Source: Gloeopeniophorella convolvens (lineage: Eukaryota; Basidiomycota; Agaricomycetes; Russulales). From it: a DNA stretch of 64,000 nt. The first letter of the stretch is position 1. Every line of letters starts with the position of its first letter. The notes below the pieces were generated by a model. It had not been told where the DNA came from. It saw only the letters and a list, made by a program, of their open reading frames with translations, and made no database searches. A program made the translations under genes and the position numbers. Location: assembly GCA_022496205.1 (NCBI GenBank), contig WTXD01000004.1, positions 620,001 through 684,000 on the forward strand. The letters are read 5' to 3'. Below, one piece after another: positions 1 to 64,000 of the stretch.

Positions 1-454
1 AGTGGCCTGTTGAAGTGCCTCCGCACTTTGGACAAGTTGTCGAGAAGTACAGCGTATGGCGGCGTGATGGACGCGCAGGGCTTTTCCGGGACCGACGCAT
101 GTGTTGCCAATGACCGACGTGCCAATCCAGAGGCAGCCCACCGCCGTGCGGGCACTCTGAAGGGCATGGTGAGAGGCAAACAGTGGCTGCTCGACGTCGA
201 CACCGCTTAGCGTATATAAGTATGCGCCTGTCTATCGAAATTTCAACTTGCTGGCGCTTCATTGGACACGGTCTGGCTCCTCATTTAGCCCCGGATTGGC
301 TAATTCCTTGTCCGTCCTGTCGGACGTCATCGGCCGGCGGCCTAACTTCAGACAATGATTCCGACGAACAATGCGAGTTTCTACCACAGGCACTACTACA
401 AATACATCGCAAGCATTCGATCAAACTTCGAGCCTAGCTTCGAGGCGCGCCCCT
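1..454. other. 3' flank of the GH3 gene, no gene seen
   Basis: This stretch lies downstream of the beta-glucosidase stop codon. Only short open frames without family resemblance are present, so I read it as 3' untranslated and intergenic DNA at the window edge. Confidence 0.5.
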
Positions 455-3400
455 TCAATTGGCAATCGATCCCTTCAAGAGCAAGTTGCGGCTGCTGGCG
501 CCCACAGAGATGCCCGTGGTGCCTTGGGGAATCTCCCAGCGTTGGGTGGTGGTGTTCCAGAAGGACAGGTCATAACGGGACAAGGTCAACGAAACCGACT
601 TTGACTGTCCAGCGGGGATAAAGACGCTGTCAAATCCTTTGAGGTTGAATGGTGCAGCGTTGGCCGACGCGGGTGGCGACGTGTAGAGCTGAGGAATCTA
701 AAGTGGAAAGGTTAAGCATACTAGCCGGCAAGCACACTGTTGGATCCACTAACCTCGGTTCCGTCAACTGTCCCGTTATTCTTGATGGTGAAGGAGACAG
801 TGATCACTGGGTCATGCAACCTAACATCGCTCCGTCATAATCTCTAACGACTAGATGACAATCATGCCCATACCAAGGGTCGAGGGATGATCCTGGGCCT
901 GACGGTGGAGTGCCGGTGCCAATGGAACCGGTGACAGTCAGCCCGGAATACTGGAACGTTGTATACGACAGCCCAAAGCCGTACTCGAACCTCGGGGCGA
1001 TGCCAGCCTGAGGAACTTGAGTCAGGCATGTCGCCGAGTCTCCCAAAGTAAGGAGGACTGACCGCATCGAAGTGCCTGTAGTCGATGAAAGTACCCTCGG
1101 TGTAAGGGATGGGTAGGATGTTCGAGTCCGAACTCGAAGCGTAGTTGACGGCCGCGGAATAGTCGGTAATCGACTTCCCGATGGTGTACGGAAGACGACC
1201 GCTGGTGGCAGTGCAGAATTCAGCTCGCGATTCGTACCGAAGGTGCGAGTCCCAAACCTTGGGTTGTAGGCGCCGTAGAGCACGTCAACGAGCGCGTTTC
1301 CTGGAAGGCAGAAGACATCAATCCCGTGCTTAGGTCCGCGGCTATGGCTGGAACGAACCTGCTTCTTGGCCAGGGATACCGCTCCAGACCTAGACCCTAG
1401 TCCTCGTCACTGCATCTTAGGATCATTTTTGTGAAATCTTACCACAGCCGTAACTGATTGAACGCGATATGGGGTAAGAATCTATCATATCAGCATGGGT
1501 GTATAAAGACGGACCATTCGAATTATCAATCCAAGCCTCCATATTGATAGGCCCGACACTGTTCACGACAACGATAGTGTTCGAATTGACGCTGGCAACC
1601 TTCTGGACCAGAGCGTCCTGTTCCAGTTCTCTCAGCTACTGCGAAGTCAGGCGTTGCGCCTAAACTCACGCCTCCATGCCAAGCGCTCAGGTCGTTGCGG
1701 TCACCGGCGTTGCCCTCCACAGTGATGTAACCTTCGCCACTGTCCGCGGTGATGAAAACCAATGCCACACTCTTGCCAGAGGCAACGCTGCCGGCTGTCG
1801 TCAGGTCTGTGTCACTCGTAGCAGACGTGATTGTCGAGCCATCCGCCTGCGCTTGTGTAGTGAGGGAGGTGATAGGCTGCACAGTGCTTCGTGAGAGTAT
1901 TCAAGGTAAACTGACAAACCTACTCACCGCAACAAGGTAAGGGAAGTTGTCCGTGCTGAGGCGAGGTCAGCCATCTTTTCATAGAGAAGGTCGTAACACA
2001 CGCACCCACTACCCCAGCCCATGGCAAGCACACCCGTGTTACAGCCACGATCAGAGCAGCTGAAAACTAGTTGGCTGGGAAGCAGGATCATCAAATGCAT
2101 CCTCCTACCTGTTGGGACCTGCTGGGTTTGGAATTGCGCCGCTTCCGACGACCGCAATGCTCTTCGGCGCCTTCAGGGGCAGCGCGCTGTTAGTGTTCTT
2201 CAGCAGGACGGTGGAAGCGGCCCCAATCGTCCGGATGAGGCTGGGCGTATCTCAGCATGATGCCACCGTTATAGAGGACAGAGCAGACGTAGCGTGATCC
2301 CCTTGGACATTGACGTGTTGATTCGCTCCGCCATTGCTGTTCCAGGCATTGAAATTGACAGCAGGGAAACCTGAATCTTGGCCCAAAAGGTACCTGCCAA
2401 ACAGTGAGATGATGACCAGAGCAGTTCTTCACGTTATCCCACCATGCGGCCAGAATCCGGGTAGCCATATCCTGCGGGATGTCAGCGCATTATATTCATC
2501 AGGTGAAGGCAACCTTACATCGATGCGCGAAGAGGAAACCTGACCACTGTTTACAGCTGAGACCAGGGCTGGTCCAAAATAGCTGCAGACATACGTGAGT
2601 ACTCGACTGCAGTAGAGACAATGTATGCGAGTACCTGACGCCCGAGTTTTCGGCCGTATCACCAGGCATGGTCATCTGAAGCAAGGGTCATCGATGAAGC
2701 TCATGGGTGCGTCGAGTGAGCGACCAACATCGAGACCATTGTTCGTGGCTGGGACAGTCGAATGGGTAGCCCACCAGTCTGGGAGCGAGTTGGTCAACGG
2801 TCACCCATCGCTACCTGACTCTTGGAAGCACCAACCCGACGTGACGTCTGAAGAAGTGACCAATTAACACCAATAAGCAGCACTCAGAGACTGGAATCTT
2901 ACATCCTTGGAAGCCGAGTTCTGTCTTCAGAAGCCCGTTCAATGTTCCCCCGTTCTCGCATGCAAAAGTTCCGTTTACTTTCACCAATAAAGCCTAAGAT
3001 GTCGTTATAGACTAAGCACAGTTCAAGTTGCTCACTCTGGTCTGCGTGTTCATTAGCGCCATTTGGTCTAACCCAGAAGAAGCTGCGGACTTACTGTAGC
3101 TGCACATCACAGAGGCAACATCCGCTTGCACAGCACGCAGGAACTGTGACCCAGAGTAAAGTAAGCATTATTAGAAGGAGAATAGTTGTCCAGTGAACAT
3201 ACGGGAGCTAAGTAAAGTTCGTGTTGCTGAGGCCTCTCTTGTCAACAAGTTCGCGATGGAAATTAAGAAGCCAAATCGTACCGTTCTGGTCTCCTGTGTC
3301 AGGAACATGTCTCTGTCGGCACAGGAAAACGACATACCTGTCATCTACATTCGACGAGCTAGTGTCACGGGAATGCTCTTGTTCGCTATGAAAGATGGAT

Positions 3401-4770
3401 CAGCTACAGGCTGGCGTTCTGAGATCATTCCATACTTGTTGATGTAGTGCTTTGCGCAGGCTTGGACTCCCTGAGATTGGATTCCTGTGACTGTCTCGTA
3501 GGCACCTTCACCAGAAAGATAAGGGTCCCCGCCAAATCTGTCAGTCCATTCCTGTGAGTGGCCTAGCACCGACAAGAGGGACAGGCGCTTACCCTTCCCA
3601 GTTGCGTCCAGCGGCAGGCGAACGCACGAGATTCCTGCGTCCATGTTAGCATATCGAACCCTTGATCATCGACAAAAATCTGACTTACATCATGGGCCCA
3701 AGGGCGACATTGACACCTTTGCCACGGAACTCAGCACCCATGGCTGCACCTCTCTGATTCATCAAGGTGCGATTGAAACTAGGGGGGTTTAGAAAGATAT
3801 ATACGGCCATCACTCAGTACATACGTGGCTGCAACATTGATCGCGCTGGTACACGGTCGATCAGCTTTCGTGCCTTGGCAGTGCGGTGCATTCCATAACT
3901 CACGCAGGGAACGCGGACACCAAGTCGGTATCACGGACACCGAGGGGGCTATCTGGTTGCGGGTCAAAGAGGTGTAGACGGGGCACATTGCAAGGCATAC
4001 CCTCGAGGCAAAGACCGGGGAAGTTGATGGATGAGATAGCCGGTGTGTTACCGACGCAGTTTCCTGACCGAATTGAGTATCTTCAACACCTGCAGGGTAA
4101 CCTAGAACGCGTACCTCTCTCCCACATGACACCTGGAGCATACCGTCAGTTTCTGTTCTGAAACACGAGAGTCCGCCGTACCTGTACCCAGGTTAACTTT
4201 ATCTTGAAGGGACATTTTTGCAAGTGTAGTCTTCGCCTAGAGACTCATTTGTGAGTGGGGAGGTACAATGAACCCACACAAATGCTCACCTTTGCGTATG
4301 CGGCGGTCCAATCTGGGGAAATATTCGCTGGGATTGGCTCAGAATCTGAACAAATCAAGATAGGCGGAAGCTTACATGGCGTGGGAGTAGAACTCGTTGA
4401 CGTAGTCGTGGAAGAAGAAGATTTCGATGTTGAAGAGCTGGAAGTTGTACCTGATGATGACCTTGTGGAAGACGAGGACGACGAGGACGACGCAGTGCCA
4501 GGGAGGCACTGAGAATAGTCTATGCGCATTTCAATATACTATCAGACGACCCGGCGGACGGGTTGAGCGCACAAGTGTTGAGCTCAGTGCACGCGTATCC
4601 ACTGATGCATGTCGTGGCACCAGCCCTGCAGTCGTGATAGTTAGCTATATTCTTACGCTCAAGGTGAGGATCAACCATCCAATGCCACCACATTGTCCAT
4701 ATGCGCCTGATTGCGCTGATGCGACGCTCGCTGATGCTAGAAGTGCGGCAAGAGTACCCAAGTGTTTCAT
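455..4770 (-). CDS. Secreted GH3 beta-glucosidase with N-terminal CBM1
   Basis: Extracellular enzyme that hydrolyses cellobiose and short cello-oligosaccharides to glucose. The start at 4770 opens a signal peptide ([19 protein letters not shown]) followed by a cellulose-binding CBM1 whose pieces [27 protein letters not shown] and YYSQCLPGT join across two introns (the first at 4626-4675). A Ser/Thr linker follows, then the GH3 catalytic domain with [15 protein letters not shown], the nucleophile motif SDWWATHST (its Asp codon is split by an intron near 2795-2850), [16 protein letters not shown] and [11 protein letters not shown]. The GH3 C-terminal domain has [17 protein letters not shown] and [13 protein letters not shown], and the fibronectin-III-like tail ends [27 protein letters not shown] at 455. 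The frame changes many times, but every junction I traced falls on a usable short intron. Architecture matches Phanerochaete Cel3A-type enzymes. Internal exon ends are partly inferred. Confidence 0.87.
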
Positions 4771-5483
4771 GACAGGAGTGAGGAGAGCTGCCAGCTAGAA
4801 GGACTCGTGCATTGACAGCGCAGCGTTTTAAGCAGAAAAATAGTTCATTTTACTGGAAACACTCTTGGCCTATGAACAGGGTCGAAGTCGTAGACGCAGG
4901 TGCGGATACGTTGCGTTCCGGAGAAGGCGCGGAGGACGGATAAACGACGGGTTGGTTCGCAAGATGAGAACGACCACCAAGAAAGATAGGGGACGTTATC
5001 TCTAGCATGGGCAGACGGGTACCGCACCGAAGACCTGAGACAGGATGCCACATGATGCATCTTGTTTTCCGAATTATTCGAGAGAGGATGTCGTGACGGG
5101 GATGCATGTCTTCGCTCGTGTGTTTGTCTCCGGAGGAGAATCCGCGTCAAGTCAAAGCCACGCGACTGGCGAGGCTTCTCTGCGATCACGAGGTCGCGCT
5201 TGCCCTCGTGCTCACGCTGTCCATTTGGTGATGTCCCGCACACAACACCTTTAGAGTCTGCTTTCGAGGTAGAATGCCCGTACTTCGGACCGTTCTCGGG
5301 CCTGCATGGATGCAAGGGTTGCCTCAAGTCCCCAATATGAGCGTAAGGGGCAGGACAGGGCATTAAAGTTGCACTTCCTAGGGTAAATTGGTGAGGTTCG
5401 GAGCGTTCGAGCGGTCGTAGAGCTGTCATGAGAATTGATTAAGATTAGCGAGTATGATAGATCGTATAGATGGTTCACGTGTG
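4771..5483. other. GH3 promoter region and OSBP 3' flank
   Basis: About 700 bp between the start of the beta-glucosidase gene and the stop of the oxysterol-binding protein gene. Long frames here (for example 4845-5429 on the minus strand) have no family resemblance. It should hold the beta-glucosidase promoter; I see no convincing TATA box or operator. Confidence 0.45.
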
Positions 5484-8166
5484 TTACCACAGAGGGTCCA
5501 CATCCTTCCAGCCTTTAGCCCGTTGTTCCCAATATCCTCCAGCGTAGACCCACTCATCACCTTCGCGTCTAAACCAGCGCGGCTCGCGATCCTTCCCTTG
5601 TCTACGTCGCTCCCGCTGAAGCTCCTCCAAGCGCTCTTTTTCGGCCTCGGCGTGGTCGAGATTGCCTTCCTCTAGTGCGCGGACATCGGGGCGGTAGCGT
5701 GAATCCGTTGGCGGGAGTTTGCCCTCCAAATCCGCAGTAATCTCGTTGAGCGTGATTCCCCAAGATGTAAAACCATAGAAGTCCGGGGCATTCTTCGGGA
5801 AAGGTGTCATCCTCCATAGGACTTGCAGGTGGTTAGGACCTAGTTTGCGTGCCAGAGCTTCGTCCCATTTACCCTCCAGGGTGGAGTCGATGTCACCTGA
5901 AGGGGAGTATACTGTGCCGGAGACTTGGTTGGGCATTCCCCAATACCCAGATTCTTTGAACTCGACTACGCAACGGGCACGAGTTGAGACATTCTCAATT
6001 GTCATTTTGCCCGTATGCTCTAGGTATTTGGTACCCATCATCAAATTTCGCATGAAAGACGAGGGCTTTTTCCTGAAATAACAGCGTCACTCTACGATCG
6101 GAGATAGGTGGTCTCTTCTTACCACTGGTAGTGATCATTCCCAATCTTGACGTTATTTATGCCAAGAGGGATGACCTCCAAGCTTTTCCCTGGGGGCAGG
6201 TGGGAGTACCATAAGCGGTTGTTAGTCGGGCGTCGGTCGGCCTGCCACGTACCCCAGAATTTCGTCTTTCCGGACGACGTAGCGTACAGCTCCCATCCAT
6301 GACCTTGCGCATGGTATGCCATGATTACAGGATGGTGGCTGACCTTCTCAGCGATGAATTTGAGTTTCGGGACCTCGAAAGTTTCAGCGAGTAGGGGGTT
6401 GCTGGCGTCCGCATGAATATGTGTCTGCGGTAGTGGTACCAAGGACTTACAAGCCTTTCCGGCTTGAACGGTGCCTCGTATGCGCATATCCGGAGACCGC
6501 AAAGGCCGCCACGTAGCACATGCGCTCGATAGGATCCTGAGTTTGGGAGGCTTCACGAAGCAGGTCATAGTACTCGACTTCTTCTGCCGTACGTTGGAGC
6601 AGAGTCAAGGGCTCGTTGAACGTCACGGGGAATGCGATACTGGAAAGATCCTATTGGAGGGAGAAACGAGGGTAAGACTGGCGCGCGCGAGGACAATGGC
6701 AGGTCAGATTGCACCTTTCCTACATTCTTCTTGAACACTGCGAACAGACTACCCTCGTCTGCAACGGGCCCACTTGGCAGGGTCGATCGATGGGTTATCT
6801 CTTGCTGGCCGATTGTCGCTTCATGTTCACCAATTGCCAGTGAACGGCGCACCTCATCCTCGTCTTCATCAGTGTCAGATGCCTCCGAGTCGTGGGAGGT
6901 GCTCTGGCTCAGCTGCTCATCGAAGACGTTCATCCGATTTTCAGTCGCGCCTGCTTCCAAAGGAGGTGTCTCGAGGAAAAACTCCTCTGCACCCTCAGGT
7001 TCGTCCACTGCGTCATACCAGATGCTACCACTATCACTCAAAGAAGTGACTGTGGACATCCAAGTTTTCCGGGCGATGGCGGTAGAGAACCGCGTAGGCG
7101 TGTCACTTCGGTCCTCATGCTGCTCTTCAACAGTGGATTGTAGGGGTGACCCGTGCACAAGAGGAGGGTTGCTGTCAATGAAGGTACCAGACGGATTCAT
7201 ATTGCTGAGAGCTGCGTGCTGCAACCTCAATGAAGATATGGCCGCTTGTACGCGATCGTACGGAGCCATATGCGTCGATGAATGTGTCGGCAGTGGCTTC
7301 TCGTCGATGGAGAAAGACGCTTCCGTGGGAGTATGTACATTGCTATGGGCTTCAATCGAGTTAGATGTACCGCTGAGTGTGCCGCAGAAGGGGTACGTAC
7401 ATTTCTTGAAAAGTCCGAACATGCCATCTTTCGAGGCATCTTTCGGCTTGTCCTTATCCTTCTCCGGTTTTGGCTTAGAAGAGCTTGGAACGCGCCTTTT
7501 GGGATCCAACTGGTGCCAAGCCTGGACTGCACCTTCGAGCTCTGCAAGAGACTATTTGGTAGATGAGACAGGCGCAAAGATGGGAAGAGCTGCACTGACA
7601 AGACCCATTTCCTCAAGTACCATCGAGGTCTTGCCGAAATGAGTGAAGCCGACACGCGATGCAACTCTACCGATAGAAGACTTGCGCCCCATTGACCTTC
7701 CCGGATCTGGCGGGGGAGCGATGAAATTACTTGAAGTAGTCAGCACCGTCGCTCGAGAATCCGTAAGACCTCTGAGCTCACCGAAAGGCAGCCATCCACG
7801 CGTCAAATTCCTCTGCATCGAGACATTTGATGTGGAATATCGCCCTTTCGGCGTCGATGTGTATGTCTTTGGCACTGCGTGCAGTAGAGATGGCGGCCTG
7901 GGAGACCGACAATTGGTCTCTTGCAGGCTTTCCAGGCTCGAAGGAATATTCGAGGATACCATTCTGGTATAAGACGAAGTACCTCCGCGCGAAGCCTGGT
8001 AGATCCTTAGACACGCAACCACGGAACGGGCTCAACCCCTACCTTGCATCTTCTTTCGCCTCTTCTTCAGCAACCATCCCTGTCGCACGATCACGCGGGG
8101 AGCGGGGAATGAGACAGGGGAGGTTGGGGAGGAGAACGACGCGTGCTTAGGGTGGCCGGGCTGCAT
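5484..8166 (-). CDS. Oxysterol-binding protein with PH domain (Osh family)
   Basis: Sterol/phosphoinositide exchange protein expected at membrane contact sites. The start at 8166 gives MQPGHPKHASFSS, then a PH domain (GWLLKKRRKKMQ | GFARRYFVLYQNG ... EEFDAWMAAFR) joined across a short intron. A long acidic, Ser-rich middle runs from about 7500 to 6750. The ORD lipid-transfer domain has FPVTFNEPLTLLQR, NPLLAETFE, the diagnostic EKVSHHPVIMAYHAQGHGW (OSBP fingerprint EQVSHHPP; the second Pro is Val here) and FWGT. The C-terminal part (5484-6053) reads TGKMTIENVSTRARCVVEFKESGYWG and ends in a Glu/Arg-rich helix with PRWFRREGDEWVY. The middle holds EEFFLETP after an acidic run, a possible weak FFAT-type ER-tethering motif. 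Which yeast Osh it matches cannot be settled from sequence alone. Confidence 0.87.
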
Positions 8167-8798
8167 GGTGGTGTAACAGTCAGGGTAAGACGCGTTGAGG
8201 GGTCGCAGCACGGGGCGCGAGTGCCCAGCTTAGCTCGGGAGCCGTCCTGATGCGGGGACGGGAACGGACGGGTCGCGGGGCTCGTGACAGCAGTATTCAC
8301 GAAAACCCCGATTATGGGCGAACGGTGCCTCTCGCGCACTCGCAGTGCGCTGCTACGACTGATTGGGGGCGATGGGTACAAACGCCCCGGTAGTGGAAGG
8401 CGTGAGCGTGGCGGTCGTTGCGATGCCGGCGGGAACACGCGCCAAAAAGGATTGGGTCACTGGAAGCGACAATATGAATTACGCGAGGCGAGATTGCCCC
8501 CGTGGTTTACGTCGCGATTGAGAGAGCAGACTCGCACACACAGCCGGATGCTCACGGACTATCCAGGGCTGCTTACAGGCCAGAGAAAGGTGCTTATTTC
8601 TCAACTCGATGAGCAACTGGGCGCGCGGGTGCCGAGCGATGTGCTTACTCAGGCTCAGGAAAAGGGTACCTCGAAAGGTCCCACGGAACGGTCCGGCCGA
8701 ATATAACCCCGTCTCTAATCTTTCCCCCATCGTACCCTCACCCCTCCTCTCTTTCCTCCACCATAGCGTCCTCACGCATCCAAGCAATCCTCAGCACA
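8167..8798. promoter_or_regulatory. Shared divergent promoter region, OSBP and 6PGDH
   Basis: About 630 bp between two divergent start codons. The 6PGDH side ends in a pyrimidine-rich stretch (about 8705-8765), a common core-promoter and leader feature of highly expressed fungal genes. No separate gene is supported. Confidence 0.5.
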
Positions 8799-10702
8799 AT
8801 GGCCACGTTCGTACATCACCTTCTCTCGTACCCCTTACCGTACCGATCAGCCCCTATTATCTAGTGGTGATATCGGCCTCATCGGTCTGGCCGTCATGGT
8901 GCGTATCGCCGTTTATGCGCCCTCTCTTCAATGCGTCTCACATATAGTACAGGGTCAGAACCTCATTTTGAACATGAACGACAAGGGGTTCAACGTCGTC
9001 GCGTATAACCGCACGACCTCCAAAGTTGATGATTTCCTTGCAAACGAGGCCAAGGGTGCGTCATCCCCAATCACCACACGAGACTGTCTAAATTGGTCTT
9101 CCTGCAGGAACCAACGTTCAGGGTGCTCACTCGATTGAGGAGCTCGTTGCTAAGCTTAAGCGCCCGCGCAAGATCATCCTTCTTGTCAAGGCTGGCGCTG
9201 CTGTGCAGAGCTTTATTGGCCAGCTTGAACCCCACCTCGAGAAGGGTGACATCATCATCGATGGTGGCAACTCTCATTACCCGGACACCATCCGTCGCGT
9301 CAAGGAGCTCGAATCCAAGGGTCTCCTTTTCGTTGGCTCCGGCGTGTCTGGTGGCGAGGAAGGCGCTCGTTTCGGCCCCTCGCTCATGCCCGGTGGGTCC
9401 CCCGATGCCTGGCCGGCCATCAAAGAGATTTTCCAAAAGACCTCCGCGCAAGTCCAGGGCGACCCTTGCGCCGACTGGATGGGCGAGTCTGGTGCTGGCC
9501 ACTACGTGAAGATGGTGCACAACGGTATGCTGGTGTCTTGCATCTACGATTGAGCGCAGTGCGATCCCCATTTAGGTATTGAGTATGGTGACATGCAGCT
9601 TATCGCCGAGGCATATGATATTTTGAAGCGTGGCCTCAGTCTCAAAGAGGGTGAGATTGCCGACATCTTCGAGAAGTGGAACAAGGGTGTCCTCGACTCT
9701 TTCTTGATCGAGATCACCACCGACATCCTCCGCTTCAACGATGATGACGGCGAGCCCCTTGTCACCAAAATTCTGGATCAGGCTGGTCAGAAGGGAACTG
9801 GCAAGTGGACGGCTATCAATGCTCTCGACGCTGGAACCCCTGGTATGTTCTCACAGCTTGCGCTCTGTTTAGTCTGACCGGTGATGATAGTCACTCTCAT
9901 CGGCGAGGCTGTCTTCGCTCGCACCTTGTCTGCTTTCAAGGCCGAGCGCACCCGTGCTAGCAAGATCATCGCTGGCCCCGAGAAGGAGGCTTTCCGTGGT
10001 GACAAGCAGCAGTTCATCGATGACTTGGAGCAGGCCCTCTATGCTTCTAAGATCATCTCGTACGCGCAGGGTTTCATGCTCATGCGTGAGACTGCCAAGG
10101 AGCTAGGCTGGCATCTGAACTACGCCGGCATTGCCCGTATCTGGCGCGGTGGCTGCATCATCAAGGTTTGGGCCGCCCGGATTTCATCGTATCGGATTAC
10201 TCATCTCATCTCATTGATATAGTCCGTTTTCCTCGGCGATATCACCTCTGCCTACGAGAAAAACCCCAACCTTGAGTCCCTACTCTTCGACAATTTCTTC
10301 AACAAGGGTGATTCCGATAATCCTCGGCCAATTCATCAGCTGGCTGATTTTATTTGTAGCTATTCACAAGGCGCAGCCCGGTTGGAGGCGTGTTAACGCT
10401 CAGGCCGTCCTCTGGGGCATCCCTACTCCTGCGTTCAGCACTGCCCTCGCGTTCTTGGACGGTTACCGCAGTGAAGTGCTCCCTGCCAACCTCATCCAGG
10501 GGCAGCGTGACTACTTCGGTGCCCACACCTTCCGCGTCCTCCCGGGCAAGGAGAACGCCAAGCTCCAGGCGGGCCAGGACATCCGTAAGTCCTTCTCTCC
10601 CTACTACTGTTGAAAAAGGCTTCGTTTCTCACTATGCTACCTCCAGACATCAACTGGACCGGACGCGGTGGCAACGTCTCCGCCTCCAGCTACAACGCAT
10701 AG
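8799..10702 (+). CDS. GND1: 6-phosphogluconate dehydrogenase, decarboxylating
   Basis: Cytosolic oxidative pentose-phosphate enzyme: 6-phosphogluconate + NADP+ gives ribulose 5-phosphate, CO2 and NADPH. The first exon is tiny (ATGGCCAC) and splices to give [27 protein letters not shown], the Rossmann dinucleotide site. Catalytic landmarks follow: [48 protein letters not shown], then [17 protein letters not shown]-type loop DILRFND and [12 protein letters not shown]. The C-terminal tail [11 protein letters not shown] ... [17 protein letters not shown] ends at 10702. Several short introns interrupt it (for example around 8902-8952, 9847-9890, 10165-10222, 10306-10360). All family landmarks are present and the length is normal (about 490 residues). 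Confidence 0.95.
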
Positions 10703-11412
10703 GCATCCACAAATACGCGAGAGGCGCTGTTATCGCGTATGTCGGCGCCACGATAGATGTGTTCCTCGGGCATCATTGTTCCGTTGTAGGAGTCTGGCAA
10801 AGAAGAAGCGGTAGAATGCTTTGTAACACGATAACTTGTATGTGTGAAAAATGAACGCGAAGTCTTCCGCTCTTTGTAAGAACCTGCGAACGCGTGCCTT
10901 GTCGGGAGCAGGCGTGGGTGTCTCCTTTCCCGGAAAGAAAGAATGCACTCAGCAAGGTTCTCAGAAGCGCCGGAAACGTTCAAGCGTGACAAAACACTCC
11001 AGCGCTCGCGATCGCTGCTGCTGCGGGCGCTGCAACTCGGGCGGGAGGAACGACTCGGATGCGAGTGTGCCGCGGCCGGCTCATGTCCTGTATATACGCG
11101 CACACAGCTCGTTCGGCCGCAATGGCGGTGAAGACAGTAGATGCACGATCACGGGTACACCCCAGTTGGAACTGTTGCGAATGGACAATCGGATGGACTG
11201 CGAATCAATGCGAGTTGGAGAGGCAGACGTGCATATATAGTGGTCTCGTGCGTCGCATACACCCTTGTTCGCATACATGATAGCAGTAATGTGTGATGCG
11301 ATTCGTACCCGGTGCTGCCAGTGAGTACGGACATCTTTCATGAATAGTCGTTAAATCGCCAGATCAGACTTGAGACACACAAAGCGAAGAGGATATAGTA
11401 TAGTATCACAGG
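10703..11412. other. Convergent 3' flanks, no gene seen
   Basis: About 710 bp between the ends of the 6PGDH and fasciclin genes, which are transcribed towards each other. Only short frames without family resemblance occur. I assign it to 3' UTRs and intergenic DNA. Confidence 0.5.
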
Positions 11413-12174
11413 CTAGTCGCCTTGCACGGTGCCGTCGATGACGTAGACAATCCCGTTGGATGCCTTCAAAACAGCACATGTTGGCACGGTGAAATTACGT
11501 TCATGTTCGAAGGACACACCTCTCTCATGCCAATGATACCAATCTCGCCATTTATTAGAACCCTTGACCACTCGGGGCCATCCGGATTCTTGTTGGTTTC
11601 CTTGAAGGTGACCGTCTTACCCTCGGCAAAGGTCGGGTATGTGCGGGACAGAAGTGGGATTGGAGATTCCTGAAACCAGGTCAATTCGGTTATAATTCAG
11701 CGGAACGAAGTGAAGGACAGACGGGGATGATGTGAAGAGAAACCCATCGCTCAACGTTATTTTTTGAGCGCTCGTCGAACTCTTGCTCAGTCATCTCAAT
11801 CTTCCCGTCAGCGGGATCCGGGTCCTGGTGGCTTGGGTGGACGTAAGCGAACTACATGACAGACTCGCGCAGGCCTGCAATGCTTACGGTTTCCTCGCCA
11901 GCGCCATTACAGCCTTATTCGTGGGGACTAGGACTGTTAGATTGGTGCTATTTTCCACGAACATGCGGCTCAATTCGAGTTCCCTTGCATAAGAGAAGAA
12001 GATTGAAGTGCTTGGCTCGATTGTGAGCACATCAAACAATGTCGGGAGGGTGTTCATGGGGCGTTCGAACGTGTCCATCGGGACGCTAGGAATGACTATT
12101 TGTTCTGCGGCGGCGATGTGCAACCTAAGCCCGATGAAGGCGAGTGAGAGTAGATGTGCAGAGAAGGGCCTCAT
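11413..12174 (-). CDS. Small secreted fasciclin (FAS1) domain protein
   Basis: Probable extracellular or wall-associated adhesion protein with one FAS1 domain. The start at 12174 gives a signal peptide (MRPFSAHLLSLAFIGLRLHIAAAEQ). The FAS1 domain follows: TLFDVLTIEPSTSIFFSYARELELSRMF, NLTVLVPTNKAVMALARKP (first conserved FAS1 box, fas1 'TVFAPTNxA'), and after introns TVTFKETNKNPDGPEWSRVLINGEIGI ... ASNGIVYVIDGTVQGD (second FAS1 box, 'NGVIHVID'). Stop at 11413. No GPI signal or second domain is visible. Exact partners and function are unknown. Confidence 0.8.
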
Positions 12175-12425
12175 TTTCACAGCGCAGTGAGCCAGGTGAT
12201 GTCAGAGTCTCTGTCAAGGCGTGGCCCTGCTGGTCTCCCGGAGGCAGACGCACGATTACGTCAACCCTTGTTCCGCGGGATCCTCCATCTGGTGGCCCTG
12301 CACCAGCCAAGACAGGACAACGCGCTCCGGTATTATAATTCATCCCGGCCCGGATCTGCATGAGCGACTCGGATAGATTTGGCTTGAGCGAACCGCACGC
12401 TTGATCAACTTTGAACAGCGATTAG
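12175..12425. promoter_or_regulatory. Divergent promoter, FAS1 and ASNSD1-like genes
   Basis: A compact 251-bp gap between two divergent start codons must carry both promoters. A TATA-like stretch (about 12332-12340, gtattataat) sits some 85 bp before the ASNSD1-like start. Confidence 0.45.
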
Positions 12426-14878
12426 ATGTGCGGCATCGTCTTTGCGGCACAATGGGACACGGCCCCGGGCAAGGACGCGGACAAGGGCTCACTTGACGAA
12501 ATTTTGGAGCAGTTGCACATGGCCAACTCGGTGAGAGGTGAGTCGGTTACCAGTGGCGTCGGTCAGTGGCATCCGATTTGAATCACCTGCGACGCACACA
12601 GGCCCAGATGCACAACGGAGACACCAGACATCTACCACTGAGGGCGCAACAAGCTCAAGTGTGCATCTCGATTTTTTCTCGTCAGAGCTTCTTTTGCGGG
12701 GGGACGCGCCTGTTGTCCAGCCTCATGTGCACCCAAATGGCGACGTTCTTTGCTGGAATGGCGAGGTCCGAGATATCCACCGACCTGCTTCACCATATCT
12801 TAACTACATCCCATCGGCGGGAAGATTTTCCAAGGATTAGATGTATGTTCCTCCACCACGACCTCGAAGAACAAGTTGATGATGAAAGAGTAGATTCATC
12901 CCGAAGAGAATGACGGCGTCAAGCTCTTTGACGCTCTGACTGGGCTCATGGACGCATCTTCCATCGTACAACTCTTTGGTACCCTCGAAGGACCGTAAGA
13001 AACTTGACACCATCACCAGATCCATATCACTGACCTCTCCTCCATAGGTATGCGTTCGTCTTTTACCATGTGAGTGTCGAGCAAGATGAAATGGGTCGTG
13101 TTGATGTATATGTTCCCCAGCATCGGTCGAAGCGGCTTTTCTTTGCGCGCGATCCTCTTGGACGGAGATCCCTTCTTATTCACAAGCCAAGCTACACTCT
13201 GCCCTACATGCTCTTGGCCTCTGTCTCCGTCGGTGCAAATCCTAGCTACGATCTTGCTGAGCTGTCTACCGAGTTTATATACTGTCTCGACCTCAGCAGT
13301 TTCGAAGACAATGCAGCCGCTATATTCGATGCATGCCTAGAAAGTCACCAGCGTCTCCAACCCAACAGTGGCGCATTTGTCCCATTTGTGCGCTCGGTCT
13401 TCGCCACTCGTCCCCTGCTTCGCGAGAAGTGACAAACTATCCTAGGCACGACCAGCGCGAGTCAACCGAGCACTCCCAGAAGGCCAACTGAGCCCCTCCC
13501 TTTCACAATCCTTAGATTTTATCCCTCCATTTTTGGCCACAGCCGTCGATGACTTGATTTCCCACCTCGACCGTAGCGTTGCACTTCGTGTCCGCAACAT
13601 TCCCAGGGGAGGCGCGGCGCATCGATCAAACGGGGAGGAGCCTCCTTTAGGAAGCGCATCTGCTCGTGTTGCCGTCCTCTTCAGTGGGGGTATCGATTCG
13701 ACTACATGCGCATTTCTAGCCCACAGGTAAGTTTGAGAATTCAGGTTATGTGAAGCAACGCTACATTTCTTTAGACATGTTCCTCTGGAAGAGCCCATAG
13801 ATCTGCTCAACATTGCGTTCGAGAATCCGCGCAAGATCCGCCTTCAAGTGGATGGAAATGCGGGCGGGATGAGCAAGAAGAAGAAAAAGGCAAAAGTTCT
13901 GCAAGATGCCGCGCCTGTAGACGGGCCGCTTTTGGAGCGCTACAGTCCCGATTATTTGGTTCCGGATAGAATCACCGGTCTGACAGAACTCGAGGAACTA
14001 CGGAGGCTTTGTCCTGGACGCCAATGGAATTTTGTGAGGACCCGACCTTCATTTGCGCTGCGACGTACCGAACCGACTACGATTCGCTAGGTGGAGATTG
14101 ATGTTCCCTATTCGGAGTATCAAGCGGCCCACTCAACGGTGAAGGCCACCATGTGGCCTGGCCGGACAATCATGGATCTCGCGAGTGTCCTTCTCTGCTG
14201 CTACTGGTATCGCTCGTCAGCTTACATGCCTCACAGAGCCTCGCTATGGCATTGTACTTCGCAGCGCGCGGTATCGGACAAGTGAGAAGCAGTGGGGTCT
14301 CCGATCCGGTGCCATACGCGAGCCCTGCACGCGTTCTTCTGAACGGACTGGGGTCCGACGAGCTCCTTGGTGGCTACGGCCGACACCGGACAGCTTACAA
14401 CGCAGGTGGTTGGCAAGCCGTGATAGACGAGGTAAGTTGGGCTGGCTACCTTCACACAGAGTCGATGCCCGGTATGACTCGTTATCAGCTCCAACTTGAA
14501 ATGGATCGCATCCCAACGCGCAATCTCGGTCGTGACGACCGCATGATTTCGGCGCATGGCAAGGAGACAAGGCACCCCTTCCTCTCCCTTGACGTTGTGA
14601 ATTTCCTGGCTGTTCTTCCGGTGCATTACAAGGTGGATCCGCGACTCGAAGTTGGTATAGGCGACAAGATGCTACTCAGGTTAGCGACACGAAAGTTGGG
14701 CTTAGTAGAGGCGAGCTCAAGGAAGAAACGCGCGATGCAGTTTGGAAGCCATTCTGCGAGGATGGAGGTGGGCGTACCGGACGGCGGAGGAACATCAGTG
14801 GTCTCCTAGTCTTTACTTGCGGCCTCCTGTGCTCTCTTGTTAGGAGAACGCAGCGGCCTTCGGCGCGCGAGCCTGTAG
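12426..14878 (+). CDS. Asparagine synthetase domain-containing protein (ASNSD1-like)
   Basis: Two-domain amidotransferase-type protein. The N-terminal class II glutaminase domain begins MCGIVFAAQWD with Cys2 as the expected nucleophile, and continues RGPDAQRRHQTST, SELLLRGDAPVVQPHVHPNGDVLCWNGE, FYHVSVEQDEMG. The synthetase domain has the PP-loop ARVAVLFSGGIDSTTCAFLAHR, then PIDLLNIAFENPRK, VLLNGLGSDELLGGYGRHRTAY, NLGRDDRMISAHGKETRHPFLS and GIGDKMLLRLATRKLGL. The ending RAMQFGSHSARME is typical of ASNSD1 rather than true AsnB. The last exon is uncertain: the most family-like ending reads ...GERSGLRRASL and stops at 14878. A Lys-rich insert (SKKKKKAKV) lies after the PP-loop. The substrate of this family is not established. 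Confidence 0.87.
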
Positions 14879-15019
14879 TTCGATGGCGGCGGGCGCTCTC
14901 AGACTGGGGCACGTGGATGCCGGAACTTTGTGCACGTGGCACAGAGCCGCCGGGGGCGTACGCGCTCCCAGGCCGGCGAGTGAGCGACAACCAACAACCT
15001 TTACCAAAAGACTCATTCC

Positions 15020-16217
15020 ATGGCGTCAGCTCGTCTACTGGGTGTGTATTCCGAGCAGACGCTCTATCCGACAACTCATCCTTTTCCCCACCAACAGTAC
15101 CCCTAGCTCTTGGGGTAGCGGTACTTCAGTCCAGCCTGTACGATGTGCCAGGTGGCTTCAAGGCAGTCATGTTTGATAGGTTCTCCGGAGTGAAGAACCA
15201 GGTATGTCAGACGGCGTCCCATGCATCCGTACAGTGCTGAGTTGGTGCTTGCAATGCAGGCTACAGGCGAAGGGACGCACCTCCTGGTTCCGTGGCTCCA
15301 GCGCGCAATTCTGTATGACTGCCGCATCAAGCCCCGGGTGAGTTTGCTCCGGTTCTTGACTGGAGCACGTTACGAAGAACGCATTTAGAACATCTCCACC
15401 ACAACCGGGTCGAAGGACCTGCAGATGGTTTCCATCACCCTTCGTGTTCTTTCGCGACCCGACATCGACCACCTCCCCCAAATCTATCAGAACCTCGGTC
15501 TGGACTATGACGAGAGGGTCCTCCCCTCCATTGGAAACGAGGTCTTGAAGAGCATCGTGGCTCAATTTGATGCCGCGGAGTTGATCACTCAACGTGAAGT
15601 GGTGAGTAATGCCCCCCATTTCTGCTCCACCATTTAGGCTTAGCGTCATTGGAAGGTTTCTTCGCGTATTCGGGAGGACTTGCTCTCGCGTGCAGGCGAG
15701 TTTAACCTCAAGCTCGAGGACGTGTCCATCACGCATCTCACGTTTGGAAAGGTTCGACCCCTCAAAGTTGGTTGTGGGGAAAAGCTTGATCGACTCACCA
15801 CCACCAGGAATTCACACAAGCTGTTGAAGCCAAGCAGATTGCACAGCAGGGTGCGCTCTTTGGCTAGTGGACTGATGCAAACACTGAATGGTTACCCGCA
15901 GACGCCGAGCGCGCCAAGTTCATCGTTGAAAAGGTGGGTCTCGCGTGCGCAACGTGACGCATCAACGTAACACTCACGTTGTTTGACAGGCCGAGCAAGA
16001 ACGTCAGGCGGCGGTCATCAGGGCCGAAGGCGAAGCTGAGGCTGCGTCGACTATATCGCGTGCGCTGGATAAGGCAGGAGGGGCATTTGTTGCACTGCGG
16101 AAGATTGAGGCGGCCAAGGCGATTGTGCAGTCGCTTTCGACGAACCGGAACGTGACCTACGTGCCGAGCTCTGGAGGGAATGTGTTGCTCAACCTGCCTG
16201 TAGACCAGCAGCGGTAG
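15020..16217 (+). CDS. PHB1: Prohibitin 1 (inner mitochondrial membrane scaffold)
   Basis: Subunit of the ring-shaped prohibitin complex of the mitochondrial inner membrane, acting with PHB2 in cristae shape and m-AAA protease control. The start at 15020 gives MASARLL, which splices to [33 protein letters not shown], the N-terminal membrane segment and start of the PHB domain. Then [114 protein letters not shown]. The C-terminal coiled coil ([26 protein letters not shown]) ends [24 protein letters not shown]. Introns at 15042-15098 and later. It starts only 141 bp after the preceding stop. Confidence 0.95.
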
Positions 16218-16567
16218 TATAGTCACTTAGCTCAGCTGCCAGGGCGGCGATTTGAATGGGCTTGTCGGGGCTATCGGAGTTTTCGGAGATAGCCGGGAGT
16301 GAAGATTAAGGGCGGGGCTGATTCCGGTCGGCACTCGTCAGCTTGTCGTCAACCGCATCTCGTCTCGTTTCTCTCTCTCTATTTCCTCTCTCTGTTTCCT
16401 CTCCTCCTCTCTTCTCTTTCTCTCCTCTCTTCTCGTCCAGCCTCGGTTCATTTTCTCGAGTCTCCTTTCAACCTCCTTCTCGTGCGCATTCTTCTTTCTC
16501 TTCGGTCCCCTCCGCTCTGATAGAATCTCTTCCCCCAAAAAGATCTCTCTCTATTATACTGTAAAGT
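16218..16567 (+). promoter_or_regulatory. Promoter and pyrimidine-rich leader of the Pub1-type gene
   Basis: This 350-bp gap ends in about 200 nt (16360-16560) made almost only of C and T with CTCT runs, directly before the start codon. Such tracts mark core promoters and leaders of strongly expressed fungal genes. Because the gene encodes a pyrimidine-binding protein, feedback through this leader is possible but only inferred. Confidence 0.5.
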
Positions 16568-18007
16568 ATGAACTCGATGGGTGGGATGTCGCCGGCTGAG
16601 GCTCCCGTACGCCCTCCTTTTCTTCCTCTTTGTGTTCCTTCTCATCTTGCCCTTGCAATTTCTCTCCAGAAAAGAGCTCACCTCTATGTGGGCAATCTGA
16701 GCCCACGGGTGACCGAGTACATGCTCACCGAGATCTTTGCTGTAGCTGGTCCGGTCCAGCATGTCAAGATCATTCCCGACCGTAATTACCAGCATGGCGG
16801 ACTTAACTACGGCTTCGTCGAGTACATGGATATGCGTGCTGCCGAAACAGCACTCCAGACCCTGAATGGCCGCAAAATCTTTGACACTGAGATCCGTGTC
16901 AACTGGGCGTACCAGGGCCAGCAGAACAAGGAAGACACGTCTAATCACTACCACGTCTTCGTCGGCGATCTCTCCCCCGAGGTCAATGATGATGTCCTCG
17001 CCAAGGCCTTTTCCGCTTTCGGCACCATGTCAGATGCTCGTGTCATGTGGGACATGAACTCTGGCAAGTCGCGTGGTTACGGTTTCCTTGCGTTCCGCGA
17101 CAAGACCGACGCGGAGCAGGCTATCGCCACAATGAACGGCGAATGGCTGGGCTCTCGTGCCATTCGTGTCAATTGGGCCAACCAAAAGACCCAGGGCGCC
17201 CCTCCCACTTCCATGGCTGGCCCCACGATGGGTGGTGGCCCTGGAACTGCACCTGCTCCCATAAATTTATCGGGCGGTCCCCTGTCCTACGAGTCTGTTG
17301 TACAGCAAACACCCGCGTACAACTCGACCGTCTACGTCGGCAACCTCGTTCCCTATTGCACTCAGGCCGACCTTATCCCCCTCTTCCAATCTATCGGTTA
17401 TCTAAACGAGATCCGGATGCAGGCTGATCGCGGATTCGCGTTTGTCAAGCTGGATACGCACGAGCACGCTGCGATGGCTATCATTCAGCTCCAGGGGCAG
17501 ATGGTCCACGGACGGCCCATCAAGTGCAGCTGGGGGAAGGATAGGGCCGATGCGGGCGGCATACAAACGGGACCTCTGAGCCCCGCGCCCAGCGCAACCC
17601 CGTACGGCAACATGGTGAGTGTTGACTGCGCCGGATCATTCAATTGAGCTCACTCCGTGGCAGCCAATGTACGGCATGCCGCAACCCAACACCTACGGGC
17701 AGTACGGTTTCGGCGCGTATCCCGGCAGCCCCGGCGGTGCGGCGCCTGGCATGCCACAGCCGGCCGCGGGGGCTGCTGCAGGTCAGACTGCGCCAGGCGC
17801 AGACGTCAGTGCTGCAGGACAGGCCGCGCAGGCGCAGTGGGCCAGCGACCCGAACTCGTACTATTCGAACTACTGGGGTGGTACGCGTCCGGCCTTGCAG
17901 GAAACGTGGTGATGAGGCTGACAGGCTGTTGCCTTGGCACAGGTTATTATTCGCAGCAGGCCGCCGCCGGGCAGCAAGGCGCCACGGACATGCAGCAGGG
18001 CCAGTGA
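16568..18007 (+). CDS. PUB1: Three-RRM RNA-binding protein, Pub1/TIA-1 type
   Basis: Poly(U)/AU-rich RNA-binding protein that in this family controls mRNA stability and stress granules. After MNSMGGMSPAEAP an intron (about 16607-16669) leads to RRM1 (HLYVGNLSPRVTEYMLTEIF; RNP1 LNYGFVEYMD), RRM2 (HVFVGDLSPEVNDDVLAKAF; RNP1 SRGYGFLAFRD, then RAIRVNWANQK) and RRM3 (STVYVGNLVPYCTQADLIPLF; RNP1 RGFAFVKLDTHEHAA, then GRPIKCSWGKD). The order and the NWA/CSWGK signatures are those of Pub1/TIA-1. The C-terminus is Gln/Gly/Pro/Tyr-rich (GMPQPNTYGQYGFGAYPG, ending YYSQQAAAGQQGATDMQQGQ), a prion-like tail. Two late introns (about 17612-17663 and 17878-17941). Confidence 0.93.
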
Positions 18008-18482
18008 TTTTCTCACACTAGGATGCTCGGCTTGTTTTCGCCTCTTATCGCAAACCTGTCTTGTCCCGTCCTTTCATTGCAACAATCTCGTGTATTTCCC
18101 TCAATCGTTCCCCCCATCGTGAAGTGTTTTCCCGTCGCAAATCCGATATGCGGCCTTCGATTCTCTTTTTCTCCTTTCTCTCCTTTCCCAATTTTTTGTC
18201 CTCTCCGCCACTTATGTGGCCTTGTGTTCGAGAAGTCCCGCTGCTCAATAGTTGCCTGTTCCCCCCTACTCTTGTTCCGTACGCGGTAACGTTAACAACG
18301 AATTGGGTTGTTTACTGTTGTGTGCAGCATCATGGACTGACTCTGCCGGGGGTGTAGCACCCAATAATACAAGTTAAAAAGACATGTATTGTGGATCATG
18401 AACGGGGCGGATCAGGTCATGAGAAAGCATTTTACGGGGCTGCTACTGACAACGACAGGTCATTAATCATCGGAGACCAGAG
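18008..18482. other. Convergent 3' flanks, no gene seen
   Basis: About 475 bp between the stops of two convergent genes. The first half is T/C-rich as expected for the 3' UTR of the RRM gene. No coding frame with family resemblance. Confidence 0.5.
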
Positions 18483-21092
18483 TTACCGGGATGCCGCAAT
18501 GGCACCCCCGCTATTGGCATTGCCGCCGTCTCCCCCGTTACCTAGAGCAACCCGTCAGCTGCGCAGGTAGCTCAGGCAACGCACAAACGCCTACCAGACA
18601 AAATATCGAGCAAACCGAACGGCCCACGTCGCGGGCCCGGCGAGTCTGGGTCGTCCGGGCAGTCTGAATCCGTGACAGAGCCCCCCGATGCGCCGCCTCC
18701 AGAGCCAGAGCCCGCAGTGGCACCTTGTCCAAAGGCGGATGCCGAGCCTGAACTTGCGTCGCCGCCATCCCCACCGTTCCCTGGGAAGCTGGTCAGATCT
18801 ACATGGCACACCCGAAGGGCAGACGGGCTCACCAGAAAGGATGTCGATGAGACCACCAGGTCCGTTGACGCTACCTCCGGAGGCATTTCCACCGGGACCG
18901 GTGTAAGCTGAGGGTCCAGGGGGAGGCGGCGGAGGCGGCGGAGGGGCTTAATCGCGCGTGAGCTGCTGCCCCACGATCATGCAAATCGGGGGACCTGCCT
19001 CGTTTTTCGGCACCATTTTCTCCTCTGGTCACGGATCCCCCAGACGCGTTGCCGCCGGAGCCGGAAGACGCCGTTGCTCCAGGACCGAAGGCATACGCAG
19101 CTCCCGATCGTGCATTGCCTCCGTCCCCTCCGTTTCCTGCATAGTGTCCCTCAGCCCTCTCCAGCTGAGCGCTACCCTAGAGCACATACCAGACCCTACG
19201 TTGATGAGCCCCCCGTCACCGGTGACGCTTCCGCCCGAGGCATTCCCTCCAGAACCGGAGGAGGCAGTGGCGCCTGGGCCAAAAGCGTACGCTGAGCCCG
19301 ACCTCGCATCGCCTCCATCTCCGCCATTTCCTGCATTACCAAGATTAGACCAGAGCCCCAACTTCGAGGGATTGATCATTCCCACCTGACAAGGCATCGA
19401 TAAGCCCACGACGGCCGACGCTTCCTCCGGAAGCATTTCCTCCAGAACCAGAGGATGCTTTCGCTCCGGGACCGGACGCATACGCTGATCCCGAGCGTGC
19501 GTTACCACCGTCACCCCCGTTACCTGAACAGAACGGTCGAATTTAATCCGGACAGTGTGGCACACGACCTACCGGACAGGACATCGATAAGGCCCCCATG
19601 GCCACCGCGTACACTCCCTCCAGAGGCATTCCCCCCGGGACCCGAATACACACCCGGTGGGCCGACCCGCTTACTCGGATTTTCATCCTCTGTGAAGCCA
19701 TGAATCAGCCGTTCGCTGACGCTCACTGCCACTCACTTCTCCTTTTCCTCAAACCCAGGAGCGAACCCCCAGAGACTGAGCCACCAGAAGCATTCCCGCC
19801 ACTACCGGAGTGGCTCATAGCCCGTGCCTCTTTGAGACGTCTAGAGCATATGCTGCTCACGGATCCACCCGATGCATTGCCTCCTGAACCCGAGGACGAG
19901 ACTGCGCCAGCACGCTTTCCGTAACTGACCCGCCCGTCAGCCTGGTGTGACGGTATAGATCAGTGGGTATCACCTATACGAGTTGCCTGACCCAGCGTTC
20001 CCTCCATCGCCGCCGTTGTTGGAGAGGATGTTGATCAGTGCAGGCGCAGCCGTCACCGAGCCTCCGGAGGCGTTTCCACCAGAACCGCTGCTACTAGATG
20101 CAGGACCGCCGTTCTGACCGCCCCCGCCAACACTGTTGTTGCAAGAAGGTTCAGCTGCGTAATGGTCAGCACAGTAAAGTTCTCTGACCTGACTGCATCA
20201 CCAGACGACGCGTCGCCTCCGTCTCCCCCGTTGTTCGAGAAGATGTTGATCAATGACCCGCCAAAGAAACCATCGCAAACATAGTCATCATCATCGGGCG
20301 GGTTTCCAGAGCCTGAAGGACTAGAGGGAGAGTTACCATTCCCGGGAGGTGAACCTGTGCCTCCTGGTCCCAGTAAAATGGGGCCGTCTGGCCCGCCTGC
20401 GTCGTCCGGAGCAGAGTCCGGTGGGGACGGAGGCGGGGGCGGAGGGGGACCGCCACCACCGTTGGTATCGTCTGGGGGTGGTCCGGGCTGCGCAGTGTCG
20501 GGTGGAGGTGGCGGCGGAGCACCATCCGCTGGCGCATTCGCATCGGGGTTACCTCCGCCATCAGCAGGGCCCCCATCATTGGGACCAGGTGAAGGAGGTG
20601 GAGGCGGAGGAGGCGGCGGGGGCGGAGGTGGAGAGTCTCCTGGTCCTTGTGCGGCGCCAGGACCATCACCTGGCGCGGATGAAGGTTGACCTTCGGGGTC
20701 ACCACCCGGCCCAAGGTCAATTGCAGGCGGGGCGCCATTTTGATCAGCCGGGTTTCCCCTACGCCAAGTATTATTTTATCTCTGAGCGACAGAGACGGCG
20801 CCATCACATACCCTCCCTGAGCGTACGAGCTTCCAGAGCTCGCGTCACCGCCGTCACCGCCGTTACCTGAGCCCAAGCCGATGAGACCGAGACCAAAAGC
20901 CCGAGCCCCGCTGTGGATCAGAGGGCTGCGACCAGCGAACACGCCGCCGCCAGGGCGGTTGGACTCGGGCAGCGATTGGGTCGGGGCGCGCGGAGATGAG
21001 TTGTAGTTCGGCGTGAAGGGGATCGGGGAGGAAGAGACTAGAGATGGGGAAAGCGTGGCGGCGAGAAGAGAAAAGTGTAAAGTAGCGCGCAT
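18483..21092 (-). CDS. Secreted Gly-rich GNGGDGG tandem-repeat protein
   Basis: Unrecognised secreted protein. The start at 21092 opens a signal peptide (MRATLHFSLLAATLSPSLVSSSP). The mature part has two alternating modules. Module A is (L)I..L.(G/N)NGGDGG(D/N)A.SG, seen eight times, at about 20843-20870, 20207-20234, 19994-20020, 19500-19527, 19306-19335, 19113-19140, 18757-18783 and 18521-18540. Module B is GSGGNASGGSV, seen about nine times between copies of A, often after GPGATA. A Pro-rich insert with a run of about 13 Pro (20390-20720) and PPDDDDYVCDGFFGGSLI interrupts the first two A modules. Frame changes between modules suggest an intron about once per repeat. The end GNGGDGGNANSGGAIAASR stops at 18483. 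Composition resembles low-complexity wall or matrix proteins, but no known domain is visible. Exact exon borders are inferred. Confidence 0.65.
18521..20870 (-). repeat. Coding tandem repeat array, GNGGDGG / GSGGNASGGSV modules
   Basis: Degenerate repeat of roughly 200-250 bp, with the DNA for GNGGDGG (read on the plus strand as variants of ccgccgtctcccccgtt) as the best conserved core. Eight cores are spaced across 2.3 kb. Coding strings are conserved and introns fall between them, so the repeat unit contains exon plus intron and probably expanded by unequal exchange. Confidence 0.7.
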
Positions 21093-21409
21093 GCTTGAAA
21101 GAACGAAAGGAAATATAGGTGGAAGATTAAAATGAGTATATAGATTATGGACCCGAGGGTAGGTTGTGGCTAGTTGAACAACGCGGGCGGGCAGCGCAAC
21201 ATTGCTTATATATACGCGTGCGTCCTGGCATCCAAGATGCTCGACAAAGCACGCACAAACATCAAACACAGACGACGCGTCTGGACACGTGATCTATATC
21301 CGCAGGAGACGCTAGAGGGAGAGGATGGGTATACCAAGGGCTGAGAGGCAGAGACGAGCGTAAGAAAGCAAAGGAACACAGGGAGCAGACTGCTACTCAT
21401 CGTCCACTA
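21093..21409 (-). promoter_or_regulatory. Promoter of the GNGGDGG gene and ATG16 3' flank
   Basis: A 317-bp gap with TATA-like stretches for minus-strand transcription at about 21204-21213 (tatatata) and 21135-21142. Either would place transcription start upstream of the secreted repeat protein. The distal part is the 3' end of ATG16. Confidence 0.45.
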
Positions 21410-22378
21410 CTAACCATTCGGCGTCAGATTCACGCCCTTCTCCTGCTGAGATCGTGTCCCATCCTTCGTCCCCGCTCCGGCTTCCTCCCCGTTCGCATTC
21501 CCGTTTCCCGACGTGCTCTGGGCGTCGCTGTCGCCAGCGTTAGATGCGGCCTCCGAATTATCTCGGAAGCGCGTCCGCATGTCTTCGTAGAAGTCATTTG
21601 CTTCGTTCATGCGGTTGACCTCGGTCTGCTTCGCGTCGAGCCAACGTTGTAGTAATTTGGCATTGTCTCGCGTGAGGTTCTGGTTCCGCTCTTCCACCTG
21701 ACCGAGCTCGAGCTGCAAGGTGCTAATCTCGTCGTGTAGGATCTGCGCAGTAGGTTGTTGAGCGGGATAACGGCAGAGATGTGGAGCCCTGGCGCACCTG
21801 GGCAGTCCGGTCTTTCTCCACCATCAACTCTGCATGCTGGTCCACCTTTCGCTTCAGGTTGAAGACATCCTCACGGGCCTTGCGTAATGACTCGGTCTCT
21901 ATTCGGGCGAGCTCCTCCTTTTCCCGAAGGGTCTCATTCATAGCGAGGAGGCGCTGGGCATTCTGGCCCTGGGTCTTGTACACGGTAGCAAGCTCGTCAC
22001 GCAACGAGGATATCTGGGACTCGAGAGACGAGATGTATGCCTGTCGGACAGGGTTGCTGCAGGCAGCGGATCAGCAAAGGTAGGCGCGAGATGGGCATCA
22101 GAACGCACTCCTCGCTAGTGCCCGGAACAAAGACGGTAGAGCTGCTCGGATTCTGCTTGACGCTAGCTACTGCACGCAGGAGAGAGGCATTCCTCTCCTT
22201 GAGGAGCTTTGTCTGTTGGGCAAGCCGTCGATCTGCCGGTATCGAGTGAGGATCAAGCGGGGGATGGCGGGTGAGAGGAAGACGCACACTGCTCGATGAT
22301 GGGGGAGTAGGCGGACTCGCGAGCGTTGCGCTCTGAGAGGCGCAGCCTGAGGAGTTCCTGCCAGGCAGGTTCCGCCAT
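21410..22378 (-). CDS. ATG16: Autophagy protein 16 (coiled-coil type)
   Basis: Partner of the Atg12-Atg5 conjugate, needed for Atg8 lipidation on the growing phagophore. The start at 22378 gives [30 protein letters not shown], the short N-terminal helix that binds Atg5. Exons then continue [108 protein letters not shown] and [50 protein letters not shown], a long heptad-like coiled coil. The tail is disordered and the gene stops at 21410. No WD40 repeats are present, so it is the short fungal form. It is divergent from YPT7 across 291 bp. Confidence 0.9.
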
Positions 22379-22669
22379 GAGAAAAGCGAGCGGAGTGAGG
22401 CGCGTGCAAGTAGGCAATATCCCAGTCCGTGCCTTTCTGCCTATGCGCCGGCTTTGGCCTCTTGTCCTCCGAGCACGGCCGGCGTGCTCCGGACCTCTTG
22501 GGGGGCCACTGCCGGCGGCTGGGCGATGGTGCCGGTGCCGGAGCCGGAGTCGGCGCTGGCCGAAGCGTGACAAGAGCGACCAAGTGCAAACCGAGTGCGT
22601 CTCCGCCAGCCTCGAGCCAATTACCTCCGATCCTTCCTCGTCCTTCAACTCTCCCCGCATCTCCTCGCC
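22379..22669. promoter_or_regulatory. Bidirectional promoter, ATG16 and YPT7
   Basis: A 291-bp gap between divergent start codons, with a pyrimidine-rich run just before the YPT7 start (about 22630-22668). Both genes act in autophagy, so shared control is plausible. Confidence 0.5.
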
Positions 22670-23655
22670 ATGGGTCGCGTTCTTCTCAAGGTACTCTTTT
22701 CGCCCCATTCTTTCCCCGCCGTCGCTGATTACCCTCCCCTCGCCAGGTTATCATCCTCGGCGACAGTGGGTCAGTCGCCCTCTCTTATCCTCCCCCCATC
22801 CGCCCTTCTCCTTTTTGACCGCTCTCCTCCTCGCCTCCAGGGTCGGCAAGACCTCCCTTATGAATCAATACGTCAACAAACGCTTCAGCAACCAGTACAA
22901 GGCTACTATCGGTGCTGACTTGTATGACTCCACTCCCTGCAGCCGGCTTCATCGGGGCGCTTACCCTCTCTTCCAGCCTGACCAAGGAGGTCATGGTCGA
23001 CGACCGTCTCGTCACCATGCAGGTATGCCGCCCCCGCCCGCCGCCCACTCCATCGCCCGGTGCTCACGCGACCGCAGCTGTGGGACACCGCCGGCCAGGA
23101 GCGCTTCCAGTCGCTCGGCGTCGCGTTCTACCGCGGCGCGGACTGCTGCGTTCTCGTCTACGACGTGAACAGCTCCAAGTCCTTCGAGACGCTCGACAGT
23201 TGGCGGGACGAGTTCCTTATCCAGGCGAGCCCGCACGACCCCGAGAACTTCCCCTTTGTCGTCCTCGGCAACAAGATTGACGTCGAGGAGAGCAAGCGGC
23301 AGGTGCGTAGCCACGCGCCACCCACCCCAGCCCTGACATCACCATGCTCACTCACGCGATACGCGCGCACACACAGGTGACGCAGAAGCGCGCGATGACC
23401 TGGTGCCAGTCCAAGGGGAACATCCCCTATTTCGAGACTTCCGCCAAGGAGGCCATCAACGTCGAGCAGGCCTTCCAGACGGTCGCCAAGAACGCCCTTC
23501 AGCAGGAGGCCGAGGAGCAATTGTGCGTGCCCTTGCCCCCTGCCCCTGCCCCGCCTCGCGGCCTGCTAAACCCTCGACTCCGCAGATATGTGGACTACCC
23601 CGACCCGATCAGGATCGACTCCGAGTCCTCGCAGTCGTACGGCTGCAACTGCTGA
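22670..23655 (+). CDS. YPT7: Rab7-type small GTPase Ypt7
   Basis: Rab GTPase that drives late endosome, autophagosome and vacuole fusion. The first exon MGRVLLK splices to VIILGDSG and [27 protein letters not shown], giving the P-loop GDSGVGKTS and switch I. Then [46 protein letters not shown] (G3 and switch II), [18 protein letters not shown] (G4), [21 protein letters not shown] (G5) and [22 protein letters not shown]. The terminal Cys-Asn-Cys is the CXC double-prenylation site. Several very short introns, including 22925-22978 (donor GTATGA). Length is about 205 residues, as usual. Confidence 0.95.
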
Positions 23656-24097
23656 GGAGCCTGTTCACGTGCGCTGGACACTTATTATAAACCTGTTGTT
23701 GTCTTGCACGCCACTGTCCTGTCTCCTTGGTTTTTGTTTATCTTTTCACTTCCGCGCCCGTGCTGTCCACCGCTGCAGGTCCCGCCATCTACCACCCCGC
23801 ACGCGGCAGTAATGTAATGACCCATTCATGCACATCCCCGTTCGCACATTCCATAGGACGACTATGTCCTGTTTATCTGGGTCTGAAACCGGCCACGGGT
23901 CGGCGTGGCCTGCCAGCCACGGCACTGCCAGCATTGCGACTGATAAGAATGAGTCGGAGAACGTGGCTGACCAGACTCCGCGGCGGCCGAGCGAATGTGT
24001 GCCATCCACCCTTGAGCATTGCAAGTTGTTGTAAGTACCACAAATCCCGCAGCTAGATGTTGCTCCGTGTAGATCAGAATCGTGTGCCGCGCCCCGT
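23656..24097. other. Convergent 3' flanks, no gene seen
   Basis: About 440 bp between the stops of YPT7 and the aminotransferase gene. Nothing coding is supported. Confidence 0.5.
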
Positions 24098-25835
24098 CTA
24101 AGCAGACTGTCCCTCATCGTAGATCACCGTACTCCACTCGCTCTCTATCTCGCCCGTCTGCCGCGCCACGAGCTCCGTCCAGAGCGCGCGCGACACCGGG
24201 CCCATGCCGTCCGCCTCGACCGGGATATCTACATTCTGGCCCTCGTACCCGATCCTGTCGATGGGGCTGATGATCGCCGCCGTGCCTGTGCGCGCGGGCC
24301 CAAGCCGCGTGAGCACGCGCAGCGCACCGCGGACAAGAGGCAGACGACAACGACGCACCTGTACCGAACATCTCCACGAGGCGCCCCGCCTGCACTGCCT
24401 CGCGCACCTCAGGCATCGTCACCGCGCGCTCGTTCACCTCGAGCTTCGCGCCGAGCCCCGGGACGCGCAGCGTGCCCGCCGTGTGGCTGCGCGCGAGCGA
24501 CAGCACCGAGTCGCGCGTGACGCCAGGGAGGATCATGCCGTCTAGCGGGGGAGTGACGAGCTCGAGCGCCCCGTCCGCCTTCCGGAAGACGACGAAGAGG
24601 TTCATCGTCCCGACCTACGCAGGATGGCGCGTCAACACGAGCGGCGTCCAGCGCGCGGGTGACGCACTTCGGTGAGGTAGTGCTCCGGGCCATAAAGCCA
24701 CAGGTTCTGCACGTATCCCAGCTCGGCCGCCTGCTTCTGCGGGAGCACGGCGGACGCGTAGTTGGCGCCGATCTTGTACGCACCCGTGCCTGGTCACGCG
24801 GGTCGCGTCAGCATGGGCAGCAGGAGGGACGCACGTCGCGCGGGCGGACCTCCTGGCGAAGCGCGGACATGCTCCGTGGTGCCGTGCAGCGCCACGGGCT
24901 TGAAGCCGTCGGGGTAGTATGGTCCGACCGGGCTGCAGATGACGTAGAGGAGCGCAGAGTCGGGCGGCGCGATGCCGATGGTGGTTTGCGTGCCGACTGG
25001 TCGCGGCGCACGGGTTAGCATGCGTCTGTATGCGCGGGGGCGCGGGGGACGCACTGATGACGGGGCGGATGTACAGGCTGTGGCCCTTCTCCTGCGGTAT
25101 CCAGTGGCGGTCGAGCCGGACGAGCTGCTTGACGAGCTCGAGGAGCGCCGCGCCGTCGAACGTCTTTGCAGAGTCAACGTTTACACAGCCGGCCACGGTG
25201 GAGCGCGTAGGGCCTACTCACCGGCAGCGCGAGCCTCTGTGCGCTCCGGTTCATCCGTGCCATGTTCAGGTCAGGGCGGAATACGGTGACCTTGCCGGTC
25301 TGGTTCCTGTACGCCTTGAGCCCCTCGAATAGACATTGGGCGTAGTGGAGGACAGTCGAACTGGGGTCGAGCAATAACGGACCATCTTAGTCCCGGACAC
25401 CACCTCGTGTCAGTGCCAAGGTCACACGCGACTCGATTGAACACGTACAGGGCTTGATCTCAGGCGTGCCCCAGCCCACGGACGAGTTCCACGGGATCGT
25501 CAACATATGATCCGTCTGCGCGCAGGTCAGACACGGAACGTGCGCCGCCCGCGACTGCGATACGCACAAAATTGTGACCGAACTTGAGCGTCTTGAGCGC
25601 AGGCAATTCTTTTGGCTGAGACGTTTTGTAGACCTGTAGTCTCGACGGCTGCAGAGACAAGGCAGCATAAGCAAGGCTCGATTTCGACGACAAGTGGTGC
25701 CAGACGTTCCTCAATGTCTGAGAGCGGCGTCTGCGGGGCGGAGATCCATCGCGCGCCGGCGACGCCCACGGCAGGGCGGATGAATTTTCGGGTGCTCCAG
25801 ATACAGACCCGGAGGGGCTGGAGTGAGAGGGGCAT
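24098..25835 (-). CDS. Branched-chain amino-acid aminotransferase, probably mitochondrial
   Basis: PLP enzyme that interconverts Leu, Ile and Val with their 2-oxo acids using glutamate/2-oxoglutarate. The start at 25835 gives a basic, hydroxylated leader ([30 protein letters not shown]) that fits a mitochondrial presequence. Class IV aminotransferase landmarks follow: [131 protein letters not shown] (the Lys before IGANY is the Schiff-base candidate), [31 protein letters not shown] and [26 protein letters not shown]. It stops at 24098. At least eight introns. Confidence 0.92.
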
Positions 25836-26062
25836 GGCGAGGAGAGAATGGGAGAGAATGGGACTGCCTCGTATTTGACTCGGCAGGCGACGAGAAATAA
25901 TTGCACTGGCCGGATGTCAGGTTCCGATCCGGGCCCCGTCTTCCGTCCTTGCACCGGCCCGCGTCTGCCTCGGTTCACACTTTCCAATCAACTGGTGCAA
26001 CAGCCTGAGGGTGCAACACCCACTGGCTTCTCCGCCGTAGTCCTCAAACGTGTATCCCCTGC
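25836..26062. promoter_or_regulatory. Promoter of the aminotransferase gene
   Basis: A 227-bp gap between the stop of the membrane-protein gene and the aminotransferase start, both on the minus strand. It must contain the aminotransferase promoter; no specific motif is clear. Confidence 0.35.
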
Positions 26063-27390
26063 TTAGTATAATATAGAGTCGACTGTCTGGAGACAACAAA
26101 CAATGCTACGATTTCTCCTTCTGTGGTTTACGCGAAGTAGTAGGAAACGACGAAGGGGGCTCGATGGTCCTTCGCGCCCAACAGAACTATCTGCGGCGCC
26201 AATGTCTTGTCTAGGGAGGGTTCCAAATGAAGAGATGCGTGGTACTGGAGGATGGGGTGGGGTATCTGAGGGAAGGTGGCCTAGCGAAGGCGTCGATGAC
26301 TGACGAAGACGAGAGAGTGGCGGCGGATTCGAGCTACTTCGTTGCGGAAGCGATGTCGAAGACGCCTCTCCTGGACGCGCAGCGCGATCAGCATGAGTTC
26401 AACAAACAGAATGGCACACGTACTTGATGAGCGTCGGCTTTGGCTCTTCATTGTTTCACGGCTGCTTTGTCGCTTGGCGACCTTTGGCACTGGTTCGCTG
26501 CCCTGGCCGACTGCGATCCACTTATCGGTCAAGCTGCCTCTCCAGCTTTCCCTCTGCGCACTATCACCGAGGAAGGGAGGCCGTGGGATGCGTGCGTCAT
26601 TGCCGCCTGCATTGGAATATAGTTCAGGCGCCAGAGGCGCAGGTAGCACAATTTGAATATTATTGTGTGGTGCATGCGGAGGTCCACGGATGCTAGCCCG
26701 GCTACGAGCGGTTGCGCCGGTTTGCGTGGTGCTGACAGAGCCCATTGAAAATGGACGCACTTTCGGGCGCGAGTTGGTACGCATCATCGGCTGGGTGGAT
26801 GATGTGGAAAATGGTGACGCAGGTGTAGTGGCTTCAGACGGAGGCGACGAGTGCTCATTCGACGACTGGAGGGACGCCGATGACGAGCTAGGGGGCCGAT
26901 TCGACATGGAAAAGGAGGGAACTGGGGGATGGAGAGGGACACTATGCAAGAGGGAAGGATCATCAGTGCCTTCGTCTGTCTCGTGGGTGTATGTCGAGGC
27001 ATGACGCGAAGTGTTTGTGGAATCGCGGATATGCGGGAGGAGGGACGCGTTGCTATCATGGCGAGCAGGCGCGGGAGAGTGAGGGTCAAACAAGTTCTGG
27101 GGAACACTGTTGTTCTTGTGTTCGGCGAACGCTGAAAGCTGATGCTCCCTCTGATGCACTAGGGCTTGCCTCGGAGGTAACGGCACCCTCCCAGAGCGAC
27201 TGGAATGCCGGGAAAGGATCCGCCAGAGGAAGAGCGTGAACAAGACGCCGCCGACAGAGGCTACGACGGCCACTATGATGATAGTGGTGTGGCTGAGTCC
27301 GTGCTTCGGTCCACCTCGAGGGAAATGGCGGTGTCGGTGATGATCAGCGTCGTACGCGGCGCGAGAGTTGCGGGTGTGGATCGTGTACAT
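26063..27390 (-). CDS. Single-pass membrane protein with disordered Ser/Pro-rich tail
   Basis: Unrecognised membrane protein. The likely start at 27390 gives a short outer segment (MYTIHTRNSRAAYDADHHRHRHFPRGG), then one clear transmembrane helix (HTTIIIVAVVASVGGVLFTLFLW) followed by basic RILSRHSSRSGR, the cytosolic side. The remaining roughly 330 residues are Ser/Pro/Thr-rich and disordered, with PFSMGSVSTTQTG and PHNNIQIVLPAPLAPELY. An intron with donor GTACGT and acceptor CGTCCAG (about 26372-26417) keeps phase and leads to SSTSLPQRSSSNPPPLSRLRQSS ... GTLPRQDIGAADSSVGREGPSSPLRRFLLLR, ending at 26063. Topology resembles Skg6/mid2-like fungal cell-surface sensors, but no such domain can be shown. 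Confidence 0.7.
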
Positions 27391-29551
27391 GCCCGAGTGC
27401 AAGGAGTGGCGCAGCAAAAGATTGTGCTATCGCATGTAACGCGAGTTACTATGTTATCCTGAAGATGTATAGCTGGTATCTGCGGAACAGTCAAGGCATT
27501 AGCAAGGCAGTAGGACAGTAGAACGGTGCCAGCAGTCGGAGGGTGATTGAGCTGGCTGACCTGCGGGTAGCTTTGGATGGGTGGCCTTGTGATAGAGAAG
27601 GAAAGCGGCGGCGCTACGGCCAAGGCAGACCGTGCCTTGCGTGCCCGTCGTTGGGGGGAGAATTAGGACGACAGTGTCAGGAACCAGGACACAATCCCGG
27701 TGTGTTATATTCCATTTTGATATTCTTCCGGCCCGCGGCAAATCAGCCGTAACGAGCTGATGTCAAGCACTGCCCTGTACGTAGACGGGCTCCTGCAGGG
27801 CCGCACGCTCCACCGAACGGTGTTAGAGGAAGTAAGCACATACATTGTATGCTGGTCGGCAGGGGTGCGAGGACACTGGACGACCCGGGTGCTTTACGCG
27901 TACGGTCGAGGAGACCGTTCAGGAGAACGTTCCCTGGCCCTTCCCATCTTCGTGTCACGGCTCCGGGCGCAACGTCATCAACGCTCCCCGATTACTTCCG
28001 GTTTTGGGAGCCGCCAAGCCAGAAGCCGGACCAAACCCAACCAAACTCGCATACTCCGCACAAACGGCGACAGCGCTTGTACAATGTCGCCACGGTAGAA
28101 ATTTTAAGTAAGGGCGCCACAATTATCGGCTCCACGGCCTGTCCATGTCAGGCCCACCGTCCACGTGGAAACGCGCGTCTCACAGGCAGAATAACGGTTT
28201 CCTTTCCTCAACACCGCTGGAGCCTGGAGACGCACGTTGTTGATGCAAGATCATGGCGTGAGAGAACATGGCAACAAAGCAAGCGCGCAGAGGTGTGGGA
28301 GCGGCCTCCTGTAAACTTAAACTCAGGCGCTTATTTATTGACTGTATGGGCGCGTTGCAACAGGTTGCAACCCGCGCACCCACAAGGTAACAACCTTGTT
28401 GGAACCGAACCAGTGGGTCTCTGACCAACGTGCTTGAGTTCGGTCCCTACCATTGATATACATAGGCATCATTGCGGCCTAGATATCGAACTCTGGGTCA
28501 ACGGTCATTCAATCATCACCAATCGTCTGATTTGACGACGCGATCCCATCCACTCAAAAGTGGCTCGTCTTGTTTCTGTCTTGGTTTTCGCGCGTTCTTC
28601 TTCAAACGTCGGCCTGCTTTCGCCGATTTCCCGAGATGACATAGAAAGGTGGCGCTCTCGTTTCTTCCGCAGACACCTGACGCAGGCGACGCTTTCTATG
28701 GGATAGCTTCCGCCGGATCCCTAAGCATCTTCAACGACGCCACCGTTGCTCACGAGTCTGTTGGCACTGGCAGAATACCGCACTGGGCACCAATTCGTTG
28801 TGGACGGGCATGGTTGCCGATTGGGGCTCGGTGGAAAGGGTTCTCTAACGAGCCTGCGCCCTATAGTTCATACCACCGCGGACCCCGCTCTAAAAGGCTT
28901 TCCCTCTCGCTCTCGCGTCACGGTGGACGCGCAACTGGTTTTCGTCAGGGCGTTCTATGGTGATCTACCTTGTGGCCCGCAATGCTGTCCCAGCGTCGTT
29001 CACGCGCGTGCCCTCATTCCCGATCACACAAAGGGAGGTCTGGTGCGAGCTCTCACGCTATTTCCCTCGCACTTCAGATATCATCTGCGGAACCTCCCTC
29101 TCCACAGGTGCGCCGTACGATGTGTTCAAGCCATCTATTCCAACAGTGCGCCCTGTGCTCTTCCCTGTGCCTAGACGGCACATGATTTTGTTGGAACACA
29201 TGGATACCCCAGGCACCTCCGCGGAGAAGTCAGAAGAGGGCTTTCGCTCTCGCACAGGGCCTGAGAGCGGCATGAACACTTTTCACTTTCTAGAATTCAC
29301 ACCTAGAAAAGGATCCGAGGCTGTTCTGAGAAATGGCGCGTAAATTGCGGACCTCACTTTCCTGACCGCTATTATAAAGTTGGGTTTCGGCAAAGTACTA
29401 GATGATGAGAGTTACGAAGTCCGAACATGCACAACGATGTAATATGCCACTACTTGCACGATTTGTTGTTTTATTCCAGGAAGCTCAAGTGACGGAGAGC
29501 CTCGCCCTCTGCTTACATAAGTATGTAAAGGGAGTCTGGCGCGTGGACGGG
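27391..29551. other. Gene-poor 2.2-kb stretch
   Basis: Between the membrane-protein start and the PXA-gene start. The first kilobase (27391-28600) has only incoherent short frames. The second part contains the possible relic listed at 28649-29343. No RNA gene or repeat could be supported. Confidence 0.45.
28649..29343 (+). pseudogene. Possible frame-broken gene relic or unannotated gene
   Basis: Three successive plus-strand frames each read like ordinary protein but do not connect: DAGDAFYGIASAGSLSIFNDATVAHESVG (about 28677-28763), TGHQFVVDGHGCRLGLGGKGSLTS ... QLVFVRAFYG (about 28777-28962), then VIYLVARNAVPASFTRVPSFPITQREVWCELSRYFPRTSD ... PRKGSEAVLRNGA with a stop at 29343. No convincing start codon or canonical intron joins them, and I recognise no family. 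It may be a decayed gene, or a real gene with exons I cannot place. Confidence 0.3.
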
Positions 29552-31466
29552 ATGAAGACGAAGGATGCGATGGCTGCAAGCCTCGCACCCCCCGCACCCT
29601 CAATCAACTCCTCCAGCAAGATAACCCCGTCCGTCAGCCAGACAATATCCCTCACAAAGCGCCTTCTCTTCCCCCACCTCGCCGCCTCCACTCCCATCCC
29701 TCCCCTTCTTCGCACCTCCGCCGCATACCCACCCCTCGACGCGGAGCTCTACGACCTCCTTGCCCTCGCCCTTCGCGCATACATAAACCCATGGTGGACA
29801 AAGATCACCCGCTACGACAAGCAGCTCCTTGTCGAGCTCACGCGCATCCTCTCCGCTATCATCCGTGCGCTCGAGGCCAGAATCCTCGCTGCCGACTTGA
29901 CCCCCTTGGTCTGCCATGACCTTCCTCTCTTGCTCACCCAGCACTCCGTCGACTACCGCACTGCCGCTCAGAAGCTTGGCTCGTCATATGCAGCCGCCGG
30001 GTCTGCATCTCTTCCTTTGCTGTTCCACGGGCAGCAGCAGCACGTCGGCGTGTCTGCCGAGGGAAGACTCGACGAGGTCTACGTGCGTGCTGCCTTGGAT
30101 GTTGTCCTCAAAGCATGCCTGTCTCCCGAGGACTGGGATGCCGAAGCAGAGCGCTATATTATCCGCGAACTCATCGTCAAGACGGTGTGCGTGGACGTTG
30201 CACCGCGGGTCACACAACCTTGGTTCTTGCACAGCTCGCTGTTGGTGCTGCTCGGGCCCGTCGAGGAGCCATTGCTGAAAGTGAGCACCGCGTCTCCCTT
30301 TTCTGGGGTTCAATGCCTTTATCCGCGGACGATTGTGCTCGGGCGTCCTTGCTCACCGTCCTCTCGCTGCATTAGACGATGTGTAACTACGATACTGGCC
30401 AATACACCTTTGACCACCTTTCTGTTGCGGAGTGCTCGCCACGTTCGGCATGACCAGTAGGCTGACTGTCTCCAAGCCTCCAGATCCGCCCTCGCGATTC
30501 AACACGAATTCATCCGCGTCCCCATCCTTCCACACCATCATCATCCTCTTCCTCTCCGCCGTGCAGACCGTTTCCAGCGCCGCGCTCTCTATCATCCACT
30601 TCTACAAGAATGCCGTCCACACGATCAAGACGGTGAACAACTCGCCGCCGATTCGCCCCCCGTCTCTCACCCGCACCGAGTCGCATAATTCAGAGACAGC
30701 GCCTTCGCACTCGTCGAAGTTACCGGAGACCCCCACCACACCAATCCTCCCCTCTTCGTCTGGATCCGTCACCGCGTCTGTCGGTTCACAGACGGCCAAC
30801 TCGTCCGCCCCACCATCGCTGCGCAGCCCACCACCACTACGCAACCTCGCGCGCCCACCTCTTCTTCTCGTTGCCGAATTCCTGGGCCTGCGCTCCCGGT
30901 TCACCGGCTCTGCGCTCCTCTTCATCTGCGATGCACTAGCCACCGCATTCGCGCCGTTCCTCGACCGGTGAGCCAACCCCCGTCCTGGCGCCGCACACAA
31001 TCTTAAGCTTAGCCTCTGGCCCCGCGCAGCCTCCTCCCGCTCTTCCTTTACACATCGATCCTGACGCCCGCTCAAGTTGCCGGCCTCGCCAACGCCGCTA
31101 AGCGCTCGCTCTTCCCGAACGGCTATCCGGCGCAGGCCCCGCCCGACCCCACGCCGGAGGAGCAGGCCGTGCTGCGCGCGGAACTCGTACGACGCCTTGC
31201 GCAGCTGGTCCCGGGTACGACGCTACCCCGTCCGCAGCTGCTCCCCCGGCTGACATCTCAGTCCAGGCCCACTCGCGCCCGTGCTGCTCGGGCCCACGCC
31301 AGCGGCGCGCGAGCAGACGCTGAGCACGCTGCTCGGCCCGTTCGACGAGCAGGCGTGCAATGCGCACCTGTTCGTGCTTATCTTTGACCTTGTCCTCCTC
31401 GCGCTGTTCCCGGAGATGGCGGTGGGCGCGGCGGGCTCGGGCGGGGGTGGGAGCGCGCAGCCCTGA
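29552..31466 (+). CDS. PXA-domain protein (PX-associated, endosomal sorting type)
   Basis: The N-terminal half has the PXA domain of sorting-nexin relatives: LTKRLLFPHLA, LDAELYDLLALALRAYINPWWTKITRYDKQLLVELTRILSAIIRALEARI, LPLLLTQHSVDYRTA and LDEVYVRAALDVVLKACLSPEDWDAEAERYIIRELIVKTV. After EEPLLK an intron (30281-30375), a 7-nt exon and a second intron (30383-30432) lead to LATFGMTSRLTVSKPPDPP, a hydrophobic stretch (FHTIIILFLSAVQTVSSAALSIIHFY), a Ser/Pro-rich linker and LLPLFLYTSILTPAQVAGLANAAKRSLFPNGYPA. The end LFVLIFDLVLLALFPEMAVG stops at 31466. No PX domain is present, which fits the shorter fungal PXA-only proteins. The start at 29552 is chosen because upstream in-frame residues look non-coding; 29570 is an alternative. 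Confidence 0.8.
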
Positions 31467-31893
31467 AGGCTGACTGGTCGTACTTGGCTGCTGCGCTGTA
31501 ACGAAACCCGATAACGGTTACGAATGATCACGTTGCGATACGCACGCCGCACGAGCCCGCTCCGTTGCGCAGGCCCGTCTTACATCCTCTTACATCCGTC
31601 CGTCCGCAGCGCATCGGTGCACAGGTGCGGAGTGGAGCCTCCGACACGAGCAAGCGAGTCGTTTCAGTAGAGATCAGGGGCATAGCTATACGTACTACTA
31701 CTGAGCAAACGAAAACAGATAACAGTACTAGCGGCAAAGCAGACGCAGACGCAAACACGTGCGCGCATAGAGGGGTAGTACTGTGGCAACAGGAGGGTGA
31801 TATCTAGATACGTACTGTAGTGGATTACAGTGCACCAATAAGTGCACGTTGTGACTTCTTCCTTTTCTTCTCGTCCCTGCGCGGGGGGTCCGA
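31467..31893. other. Convergent 3' flanks, no gene seen
   Basis: About 430 bp between two convergent stops. Nothing coding is supported. Confidence 0.5.
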
Positions 31894-32721
31894 CTAGAGC
31901 TTGAACTCGCTCTTCGCGAACTGGAGTTCGGCCGAAGCCGGGTCGTCGACGAACCAAACGAGCTGGCCTGGCGGGGACGGGCGCACGCGTGCGGCGGGGA
32001 GCCCGAGCTCGGGCGTGTCGAGGATGTCGCGCAGGATCTGCGCCTTGCCCGCGCCGGTCGCGACGAAGGCGACGCGCGCAGCGTGGTTAATCACGGGGTA
32101 CGTGAGCGTGATGCGGCGCGGGGGCGGCTTGGGCGAGTCCTCGATGTATGCGACCCAGCGGTCGCGCTCCGAGAGCAGCTCGTGGCCTGGGAAGAGCGAC
32201 GCGGTGTGCCCGTCGGGGCCGGTGCCGAGGAGGATGAGGTCGAAGACGGGGAAGCGCGCCGCATCCTTCTGCGCGAACTCCTTGATGAGCTCCTTTTCGT
32301 ACGCGTCGGCGAGCTCCTCGAGGTCATCGAGCAGCTCCACGTCGATCGTGTGTATGTTCTCTAGGGGGATCGGGACCTTGGAGTAGAGGACGTCCTGTGC
32401 GAGCTTGTGGTTGGAGTCTGGGTGGTCGAGGGGCACGACGCGCTCGTCCGCGTAAAAGACCTGCCTGCAGCATCTGATCAGATGGGGAAATGTATGCGCA
32501 CCATCGCCGCATGCTTACCATTTGTCCCACTTCACACCTGACTTGCCGATGAGGGCCGAGAGGGTCTGCGGAAGAGATCCGCCGGAAATAGCGACGGTGA
32601 AGCGGCCGCGCTTCTCGATGGCCTCTCTCTGTGCCTTGAGGACGTAGTCTGCGAGGGCATCGGAAAGCTGGGAGGCGTCTGGGAAGGAGTAGACGACGGG
32701 CGGGGTGAGGTGGTGAGACAT
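31894..32721 (-). CDS. 6-phosphogluconolactonase
   Basis: Second enzyme of the oxidative pentose-phosphate pathway: hydrolyses 6-phosphogluconolactone to 6-phosphogluconate, the substrate of the dehydrogenase encoded at 8.8 kb. Two exons. Exon 1 gives [54 protein letters not shown]; the intron is 32465-32518. Exon 2 reads [51 protein letters not shown] and [33 protein letters not shown] and [16 protein letters not shown] are the family signatures. It ends [11 protein letters not shown] at 31894. The length of about 257 residues is normal. Confidence 0.95.
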
Positions 32722-33124
32722 GGTGATGCTCCGCTGGGGCTCGGCAAGATGGGTAACTTGTAACCTGTTCGTCGCGTCTGCGAGATAAGTACTAATCTGA
32801 TGACGTCATCCTATTGCCCAACACAGATCCCGAAAATATTTGAAAGGAATTGGAGAACGAAACAAGGCCTGGTATCACGTTAAGTAACATAAATACGCCA
32901 GCTGGCAAAGGGCCAAACTGCACTGAAATGGAGAGATCATGGCGTGTCGTTAGAGGGTACAAGGCATACATGTTTGGGGGGATCACAGCACTCGGGGAGA
33001 TTATCGAGGGATAGTGTAACACTTCAGTACGGAAATTAGGCAGAAGCCGTCTGACATAGGATAGCAGAGAGAGAGAGCATGCATACGCGCAGCATATATT
33101 GAGCCAATCGTCCCTTGTGTTCTT
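32722..33124. promoter_or_regulatory. Promoter region of the lactonase gene
   Basis: About 400 bp between the lactonase start and the stop of the next minus-strand gene. It should contain the lactonase promoter and the neighbour's 3' UTR. A short agagagagag run at 33067-33078 is the only repeat seen. Confidence 0.4.
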
Positions 33125-34546
33125 TCAGGCCTTGCTGACGCCGACCGTGTTGAATTCCCCTATCGTCATGAGCGACTCGAGACGCTCCTCGAGACCTTGA
33201 CCGAGCCCCTCGCGTTCCCATTCGCCACCGACATCGTCGACGAACAGGCCCTCGCGACCTTCGCGAATGTCCCTGTCCCCATAGAAACTGGTGCGCGGGC
33301 TCGCACCAGCACTCCCCCCGCCGGTCTGTTGCGGAATGCCAAGCACTGACAGGAGATGGGGTGGAGGGTCTGCGACGGTAGCAGAGGTTGTAAGGGATGA
33401 GAGGGGAAGCGTTGATGACGGTGCCGATGTGAGTAGATCGGTGTACGATATGAATGATAACCGCTTCGTTGCCGCGTGGGGAGAGGGAGGATGGGAAAGC
33501 GCCAAAGGGGACACAGGCTGCACAGATGGTGAGGACTGCTGCGACCCAGGGACCGCAAAATCGGAGAAGGCCGTTGTCGTGGGTGTGGGTAAAACATCTG
33601 TGCCAGGCTCCTGCGTGGTTGATTCGCCGAAAACGCTGCTCGTGGGGGTCGGGGACGGGTGACCTGGGCCGTCTGTATTGGATCCGACCGGCTGTGTCTG
33701 CGTTTGTAAAACAGGCTTTTGCGGCGATAAGTGGGCACCAGGATTGGCAGGTAAGGGAAGGGTGAGACTGGGGCTCGGGCTGGGCAGTGTCATACGGGGC
33801 ACGCTGCTCTTGCCGTGAGTAGGGCTCGGGCTACGGCTGCTGAATCGCGAACTAGGGCTTGTGAGACCGCTGAGGGTCATGCCAAACTCCGCATTTGCAG
33901 GAGCCACGACAGCAATCAGCTGATCGTCTGTAGGTGACGATAGCACAGCCGCTGCGCTATCAAGCACGGTCGGGACAGCATGATCGAGCTGTTCTGTAGC
34001 TTTCCCCCGCGGAGTGCGGTGTGGGTGGGAAGGCTGAGGGGGTGAGGGGGTGATAGGCTCGATATCGCGCTCAAAGATTGCGGAGGAAGACGAGTGACTG
34101 TGGGTAGATGTTAGGTAATGTACGTTGGACCAAGTAACGAGAAGACGGGAACGGCTGGAAATGCAACGGCATTCGAACGGTTCTATCGGTAGCGAGGGAG
34201 AGGGGAAGTGCAGGAGATGAATGGAGGTAGAGAAGAAGGGGCAAGGGCTGATTTGGGGTGTAGAAAAAAAAGGATCACTTACACAGAGGTGGGAGATGAT
34301 GGTATTGATGTAGGTGAGCGCGAGCCGACCTTGAGACCCAGGTGCTGCGAGGCATGGCCTGAAACCTTTCGCTCGCGTGCGACGTCCTTCTGGGGGGTGA
34401 GGGCGCCAGCAGATGTGATGTGGCGGAGCTCGAGAGATGGGGAGGGATGAGTAGCCGAGGGCGATGCTAACGACGAGATATGAAGCATGGATCGGGTTGT
34501 ATGAGCGACATAGACTCACCTTGAGCTGAATGTGTGGGAAACGACA
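33125..34546 (-). CDS. Ser/Pro-rich protein of unknown function
   Basis: Unrecognised, mostly disordered protein. Exon 1 is short (MSFPTHSAQ, start at 34546). A phase-1 intron leads to ASPSATHPSPSLELRHITSAGALTPQKDVARERKVSGHASQHLGLKVGSRSPTSIPSSPTSV. A second intron (about 34085-34280) leads to the main exon: HSSSSAIFERDIEPITPSPPQPSHPHRTPRGK, ELIAVVAPANAEFGMTLSGLTSPSSRFSSRSPSPTHGKSSVPRMTLPSP. The best-ordered segments are KRLSFISYTDLLTSAPSSTLPLSSLT and the C-terminal helix EWEREGLGQGLEERLESLMTIGEFNTVGVSKA. Many SP/TP sites suggest phosphorylation. I infer a fungal-specific regulatory protein; no domain is visible. Confidence 0.7.
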   Translation of the reverse strand, partial: CRFPHIQLKVSLCRSYNPIHASYLVVSIALGYSSLPISRAPPHHICWRPHPPEGRRTRAKGFRPCLAAPGSQGRLALTYINTIISHLCVSDPFFSTPQISPCPFFSTSIHLLHFPSPSLPIEPFECRCISSRSRLLVTWSNVHYLTSTHSHSSSSAIFERDIEPITPSPPQPSHPHRTPRGKATEQLDHAVPTVLDSAAAVLSSPTDDQLIAVVAPANAEFGMTLSGLTSPSSRFSSRSPSPTHGKSSVPRMTLPSPSPSLTLPLPANPGAHLSPQKPVLQTQTQPVGSNTDGPGHPSPTPTSSVFGESTTQEPGTDVLPTPTTTAFSDFAVPGSQQSSPSVQPVSPLALSHPPSPHAATKRLSFISYTDLLTSAPSSTLPLSSLTTSATVADPPPHLLSVLGIPQQTGGGSAGASPRTSFYGDRDIREGREGLFVDDVGGEWEREGLGQGLEERLESLMTIGEFNTVGVSKA

Positions 34547-34817
34547 TTTGAGATTGATAGAGAGGAGGGGAGGCTGGAAGCTGGAGAGTAATTGTGGATG
34601 AAAGCGAAGAGAGGAAACAAGATCGAGAGCGGTTGAATTAAAGGACGACCGTGACCGAACGTGGCCGTGGCCGGCGCTTTCCGGCTCATAGCCCCGGTGC
34701 CGGGCCGCTCTTCGCCGGCGGTTGCGGGGATGATGTCACACACTCTCACTCTCTCTTGAAACGTCGCTGAACAGCTGAGCCCGATTATTGAATATTGCAT
34801 GCTACTTCTGTGCCAGT
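34547..34817. promoter_or_regulatory. Divergent promoter, Ser/Pro-rich protein and protease
   Basis: A 271-bp gap between divergent start codons that must carry both promoters. An AT-rich stretch (about 34785-34800, ttattgaatattgcat) lies just before the protease start. No known operator is recognised. Confidence 0.4.
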
Positions 34818-36020
34818 ATGACACGCCTGCCCCCTGCGCTCCTCCGTCCCCATCTACTGCGCCCTTACGCCACCGTCCATTCCCCCGTCATCCTCGCCAA
34901 GCCGCCAAACCCTCCCCCGGAGCCACCTAGCTCCCGTCGCCCGATAGATCGCTTTCTCCTCGACGCTCTAGCCCGCACCCCGTCCACGTCTCGCACTCCC
35001 CTTCCTCAGCTTATCCACCAATACCTAGACCGTGTAGGGCATGTCCTACGCGCACAGCTCCCATATGAGCCTCACCCTTCTTCGTCTCGGCGTGTCTCCT
35101 CTGATAACAACAGCGATGTCCACTTGATTGCCCATGTCGCTCGTGAGGGTGATCGCAGCAAGATCACACTCTCCTCAGCATTTGCCATCGACTCTTCAGA
35201 TGGTCAACCCATCGTCGTGACATGCGCCCACACACTCGAGGAGGTACGTTATCGCTCTCCCCGGCGTGCGTCATCATTGAACATTCTCCCCGGTCATTAT
35301 AATATTGAAGATCCGCTGGTCTCCACTCCTTGTTCTTCCTGACGCTCCTCACCCTTCATCTCTTTTCTCGCCCCCAGACCTTTCTCACGCGCGCTCCTCG
35401 GGATCTTTTATCCTCTCGACCGTAGACTCGGCGCCGACATCGTACCCCATCTCATCCATACTATCATCTCTCCACCGCTCCGATCTGCTTCTGCTATCTC
35501 CGTCGTCTATGCGCCTACCTTTGCGTTCCCTTCCGGTATCGCCTTACCCTGTTCCAGCGGGTGCACCAATCCGCGCACACTTTGTATCAGAGATTGAACC
35601 CGAGGAGCCTGGGTGGATGCCCTTCGTCGGTGGTACGTGGTCTAAATGGGTGCATGGCACCGTGCTAGGATATCGCGATTTTGCTGGTCGTGAGGCCGAG
35701 GCACGTCCGCCACCTTCCTGGCTGAGAGTCTTTATTGAATTTTGGACAGCCTGGCACTTATGACGCGCTCTCACATATGCTCTTCCAGCCGCTGCCGACT
35801 GCTGGCTCAAGCGGGGGTCCTATTGTCGACGAAAACACGGGCGCCGTGATTGGCGTCATGCTTGGTACACGTATGGACAGCTCTGTCGAGGGTGTGCGGG
35901 GTTGGGGCGTACCAGCTGAAACCATTTTCGAGGTGCGTAAGGCAAGCCGGTTTGTATCCCATGATATGAACGGAGATTTCGCAGATGTTCAGTCTCCCAG
36001 GATTGAAGCTCAAATCGTGA
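34818..36020 (+). CDS. Trypsin-like serine protease, probably mitochondrial
   Basis: Trypsin-like (Trypsin_2/Deg-type fold) serine peptidase. The start at 34818 gives a basic leader (MTRLPPALLRPHLLRPYATVHSP) that fits mitochondrial import. The catalytic His lies in SAFAIDSSDGQPIVVTCAHTLEE and the catalytic Ser in LPTAGSSGGPIVDENTGAVIGVMLGTRM; the Asp is probably in the HRSDLLLLS stretch. Introns: 35244-35310, then 35701-35749, which starts GC rather than GT and joins GREAE to PGTYDALSHMLFQ in phase, then a last one from about 35932 leading to a short exon MFSLPGLKLKS with a stop at 36020. No PDZ domain is visible. The natural substrate is unknown. Confidence 0.78.
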
Positions 36021-36161
36021 AATTCAAGCCCCTTGTCTCATTGCTTGTAGAGGTTTTCCTACTACTTAGTCTAGAGCACAATGTCAAATATCAAGTATGA
36101 CCGTAGTGCACACTCATGAACTCCGTCCTTCAAATAGCTCACGCAATACCGATTGCAGGTA

Positions 36162-36185
36162 GTCTACATCAACTTAAGGGGGTTT
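36162..36185 (+). repeat. Left terminal inverted repeat
   Basis: Begins gtcta and continues catcaacttaagggggttt. It matches the reverse complement of 42117-42140 at 23 of 24 positions; the fifth base is A here and G on the right. The following bases are CAG here and GAG on the right, so similarity runs slightly further in. The core contains the palindrome CTTAAG. Confidence 0.9.
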
Positions 36186-36403
36186 CAGTGGACGACGGTC
36201 AGCTTCCTGTTTTGGACGAGCCATGTGCCACCCTCGGATACTCTCCGAAGGGTCATGTCATTACAGTAGCATAATATAGTCACATGACCAGACGCGTACC
36301 AAGACGCGTCCGTTACCATTGTTCGCAATAACAAGTAATTGTCGCTCTTTTCATGGGCTTCCTGACCCTCTGTACTTTGTAAAGTCAGATTCTCACTTGA
36401 AAT
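36186..36403. promoter_or_regulatory. Left subterminal region, helicase leader
   Basis: Non-coding 218 bp between TIR and helicase start. It holds two copies of agacgcgt (about 36290-36309) and an AT-rich stretch (gcataatatagtcacatgac, about 36268-36287) that could be the core promoter. Confidence 0.4.
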
Positions 36404-38661
36404 ATGAGCAACACAACAAGTCTCCAGTCAGAAGAATGCAAATCATATATCAAAACTACTCTAACCAATCATCTGTCTACTCAGTGGCCGGCTGGGCCAC
36501 GCGATTGGCAGGTCGATGCCACAGCTAATATACTGGCCAAGAAGAATCAGCTTATCGTCGCGGGATGTGGAGAAGGAAAAACCGCTTCGATGTACCTCCA
36601 TCTTTTGTTGAACGGCCTGCTCTTGCGCCACCCCGACCTGCGCGCGCATGGCATCCCTGTTCATCCATGTCCGATGGTCATTAATGTGACGCCATTGACG
36701 GCGCTGGCAGACAGTCAAGTGAGCGGCAATTTGATACTCACAGAGCAAGACTCACGTAGCAGCTGATGAAAGGTACAAGAGATGACGCGTATGGGCCTGC
36801 GCGCAATCTCACTCGATAGCAAGACAATGCGTATGGCGGCGGACGCTGGCCGAAATGTGCACAAGGAGATTCTGCAGGGCATTTGGCAAATTCTTCTGGT
36901 GTCGCCGGAACGTCTTGGCCAACCCGATTTTAACAAAGTCCTTCGCAGTGATGAAGTTCAATTGAGGCTCGCTTTGGTTGTTGTGGACGAAGCGCATGTC
37001 ATCGTGTCGTGGTCGAACGACTTCCGCGAGGACTACAAAAAAATCACGTCCCTGTGTCTTCGCATCAGATCAGACTGTCCAGTCTTGTTCTTAACAGCTA
37101 CACTGACCCTGGCAGCGCAGCGTGCACTGATGGACCTCGTGGGCTTCCAGGACCGAAGTTATATCACGATTCGGCGCCCGATCATGCGACCGAACATGCG
37201 CCTCGTTTTCAGGACGCTCCGACATGCAATCAATCCAAAGGATGGGAAGTTTCCGGATATTGCATGGATCGCATCCTGTCGAAAGAAGGTTATCGTATTC
37301 TGCAAAACATCTGGCCAGGGACTCGATGTTGCTTCGTACCTGTGGCGACTGACACTTGCTAGCGCGGCGGAGCGCAAGCGGCGAATCCGTCTGTACAACG
37401 GGACCACAGAGGACGGACGTACCGACACAACAACACTCACAGACTTCCTGGACGATCCCGAGTTCACGGTGATCATCGCGACAATAAAATTCGGCATGAG
37501 AGTCGATACTCTCCGTAACGTGCGCATATCTGTGAATTTCGGGCTTCCTGATACTGCAGAAACACTCTTTCAGCAGCTTCATCGAGCCGGAAGGAATCCG
37601 GCACGACCAGCGCTCGGAATCACTTACATCGAGCAACCCCATGTCACAGCGGTCGAGAAGGGCCTTGAAGAATCGGATATTAATGAGCTTGAAGAGCAAG
37701 AAACCATACCAGATTCACAGGTGATGGCAGTGTCGAACAAGAGCAAGACTCGGAGTGGGCCGCTGAAGGACTTAGGGAATCTTCGAGTTGTCCAGGCACA
37801 CGTGCGCGGGGATTGCGTGGTAGTCGAACTCAACCGGCTTTTTGCGGGCCCGGCGCCTGATACCCGTGACCTGCAAGACTGTCTTGCGACCGACCGTCCC
37901 CTCCCATGTTCGGGATGTATGCGCCGCCAGCCGCCTTCCCACCACCCCCTGCACTCCTCATGTCTACACCCACATCTAGAACCCAAGGAGCCAATGTTGA
38001 AGACCCTCAGCAAGAAAGATCAGTTGAAGATCTTCCCATGGACGACACGCCGGACAACCTCACATCGCGAACCCCATTAGGCCTGGACCAGAAATTCATC
38101 GCCTATCGTGAGGTCGACAAGTTTCTGCGCCGGCGGTACGCTTTGAGCATGGATACGTCTGCCGTACATCTTCCCTGGACTGCATATATGCCGATCGCGA
38201 TGCGCAAAGCGATCGTCGCGGATTTTCATCGAATCCGCGACCGCGAGCAGTTGGCTGCTATCTGCTATGACTGGAAACATCTAGAGGCCGATGGACCGGC
38301 TCTTTTCGACACTGTCAAGGCTCTCAACGCTGTCTTCGATGTAGAGCTTGCTGAGAAACCTGGTCCAAAGGTGCAGAAGAAACGCGGTATGACACGCTGC
38401 TGCTTGTAGACATGCACACGCTGATAGTCTGATACAGCGCATGAAGTGACTGATGGCGACGCCAACGGAGACTACGCACCATCGGGTCGCGAAGTGGTGG
38501 TGTCCGACCCATCACGCGGAGCGCAGCGCACGAGCACTGCTCGGGGTGCTCGGGGTGCTCGGCATACCCAAACTCGTAGAGTGGGTGCAGCAACCACGAG
38601 GAAGAGTAGAGCAGGGCAATCACACGCTGCACCATCGGCCAAGCGAAGGAGGACTGGGTGA
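36404..38661 (+). CDS. RecQ-like SF2 DNA helicase of the element
   Basis: ATP-dependent DNA helicase of RecQ type, about 700 residues in my model (exons 36404-36718, 36773-37880, 37931-38386, 38438-38661). Motifs in order: P-loop VAGCGEGKTASM, VTPLTALADSQ, ILLVSPERLG, the DEAH box VVDEAHVIVSWSNDFREDY, FLTATLTLAAQ, KKVIVFCKTSGQGLDVASYL, FTVIIATIKFGMRVDTLRNVRISVNFG and motif VI TLFQQLHRAGRNPARPALGITYIE (degenerate against QRAGRAGR). A Cys-containing stretch (GDCVVVELNRLFAG ... LPCSGC) resembles the RecQ zinc region. The downstream part (LGLDQKFIAYREVDKFLRRRYAL ...) ends in a basic tail, SAKRRRTG. The junction at 37881-37930 is uncertain: a 50-nt intron restores frame but removes CSGC, and a frameshift is the alternative. 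Confidence 0.8.
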
Positions 38662-38679
38662 GTACAACAACGCGTACAA

Positions 38680-41600
38680 CTACCACATCGATTGACCATC
38701 CTCAAAGGTTATAGCGGGGTCTAGGTACACTGTAGGGTCTTCGTAACCCTCTGGCATCTGTAATTCTTCAGTCATATTGGTGTGCTCCCTCACCCCCTTC
38801 TTGACGAATTCCCCCAACTTCCCGTCACCAAGGACATCAATCCCTGCAGAGAAGTGATCCTTTGCGTGAAAACCAAAGTCACGCCCGTCGCACCGCACGT
38901 GTAATTGAAATTTTTTGCAGGATTTCATGATCTCGATCAGCTCAAAGTTAAGATGAGGAGACATATGTGCTTTCCGGCGCGCCTCCAGTCGCGCGTTTTG
39001 CTCCATCTCCCGTGTGATATGGAGAATACTGTCGACTTGGAGCGACAATATCTCGCGGTACCATGGATGATCGTACTCCTTGCCCTTGTGCTGTGCTAAC
39101 TGTGCCAACCAGTGATTGAAATGTTCCTGCATCAAGTCAATCTCGAGGAAGTGCCCGGGCTTCCCTGTCCGATTGACGAGCCAGTTCTCGAACAGGGCTC
39201 GCCGCATCGGCTCGGGGTACTCCAGCTCAAGGTTGCAGAACATTTCCACAAGGTACTGCGAATAGCGGTTGTGCCCGGAGCCTGCAAACGAGAACAACCA
39301 GATCTGCGGGTGTAGTCAGCTCCCCTTGCCGAGGAATCACGCTCAGATGTTTGCTGACCTTGAGAACTTCCCAGACGCGTCCTGCATCACCCAAACTCAC
39401 TGCGCGCACGACCTCCAAGTACAACACCCCGCTCCGAATGAACAGAGTGCTGTTAGCCAATGCGTGGTCCCCAAGAAACGGACCGTCGTGGAAAGATATA
39501 GGGTTGTCTTCTGTTGCTTTTGCTTTGCCTTTGCGGCGCTTGCGCTTGCGCTGTGGCTGTGGTTCCGCTCCACCGGCATCTTCCGGGAGCATGTCTGCGC
39601 CTTGCGCCGCGCTGTCTTCATCTGCAAGTGGCCACTGTGCTCGGTCTGCTTCCTCGCGCCACGACAGGTTTCGAGGAACAGAGTGCAAGCAATCTGGGTG
39701 CTCGCTCGCTGGATCCATGGCACGGAGGTATGCCGCCTCACTTGCATAGCGGGTTGCCAATATGTCCGCGTCCTGAAGTAGGGCCGTCAAGCTTGGTAAG
39801 CGATCTTCCCTCCCGAGCTTCTCGAAATGATCCAAAAGTGTGAACTGATCGCGCTCTTCAGGCGGGATGCTCTCCACGAACCACACCCTACCAAATTAAT
39901 ACGACCTTTGCACCATAATGTGAGAATATCTACGCACCTCCAACAATCAAGGATGTGCCCTTGGACCACGAGGCCGATCGTACGCGTCCCTTTGTAATAG
40001 TCTGTCTTGTCTGACTCTGCAGTCGGCTTGATGGTGCCCGTGAGCAGCGCCATGAAGCCAAGGGTCGATGGTTCGACGCGCGCGAGGTCACCTCCCCAAA
40101 ATCCTTCAAAGATGCGATTCATGTCTGTCCATTTTGTGTGCCAGAGCTCCAAGACCGGTCGTGCGAAGCGCAGACTGCGAAAATCATCTTCAATCCCGGA
40201 GAGGATGTTTTTAGCTGTATGCAATCCTTCAAAGGTCTTGCCATCACCAGAAATGAACATGGCGCGTCCCTCCGATGTCTCGGCGGTGCAGCCGATCTGA
40301 TCGAGAAAGTCACAGACCGCCTCCTTGACGCCGCGTGTTGAGACCTCATTTTCACTGTTCGTTCCCAGAGGGTAGACAACAGTATGTCGGTGAGGGTCGA
40401 TTTGGTGTCGTTGTGCTGCCTCTTTGAACAGTTTACTGACTGGCTGACGCAGGTGCAATAATTGAGGGATATATGTGACTAGTGTTTCGATGAAGTGGAA
40501 TCGAAACACGGTCGCAATATGATCTGTATCGATTTTGCCCTGGACGTCGGTGATGGTAAGTTCTGCGCGCTCCTCTTTTTTGATGTTCTCCAGGAATAAC
40601 CGGAGCAGCAGATCGCCCCACGTACAACCCTCCATCTGGATCACGGTTGCTGCCGTGCCAGTAAGCATTTTATCGGTGACTCCAGTTCCAAGTTCTCGGC
40701 GATTTGCCTGCACCTGAACATTGTCCATTACGAGCAATGATGGCTTCGGCTCCTTGAACAGGTGGTTTCGTGAAACGCGCTCCACCTTCGACATGGTGAT
40801 CAGCGCCGCATATACCGTTGCATAAGGGACGTTCTGTGCGAAGCGGCTGCCTATCCGGTATGTTGCCTGATGTGCTTTTGATGCGAACAGTGTCAACCCT
40901 CTGCACAACGGCAGTAGGTTAACGCGTGAGTTCCGCGTGAAGACCATCTCGCTGAGAACGCTAGTGCAAACCTATACCGCGGTAAGTTTTGATCAACACG
41001 AACATTAACAGTTTTGAAACACTCACAAGATCCTTAGGTCGATACAAACTATCCGCGTCCTCGTCGTTCTCCGAGTCTTCCCCCACACCCGCGTCCACAA
41101 AGTCACGCAAAATCTTCCAAGTCACTGGTGCGTTATGTTGATACTTCTTCGTCAGTTTGGCCATTGAGAATTGCCGAACAAGATCCCACGAAACGTAGGG
41201 GTCTCGCATCGTCCGCGTTTTTGAAGGTGGCGACCCTGCACTCGCTTGCGAAGATGATGGCTCGGTCTGTGGCTCAAGACCGATGTCGGTGTGGTCTGCG
41301 GACCCCTGGGTACTTGGAACAGCTTCTGCACTCATAGATTAGCACCATACTAGCCTGCCTTGACTTTACTCACCCTGCGGCGAGTCATGTCCCCCTGCGG
41401 CATGGCCACTTGCTGACTGCTTCCCTGCCGATGCTTTCCCAGCGCGAATACGAAGACCGGCTTTCTGCGAGCAAAGGTACTTGGCCTCCTGCTCTGTTTG
41501 CTCGATTACTCGGCGGAGGCACCATGTCGCGATTGCGGGGCCTGCGAACTTGATGTCCTTATGTGACTTTGAAGGTGAGAAATAATCCGCGTGGCTTTCA

Positions 41601-41917
41601 TGTGTGCGTTCGCTCGCGTGGCTATACCGATGGTGCCAGATCATGTTCACGGTATCGGCAGCGTTGTGTGAGTTCTTCCCGGACAGAAAACTCTGCAACT
41701 TGTGGCCATGGAGCGTGTCCAAGTCGACGTCGTCGCGGAAGAACTCGTGTAGGAAGCTACCATAGCTCATGCCCGCATCATCAAGCAGTTTTGCAATCCC
41801 ATCTAAGATTTCGTTGGGCTTGGGCTTGTTTTTCTTCTGTGCAGGTGCAGACGGGTCATATTGGATGAATCCGTCATTTCCTGCTGCTGCACGGCTCCGT
41901 TTCACGCGTGGAGGCAT
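38680..41917 (-). CDS. DUF6589 protein of the element, candidate transposase
   Basis: About 1,009 residues from five exons (41917-41374, 41325-41027, 40971-39938, 39887-39359, 39303-38680); all four introns are GT-AG, 48-55 nt, and in phase. The N-terminus is basic and disordered (MPPRVKRSRAAAG). The DUF6589 core includes SLLVMDNVQVQANRR (Asp near 364), KMLTGTAATVIQMEGC, YPLGTNSENEVSTRG, FISGDGKTFEGL (Asp near 524), PVLELWHTKWTDMNRIFEGFWGG and GHILDCWRVWFVESIPPEER. A later part has NRYSQYLVEMFCNLELEYPEPMRRALFENWLVNRTGKPGHFLEIDLMQEHFNHWL. The spacing of DNVQ, GDG and a C-terminal acidic helix recalls RNase-H-fold transposases (inference). The family is known from agaricomycete genomes without an assigned function. 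Confidence 0.85.
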
Positions 41918-42116
41918 GGTACACTGGACTCAGGTGGCATCAAAGACACGGTCGCGTTGTCCAAATGCAGAGTGCTTAGCACGTGCGGTCCTCGTCATGT
42001 CATTGTAGTGATGAGCAGCCGGATATATCACACATTTTGGATTACATGCTACCTCAGAACAATAAGAGACAGTGCAACGCGAGAATCTAAATGAGGAAGG
42101 TGCTGGTCGCTCTCTC
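41918..42116. promoter_or_regulatory. Right subterminal region, DUF6589 leader
   Basis: Non-coding stretch between the DUF6589 start and the right TIR. Just inside the TIR the reverse strand reads gcgaccagcaccttcct, loosely matching acgacggtcagcttcct at the left end, a possible shared subterminal protein site. Confidence 0.4.
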
Positions 42117-42140
42117 AAACCCCCTTAAGTTGATGCAGAC
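42117..42140 (-). repeat. Right terminal inverted repeat
   Basis: Reads aaacccccttaagttgatg followed by cagac, the reverse complement of the left terminus except for one transition. Confidence 0.9.
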
Positions 42141-42182
42141 CTTATCCATCGCGGAACGACTGTCTTCCGCGATCGGCATAAG
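42141..42182. repeat. Stem-loop directly abutting the right TIR
   Basis: The arms cttatccatcgcgga (42141-42155) and tccgcgatcggcataag (42166-42182) are complementary apart from two unpaired bases, around a 10-nt loop. The hairpin begins at the base after the TIR, so it is either the outer end of the element or a target-site feature. Confidence 0.6.
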
Positions 42183-44346
42183 GTCGGCAACGGAGACTAG
42201 ATTGCAGGGACGTGGTACCGTCGGAGGCCTGAAACAATGCCATGTCCCTGCCCGAGACGGGCTGCCAGAAATTCGTCGCAACGTTCGCGACAACAGAGTG
42301 CTGATTCGCTAATGACTTGATGGTGTGACGGAACGCGAGAGAAAGTCCGCAGTCGCCAGCGCGACTCGCGATTACGGAACTGAATGGTCGGACGATGTCA
42401 AAAGCCTAACAGAGGCAAAGGCAGTTCCCGGGGTCCCCGTGACGCGTGGGCCAATGGCAGAATTTCGGACCGCTAAATTGACTCGCTCTCATGGATAAAA
42501 GCCCCACTGAACGCCCGCGCGGCAACTTCTCTCCGGTGCCCTTTTTTCCTTGTCCTCTCACTCGCCTGCCCCTCCCTTTGGCCTCCGCTTCACCACAAGT
42601 CGAACGGAGGCATCTGTCTGTCTGCTCAAGCACCTCCGTATCGCAGGGGGGAGGGGGCCTCCGTAAGACATGCTCTCTCGTGTACGGGCACCTCTCTGCT
42701 TAGGCAATCCCCTTTCATCGTCTTCGCTTCAGATCACCCCCCCCCCTCCTCCTCCTCTCCCCAATGTGTACGGCTCTTCGTGGTGTTATGCACTCTATTG
42801 CCGTCTTAGCTGTCTACCTCCCAACCGGATACAAGATTGCCGATGGGTGAAATCATGTGCTAACGACCCATCAGGTTGCTAATCGACCTCATCGCCCTAC
42901 ACGACACACCTTCACCCACGCTGTCCCCTCCAATCATATCTCTCATCTCCCTTCCTTCATGCGACCCACTTACCCTCCGTTCCCACGAAGATGCCCGATC
43001 ACCGCGGTTGCTGTCAAATCTCGGTGCGATCGGCTGTCGGCCATATGCCAGCGCGCCATGTGCGACGTGGGCGGACTCACCTGTCTCGGTGATGCCGGCA
43101 GTTTCGTGTCCTCAGGATTGCGTGATGGCTCGGGGCTCGTAGCCCTTACTCGGGGGCTATGTGATGCATTCTATGCGCCGCGCTGGTTTGGGCGCGCTTG
43201 CGCCCCCCTGGTCCTCGGAAGCCACGTGAAGAGTTGCAAGCGCAATTCGCTGTTGGCTGGACTTACTTCCCCAGCTCCGGCTCGCTTCCCTGGCGTGTTC
43301 CATTTCAATTTCAGGCATGCCGGTTGTTTTCGCTGCAGCCCCAAAGGCAAGGACCTTGTTCTAGCTGTCCCCTTGCCGTTCTGCCGAGGTGTTGTATCTA
43401 TCTTTTACATGAGGCCTCTTTGGGCCAATTGGTCGGCGGTTGCAATCTGAAGCGGCTCTTTGAAGCTATCGACGGATACCCTTCACTCCGCCTCGCGTGT
43501 GGCTGAACTGGAGTGGCTCCTCGTCTCGGATCTCACGCTCCGCACATCCCACGACTTCATTCATGGGGCGCTGTTTTACGGCACTACCATCCCTTTACGA
43601 GTTGGTGGGATGTGGCAGTTGAACCGCTGATTCAGAGGTGTGGGCGTGTAATGGGTCTGGAAATTTGGCGCAAATTCCGTGCTACGATCATTATGGGAAC
43701 TGTCTTTACGTTCATGATTGAAATGGAAATCCCATGTGGTGGTCGCCTTCGCAGTTCGGGCCTGTGGAGACCGTCGCAATTGAATATTCAAAGTGAGCGG
43801 TGACCATTCAGGCCTGGCAGGGATGGGCCACGTCTTCCGGTGGACAGGCACTGGGTGGTTTGGCGCAAGTCCACCCAAGCCACAGAACAGGGCACCGACG
43901 TCCACGTTCAATGCGCGCTGCTGATGAATGCCGAAGCGTCTCGGAGAATTGGTGCCAACAAACTAGCGTTGCTGGGAGTGGCGTTGATGTATTCAAAGAT
44001 TGTGCCTCTTTCCGTACGGCGCATGCATGTGTACGAGCCTGTCACCCCAGCTAGTGATATTGCGAACCCAATCATGGTCCAGTACTATCCACACAGGGGT
44101 GTAGACTTCCGCGAGCGCATTCTACATGGGATGCCTCATCGACGGCTGGCGCTGAGCGGCCATTTCCGCTTAATTCGATTTTGTACTGGTACCATGCAAC
44201 AGGAAAGGGCCTTCTCACTAAGCTTGGTGGATAAATGGCGTAGACAAAAAAGCGTGGTAATAGGTATCTGGCACAGAACACAGGGCACAGAAGTAGCAAT
44301 AACTAAGCGGGTCGCAAAGGCCAGATCAGTGGCAGCCACTAGTAGC
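42183..44346. other. Gene-poor 2.2-kb stretch right of the element
   Basis: No family-like frame. A TATA-like ggataaaag at 42492-42500 followed by pyrimidine-rich DNA (42540-42760, with a C tract at 42728-42737) looks like a promoter and leader, but the frames after it (such as 42857-43450) have no recognisable product. A non-coding transcript or degraded gene is possible. Confidence 0.4.
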
Positions 44347-45183
44347 TCAGAGTGCAAATGCGGACGCGACGGCGAAGCCGAGCGCGCCGAGGATGCCTGT
44401 CGCAGCGAGCCTACCGCTCGCCGCGCCGTTGCCGCTCTGCGAGGGCTGCGAGCCTGAGTTGGTCGGTGACGGCGCGCCACTCGAGCTCGAGCTCGAGCTC
44501 GTGGTGCCGTTCGAGCACGAGATGTTCGACGGAATCTGGAAGCTGCTCAACAGCGTCAGGTCGGCGCACTGCAGACACGCAAGAGCCGAGTCAGCCGTCT
44601 GGACTGTAGAAGACGCGGTAGGAAGGTACCTGGTACAAGGCACCGTCGCCACCGTTGAACAAGAGCTGGATCGTGACGTTCGCGCCGTCCTTGACGCTGC
44701 TGATGCCGGTGTTGCTCAGGTCGAGTGGGATACAGAACTCGCCTTCGCCGGTGGCGGTCGCGAAGTTTCGTGCGAGCTGGTTCTGGCCGGATGGCGTCGA
44801 GAAGTTGTCGAACGAAGTAGGATCCTGGACCGTCGAGATCAGGACGGCAACTGGAGTACAGAGTCAGCGTCTTGGTAGTCTGCTGAACGAGCGGGCGGCA
44901 GGGGCCGACGTACGGTTCCAGTTAGTGTGCTCGCTCGTGAGCGTGACGAAGCCCCCGCTCAGAGGGAACTCGCTCCGATTGCTGACAGCATGCACGTAGT
45001 CGTCTGCCGTGATGTGCAGCATAAGCGATGTGCAGCGCAGGTCAAATGCCATTTTGTCTTACCGCAGAAGTTGGGTTCGCTGTCCTCGACGAAAGGCCCA
45101 CGCGGCGCTGGGTACCCGAGTTGGAAGTGCGCGCTGACGGACGCAACTACGCTGGCGAGCAAAACAGAGGTAGCGAAGCGCAT
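44347..45183 (-). CDS. BIM1/X325-like GPI-anchored copper-binding protein, copy A
   Basis: Cell-surface copper protein related to LPMO folds; in Cryptococcus the BIM1 member works with the Ctr1 transporter in copper uptake. Signal peptide [18 protein letters not shown], then His as first mature residue ([22 protein letters not shown]), as needed for the copper brace. After an intron, [30 protein letters not shown], then [71 protein letters not shown], then [21 protein letters not shown] Ser-rich stretch and a hydrophobic tail ([22 protein letters not shown]) form a GPI-anchor signal. Stop at 44347. Three introns. Confidence 0.87.
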
Positions 45184-45302
45184 GGTTGGACTCGTCGGGA
45201 TCGTAAGACGTTGGTTCGTTGGTTCGTCGCTGCTCTTCCCGGAAAGGCGGGGCAAACAGCTTTTATCTGAGCGGCGGCGCACGTGCCTGGGACGGCAAGA
45301 TG

Positions 45303-45320
45303 GTGAAAAAGTTTTTTCAC
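45303..45320. promoter_or_regulatory. Palindromic upstream element, BIM1 copy A
   Basis: GTGAAAAAGTTTTTTCAC, 8-bp arms with a 2-bp centre, 120 bp upstream of the start codon and upstream of a TATA-like ttttatc (45261-45267 as read on the plus strand). The same element, exactly reverse-complemented, lies at the same place before copy B. Confidence 0.65.
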
Positions 45321-46054
45321 GGGGGCGGACCATGCCCGTCTCTAGTGCTGCAAATATCGTTCCCACCGCCTCCTAATCGGGCTCAGCCGGATAGCATAAA
45401 ATTCGAGACCATCGTCCCCTTCGTTGCTTCCGCACTAGAAACTGTGCACAGGAGTGCTGTAGCGACACTGGCCGTAATATGTGCCCTATGCCCGGGATCT
45501 TCGCCGGGGAGGACCACAACGGTTGCGCAGAGGTGGAAATATGGCACGCTGTGACCGCGGAGGTGCGCAAGACACGGGGTGCATTTCGGTGACCTGAGTG
45601 GGACGCAGACTCGGCACAACAATTGCCTGGCATCTCGGGCGGAACCCCATACCGGAAGCACATATCGCCGTCTCCGTATTCAGCTATTTACCAGGGCAGC
45701 GCCGAGGATGCAGGTTCCTGGTGAATTTTCGTTGTGCTGCCTATCGTGTCACCGACCACACCTTGCCCCCCCCCCCCCCCTCGTGTGCGCCACCTCGCGT
45801 GGGCGACTTCCCGTATATCATAGAGGGTGTCTCTGGCTATCTTCTATTGGCGTTGGGGACGTACCTCCGCTCTCGTTTCCCACTCCACGTGAATGCCCTC
45901 CAATATCTTACTACCGTGTCCGCAACTGTACTAGACAGTCACTCAGCGGTGTCAGACAAGCCTCAATGAATGCTGCGGGCTCGCCTCGAGTAGGTGGAGG
46001 TGCAGAAGATAGCATTGATACATCGATTCGATGAAACGGTTTATATACACTACA
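45321..46054. other. Spacer between BIM1 copy A and Ctr copy A
   Basis: About 730 bp with no supported gene. It contains a run of 15 C (45766-45780), a simple-sequence tract. Confidence 0.45.
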
Positions 46055-46694
46055 TCAAAGGGAGGCACCAGCAAAGCGTCCAAACAAGAATTCGCCAATG
46101 CCCAACCCCGCAATAATGGAGATGACATACGCTGCCTGAAATGTCCTGAGAAGCAGGTCGTCAATGAATGAAGGGGGAACGAGTGAAAGGACAGCTGACA
46201 TCACAGCCAACATGAGAGCGTATCCCAGTAATGCCTGCAGGGAATACAAGGCACCTCGCGATACGTCGTAAGAGAAGCTGAAGGGTGGGATCGTGCGCTG
46301 CCTTCGAGCACTCTTAAGCTGTTCGATGGACCTTAACTCTTCGACCTGGTGGATATCCTTCGGTTCTCCTGATGCATTGAGGGGGGAGCCCTCGTCTTCC
46401 GAAGTATGGGCAGCGCTCATAGCGAGCATGCTGAGATAAAGTCTCAGCGAAGGCAGCGGAGAAGGTGGATTGTCCATACCTCTTCCTCCAGCGAGCGTTC
46501 AGCGTGCTACGAGTGGCAAAGAGAAACCTTTCCAGGATCGCCAGCACCAGTAGAGCGATGCTAGCCCCAGCGATGGCCCCGTGAGAAGACGGATGCCATG
46601 ACTTGAACAGCAGGTTGTCGCCTCCTGTAAAGTGGAGGTATGGTATCATTGTGACTATCACCGAGCCGGAGGAGTTGGCGCTATCCATGTCCAT
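46055..46694 (-). CDS. Ctr-family copper transporter, copy A
   Basis: High-affinity copper(I) uptake channel, three transmembrane helices per subunit of a trimer. The start at 46694 gives MDMDSANSSGSVIVTMIPYLHFTGGDNLLFKSWHPSSHGAIAG, TM1 ASIALLVLAILERFLFATRS and LNARWRKR. An intron leads to a hydrophilic loop (SEDEGSPLNASGEPKDIHQVEELRSIEQLKSARRQR), then SRGALYSLQALLGYALMLAVM, where MLAVM is the MxxxM motif of TM2. A short intron joins it to TFQAAYVISIIAGLGIGEFLFGRFAGASL, TM3 with the GxxxG-type GLGIG. Stop at 46055. The N-terminal Met-rich region is short. Next to the BIM1-like gene, a joint role in copper uptake is likely. Confidence 0.85.
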
Positions 46695-48464
46695 GTCTAT
46701 GTTGAGCCGACCAAGGTGCGACGGCGGGCGGCCTGAGCTTGGTATAATTCGTGAGTGATGGTGGGCTGAGAGCGACCCATATAACGGGACTGGCTGACGG
46801 CAAATGCCGGGACAACATGTGCAAACAACAAGCACGCACCATCGTGGGAAACAATGACTTGACGGCTCTGACTTCCGCCGTGAGGAACAATACGAGAATT
46901 GCAGAAGTGTCAAACATCATAGCTAAGAAAGATAAACGCGGAAGGCTAAGCGAGGCGGCGGGGGACTGTCCTCTATCCAAAGCGCAGAAGTTAGAGCAGA
47001 ATATGCCATGATGCCGAGAAGACAGCAAAGAGCTGAGAGATTGGCACTGCACGAACAGAATGTGGGGATAAGCTTCGGAGAACTACGCTCGCACTGAACC
47101 CCACAAACAGTCTGCAGCTCTAAGAAAGTTGGGTTCGCCTCGAGTAAGCCAGGTACCAGGCCGCCAGAGGAAGAGAACGGTAGATTGACGATGTGTATGC
47201 AAGAAGGGCCAACGACATCTAGGACAAGCTTGTTGAGAACTACGCTCCCACTTGTCCCGACGCGCTGAGGACCCAGTGTATGTCGGGTGGATACGACTGA
47301 AAACCAGGGGGGGCTGCGGACCGACCAAGACTAGACCATTGCTGGAATAGCGGCTCGGGAATGGTTTGAGGCGACACAACCCAAATGGTGGGGTATGCAG
47401 GAGAGTGGCCGCAGAATCGAGGACAGCGGAGAAGACAATGGGGGAGGAAAGGAGAGCAGGGAGATGATCTTGGCGGGCCTGTGCAAGCTCGCAGGGCGTG
47501 AGGCAATTATCCGACCAATCGCAGGAATGCCTCGTATAAGGGTGGACCCCGGGCACTAAAGCGTGAGAGTCGCCCCGCCCTGAATGACGCCGACTCTTCG
47601 GAAGAGCCTCGGTTCGGCACCTTAGGCCTGCTCTTGACTCTTGTCTCGAGCCAGCACTCGAGATTTATGTAAGTCTCTACATATATCATTCAGCCACAGA
47701 GTCCTCATGCAACTCAGAAATCCATATTGGCGTCAGATTCCGAAGCCGTGTCTGGTAGCTCCTTAGCCTGGTGTGCGGATAATACATACATCTAACTGCC
47801 TCCTCGCCATCAGGCCGGTCGGATGGTCGAGAGCGCTACAAACGCATCCTCGAATTATGTCTAGCTGTTATCACTCTGCCGACAGCGGCGGTCTTCCATA
47901 GGCAATCCTGTTGTACATGGGCCTTCTAAGCCCTATCAAGGTTAACTCACTCAGACTATTTCCACTGTCTTTTGCCGCGGGCTCTAGGCCTCTGTCCAGA
48001 GGCGTGGTTTTATATCGTCCACATAGGCACGTGGATTAGGTTGACAACCTACTGTCACGTTACGGCCTGGCGCGATGTCGGGCAATTTACAAGTCTTTTC
48101 TGTTTTCGTCCCGTAGCGCAAGATGCATCTGAATGCCGCGAATGGCACGACATTGGAGGCGGGTTGACAAGCCCAACAAGACACGAAACCAGGAACGACA
48201 CGTAACAGTAAGAAGGACCGCGAGGTCAAATGTAAGAAGCCCACGCCGCCCCGGCAACTCGGGATTCTGGCTTGTGATACAGGTGTATGCACTGTGCGTA
48301 TGATAGTGAACACGGCTGATTCGGCCCCGCTATCCGGGCGTGTCACAAACAAGTATCTGCACGAGCAAAGTACACAGAACGAACAACAAACAAACGTGGA
48401 CGCTGAGTAGGCCCCTCGCAAAGCAACCTCTAGGTCCATACAACCCCTCCCATGTGCCGTCGTA
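46695..48464. other. Ctr copy A promoter and spacer between duplication units
   Basis: About 1.8 kb. The part to 47526 belongs to duplication unit A and holds the Ctr promoter (ggtataatt at 46740-46748 is TATA-like). The rest separates units A and B. Longer frames (47083-47556, 47984-48526) are not family-like. Confidence 0.45.
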
Positions 48465-49255
48465 TCAGAGCGCGTAGGCGAATGCGACGACGAATCCGAG
48501 CGCGCTGAGGATACCAGGCATGGCAAGGCTCCTCGCGCTGTTCGTCGACTGCGCGTTTGTGGGGGATGGCGCGGCGGTCGATGTGGTGGTAACGTTCGCG
48601 CATGAGACGTTCGACGAGATCGTGGCTTTGGATGACAACGTCAAGTCCGCGCACTGTGCAAGCAGACGGGTAAGCCGTCGTCCCCAGCGGAAGTACCAGT
48701 ATAATTATCACCTGATAGAGACTGCCGTCGCCACCGTTATACACGAGCTGGATCGTGACGTTGGCACCGTCCTTGGCCCCACTGACGCCGGTGTTGCTCA
48801 GGTCGAGCGGGATGCAGAACACGCCTGTGCCGGTGGTGCTGGCGAAGTTGCGCGCGAGCTGCTCTTGGCCGAAGGATGTCGAGAAGTTGTCGAACGAGGT
48901 CGGATCCTGGACGGTCGAAATCAAGACAGCCACTGGGACACGGAGTCAGAGGCTGACCCTAGGCCGGCCAAGCAGTGTATCCACTCACAGTTCCAGTTAG
49001 GGTGCCCGCTGGTGAGAGTGACGAATCCGCCACTGAGAGGAAATTCGCTTCGGTTGCTTACAGCACGCACGTAGTCGTCTGCCACGGATTGTGAGCAACG
49101 CGGAGGGAGCAGACCAAGTTGGATGCCTCACCGCAGAAGTGGGGCTCGTTTGCAGCGACGAAGACGCCACGCGGCGCGGGGTACTGGAGGTGGAAGTGCG
49201 CGTTGGCTGTAGCAACGACGCTGGCCAGAAGAGCAGCGAAAGTAGCGAAACGCAT
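48465..49255 (-). CDS. BIM1/X325-like GPI-anchored copper-binding protein, copy B
   Basis: Tandem paralogue of the gene at 44.3 kb. Signal peptide [19 protein letters not shown], then mature [23 protein letters not shown] with His1 and a second His at position 3. Then [123 protein letters not shown], and a shorter Ser/Thr linker before the GPI-type tail [24 protein letters not shown] (stop at 48465). Intron positions agree with copy A. The linker is less Ser-rich and the mature N-terminus differs (HFHLQY against HFQLGY), so copper affinity may differ. Confidence 0.87.
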
Positions 49256-49371
49256 GAGTAGCAAAGCTGGATTGACAGGTGCCAGCGCTGGTCTCGTACC
49301 GCTCTGCATGGCTTGAAGTAACTCAGCATCTATATTTTAGACGGTTCCTACCCTTGGAGGGAAGGAGGGCA

Positions 49372-49389
49372 GTGAAAAAACTTTTTCAC
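49372..49389. promoter_or_regulatory. Palindromic upstream element, BIM1 copy B
   Basis: GTGAAAAAACTTTTTCAC, the exact reverse complement of the copy A element, 117 bp upstream of the start codon. A TATA-like tatatttta lies between it and the gene (49331-49339). Confidence 0.65.
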
Positions 49390-50173
49390 GAGGGTAGAGT
49401 GTCCCCCGATTCAAGGAGGATCGTACCAAGATAACGCCAAGAAAGCTTATGTCCCCTTTGCGCCGTGCGCCTTGCCCCTACGGGGACAGGAGGACCATGC
49501 TCGTTCGAGCCCTGACGCGGAGGCGTTCCCTGCGCGATGCCATCACACCGGATCGCCGCTAAGAAGGATTGTTGATGTCGATATATGGTAGGCAAGGGTC
49601 AGGAGAGGTCACCGCCGAGTGAGGTGACTGGAAGCGACCCTGTTGCGTATTTGACACGAGTACATCGCCGATTCGGCACAGTAGTAGTGACCATCTGGCG
49701 AGTCGGAATCAGCGGGGCCTTATCAGAGAGCGTGCCACCAAGAGCTCATCGAAGGTGCTACCAAGAACGCTCGTGTCCCCCTGACGCCATCATCGGATAT
49801 GCGTCTACCAATTGCGGTCGATATCCCCAAACGCGAAGGAACCCGAAGCCCTACCGACGACGTGCAAGTTAACGGTAGATCTCAACGACCGCTTTGGTTA
49901 GGCTTGCTCTCGTAGGCGGCCAAACTACATTCTATGTTGACAACTGTCAAGGTTCGTCGCCCGCTCCGCGTAGCGTTTCCAGCATATGCAACGCCCGCTA
50001 TGATGTTCATTGTACACGAAGGATTCTAGATAACAGCCGTCGCATCGTGCAGGACCGCTCTGACACTGATCACCAAGAATAGCCGATGTAGCCTCGGTAA
50101 GCGTGGGTGGTTCGCTGAGGCGAGCGTAAGACCTGGAAACAATACTCACCGATAATCGGAAATGATTAAGTTA
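49390..50173. other. Spacer between BIM1 copy B and Ctr relic
   Basis: About 780 bp without a supported gene, equivalent in position to 45321-46054. Confidence 0.4.
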
Positions 50174-50446
50174 CTATAGGTCCATCCTGGCGAAGCGCCC
50201 AGATAAACCCTCACCGATACCTATCACTATGATGGTGTACGCTGCTTGGAACGCCCTGGTGATGGCCGGGTCCATGATGAGGGGCCGAGGAAGCAAGTAA
50301 AGCAATTGATTGATATGACAGCTAACATGAGGGTGTAGCCCGCAATGGCACCGTGGGGCGAGGAATACCAGAACCTGAACGGTAGGTTCCCGACGAAGTG
50401 AAGGTACGGTATAATTGTGTATCATCGTCATCATATCCGTCGCGGA
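50174..50446 (-). pseudogene. Decayed Ctr-family copper transporter, copy B
   Basis: Relic of a second Ctr gene. One frame keeps IIPYLHFVGNLPFRFWYSSPHGAIAG, equivalent to the start of copy A, but it runs directly into YTLMLAVI of TM2, so TM1 and the loop are missing. A short insertion before the IIPYLHF segment also puts it out of frame with the nearest ATG (about 50440). The second Met of MxxxM is Ile. The TM3 end AFQAAYTIIVIGIGEGLSGRFARMDL with its stop at 50174 is in another frame and lacks part of the GxxxG spacing. It is unlikely to transport copper. Confidence 0.7.
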
Positions 50447-51279
50447 CGGGTTCGTGCTGGCTATATTTATGTCCACACAGGATATGTGAGCGTGGGGTGG
50501 GCGGTGAATATAGTCCGGTGTGAAGTGCGAGTGATGGTCAGTAGCCCCCGAATCGGAGCTGCCAGTGATTCACATGAGCCTCGAGAGCGTGCCGCGGACT
50601 CCAGCAACCTCTGAGACAACATGTCCAAACAAGCGACATCGATCCTGAGACCTGACCAGTGGGCACCAACCGCAAGAGGGAACCAGTATGGGTGTTTTCG
50701 AGAACGAGGTCGTGGGGATATCGTAGGAAGGACAGTTAGAAGGATCGTTCCGGAACCCAGTTAAGAGTGACGCCCAGAGCGGCCAGGGGGGTGTCAGGGA
50801 CAGACGCCATCCAGGGCAGCATCGAGTGAGGAATCAACTCGACAATGGAGCGCATGGGCAGGCTGCAGGGATGAGCTTCGGAGGACTACGCTCGCACTCA
50901 AGCCCACAGACCGCGACGTGCTCAAGCCCGGTTTCGTATCATGAGACCACGAGGCACGCTAGCTCGGATGTGTATGGCACGATGTGGGTAGGCCAGAGAG
51001 AGATGCACTGGGATGTGTATAGAGCAGATGGCGACAGAGAGGTTTATGTTGGCAGGGTGTCGATGGATCGATGAGGGGTTATCTGACCAATCGCAGGCGG
51101 AAAACGTGATGTGACGCGAGGTTGGTGGATTGTCACATGTCACGAGGGAGAAGCGGACCGAGGGTGTGACTGGGATGGCCAGTGCCAAATCCTCCGGTCA
51201 ACACGACCATCACATCGCAGGGCCTCTCCACCTCTCCTCTCGTCCGCCTCGACCCACCACAGCCCACAATCTTGGGCTC
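50447..51279. other. End of duplication unit B and promoter of the RBM26-like gene
   Basis: About 830 bp. The part up to 51096 matches upstream DNA of unit A. The last 180 bp are pyrimidine-rich near 51220-51260 and should hold the promoter of the next gene. No separate gene is supported. Confidence 0.45.
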
Positions 51280-54057
51280 ATGACTATGCTCTTTGACCCC
51301 TCTACATCAGAACACCTCAAGCCATGGCTCATAAAAACTCTCGAACCAATGTCCGTCCTGTCCCTTTCCCTTACCCTCGCATTTGCTCACCTTGCCCATC
51401 TTCCAGATGCGATGCCGACCCCTCAGCACTTGCTGATTATGTCCTCGCTTTGCTGAAGCACAATGCGCCGGAATCCGACCTGCGCAAGGAGCTGGCCAGT
51501 CAACTCGACGAGTTTCTTGAAAAAGGTGTGTCGTCTTCTGTTCCATTCCTACGAGCTCTCTAACCTCCGTGGCCTTCACAGAGGTCCCCCCTTTCATCGA
51601 CGCCCTCTTCACCTCCCTCCGCACAAAATCATACCTCCCGTACTCCTCTCCTCCCCCTCCACCTGCCTCATCATTACCTTCAGATCATGGCATTCCTATC
51701 CCACTTGACGCTATCGCTGCATCGTCTTCCTCGAGCCCTTCAGACCGGGGCAAGAAGCGTCCATCCGAGTATGACGACGATCTCCGACCTCCGAAAGGTC
51801 CCCGGACGAGTCAGGATGGCCCCTTCTCACGTCATGGCCCGCACGGCCCACATGGGCGCGGAAATGGGAACTGGGTCCAGGGACGTGGCGGCTTTGGGGG
51901 TGTTGCAGATGGTATGGGCCCGCGCATGAATATGAACGGCCGCGGGCCACAGGGGCAATACCACCCACCGGACCAAAGAAGAGGAATCTGCCGCGATTAT
52001 TTCAGTGAGTTCAAGCTTTCGTTTCTCAAACACGCGTACTGACCCACCCAGATAATGGATACTGTGCTCGTGGAGCATTCTGCAAGTACAGCCATGGCGA
52101 AGATGCTCTCGTGCCGGGTGCCTTCCCAATGAATCCCCAGCAAATGCAGGGAAACATGTTCATGCCCATGTTCCCTCCTGGCATGCCGTTTGGAATGGGC
52201 CATCCTGCTGCTTACGACCCGCATGAGGCTCGCATTGATATACGGCCGGGAGTCCCTTCTGGCCCCATGGGCCGGCCGCAACGAGCGTCTATGCTTCCAA
52301 GGGCCAACGGAGACGGACATTCCATGCACCCTTCGACATTTGGAGAGCTCCCAGTAATTCAAGACTTGACGCCTCCGATGCCCAGCGACGAAAACGCGTT
52401 GCAACCGAACGGCGCCTCGGGAGCAGCCGACTCAACCGCCCGACCCAATGGCGCGAGCGTTCCCCCAGCCCCGGCTCCTTCGGGTATGGACGTAGACATC
52501 CAGATGGCAGGCCCGTCGTCCCATCCGAATCGTCCACATCGTGGCTCAGCCAATCCCCGCGGCCGCGGTGGTCGCCCGGGCTTTTTCAGTGGAGATGCGC
52601 AACGCTTCCGTCCTGAGCGGCGAGGCGACAAGACACTTGTAGTGGAGAAGATCCCAGAGGACAAGCTCTCTCTTGATGCCGTCAATGCCTGGTTCAAGCG
52701 CTTTGGGACTGTCACAAATGTCGCTGTCGACGCGGCGAGCGCGAAAGCCCTTGTGAGCTTCTCGACGCACGAGGAAGCTCACTCGGCCTGGAAGGCCGAA
52801 GACGCGGTGTTTGGCAACAGATTTGTCAAGGTGTTCTGGCACCGTCCGATGGAAGGTCAGGGTCTGGTTGGCCAGCGCGCGCTTGCAGCGTCGGCGCCGC
52901 TCGTCGCCGGTGTCCCAGCGAAGGAGCAGGGACCGTCTGCATCCAAGCCGGATACCACCTCCGCTGACCCTTCATCACCTGTGGCTACTGCGGCTAGCCC
53001 ACGAAAACCTCCGGCTTCTTCATCCAGCTCATCTGTGTCCGCTCTCGCCGCCAAGCAGCAGCTACTCGAGCAACAAATTGTTGAGCAGAAGGCGCTTATG
53101 GGGAAGCTCAACACCGCCTCGGCCGAGGAGAAGAAAGAGATCTTCGCGCAGCTGCGCAAGCTTGGCCAGGAGATGAAGGTCAACTCGTCGCAGACGGTGT
53201 TCACCCCTGCGAAGAAGTCCGCCCCAAGCACGTCTCGACCGGAGGACATCGAGGCGAAGGAGCGGGAGCGGCTGGACAAGGAACTCGATCTGCATTCAGC
53301 GGTTACCGACGGCGAAGAGACGACGGAGGCGCTGCAGGAAAAGTTGGCCAGGCTCAAGGCCGAGGTACGCCGCCCACAGCCCACTCAAATATCACAGCTC
53401 ACACCGCTTCTGCAGGCTGCGAGTCTTGGTATCGAAGCCTCCGCAGAGTCGGCGTCCGCATACGGCGGCGCGCCGTACGGCGGCTACCGCGGGCGCGGCC
53501 GGGGGCGCGCACGGGGCTACTTCCGCGGCGCCGCGCGGGGCGGCCCACCACGCGCAAGCATGAAGCTCGACAACCGGCCGAAGAAGCTGCTCGTCAAGGA
53601 TGTCGGCGGAGACGCCGCCGTGCAGGCCGTGCGGGACTGGTACGAGGCCAGCGGGCAGGTGGACGCGGTCGAGTCGGTTGAGGGCGGTGACGTGGTCGTG
53701 ACGTTCCGGACGCGGGCCGCAGCGGAGCAAGTGCGTAGCCCCGGCACACACCTGGCGAGCATACACTGACGTTGTGTGTTGTTCTCCGTGTAGGGCCTTG
53801 CGAAGGGGACGAACATTCCTCTGGCGGGGCAGAAACAGGTCAGCTGGTACGCCGGCCAGCCGTCCGTGGGCGCCGGCGGCGCAGCGGGGGCACAGATAAA
53901 GACGGAGTTGGCCGACTCGGGCGCCGGCGCGGCGAAGCAGCTCAAGGGCGGCGACGAGTACGGCCGCGAGCAGGTGATGCACTCGCCACGCGAAGAGGAG
54001 CCCGCCGTGAGCGGGTGGGGCGGCGACGAGGACGAGGACGGCATGGGGATGTTATAG
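51280..54057 (+). CDS. CCCH zinc finger and RRM protein (RBM26/27 / Rmn1 type)
   Basis: Nuclear RNA-binding protein; the fission yeast relative Rmn1 belongs to the MTREC/Red1 RNA-surveillance complex. The start at 51280 gives MTMLFDPSTSEHLKPWLIKTLEPICDADPSALADYVLALLKHNAPESDLRKELASQLDEFLEK, the PWI-like N-terminal domain, joined across an intron at about 51350-51406. Then VPPFIDALFTSLRTKSYL, a Ser/Pro/Gly/Arg-rich region, one CCCH finger (CRDYFNNGYCARGAFCKYSH, spaced 8-5-3, spliced near 52003-52052), an RRM (KTLVVEKIPEDKLSLDAVNAWFKRFGTVTNVAVDAASAKALVSFSTHEEAHSAW ... FVKVFWHRP), a Gln/Glu-rich coiled coil and an RG-rich stretch (YRGRGRGRARGYFRG). A second RRM-like fold (KKLLVKDVGGDAAVQAVRDWYEASGQVD) precedes the acidic end at 54057. 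Confidence 0.88.
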
Positions 54058-54409
54058 GGCTCGCGCCGCCGCGCGTTTATATCGTACCGGCTGCGGCTCG
54101 CGTGTCTCGTTCGTGTGCTTTTTTGTGTCGTGTCTCTGCGTCTTTGCCCGTGTGGCTCGGCCCTGCTTGATTTATGGGGCCTAACAACAGATTGCCCACA
54201 GCTCTGAGGAGCTGCGACGCACTTCCGCGTCTTTTCCTACGTGTGACTCGCACCCGCGTCTGATCAGTGGACTGGCGTGATATATTACAATGTGCGATCT
54301 GCGACTGGACTCCTCAACTACGCCAAATTCAAAAGGAAAGAAAACAATACAGCATGACGATTATGAACGCAAGCGACCTGTAAATGTATGTAAAGAACTC
54401 CTCCAGAAA
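54058..54409. other. Convergent 3' flanks, no gene seen
   Basis: About 350 bp between two convergent stops. Nothing coding is supported. Confidence 0.5.
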
Positions 54410-57400
54410 CTAAGCCTCACTAGACTGGTTGTACGATATCTCCGCCTCGTCGTCGACCACAAAGCTCCCAAGCATATAATGATCCTCCTCGTCCGGCAGC
54501 GGCGGCGAGCTCAGCCGCGCTGCCCTTCGCCGCGGCGACAGCGCGCGGATGTTCGCCGTCGCGCCGCGCCTCACGGGCGGCCGCGCGAACGCAGGCCCCG
54601 CCCTGACCGCCCCCGCGGGCGCCTGCGAGAGCAGGCTCTGGCGGTACACGGCCGCCTGGTCGTACGACGGCGACGCCTGCGTCGCGGGCATTTCCGTCAC
54701 GAAACGGCGGTCGCGCGCATCCTCACGGTCTGAGCCCGATGGCTCGGACGGGCCGCCGCTTACCTCCTCGCCCGAGTGGTCCGCCTCGACGTCGATCCAC
54801 GGATTGAGGCGCGCGGCCTCGGCCGTATCGCGCAGTTTGAGCTTGCGGCGCTTCGGCCGGGGTGCGTTGCGCTGGGGCGAGGACTCGGTCGGCGAGGAGT
54901 CGCGCCCGCGGCGCAGGCGGCGGTGCGGCGGTGCTGGGGCATGCAGGGGTGAGGACGAGCTGAGGAGCTCTGGGACCGCTGCACGCTTCTTTGCGCGGCC
55001 GGCGAGACGCACGGGGAGGGTGGCCTCGGGTGCCGCTGGTGAGGCCATGCCAGCCCGAGAGTGGGGCGGGAGGAGCGCCGGAGGAGGCATTGCGCGGCTC
55101 GAGAGCGTGGGCTGGAGGGCGCGCCGAGGCGGCGGGCTTACGATGAGCACAGACGGGTCCTCGCGTTCCTGCTCCGAGTCCTCGACGATCTCGGCGGCGT
55201 CTGAGTCCTCGCGTCTGGATGTGCGGGCACGCCCTTGCACGGGACTGCTGCTCAGAGCTCCGCCTTCGTCAGAGTCGGCCAGTAACCAAGCAAGGCTATC
55301 GTCTTTCTCTGGCTCGTCCTCCGCTTCTTCCTCGGATTGCCCCTCTGGGTCGGGTTCACCTTTGTCTGAGGGCACGGGGCCGAAAGGTGGTTCCGGTGTG
55401 AGTACTGTGTCTGACGGGTCCGGAGATAAGGACTTCGTTTGGGACAGAGTCGGGGGTGTCGCCTGGGATGCGACTGGTGCATCCTCGAGCGACTGTGGAG
55501 AGGCTGAACGTAGACGCTTGCGAACAGGTGAGGGCGATCTCGAAGGCCCAGCTGACGTGCAGATGTCTATAATGGACTGGTTGTGGGCAAGAGGAAGCTC
55601 GGGCGAGGAGGAACGGGGCGGCGAGCTGAGGAAGAGCTTCGGGCCAGAAGGCTTTGTAGGCGGTGAGCTCGGTCGGTTTCTGAGACCCCTCTCGATCTCC
55701 ATGTCGTCCGAGTCCTCTTCGCCCTTACGGACGAATTGGCTCGGAGTTGGTTCAGAATCTTCTTCGGCTGCGCGAGCTTTCTTCTTTCCTTTCTTCTTTT
55801 TGCTTTCATCTGTTGTCTTCGCTCGCTTGATCTTGGCTTTGGGTGGCTTCGAGGATGCGGCCGACGTCGAAACTGCCCGTCTGAGAGCAAGTGGACCGGC
55901 CTCGATCTCCTCATCGGTATCGTCGTCCAGACCAGCGTCCTTGTCAAAGGCAGTTGGCTTTTTACGTCTTTTGACCTTCTGCTTGACGAGGAGTTCCGCA
56001 ACGCTGACGAATCCGGTGGAGGCGCCAAGGGGTATATCTCGCCCTGGATCCTCGTTCCGTTTGCGCTTCTTCTCGCGCGGGTGGGGTGCGTTCGTCTCGC
56101 GCGCCTTCTCGGTCGTGGCTCGATCTCGATCATATTCCTCGATTTCCATGACCATCTCTAGGCACTCCGGCTTGATGGACTCGGGAAGCAGGCGCTCAAC
56201 GTCGTTATAAAGTTCGAGTTGCTCCCCGCGCACAATGCTCTTTTGGACGTCATTGTATGCCTCGCGTGCCTTGTTCCAGTTTGCTTCTTCTCGTCCCTCA
56301 GCCAGGAGTACGTGTACATAGCCTTCGCGCTTGCGGCCTGTCCGCCCTACACGTTGTAACTGTGATGGTTTTAATTCGAAAAACGACGGCGCCCGCATAA
56401 AAACGAACCATTCGGATCGGGGTCTTTTGCGCGTCGTAGCACACAATCATATCCACTTCACCGATATCGAGGCCCTCCTCTCCGACAGAGGTGGCCACGA
56501 GGACGTTAAATTTACCCTTTTTGAATTGATCTATGATCTATGGAGTGAATTGTAAGACAGACGATGTTTCCGCGGCGGCGACGCGTGGAGTCGAGGCAAT
56601 GGGAACTGACCTCAAGTTGTTCACGCTGTGCGATGCCCTTCTTGCCCTGTTTGTCGGTCCCTTGACCGATGAATTTGCTCGCTCTGATCAGCGGAGATTC
56701 TTGGTTGAGAAAGTCTACGATCTCATCTACGGCTTCGCGGAATGTAACAAACACCATGGCGCGCGTATCATTACCGGTCGGCTCGCCCCCAGCACCATTG
56801 GCGTCGCTCGCCCGTTGACCGAAGTGGTGGATTACAAGTAGCTTGAGCTTCTCTAACTTTGGATGGGTCGCAAAACCGGCAGTCTTCTGTGATTTGAACT
56901 CATCCATAAGTGCCTGGAACGCAGTGTCTTTGCTGAGCCCTGAAGACTTCCCAGATCCGGTGCCCTCTGCTTCTTCGCTCAGTGAACGGAAGCACATCTG
57001 GGGGCTAGCCTCCAACTACATGACGAATCAGATTTGTTATGCGCACCCTAGTGCTGACGCACCAGATAGCCCATCGCTCGCGCCAGGGTGCCTATCTTCT
57101 TGAGGACCGGGAAAGCCCATTGTAACTGTCGCCCATCTGGCCTTCGACGAACTTCATCCATGGCGGCCATGGCGCGGTATGGATGAAAGAGAATGGGATC
57201 CAGGTTGCCGCGGAGTATGCCAGGGTTGATGCATTTCTTGAGGTACGTCTAGAATGCAGTTATATGCGGTGCGTCAAAGTCAGGTCACACTACTAACGTC
57301 TAAGACTTTGGCAAGGAGGTCGCGTAGCTTGCCAATCCCTTCATTCACTGGGATAATATGCTGTTCCACTTTCTGGGAAATGCCTATAAGTGACGCCGTG

Positions 57401-59009
57401 GGAGGAAGCAAAACGATACGCGGACGTACCTTCTCATTGATGTAGCCCCTGATGTCTAGGCTCTGCTCATCTCGAAGCTCGATGCGGCTGATGTGAAGTG
57501 AATCGACGATTGCTTGTACAGCGTCTGGCGTACCCCCGGTGTCGCAGTGAGAGCTAGGACACGGAAATGAGGGTTCTTCGCCATCAGGAGTCTGACAACT
57601 TTGGCGTATGAGTAATCTCCTGTGCCTTTGTGCGCTTCATCTGGTAACGTATAGTTAATAACATTGCATGGCTCCGAGCGAAAGCCCGAAAATACCTATG
57701 ACAAGGAGTATGATATCTCTCGGATCACAGAGCTCATTTTTGATATCGTTCTCGAGCGTTTGTGGGGTCATATAGAATACTCGTTTCTCCCGCCACTGCG
57801 AGAAGCATGCGTCATCTCCAGTGCGAGCCTTAAACGTACGCTTGGTACTTACGGCTCTCGCCCTAACGGGTTTCGCGTTACCCCCGGTAAGTTCGACGGC
57901 ATCTCCGCCAGGGATACCACAAGTTTTGTGACATGCATCGATCTGCTGGGCTACCAGTGGCTTTGTTGGGGCAACAAAAATGACCTTCCCATCTGGAAAC
58001 CACCGGTAGACTGCGGATGGAAGTTACTACGAATAGACAGCGAGTTACTGATAGACGACTACCACTTACAGTTCAGCATTACGACACCAGCGATGAACGT
58101 CTTTCCCAAGCCAGTGGGTAAAGCGACGAGAGCGTTGTCGAATAGACAGTGGCGAGATATGTTGAATTGGTAATCCCGCTTTGGTCTATTCAGGGGGTAC
58201 AGCCAGCGGCGCGCGGCCAATAGATCGGGCTCCAGCTTCATTGGAGGTGGCTGGCAGCGAGCAGATGAGCGACGCGTCAAATGTGTACAACGTGACTCAC
58301 AGGGCTACAGATCAATTCATGGAGTGATGGGTGTGAGGTGTAGGGTAGGCTTTGGAAGAATACTCACCCAACTACGCAAGGAAGAAGTGAGCGGAGCAGT
58401 GAAAATGGGACGAATAGACTCACTTGGAACAAATGGCGCAGGGAACTGCTGGAATTCAACATCGTCGTCTCCATCGGCTTCACCATCCGAGGCCTCCTTT
58501 TCCTTACCCTTCACCGACTTGCGCTTCTTGCCGGTCTTCGCGAACGCGGTGTGGTCCCATTTTTTGATCTTACGATTGACCGTCCGCACGGGAGACCTAT
58601 TCTGGGCTGTATCGCGGCGCGACGACGCGGCCCGTTTCGAGGGTGAGCTGTCGGCTGGAAGGACGTCGCCAAATAGCGTTGTCTGACGTGTAACACTTGT
58701 AGTGCGGGAGAACGTTCTAGACGAAGATGCATTAGTTGAAGAGCCGGTTTTACGTTGTATATCTTTCTCTATGGCATCGTCAAGTTGCTTGAGATCGCTC
58801 GCATCAAAATCAAGTGTGAGATCGAAGAAGTCGTCAGAGTCTGCCGCGGCCAACGGTTGTGGCGGAGGCCTGGCGGGTGCGGGTGCAGACGCAGGCTCGG
58901 GGGTGCGTCGAGAGGTAGAAGCTGCGTGGTTAGCTTCGAATGCCGCGAGCCCGGTAAGAATGGCAGAGTTCAAGTCGTCGTCTCCCCAATATGCGTCCGG
59001 AGAGCTCAT
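54410..59009 (-). CDS. MPH1: Mph1/FANCM-type ATP-dependent DNA helicase
   Basis: SF2 helicase that remodels replication forks and D-loops in error-free repair. The N-terminus ([18 protein letters not shown]) is acidic and Ser-rich to about residue 230. Then the helicase core begins [42 protein letters not shown] (Walker A GLGKT), followed by [68 protein letters not shown] (DEAH) and [11 protein letters not shown]. The C-lobe has [40 protein letters not shown](K)[26 protein letters not shown] and [23 protein letters not shown] (motif VI). Then a roughly 600-residue acidic disordered tail ending [29 protein letters not shown] at 54410. At least ten introns. Confidence 0.93.
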
Positions 59010-59189
59010 AGAGACGGGGAGAGATGTGTCGCCGGCAGAGTCGATTGACTAGTGAGTGGCCCGAGCGCGTGGTCTTCGTCACGTCGCGCGAATCTGGTCA
59101 CGTGAACGCGCGCCTTGCATCACAGCGCCCGAGCAACCGTCGCTCACACTCGCACCGACGCTGCGACAACCTCCAAGACATCTGCGGCC
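59010..59189. promoter_or_regulatory. Bidirectional promoter, MPH1 and G-patch gene
   Basis: Only 180 bp separate the two divergent start codons, so promoter elements must be shared or overlap. No TATA box is evident. Confidence 0.5.
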
Positions 59190-60874
59190 ATGTCTGCCGA
59201 GTCCATTGCAAGATGGAACGCCATTCCAATGACCCGTTTGGAGCAGGAGGGACCCTCGCAGTTTGCTGGCACGAAGGTATCACGGTGCTCCTCTCGCCTT
59301 TCCTAGTGTCCTGGCATGGTACTACTTCGTCTCTCTTTCTCCCCCCTCCAGCGTTCCAGGCAAGACGTCTCCGACGAGGATCACCAAATGGACGGAGATG
59401 ACAGCGATGACGACGTCTCTCTCGTGTCGCGCAGCCCGTCTCCCGTGCCCCAGGATCAAATGGACATAGACAAGTACGACGACTATGTCCGCGGGCCCGT
59501 GCGGGAGGTTATCACCGTCGACACAAAAATCAAGAGCACTAACAAGGGCTTTGCAATGCTTGCAAAGCTCGGCTGGGTCGAGGGAACGCCTCTTGGGCTG
59601 TCTCCGGATGGTGTGCACTCTCCATTCATTCATCCGACTAAAGCTGTAAGCTCTGTATAGCTCGCGTTGATCCCATCCCCTTCCAAGTCAAGAACGATGC
59701 TACCGGGCTCGGAAAGACGAATCAAGACTTTCGCATGATTGAGACGACTGTCTCTCAGCGGCGCGAACTAGACTCCGAACGGCAGCGAAACGAAACGGAA
59801 GAGCAGCGCAGAGCCAGAGAAGTCAGCGCTTTGGTGCCCTCTTCTTATGTGGTCCTAACACACCGATACATATCACAGGGAAACGTCGCCCGTCGTGTTG
59901 CACTTCAGTCAGAGATACAGGAAGTGCTTCGTCCATTCTATTGCGACGTCTGCGACAAGCAGTTCCAGAATGTCGCCCAGTACGACGAGCACACCAACTC
60001 CTACGCACACCACCACAAGATCCGCTTCCGCGACATGCAGAACGCGCAGCGCGCAAAGCAGAACACTCCCGAAGAGCAGGACAGGCGGAAAGAGAAGGAA
60101 CGGAAGCGAGAAGAGAAGGAGCTCCGCAAGATCGCCGCCGCCGCGGGCGTCAGAGTGGGCAAGGGGATGTCTGGTGGTGCTCCGGCGCTCGCGCCAGTCC
60201 CAGTCTCGGTCCCCACAGACGCCGCCACGCCCTCTGGCTCAGGCTTCAAGAAAGGCGGCTGGGCCAACACAGGCCCGTCCTCGACGGCCGACGAGCCTCC
60301 GCCCGCAGCACGCGGGGGCTGGGCCACCGTCGGCCCACCCGCACCGGCCCCGGCGCCAGGTGGAGTCAACGCCCCCCCTTCCTCGTCCGGCGGCTGGTCT
60401 GCGGCGGCGCCTGACAGTGTGCCACGGCCCGACAGCGCGCGGGAGCGGTCGCAGCCCCACGAGCAGCATCATCATCTGCATCAGCCGGCGCCTGCGTTCC
60501 GCGCGGGCGGGTGGGCGTCCATCGACAGCACGACGAGGACACCGCCTCCAGCTTCTATCAGCCCCGCGCCGCCGACGGCGGCAGATGGGCACCGCCTGCC
60601 GCAGCAGCCGCAGTATCAGCATACGCCCGCACCCCCACTACAGCAGCAGCAACTAGATGCTGCCCCTCTGTCCGATGGACCCCTTTCCGTGTCAACGCCC
60701 CCTGCCCTGGCAGCGCCTCCTACAATTCTGCCGGATCCTTCCAGTGGTCCCCCGCCGAATCAGGAGACTTTGCCTCCCAAGACCTCCAAGTCGAAGAAAG
60801 CAAAAGAGACTGCGGCCCGCGAGAATTCGCGATCTGGGTGGCAAGCTTTCCAGAAGGGCGGCCGCCGCAAGTGA
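59190..60874 (+). CDS. G-patch and C2H2 zinc-finger protein (GPATCH8-like)
   Basis: Probable nuclear RNA-processing factor. The start at 59190 gives MSAESIARWNAIPMTRLEQEGPSQFAGTK; an intron leads to an acidic stretch (DVSDEDHQMDGDDSDDDVSLVSRSPSPVPQDQMDIDKYDDY). The G-patch is IKSTNKGFAMLAKLGWVEGTPLGL, continuing after an intron as DPIPFQVKNDATGLGKTNQDFRMIE. A U1-type C2H2 finger follows: FYCDVCDKQFQNVAQYDEHTNSYAHHHKIRF. A charged coiled coil (QDRRKEKERKREEKELRKIAAAAG) precedes a long low-complexity tail with repeated GGWA(N/S/T) units (KKGGWANTG, ARGGWATVG, SSGGWSAA, RAGGWASID). It ends SRSGWQAFQKGGRRK at 60874. G-patch proteins usually activate DEAH-box RNA helicases. Confidence 0.88.
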
Positions 60875-61265
60875 GGGCGCTCTTAGTTTCCTCTTGTCGA
60901 TTTGGTGCCCGGAGTCTGTCTGACATGTTTTCTGCCCTTCGCTGCTGTTTCCATGTCTCTGTAAGATAGCGCGTCATTGATGGTCTTTCGGATTGGTGGA
61001 TGGACCAATAAGATAACAAAGTTGCATGGATCAATCGGTCCTTATCGCTCAGTGTCCTCTCTAGCTGCGACGACTAAGCCAGACAATGTCGTGTTCAAGT
61101 AAAGTATCAACTAGTTACAAGCTTGTTATTTTAAATTTGTATGCATGCGTTGAGGAGTGGAAGATATGCAGTGTTTGACGAATAAGATAAAGACAGAGTA
61201 TAGAACAGAGACGACCAGAGAGCCCAAACGAAGACGCAGCCACGAAGAAAACGAACATCGCGCGC
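60875..61265. other. Convergent 3' flanks, no gene seen
   Basis: About 390 bp between two convergent stops. Nothing coding is supported. Confidence 0.5.
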
Positions 61266-63935
61266 CTACTCAGACTCGGAGCCCGAGCTATCGTCATCCG
61301 AGCTCGAGTCGGAAGAGCGCTCGCTATCATGGCCAGTAGCAGGCTCCTCAGAAATAGCGGCTTCTCCATTCGCAGTCTTCTCGAACAACCTCATGCGGTC
61401 CTCGAGTTTACGGATCTTCTCCGCCTCGAGATCCTCATCCATGCTCTTGCGCTTCAGCCCACCAGTCCCAGTCCCCTTGCCAGTGCGGTTGCGCTTCACA
61501 GGGGGCTGCTTTAGAGGACGGATGACGAAGTTGTACAGCTTGGTGAGGACAGACGCAGGGAGCTGATCGATTTCGAGCTCGATTTCCTCCTGGCTCTGTC
61601 GGGACTGGTCAGTGGTTTCAGACAACGGACACTCGAACCTGAATTAGGCTCACGTCTCGAATTTCCGGCACGCCTTCATGAATGATCTGAATTACTCGCT
61701 CGAGCTTTGAATTCTCAAGCGTCTGAATGGCTTCGCTCAGGTCCTTCTTCTGCTCAAAGGAGAGTACGTCGTCGTCAGGAATTTGTGCCTTTTTCGGAGC
61801 GGCCTTCTTCTTCGGGGGCGCTTTGGTCTCTTTCTTCACTGGCTTGGAAGAAGATGCCACTTGAGGAGGGGCAGCGACGTCCTTTTTCTTGGACTTCCTC
61901 TGCTTTTTCTCCTTCTGAGTTTTCAGCGCACTGATGCTGTTACGCATCGTCTCGATTTGAGTCTCCATGGCGGCGATGGCTGTTGTGGCGCAGGTCGGAG
62001 AGCTGCGGCGCTTCCGAGTGTAGGGCGACTCACAAGCACGGGTACGCTCCTCTTCCGAGTCCGAATCGTCCTCGTCCTCGTCATCCTCAGATTCTGCACG
62101 GAGCGGCGGTAAACCCTTCCACTTCTCTTCAAACAGTTTCTTGAGTTCAACACCTGCCTGATGCACGGGCGTGCCAGGGGCATTGTACAAGAAGCAGTTA
62201 TTGATGATGAGCCTGAAGTCGTCACGGAACTTCTCGGCAGTCGGGTAAACACCAGTCTCAAGCTTGTTGCGCATCGTGCTCAAGTCCATCGGCCTTTTCA
62301 CGATCTTCGGGTAGTCAGGGATACCAAGCTTGACCCAGTCTAAAGACATAAGTTAGGGGGCATCAGCGCAGATATTGCTTGTCGCTCACCGACAGGCTCG
62401 GAAAACGGGCCAACCACGCCAATATGCTGCTTCCGCCCAAGTTGATCCAGAAGTTTTACACAGAACTTGAGTTGCTCATTGGATGCATCCTTCTTGGCCG
62501 TCCGCTTGCGCTGCTTCTTCGGCGCATCAGCATAGGGAAGGTCCTTGGGCGGTGGCGGATGAATCTCGCGCTTTGGTCGACCAAGGCCTTCCGTCTCGTT
62601 GCGCCGAATAACAGGGACTGACGTCGATGGCCGTCGCGGAGCCTTCTTAGGCACAGGGGGAGGAGGGGGAGGGGGAGGCGTCACAGGCTTCTTCACGATG
62701 GGAGGCTTGGGCTGGGGGTTATTTAGCTTCAATCTTGGCGCGGAGCGACTTCAACTCACCTCTTCAGGAGCAGGCAGCTGCTTGATCTGCTTATCAAACA
62801 CAGCCTCTACCCGCTTGCCCTGTTGAGTTACGATATGCTCTGGGCCGTTGAAGGTAACGCAGTTGCTGAAGATGAGACGGACGTCCGCGATGAACTCGTC
62901 AGCATTGGCATATCGAGGATTGGCAAGGTTCGGGTCTGGTTTAAGGGGATTGGACGCGGTCAACTTGCGCTCGATGGTAGAGAAATCCATTGGGTGCCTG
63001 ACGACTTGGAAGTAATGAGGAATTTTCAAAGCTTCTGGATCGACGGGGGAACGGAACGCGGCGGCGTCCTTCATCTTTTTCAGAGTTCGAATGGTAGACA
63101 GCGCGAACTTGTGCTGGGCTACACTGAGCGTGGAGGGGCCCTGGCTGCCATTCACGCGCGGGCCCGAGTCTTGATCGGATGGAAGGGGTGTCTTTACAAG
63201 GGCGAACGGAAGAGACGACTACATTAGCACGCCAGCGCCGGCGCACGAGACGAAGTGAGCTTACATGAGCGACGGTCTGGTGCGCCGACGCCTGATCGGC
63301 ATCCGAGAATTTCCTTGCCCGCTTCGCGGGGGAGCATTATCTTCATTGGGGGATACGTCGCGAACATTAACGGAATCTACAGCTGTTGTTGACGAATCGC
63401 CGATCACGGAGCCAGGTGTCTCAGCGGGGGACTGTGTCGCAGGAGGTTCGTCAGGATCGACGTGGCCATTGAGGGTCAGCTTGTCCGGCTCCTCGTCACC
63501 CATCTCAACATCCTCCTGCGCCGGGGCCTCGTCCTGAGGTTGAGCAGCGTCCTCTGCCATACGGACGTCCTCTAAGAGTTCGCCAGGAGGAGGAGGAGGA
63601 GTACCGTGGGGAGGGGCGATAGGTATTGAGGCTGCCGGGGAGGAAAGGATGATGAGGGACGGAAGCAAGAGGCAAAAGACAAAGGACGCACCTGGATCGA
63701 TCGGAGTGTGAATTTGGGGGCGGATAGACGCATCGTCGTCGAGCTTTGAGAGGTTAATGTGAAAAGGCTCGTGGCGAACGTCGCTTTCGACCTCGGGGGC
63801 GTCCGAGATCTTCACGGCGACGTCCGAGACGATGTTGACAGGGGTATCCGGGGAGTCAGCAAGGGGAGAGTCTGGGTCTGTGGCGGGGTCGTAGTGGAGG
63901 CCATTTGCAGTTGGAGTCGCGGTCGCGTCGAGCAT
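61266..63935 (-). CDS. BDF1: BET double-bromodomain chromatin factor (Bdf1 type)
   Basis: Acetyl-histone reader linked to TFIID-dependent transcription. The start at 63935 gives MLDATATPTANGLHYDPATDPDSPLADSP and a long acidic, disordered N-terminus. Bromodomain 1: AQHKFALSTIRTLKKMKDAAAFRSPVDPEALKIPHYFQVVRHPMDFSTIERKLTAS ... YANADEFIADVRLIFSNCVTFNGPEHIVTQQGKRVEAVF, with the acetyl-lysine Asn in NCVTFNG. A Pro-rich linker and KREIHPPPPKDLPY precede bromodomain 2: LKFCVKLLDQLGRKQH, DYPKIVKRPMDLSTMRNKLETGVYPTAEKFRDDFRLIINNCFLYNAPGTPVHQAG. Then a coiled coil, a Lys-rich stretch, the NET domain (LSFEQKKDLSEAIQTLENSKLERVIQIIHEGVPEIRD | SQEEIELEIDQLPASVLTKLYNFVIRPLK) and a Ser/Asp/Glu tail (SSDSSSDDDSSGSESE) ending at 61266. 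Confidence 0.95.
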
Positions 63936-64000
63936 AGCGCGTGACGGTCACGGGGTAACGGGGGCGAGGCAGGGCAAGGCAGCAAAGGGATTGATTTGAA
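63936..64000. other. Upstream flank of the BET gene, window edge
   Basis: Sixty-five bases of probable leader or promoter for the BET gene. Confidence 0.35.

Follow-up and report, generated by a model that had tools for sequence, protein, structure and literature searches.

Anatomy of the element

The window, a stretch of 64,000 nucleotides from Gloeopeniophorella convolvens (contig WTXD01000004.1, positions 620,001 to 684,000), contains two convergent genes, one for a RecQ-like helicase and one for a DUF6589 protein, which lie together within a DNA element of defined ends (Table 1). An earlier note on this DNA had described a 24-bp inverted repeat with one mismatch around the gene pair, and this repeat is present at 36162–36185 and 42117–42140. 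Comparing the flanks of all copies, we set the outer ends, as the limit of shared identity, at 36160 and 42199: at one end the identity between copies stops at TAGTCTAC, and at the other it continues beyond the inner repeat to GGAGACTA. The right boundary formerly placed at 42140 thus had to be moved, since it is that of the inner repeat, with the true end 59 bp further and beyond a hairpin. The outermost identity between the two termini comprises only TAGTCT and one of the next two bases. The convergent layout was described correctly, while the spacing changed slightly, with 19 bp between the stop codons of our exon models instead of 18, and with 244 and 282 bp of non-coding DNA inside the corrected ends where about 200–240 bp had been given. 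Splice sites of both genes are predictions from consensus and reading frame only.

Table 1. Features of the transposon in the window (positions within the window; z, folding score relative to shuffled sequence)
Feature	Position	Strand	Remarks
Target-site duplication GATTGCAGG, left	36151..36159	+	9 bp; single in C309
Whole transposon	36160..42199	.	6040 bp, TAGTCTAC...GGAGACTA; copy identity stops exactly at both positions; second full copy on C356; empty site on C309
Left end: TAGTCTAC terminus, then inner repeat ATCAACTTAAGGGGGTTT	36160..36185	+	Copy comparison; no fold beyond shuffles (z +1.2)
RecQ-like helicase, model exon 1	36404..36718	+	Weak DEAD match
RecQ-like helicase, model exon 2	36773..38386	+	C-terminal frame broken in window copy; best PDB matches of C356 protein RecQ, BLM, RECQ5, WRN
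RecQ-like helicase, model exon 3	38438..38660	+	Splice model only
DUF6589, model exon 5 (stop codon)	38680..39303	-	Pfam E 7e-40
DUF6589, model exon 4	39359..39887	-	Pfam E 2e-13
DUF6589, model exon 3, first half of PF20231 domain	39938..40971	-	Pfam E 6e-51 for open frame
DUF6589, model exon 2	41027..41325	-	
DUF6589, model exon 1 (start codon)	41374..41917	-	
Inverted repeat, inner copy near right end (right boundary in the earlier note)	42117..42140	-	
Right end: hairpin (paired 42138-42185) and 14-nt tail ending GGAGACTA	42136..42199	+	z -4.7; 0/200 shuffles fold equally well; solo occurrences elsewhere
Target-site duplication GATTGCAGG, right	42200..42208	+	9 bp; single in C309

Copies, target duplications and empty sites

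A 15-base core of the inverted repeat was searched genome-wide with its reversed pattern as control. Only exact matches are informative, because with up to two mismatches 33 matches are found against 22 in the control. Of 23 exact matches, 21 are ends of 11 complete elements, two of about 6 kb and nine of about 0.7 kb, whose 22nd end, on C24, carries one mismatch in the core; the other two, on C1 and C2, are single ends. Among the 10 inexact matches one is this C24 end and one (C201) is not an element, and the other eight were left out. The second full copy, on C356, is 6041 bp long, differs from the window copy by 13 substitutions and one indel and has different flanks. The nine short copies (699–701 bp) are nearly identical and end as the full element does; their similarity to it is concentrated at the ends, with identities of 76% (first 194 bp) and 89% (last 230 bp), besides a 47-bp piece at 82%, and they are therefore derived from a diverged relative and not from the window copy. 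A tRNA-like nature of the short copies, considered on account of box-A- and box-B-like stretches followed by a T run, was rejected, since neither ARAGORN nor Rfam found a tRNA in them.

As signs of mobility, the earlier note had named further copies that share the ends, duplicated target sites and an empty site, and all three are found in the organism's own genome. The two full and nine short copies have their inverted termini in common at unrelated sites. Target duplications measure 9 bp in seven of the 11 (window copy, C24, C126, two on C334, C372 and C383c) and 10 bp in two (C231 and C356). In the last two copies, which form a close inverted pair on C383, they are exchanged, each copy carrying the duplications of the other; in C126, the segment between the pair occurs in opposite orientation and the second site is empty, which looks like an inversion between two copies. 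An uninterrupted and unduplicated site for the window copy is present on C309, an allele-like contig of 10.9 kb: the flanks of the window copy, joined with one duplication, match C309:294-693 at 100% over 400 bases, and without an element in between the similarity extends over 493 bp on the left (100%) and 716 bp on the right (98.6%). The C356 copy is inserted in a repeat, and among 40 scored of 70 candidates many of the listed matches span the join, the best unoccupied target among those listed being C381 at 100%. For an element of a related family, family C, on C168, an uninterrupted counterpart exists on C94, and for a family B copy on C161, the right flank of which is itself a repeat, no uninterrupted site was found in the genome.

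The element consequently moves as one unit bounded by short, defined termini, duplicates 9 bp of its target, or 10 bp in two copies, and shares its ends with short non-autonomous relatives. One might ask whether repeats and empty sites merely reflect assembly or haplotype artefacts, as the assembly is fragmented into 404 contigs and the empty sites lie on the short C309 or on C94. However, the 9-bp duplications vary from site to site, the copies carry substitutions of their own, and the same anatomy is found in independent families, which makes such an origin next to inconceivable.

Coding capacity and selection

In the C356 copy, the helicase is open for 717 aa over its three model exons, while that of the window copy has a broken frame in its C-terminal part and one differing residue in motif V. 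The DEAD domain of the window helicase scores above the Pfam cut-off and Helicase_C just below it; in the same general Pfam listing, neither RQC nor HRDC appears. The PDB matches of the C356 helicase reach E-values down to 2e-20 over approximately residues 90–410, and judged by this SF2 core, which is nearest to RecQ, the helicase of the element belongs to the RecQ group.

The DUF6589 protein (1009 aa, five model exons) is open in both full copies, so that the intact exons reported before hold for this gene and not for the window helicase. Three of its exons match PF20231 with 50 to 174 bits at a curated cut-off of 27. The protein is therefore a clear member of this curated Pfam family, to which no function is assigned and which is here placed in a mobile element. 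No transposase family in Pfam matches DUF6589 (window exons at E up to 1, eight aligned members at E up to 10), and no nuclease domain was recognised by Pfam in either gene. Among solved structures no relative was detected by sequence, the single match being a cytochrome c at E 0.34, and an AlphaFold prediction from the single sequence of exon 39938–40971 reached a pLDDT of 31.5, which is not usable as a fold. The D and T of a GDxxT motif and the D of a GDxG motif are conserved in 7/7 aligned DUF6589 sequences; a DN motif aligns in all five covering rows of another alignment, and not for the window protein in the seven-sequence alignment. Scans of viral contigs, contigs of prokaryote genomes and plasmids, all of them non-fungal collections and thus silent on fungi, yielded no relatives.

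Ratios of dN/dS were obtained with a Nei-Gojobori script from open frames without intron removal, in which some edges are misaligned. Between families they amount to 0.06–0.16 for DUF6589 and 0.08–0.15 for the helicase wherever dS was estimable (10/28 and 4/7 comparisons, respectively, were saturated), and these estimates indicate purifying selection on both genes from family to family. Among four close family B copies, DUF6589 yields 0.66–1.32, and two further close pairs yield 0.09 (L045-L046) and 0.56 (L048-L051). Both proteins seem to be needed over time, while single copies drift.

Related families carrying the same gene pair

PF20231 has 34 matches in the 404-contig assembly, which we grouped into 21 loci. 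A helicase match lies nearby in 16 of these, convergent with DUF6589 in all 16. Thirteen of the helicase matches come from a genome-wide protein search and three from a local search (C57, C2 and C342:144752); the latter are also the weakest, with E-values of 5e-5, 7e-5 and 2e-7, and of these loci C2 has a Pfam DEAD match below cut-off and C342 has none. At the DUF6589 locus on C4 no helicase was found in the surroundings searched, the locus on C68 is cut by a contig end, and for those on C10, C88 and C105 the genome-wide protein search, the one applied there, lists no helicase. Conversely, about nine helicase matches come without a listed DUF6589 (C344, two on C55, C246, C46, C395, C342:106681, C224 and C349), which may include some host RecQ genes or copies that have been damaged. 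The C344 locus, which runs off its contig, is a diverged relative of the window family with 73–77% helicase identity and starts with TAGTCTACATCCATTTTAGGGGG.

In families B, C and D both ends start with TAGTCTCG, which is also the terminus of family E at the one end read, and family F terminates in TAGACTGG, so that across the element families the termini are TAGTCT or TAGACT. Duplications of 9 bp flank 7/7 other full elements for which both flanks are available (C168, C235, C251, C161, one B and one D element on C290, and the F element on C342). They also flank two of three short C–E type elements read at both ends, the third, on C1, having no matching duplication. On C374, two ends in a palindromic arrangement (L082), with no matching duplication by eye, were left aside, and the elements on C4 and C2 were excluded from end and duplication counts.

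Inward-facing ends were additionally paired from two pattern scans allowing one mismatch, which gave 54 and 87 matches compared to 1 and 11 for the reversed controls. Within 9 kb, 22 pairs join a hairpin-type end to one of the other type, falling into sizes of 136–212 bp (eight), 1976–1996 bp (five) and 6156–8389 bp (nine, including one double count caused by the duplication of a terminus on C235). Two ends of the other type were paired 11 times, one such pair spanning a nested element, and two hairpin-type ends not once in the same scans and distance. For every end type represented among the gene-bearing elements read, a DUF6589 gene is present.

The window element hence belongs to a larger group in this genome, characterised by convergent DUF6589 and RecQ-like helicase genes and TAGTCT or TAGACT termini. 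Together with shared-end copies, duplications and the empty site, recurrence of the pair in other families supports the DNA-transposon layout put forward in the earlier note. These families also bear on the question of whether the two genes are host-derived passengers, mobilised by an unrelated transposase that acts in trans and recognises these termini. Gene-less short copies do move, and a trans-acting enzyme therefore exists; that no nuclease domain is recognised in either gene would likewise fit a passenger role. However, the same pair, always convergent, is found with different ends in several families and is under purifying selection between them as judged above, and we regard passenger genes as very improbable.

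Hairpin ends and solo hairpins

The right end of the window element forms a long hairpin that ends 14 nt from the terminus, while no comparable fold is found on the left (Table 1). Among the related families, z-scores in C, B and D are -3.1, -2.9 and -5.2 for the left ends, all of which fold, and +0.4, -3.1 and -0.3, respectively, for the right ends, of which only that of B folds. Families E and F have a stem at one end which does not exceed shuffled sequence (z -0.6 and -1.5), the other end of F giving z +0.1. A strong hairpin is thus restricted to one end in family A (the window family), C and D, and family B has two. A general rule of one hairpin per family is not borne out, as the right end of B also folds and the stems of E and F do not surpass shuffled sequence; the proposed mechanism does not depend on such a rule. 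Most families of the group carry hairpin-forming sequence close to one or both ends; it is situated on the 5' side of DUF6589 in A, C and D, as is the E stem, and on the helicase side in F.

The hairpin end, about 55–60 bp in length, was unexpectedly also found alone. A 43-base pattern of the right end, with up to three mismatches, occurs at 33 places and not once in the reversed control; 11 of these places are ends of complete copies and 22 are not. Likewise, 25 of the listed matches to the short element (40 scored of 89 candidates) consist of the hairpin only, and 24 of these stretches were read, C73 being left out. The first 20 stretches gave 23 hairpin matches, which rose to 29 with six further stretches. 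In 17/23 the similarity starts at positions 15–20 of the 74-base query, just inside the base of the hairpin; in none of the 23 is the inner repeat included, and no similarity starts before position 12. A direct repeat of 8 or 9 out of 9 bases is found across the unit in 9/23 solo hairpins, in seven of which it abuts exactly. Over all 29, a flanking repeat of at least 8/9 accompanies 10 solo hairpins, compared to 1.1% of 804 mismatched left/right pairs, and one of at least 7/9 accompanies 15, compared to 3.4% of these pairs; no such repeat is present in the other 14. Since L068, L092 and L093 have a common flank, not all solo hairpins are independent.

Read most economically, these data suggest strand transfer at one end only and a subsequent trimming back to the hairpin. 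Single cases could stem from the decay of longer elements, which does not account for repeats that abut the hairpin base. One-ended integration products would accordingly persist in the genome, where they can be counted. Solo hairpins constitute a one-ended insertion class that plain cut-and-paste transposition does not predict.

Mechanism and relation to known superfamilies

We consider it likely that the element is a recently active DNA transposon in which DUF6589 is the putative transposase and the RecQ-like helicase a needed component. Conservation of the helicase across families suggests a needed helper rather than a passenger, and a candidate transposase assisted by such a helper is the most likely mechanism. 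Binding of DUF6589 to the subterminal repeats would be followed by cleavage at the termini and by joining of the 3' ends to target DNA at positions staggered by 9 bp; the active site may be of an acid-residue (DDE-like) kind that includes the invariant D of GDxxT. The RecQ-like helicase might melt the hairpin end or drive its extrusion, or else remodel an intermediate of strand transfer or repair. Against this model stand the C4 locus with DUF6589 and no helicase, the approximately nine helicase matches without a listed DUF6589, the one-ended solo hairpins and the family B copy for which no empty site was found, as do, for a nuclease role of DUF6589, the negative outcomes in Pfam and among solved structures. 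DUF6589 is by these findings tied to a mobile element with defined ends, which gives the family a plausible job, moving DNA, and makes its function directly testable. That an element of cut-and-paste type keeps its own RecQ-like helicase also invites the question of what a helicase would be needed for in transposition.

A different division of labour would be a helicase-led peel-and-paste mechanism, in which one strand would be peeled off from the hairpin end, the hairpin marking where unwinding starts or stops, while DUF6589 nicks, joins or binds the ends. The hairpin near one end in several families, conservation of the helicase with the pair and the existence of solo hairpin ends are in line with this, and a helicase combined with a hairpin close to one terminus is reminiscent of Helitrons, which carry an HUH Rep protein with a PIF1 helicase and are not known to make a target duplication. 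In contrast to these, the element is flanked by 9-bp duplications and its short termini match at the two ends, its helicase is RecQ-like and not PIF1-like by best PDB matches, and no Rep domain is recognised by Pfam, which renders helicase-led transposition unlikely.

Returning to the candidate transposase with its helicase helper, the element was further compared with three groups of DNA transposons by their general features. Mutator-like elements (MULEs) move by cut-and-paste, produce target duplications of about 9 bp with some length variation and have short non-autonomous copies. The 9–10-bp duplication and the short copies found here are similar, whereas Pfam finds no MULE transposase domain, DUF6589 being the one family above its cut-off in the candidate transposase, the termini are short and a RecQ-like helicase is carried. 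Kyakuja-Dileera-Zisupton elements of mushrooms are large and multi-copy, as is the fungal element described here, and make 8-bp duplications; the window element differs in its gene pair and in having no KDZ domain match in Pfam (eight aligned members at E up to 10, window exons at E up to 1). The Academ superfamily includes helicase-bearing members with duplications of 3–4 bp, and by this general description the element resembles it as a helicase-bearing DNA transposon and is set apart by its 9–10-bp duplications. Among the general features that were testable, the element departs from Academ, KDZ, MULE and Helitron in at least one each, and possibly represents a new superfamily as far as comparison with these four by general features goes.

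Whether the group already has a name is more evenly balanced. An unrecognised eukaryotic superfamily, with a DUF6589 transposase and a RecQ-like helicase, TAGTCT-type termini, 9-bp duplications and a hairpin end of about 55–60 bp that integrates alone by one-ended, hairpin-trimmed joining, is a tentative proposal to which we give somewhat less than even chances. If it holds, DUF6589 genes elsewhere would be transposases and the genome would be littered with tiny solo ends. Annotation would otherwise list these genes as host helicases and proteins of unknown function. Membership in an already named helicase-bearing superfamily such as Academ, with a transposase that Pfam lists as DUF6589, is a serious though less probable possibility, given that helicase-bearing DNA transposons exist but Academ duplications, at 3–4 bp, are shorter than those found here. 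Such membership overlaps with the transposase-and-helper model, as it changes the name of the element and not the mechanism.

Results and discussion

Two short copies, non-autonomous elements with the ends of the window transposon, lie on contig C383 in opposite orientations, with their target duplications swapped between them. On contig C126 the ~130 bp separating the pair is reversed in orientation and the site of the second copy is empty. With the duplications exchanged, the spacer flipped and this site unoccupied, the arrangement looks like an inversion between the two copies.

The short copies also contain a stretch that resembles a tRNA promoter: a box A, a box B and then a T run. Neither ARAGORN nor Rfam detected a tRNA in them, and a tRNA reading of this stretch was therefore dropped.

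Further observations concern families B, C and D, which carry convergent DUF6589 and RecQ-like helicase genes. The palindromic unit on C374, ~70 bp long, consists of two C-family hairpin-type ends (hairpin-forming sequence near the terminus), and no matching duplication was seen around it by eye. In one family C copy, on C235, the 16-bp terminus occurs in two tandem copies within that copy's target duplication. On C290, the right end of one family B element contains a family D element, inserted with its own 9-bp duplication, TGGAGGAGG.

Coordinates of the features on contigs (C) and fetched stretches (L)
Feature	Contig position	Fetched stretch
Paired short copies	C383:680065-681599	L026-L029
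Reversed spacer, empty site	C126:7281-8200	L012
Box A/box B stretch, element positions ~365-450		e.g. L014:1493-2193 (whole copy)
Palindromic unit	C374:36850-37250	L082
Doubled terminus	C235:285071-285103	L042:572-603
Nested insertion	C290:135010-148197	L043, L044
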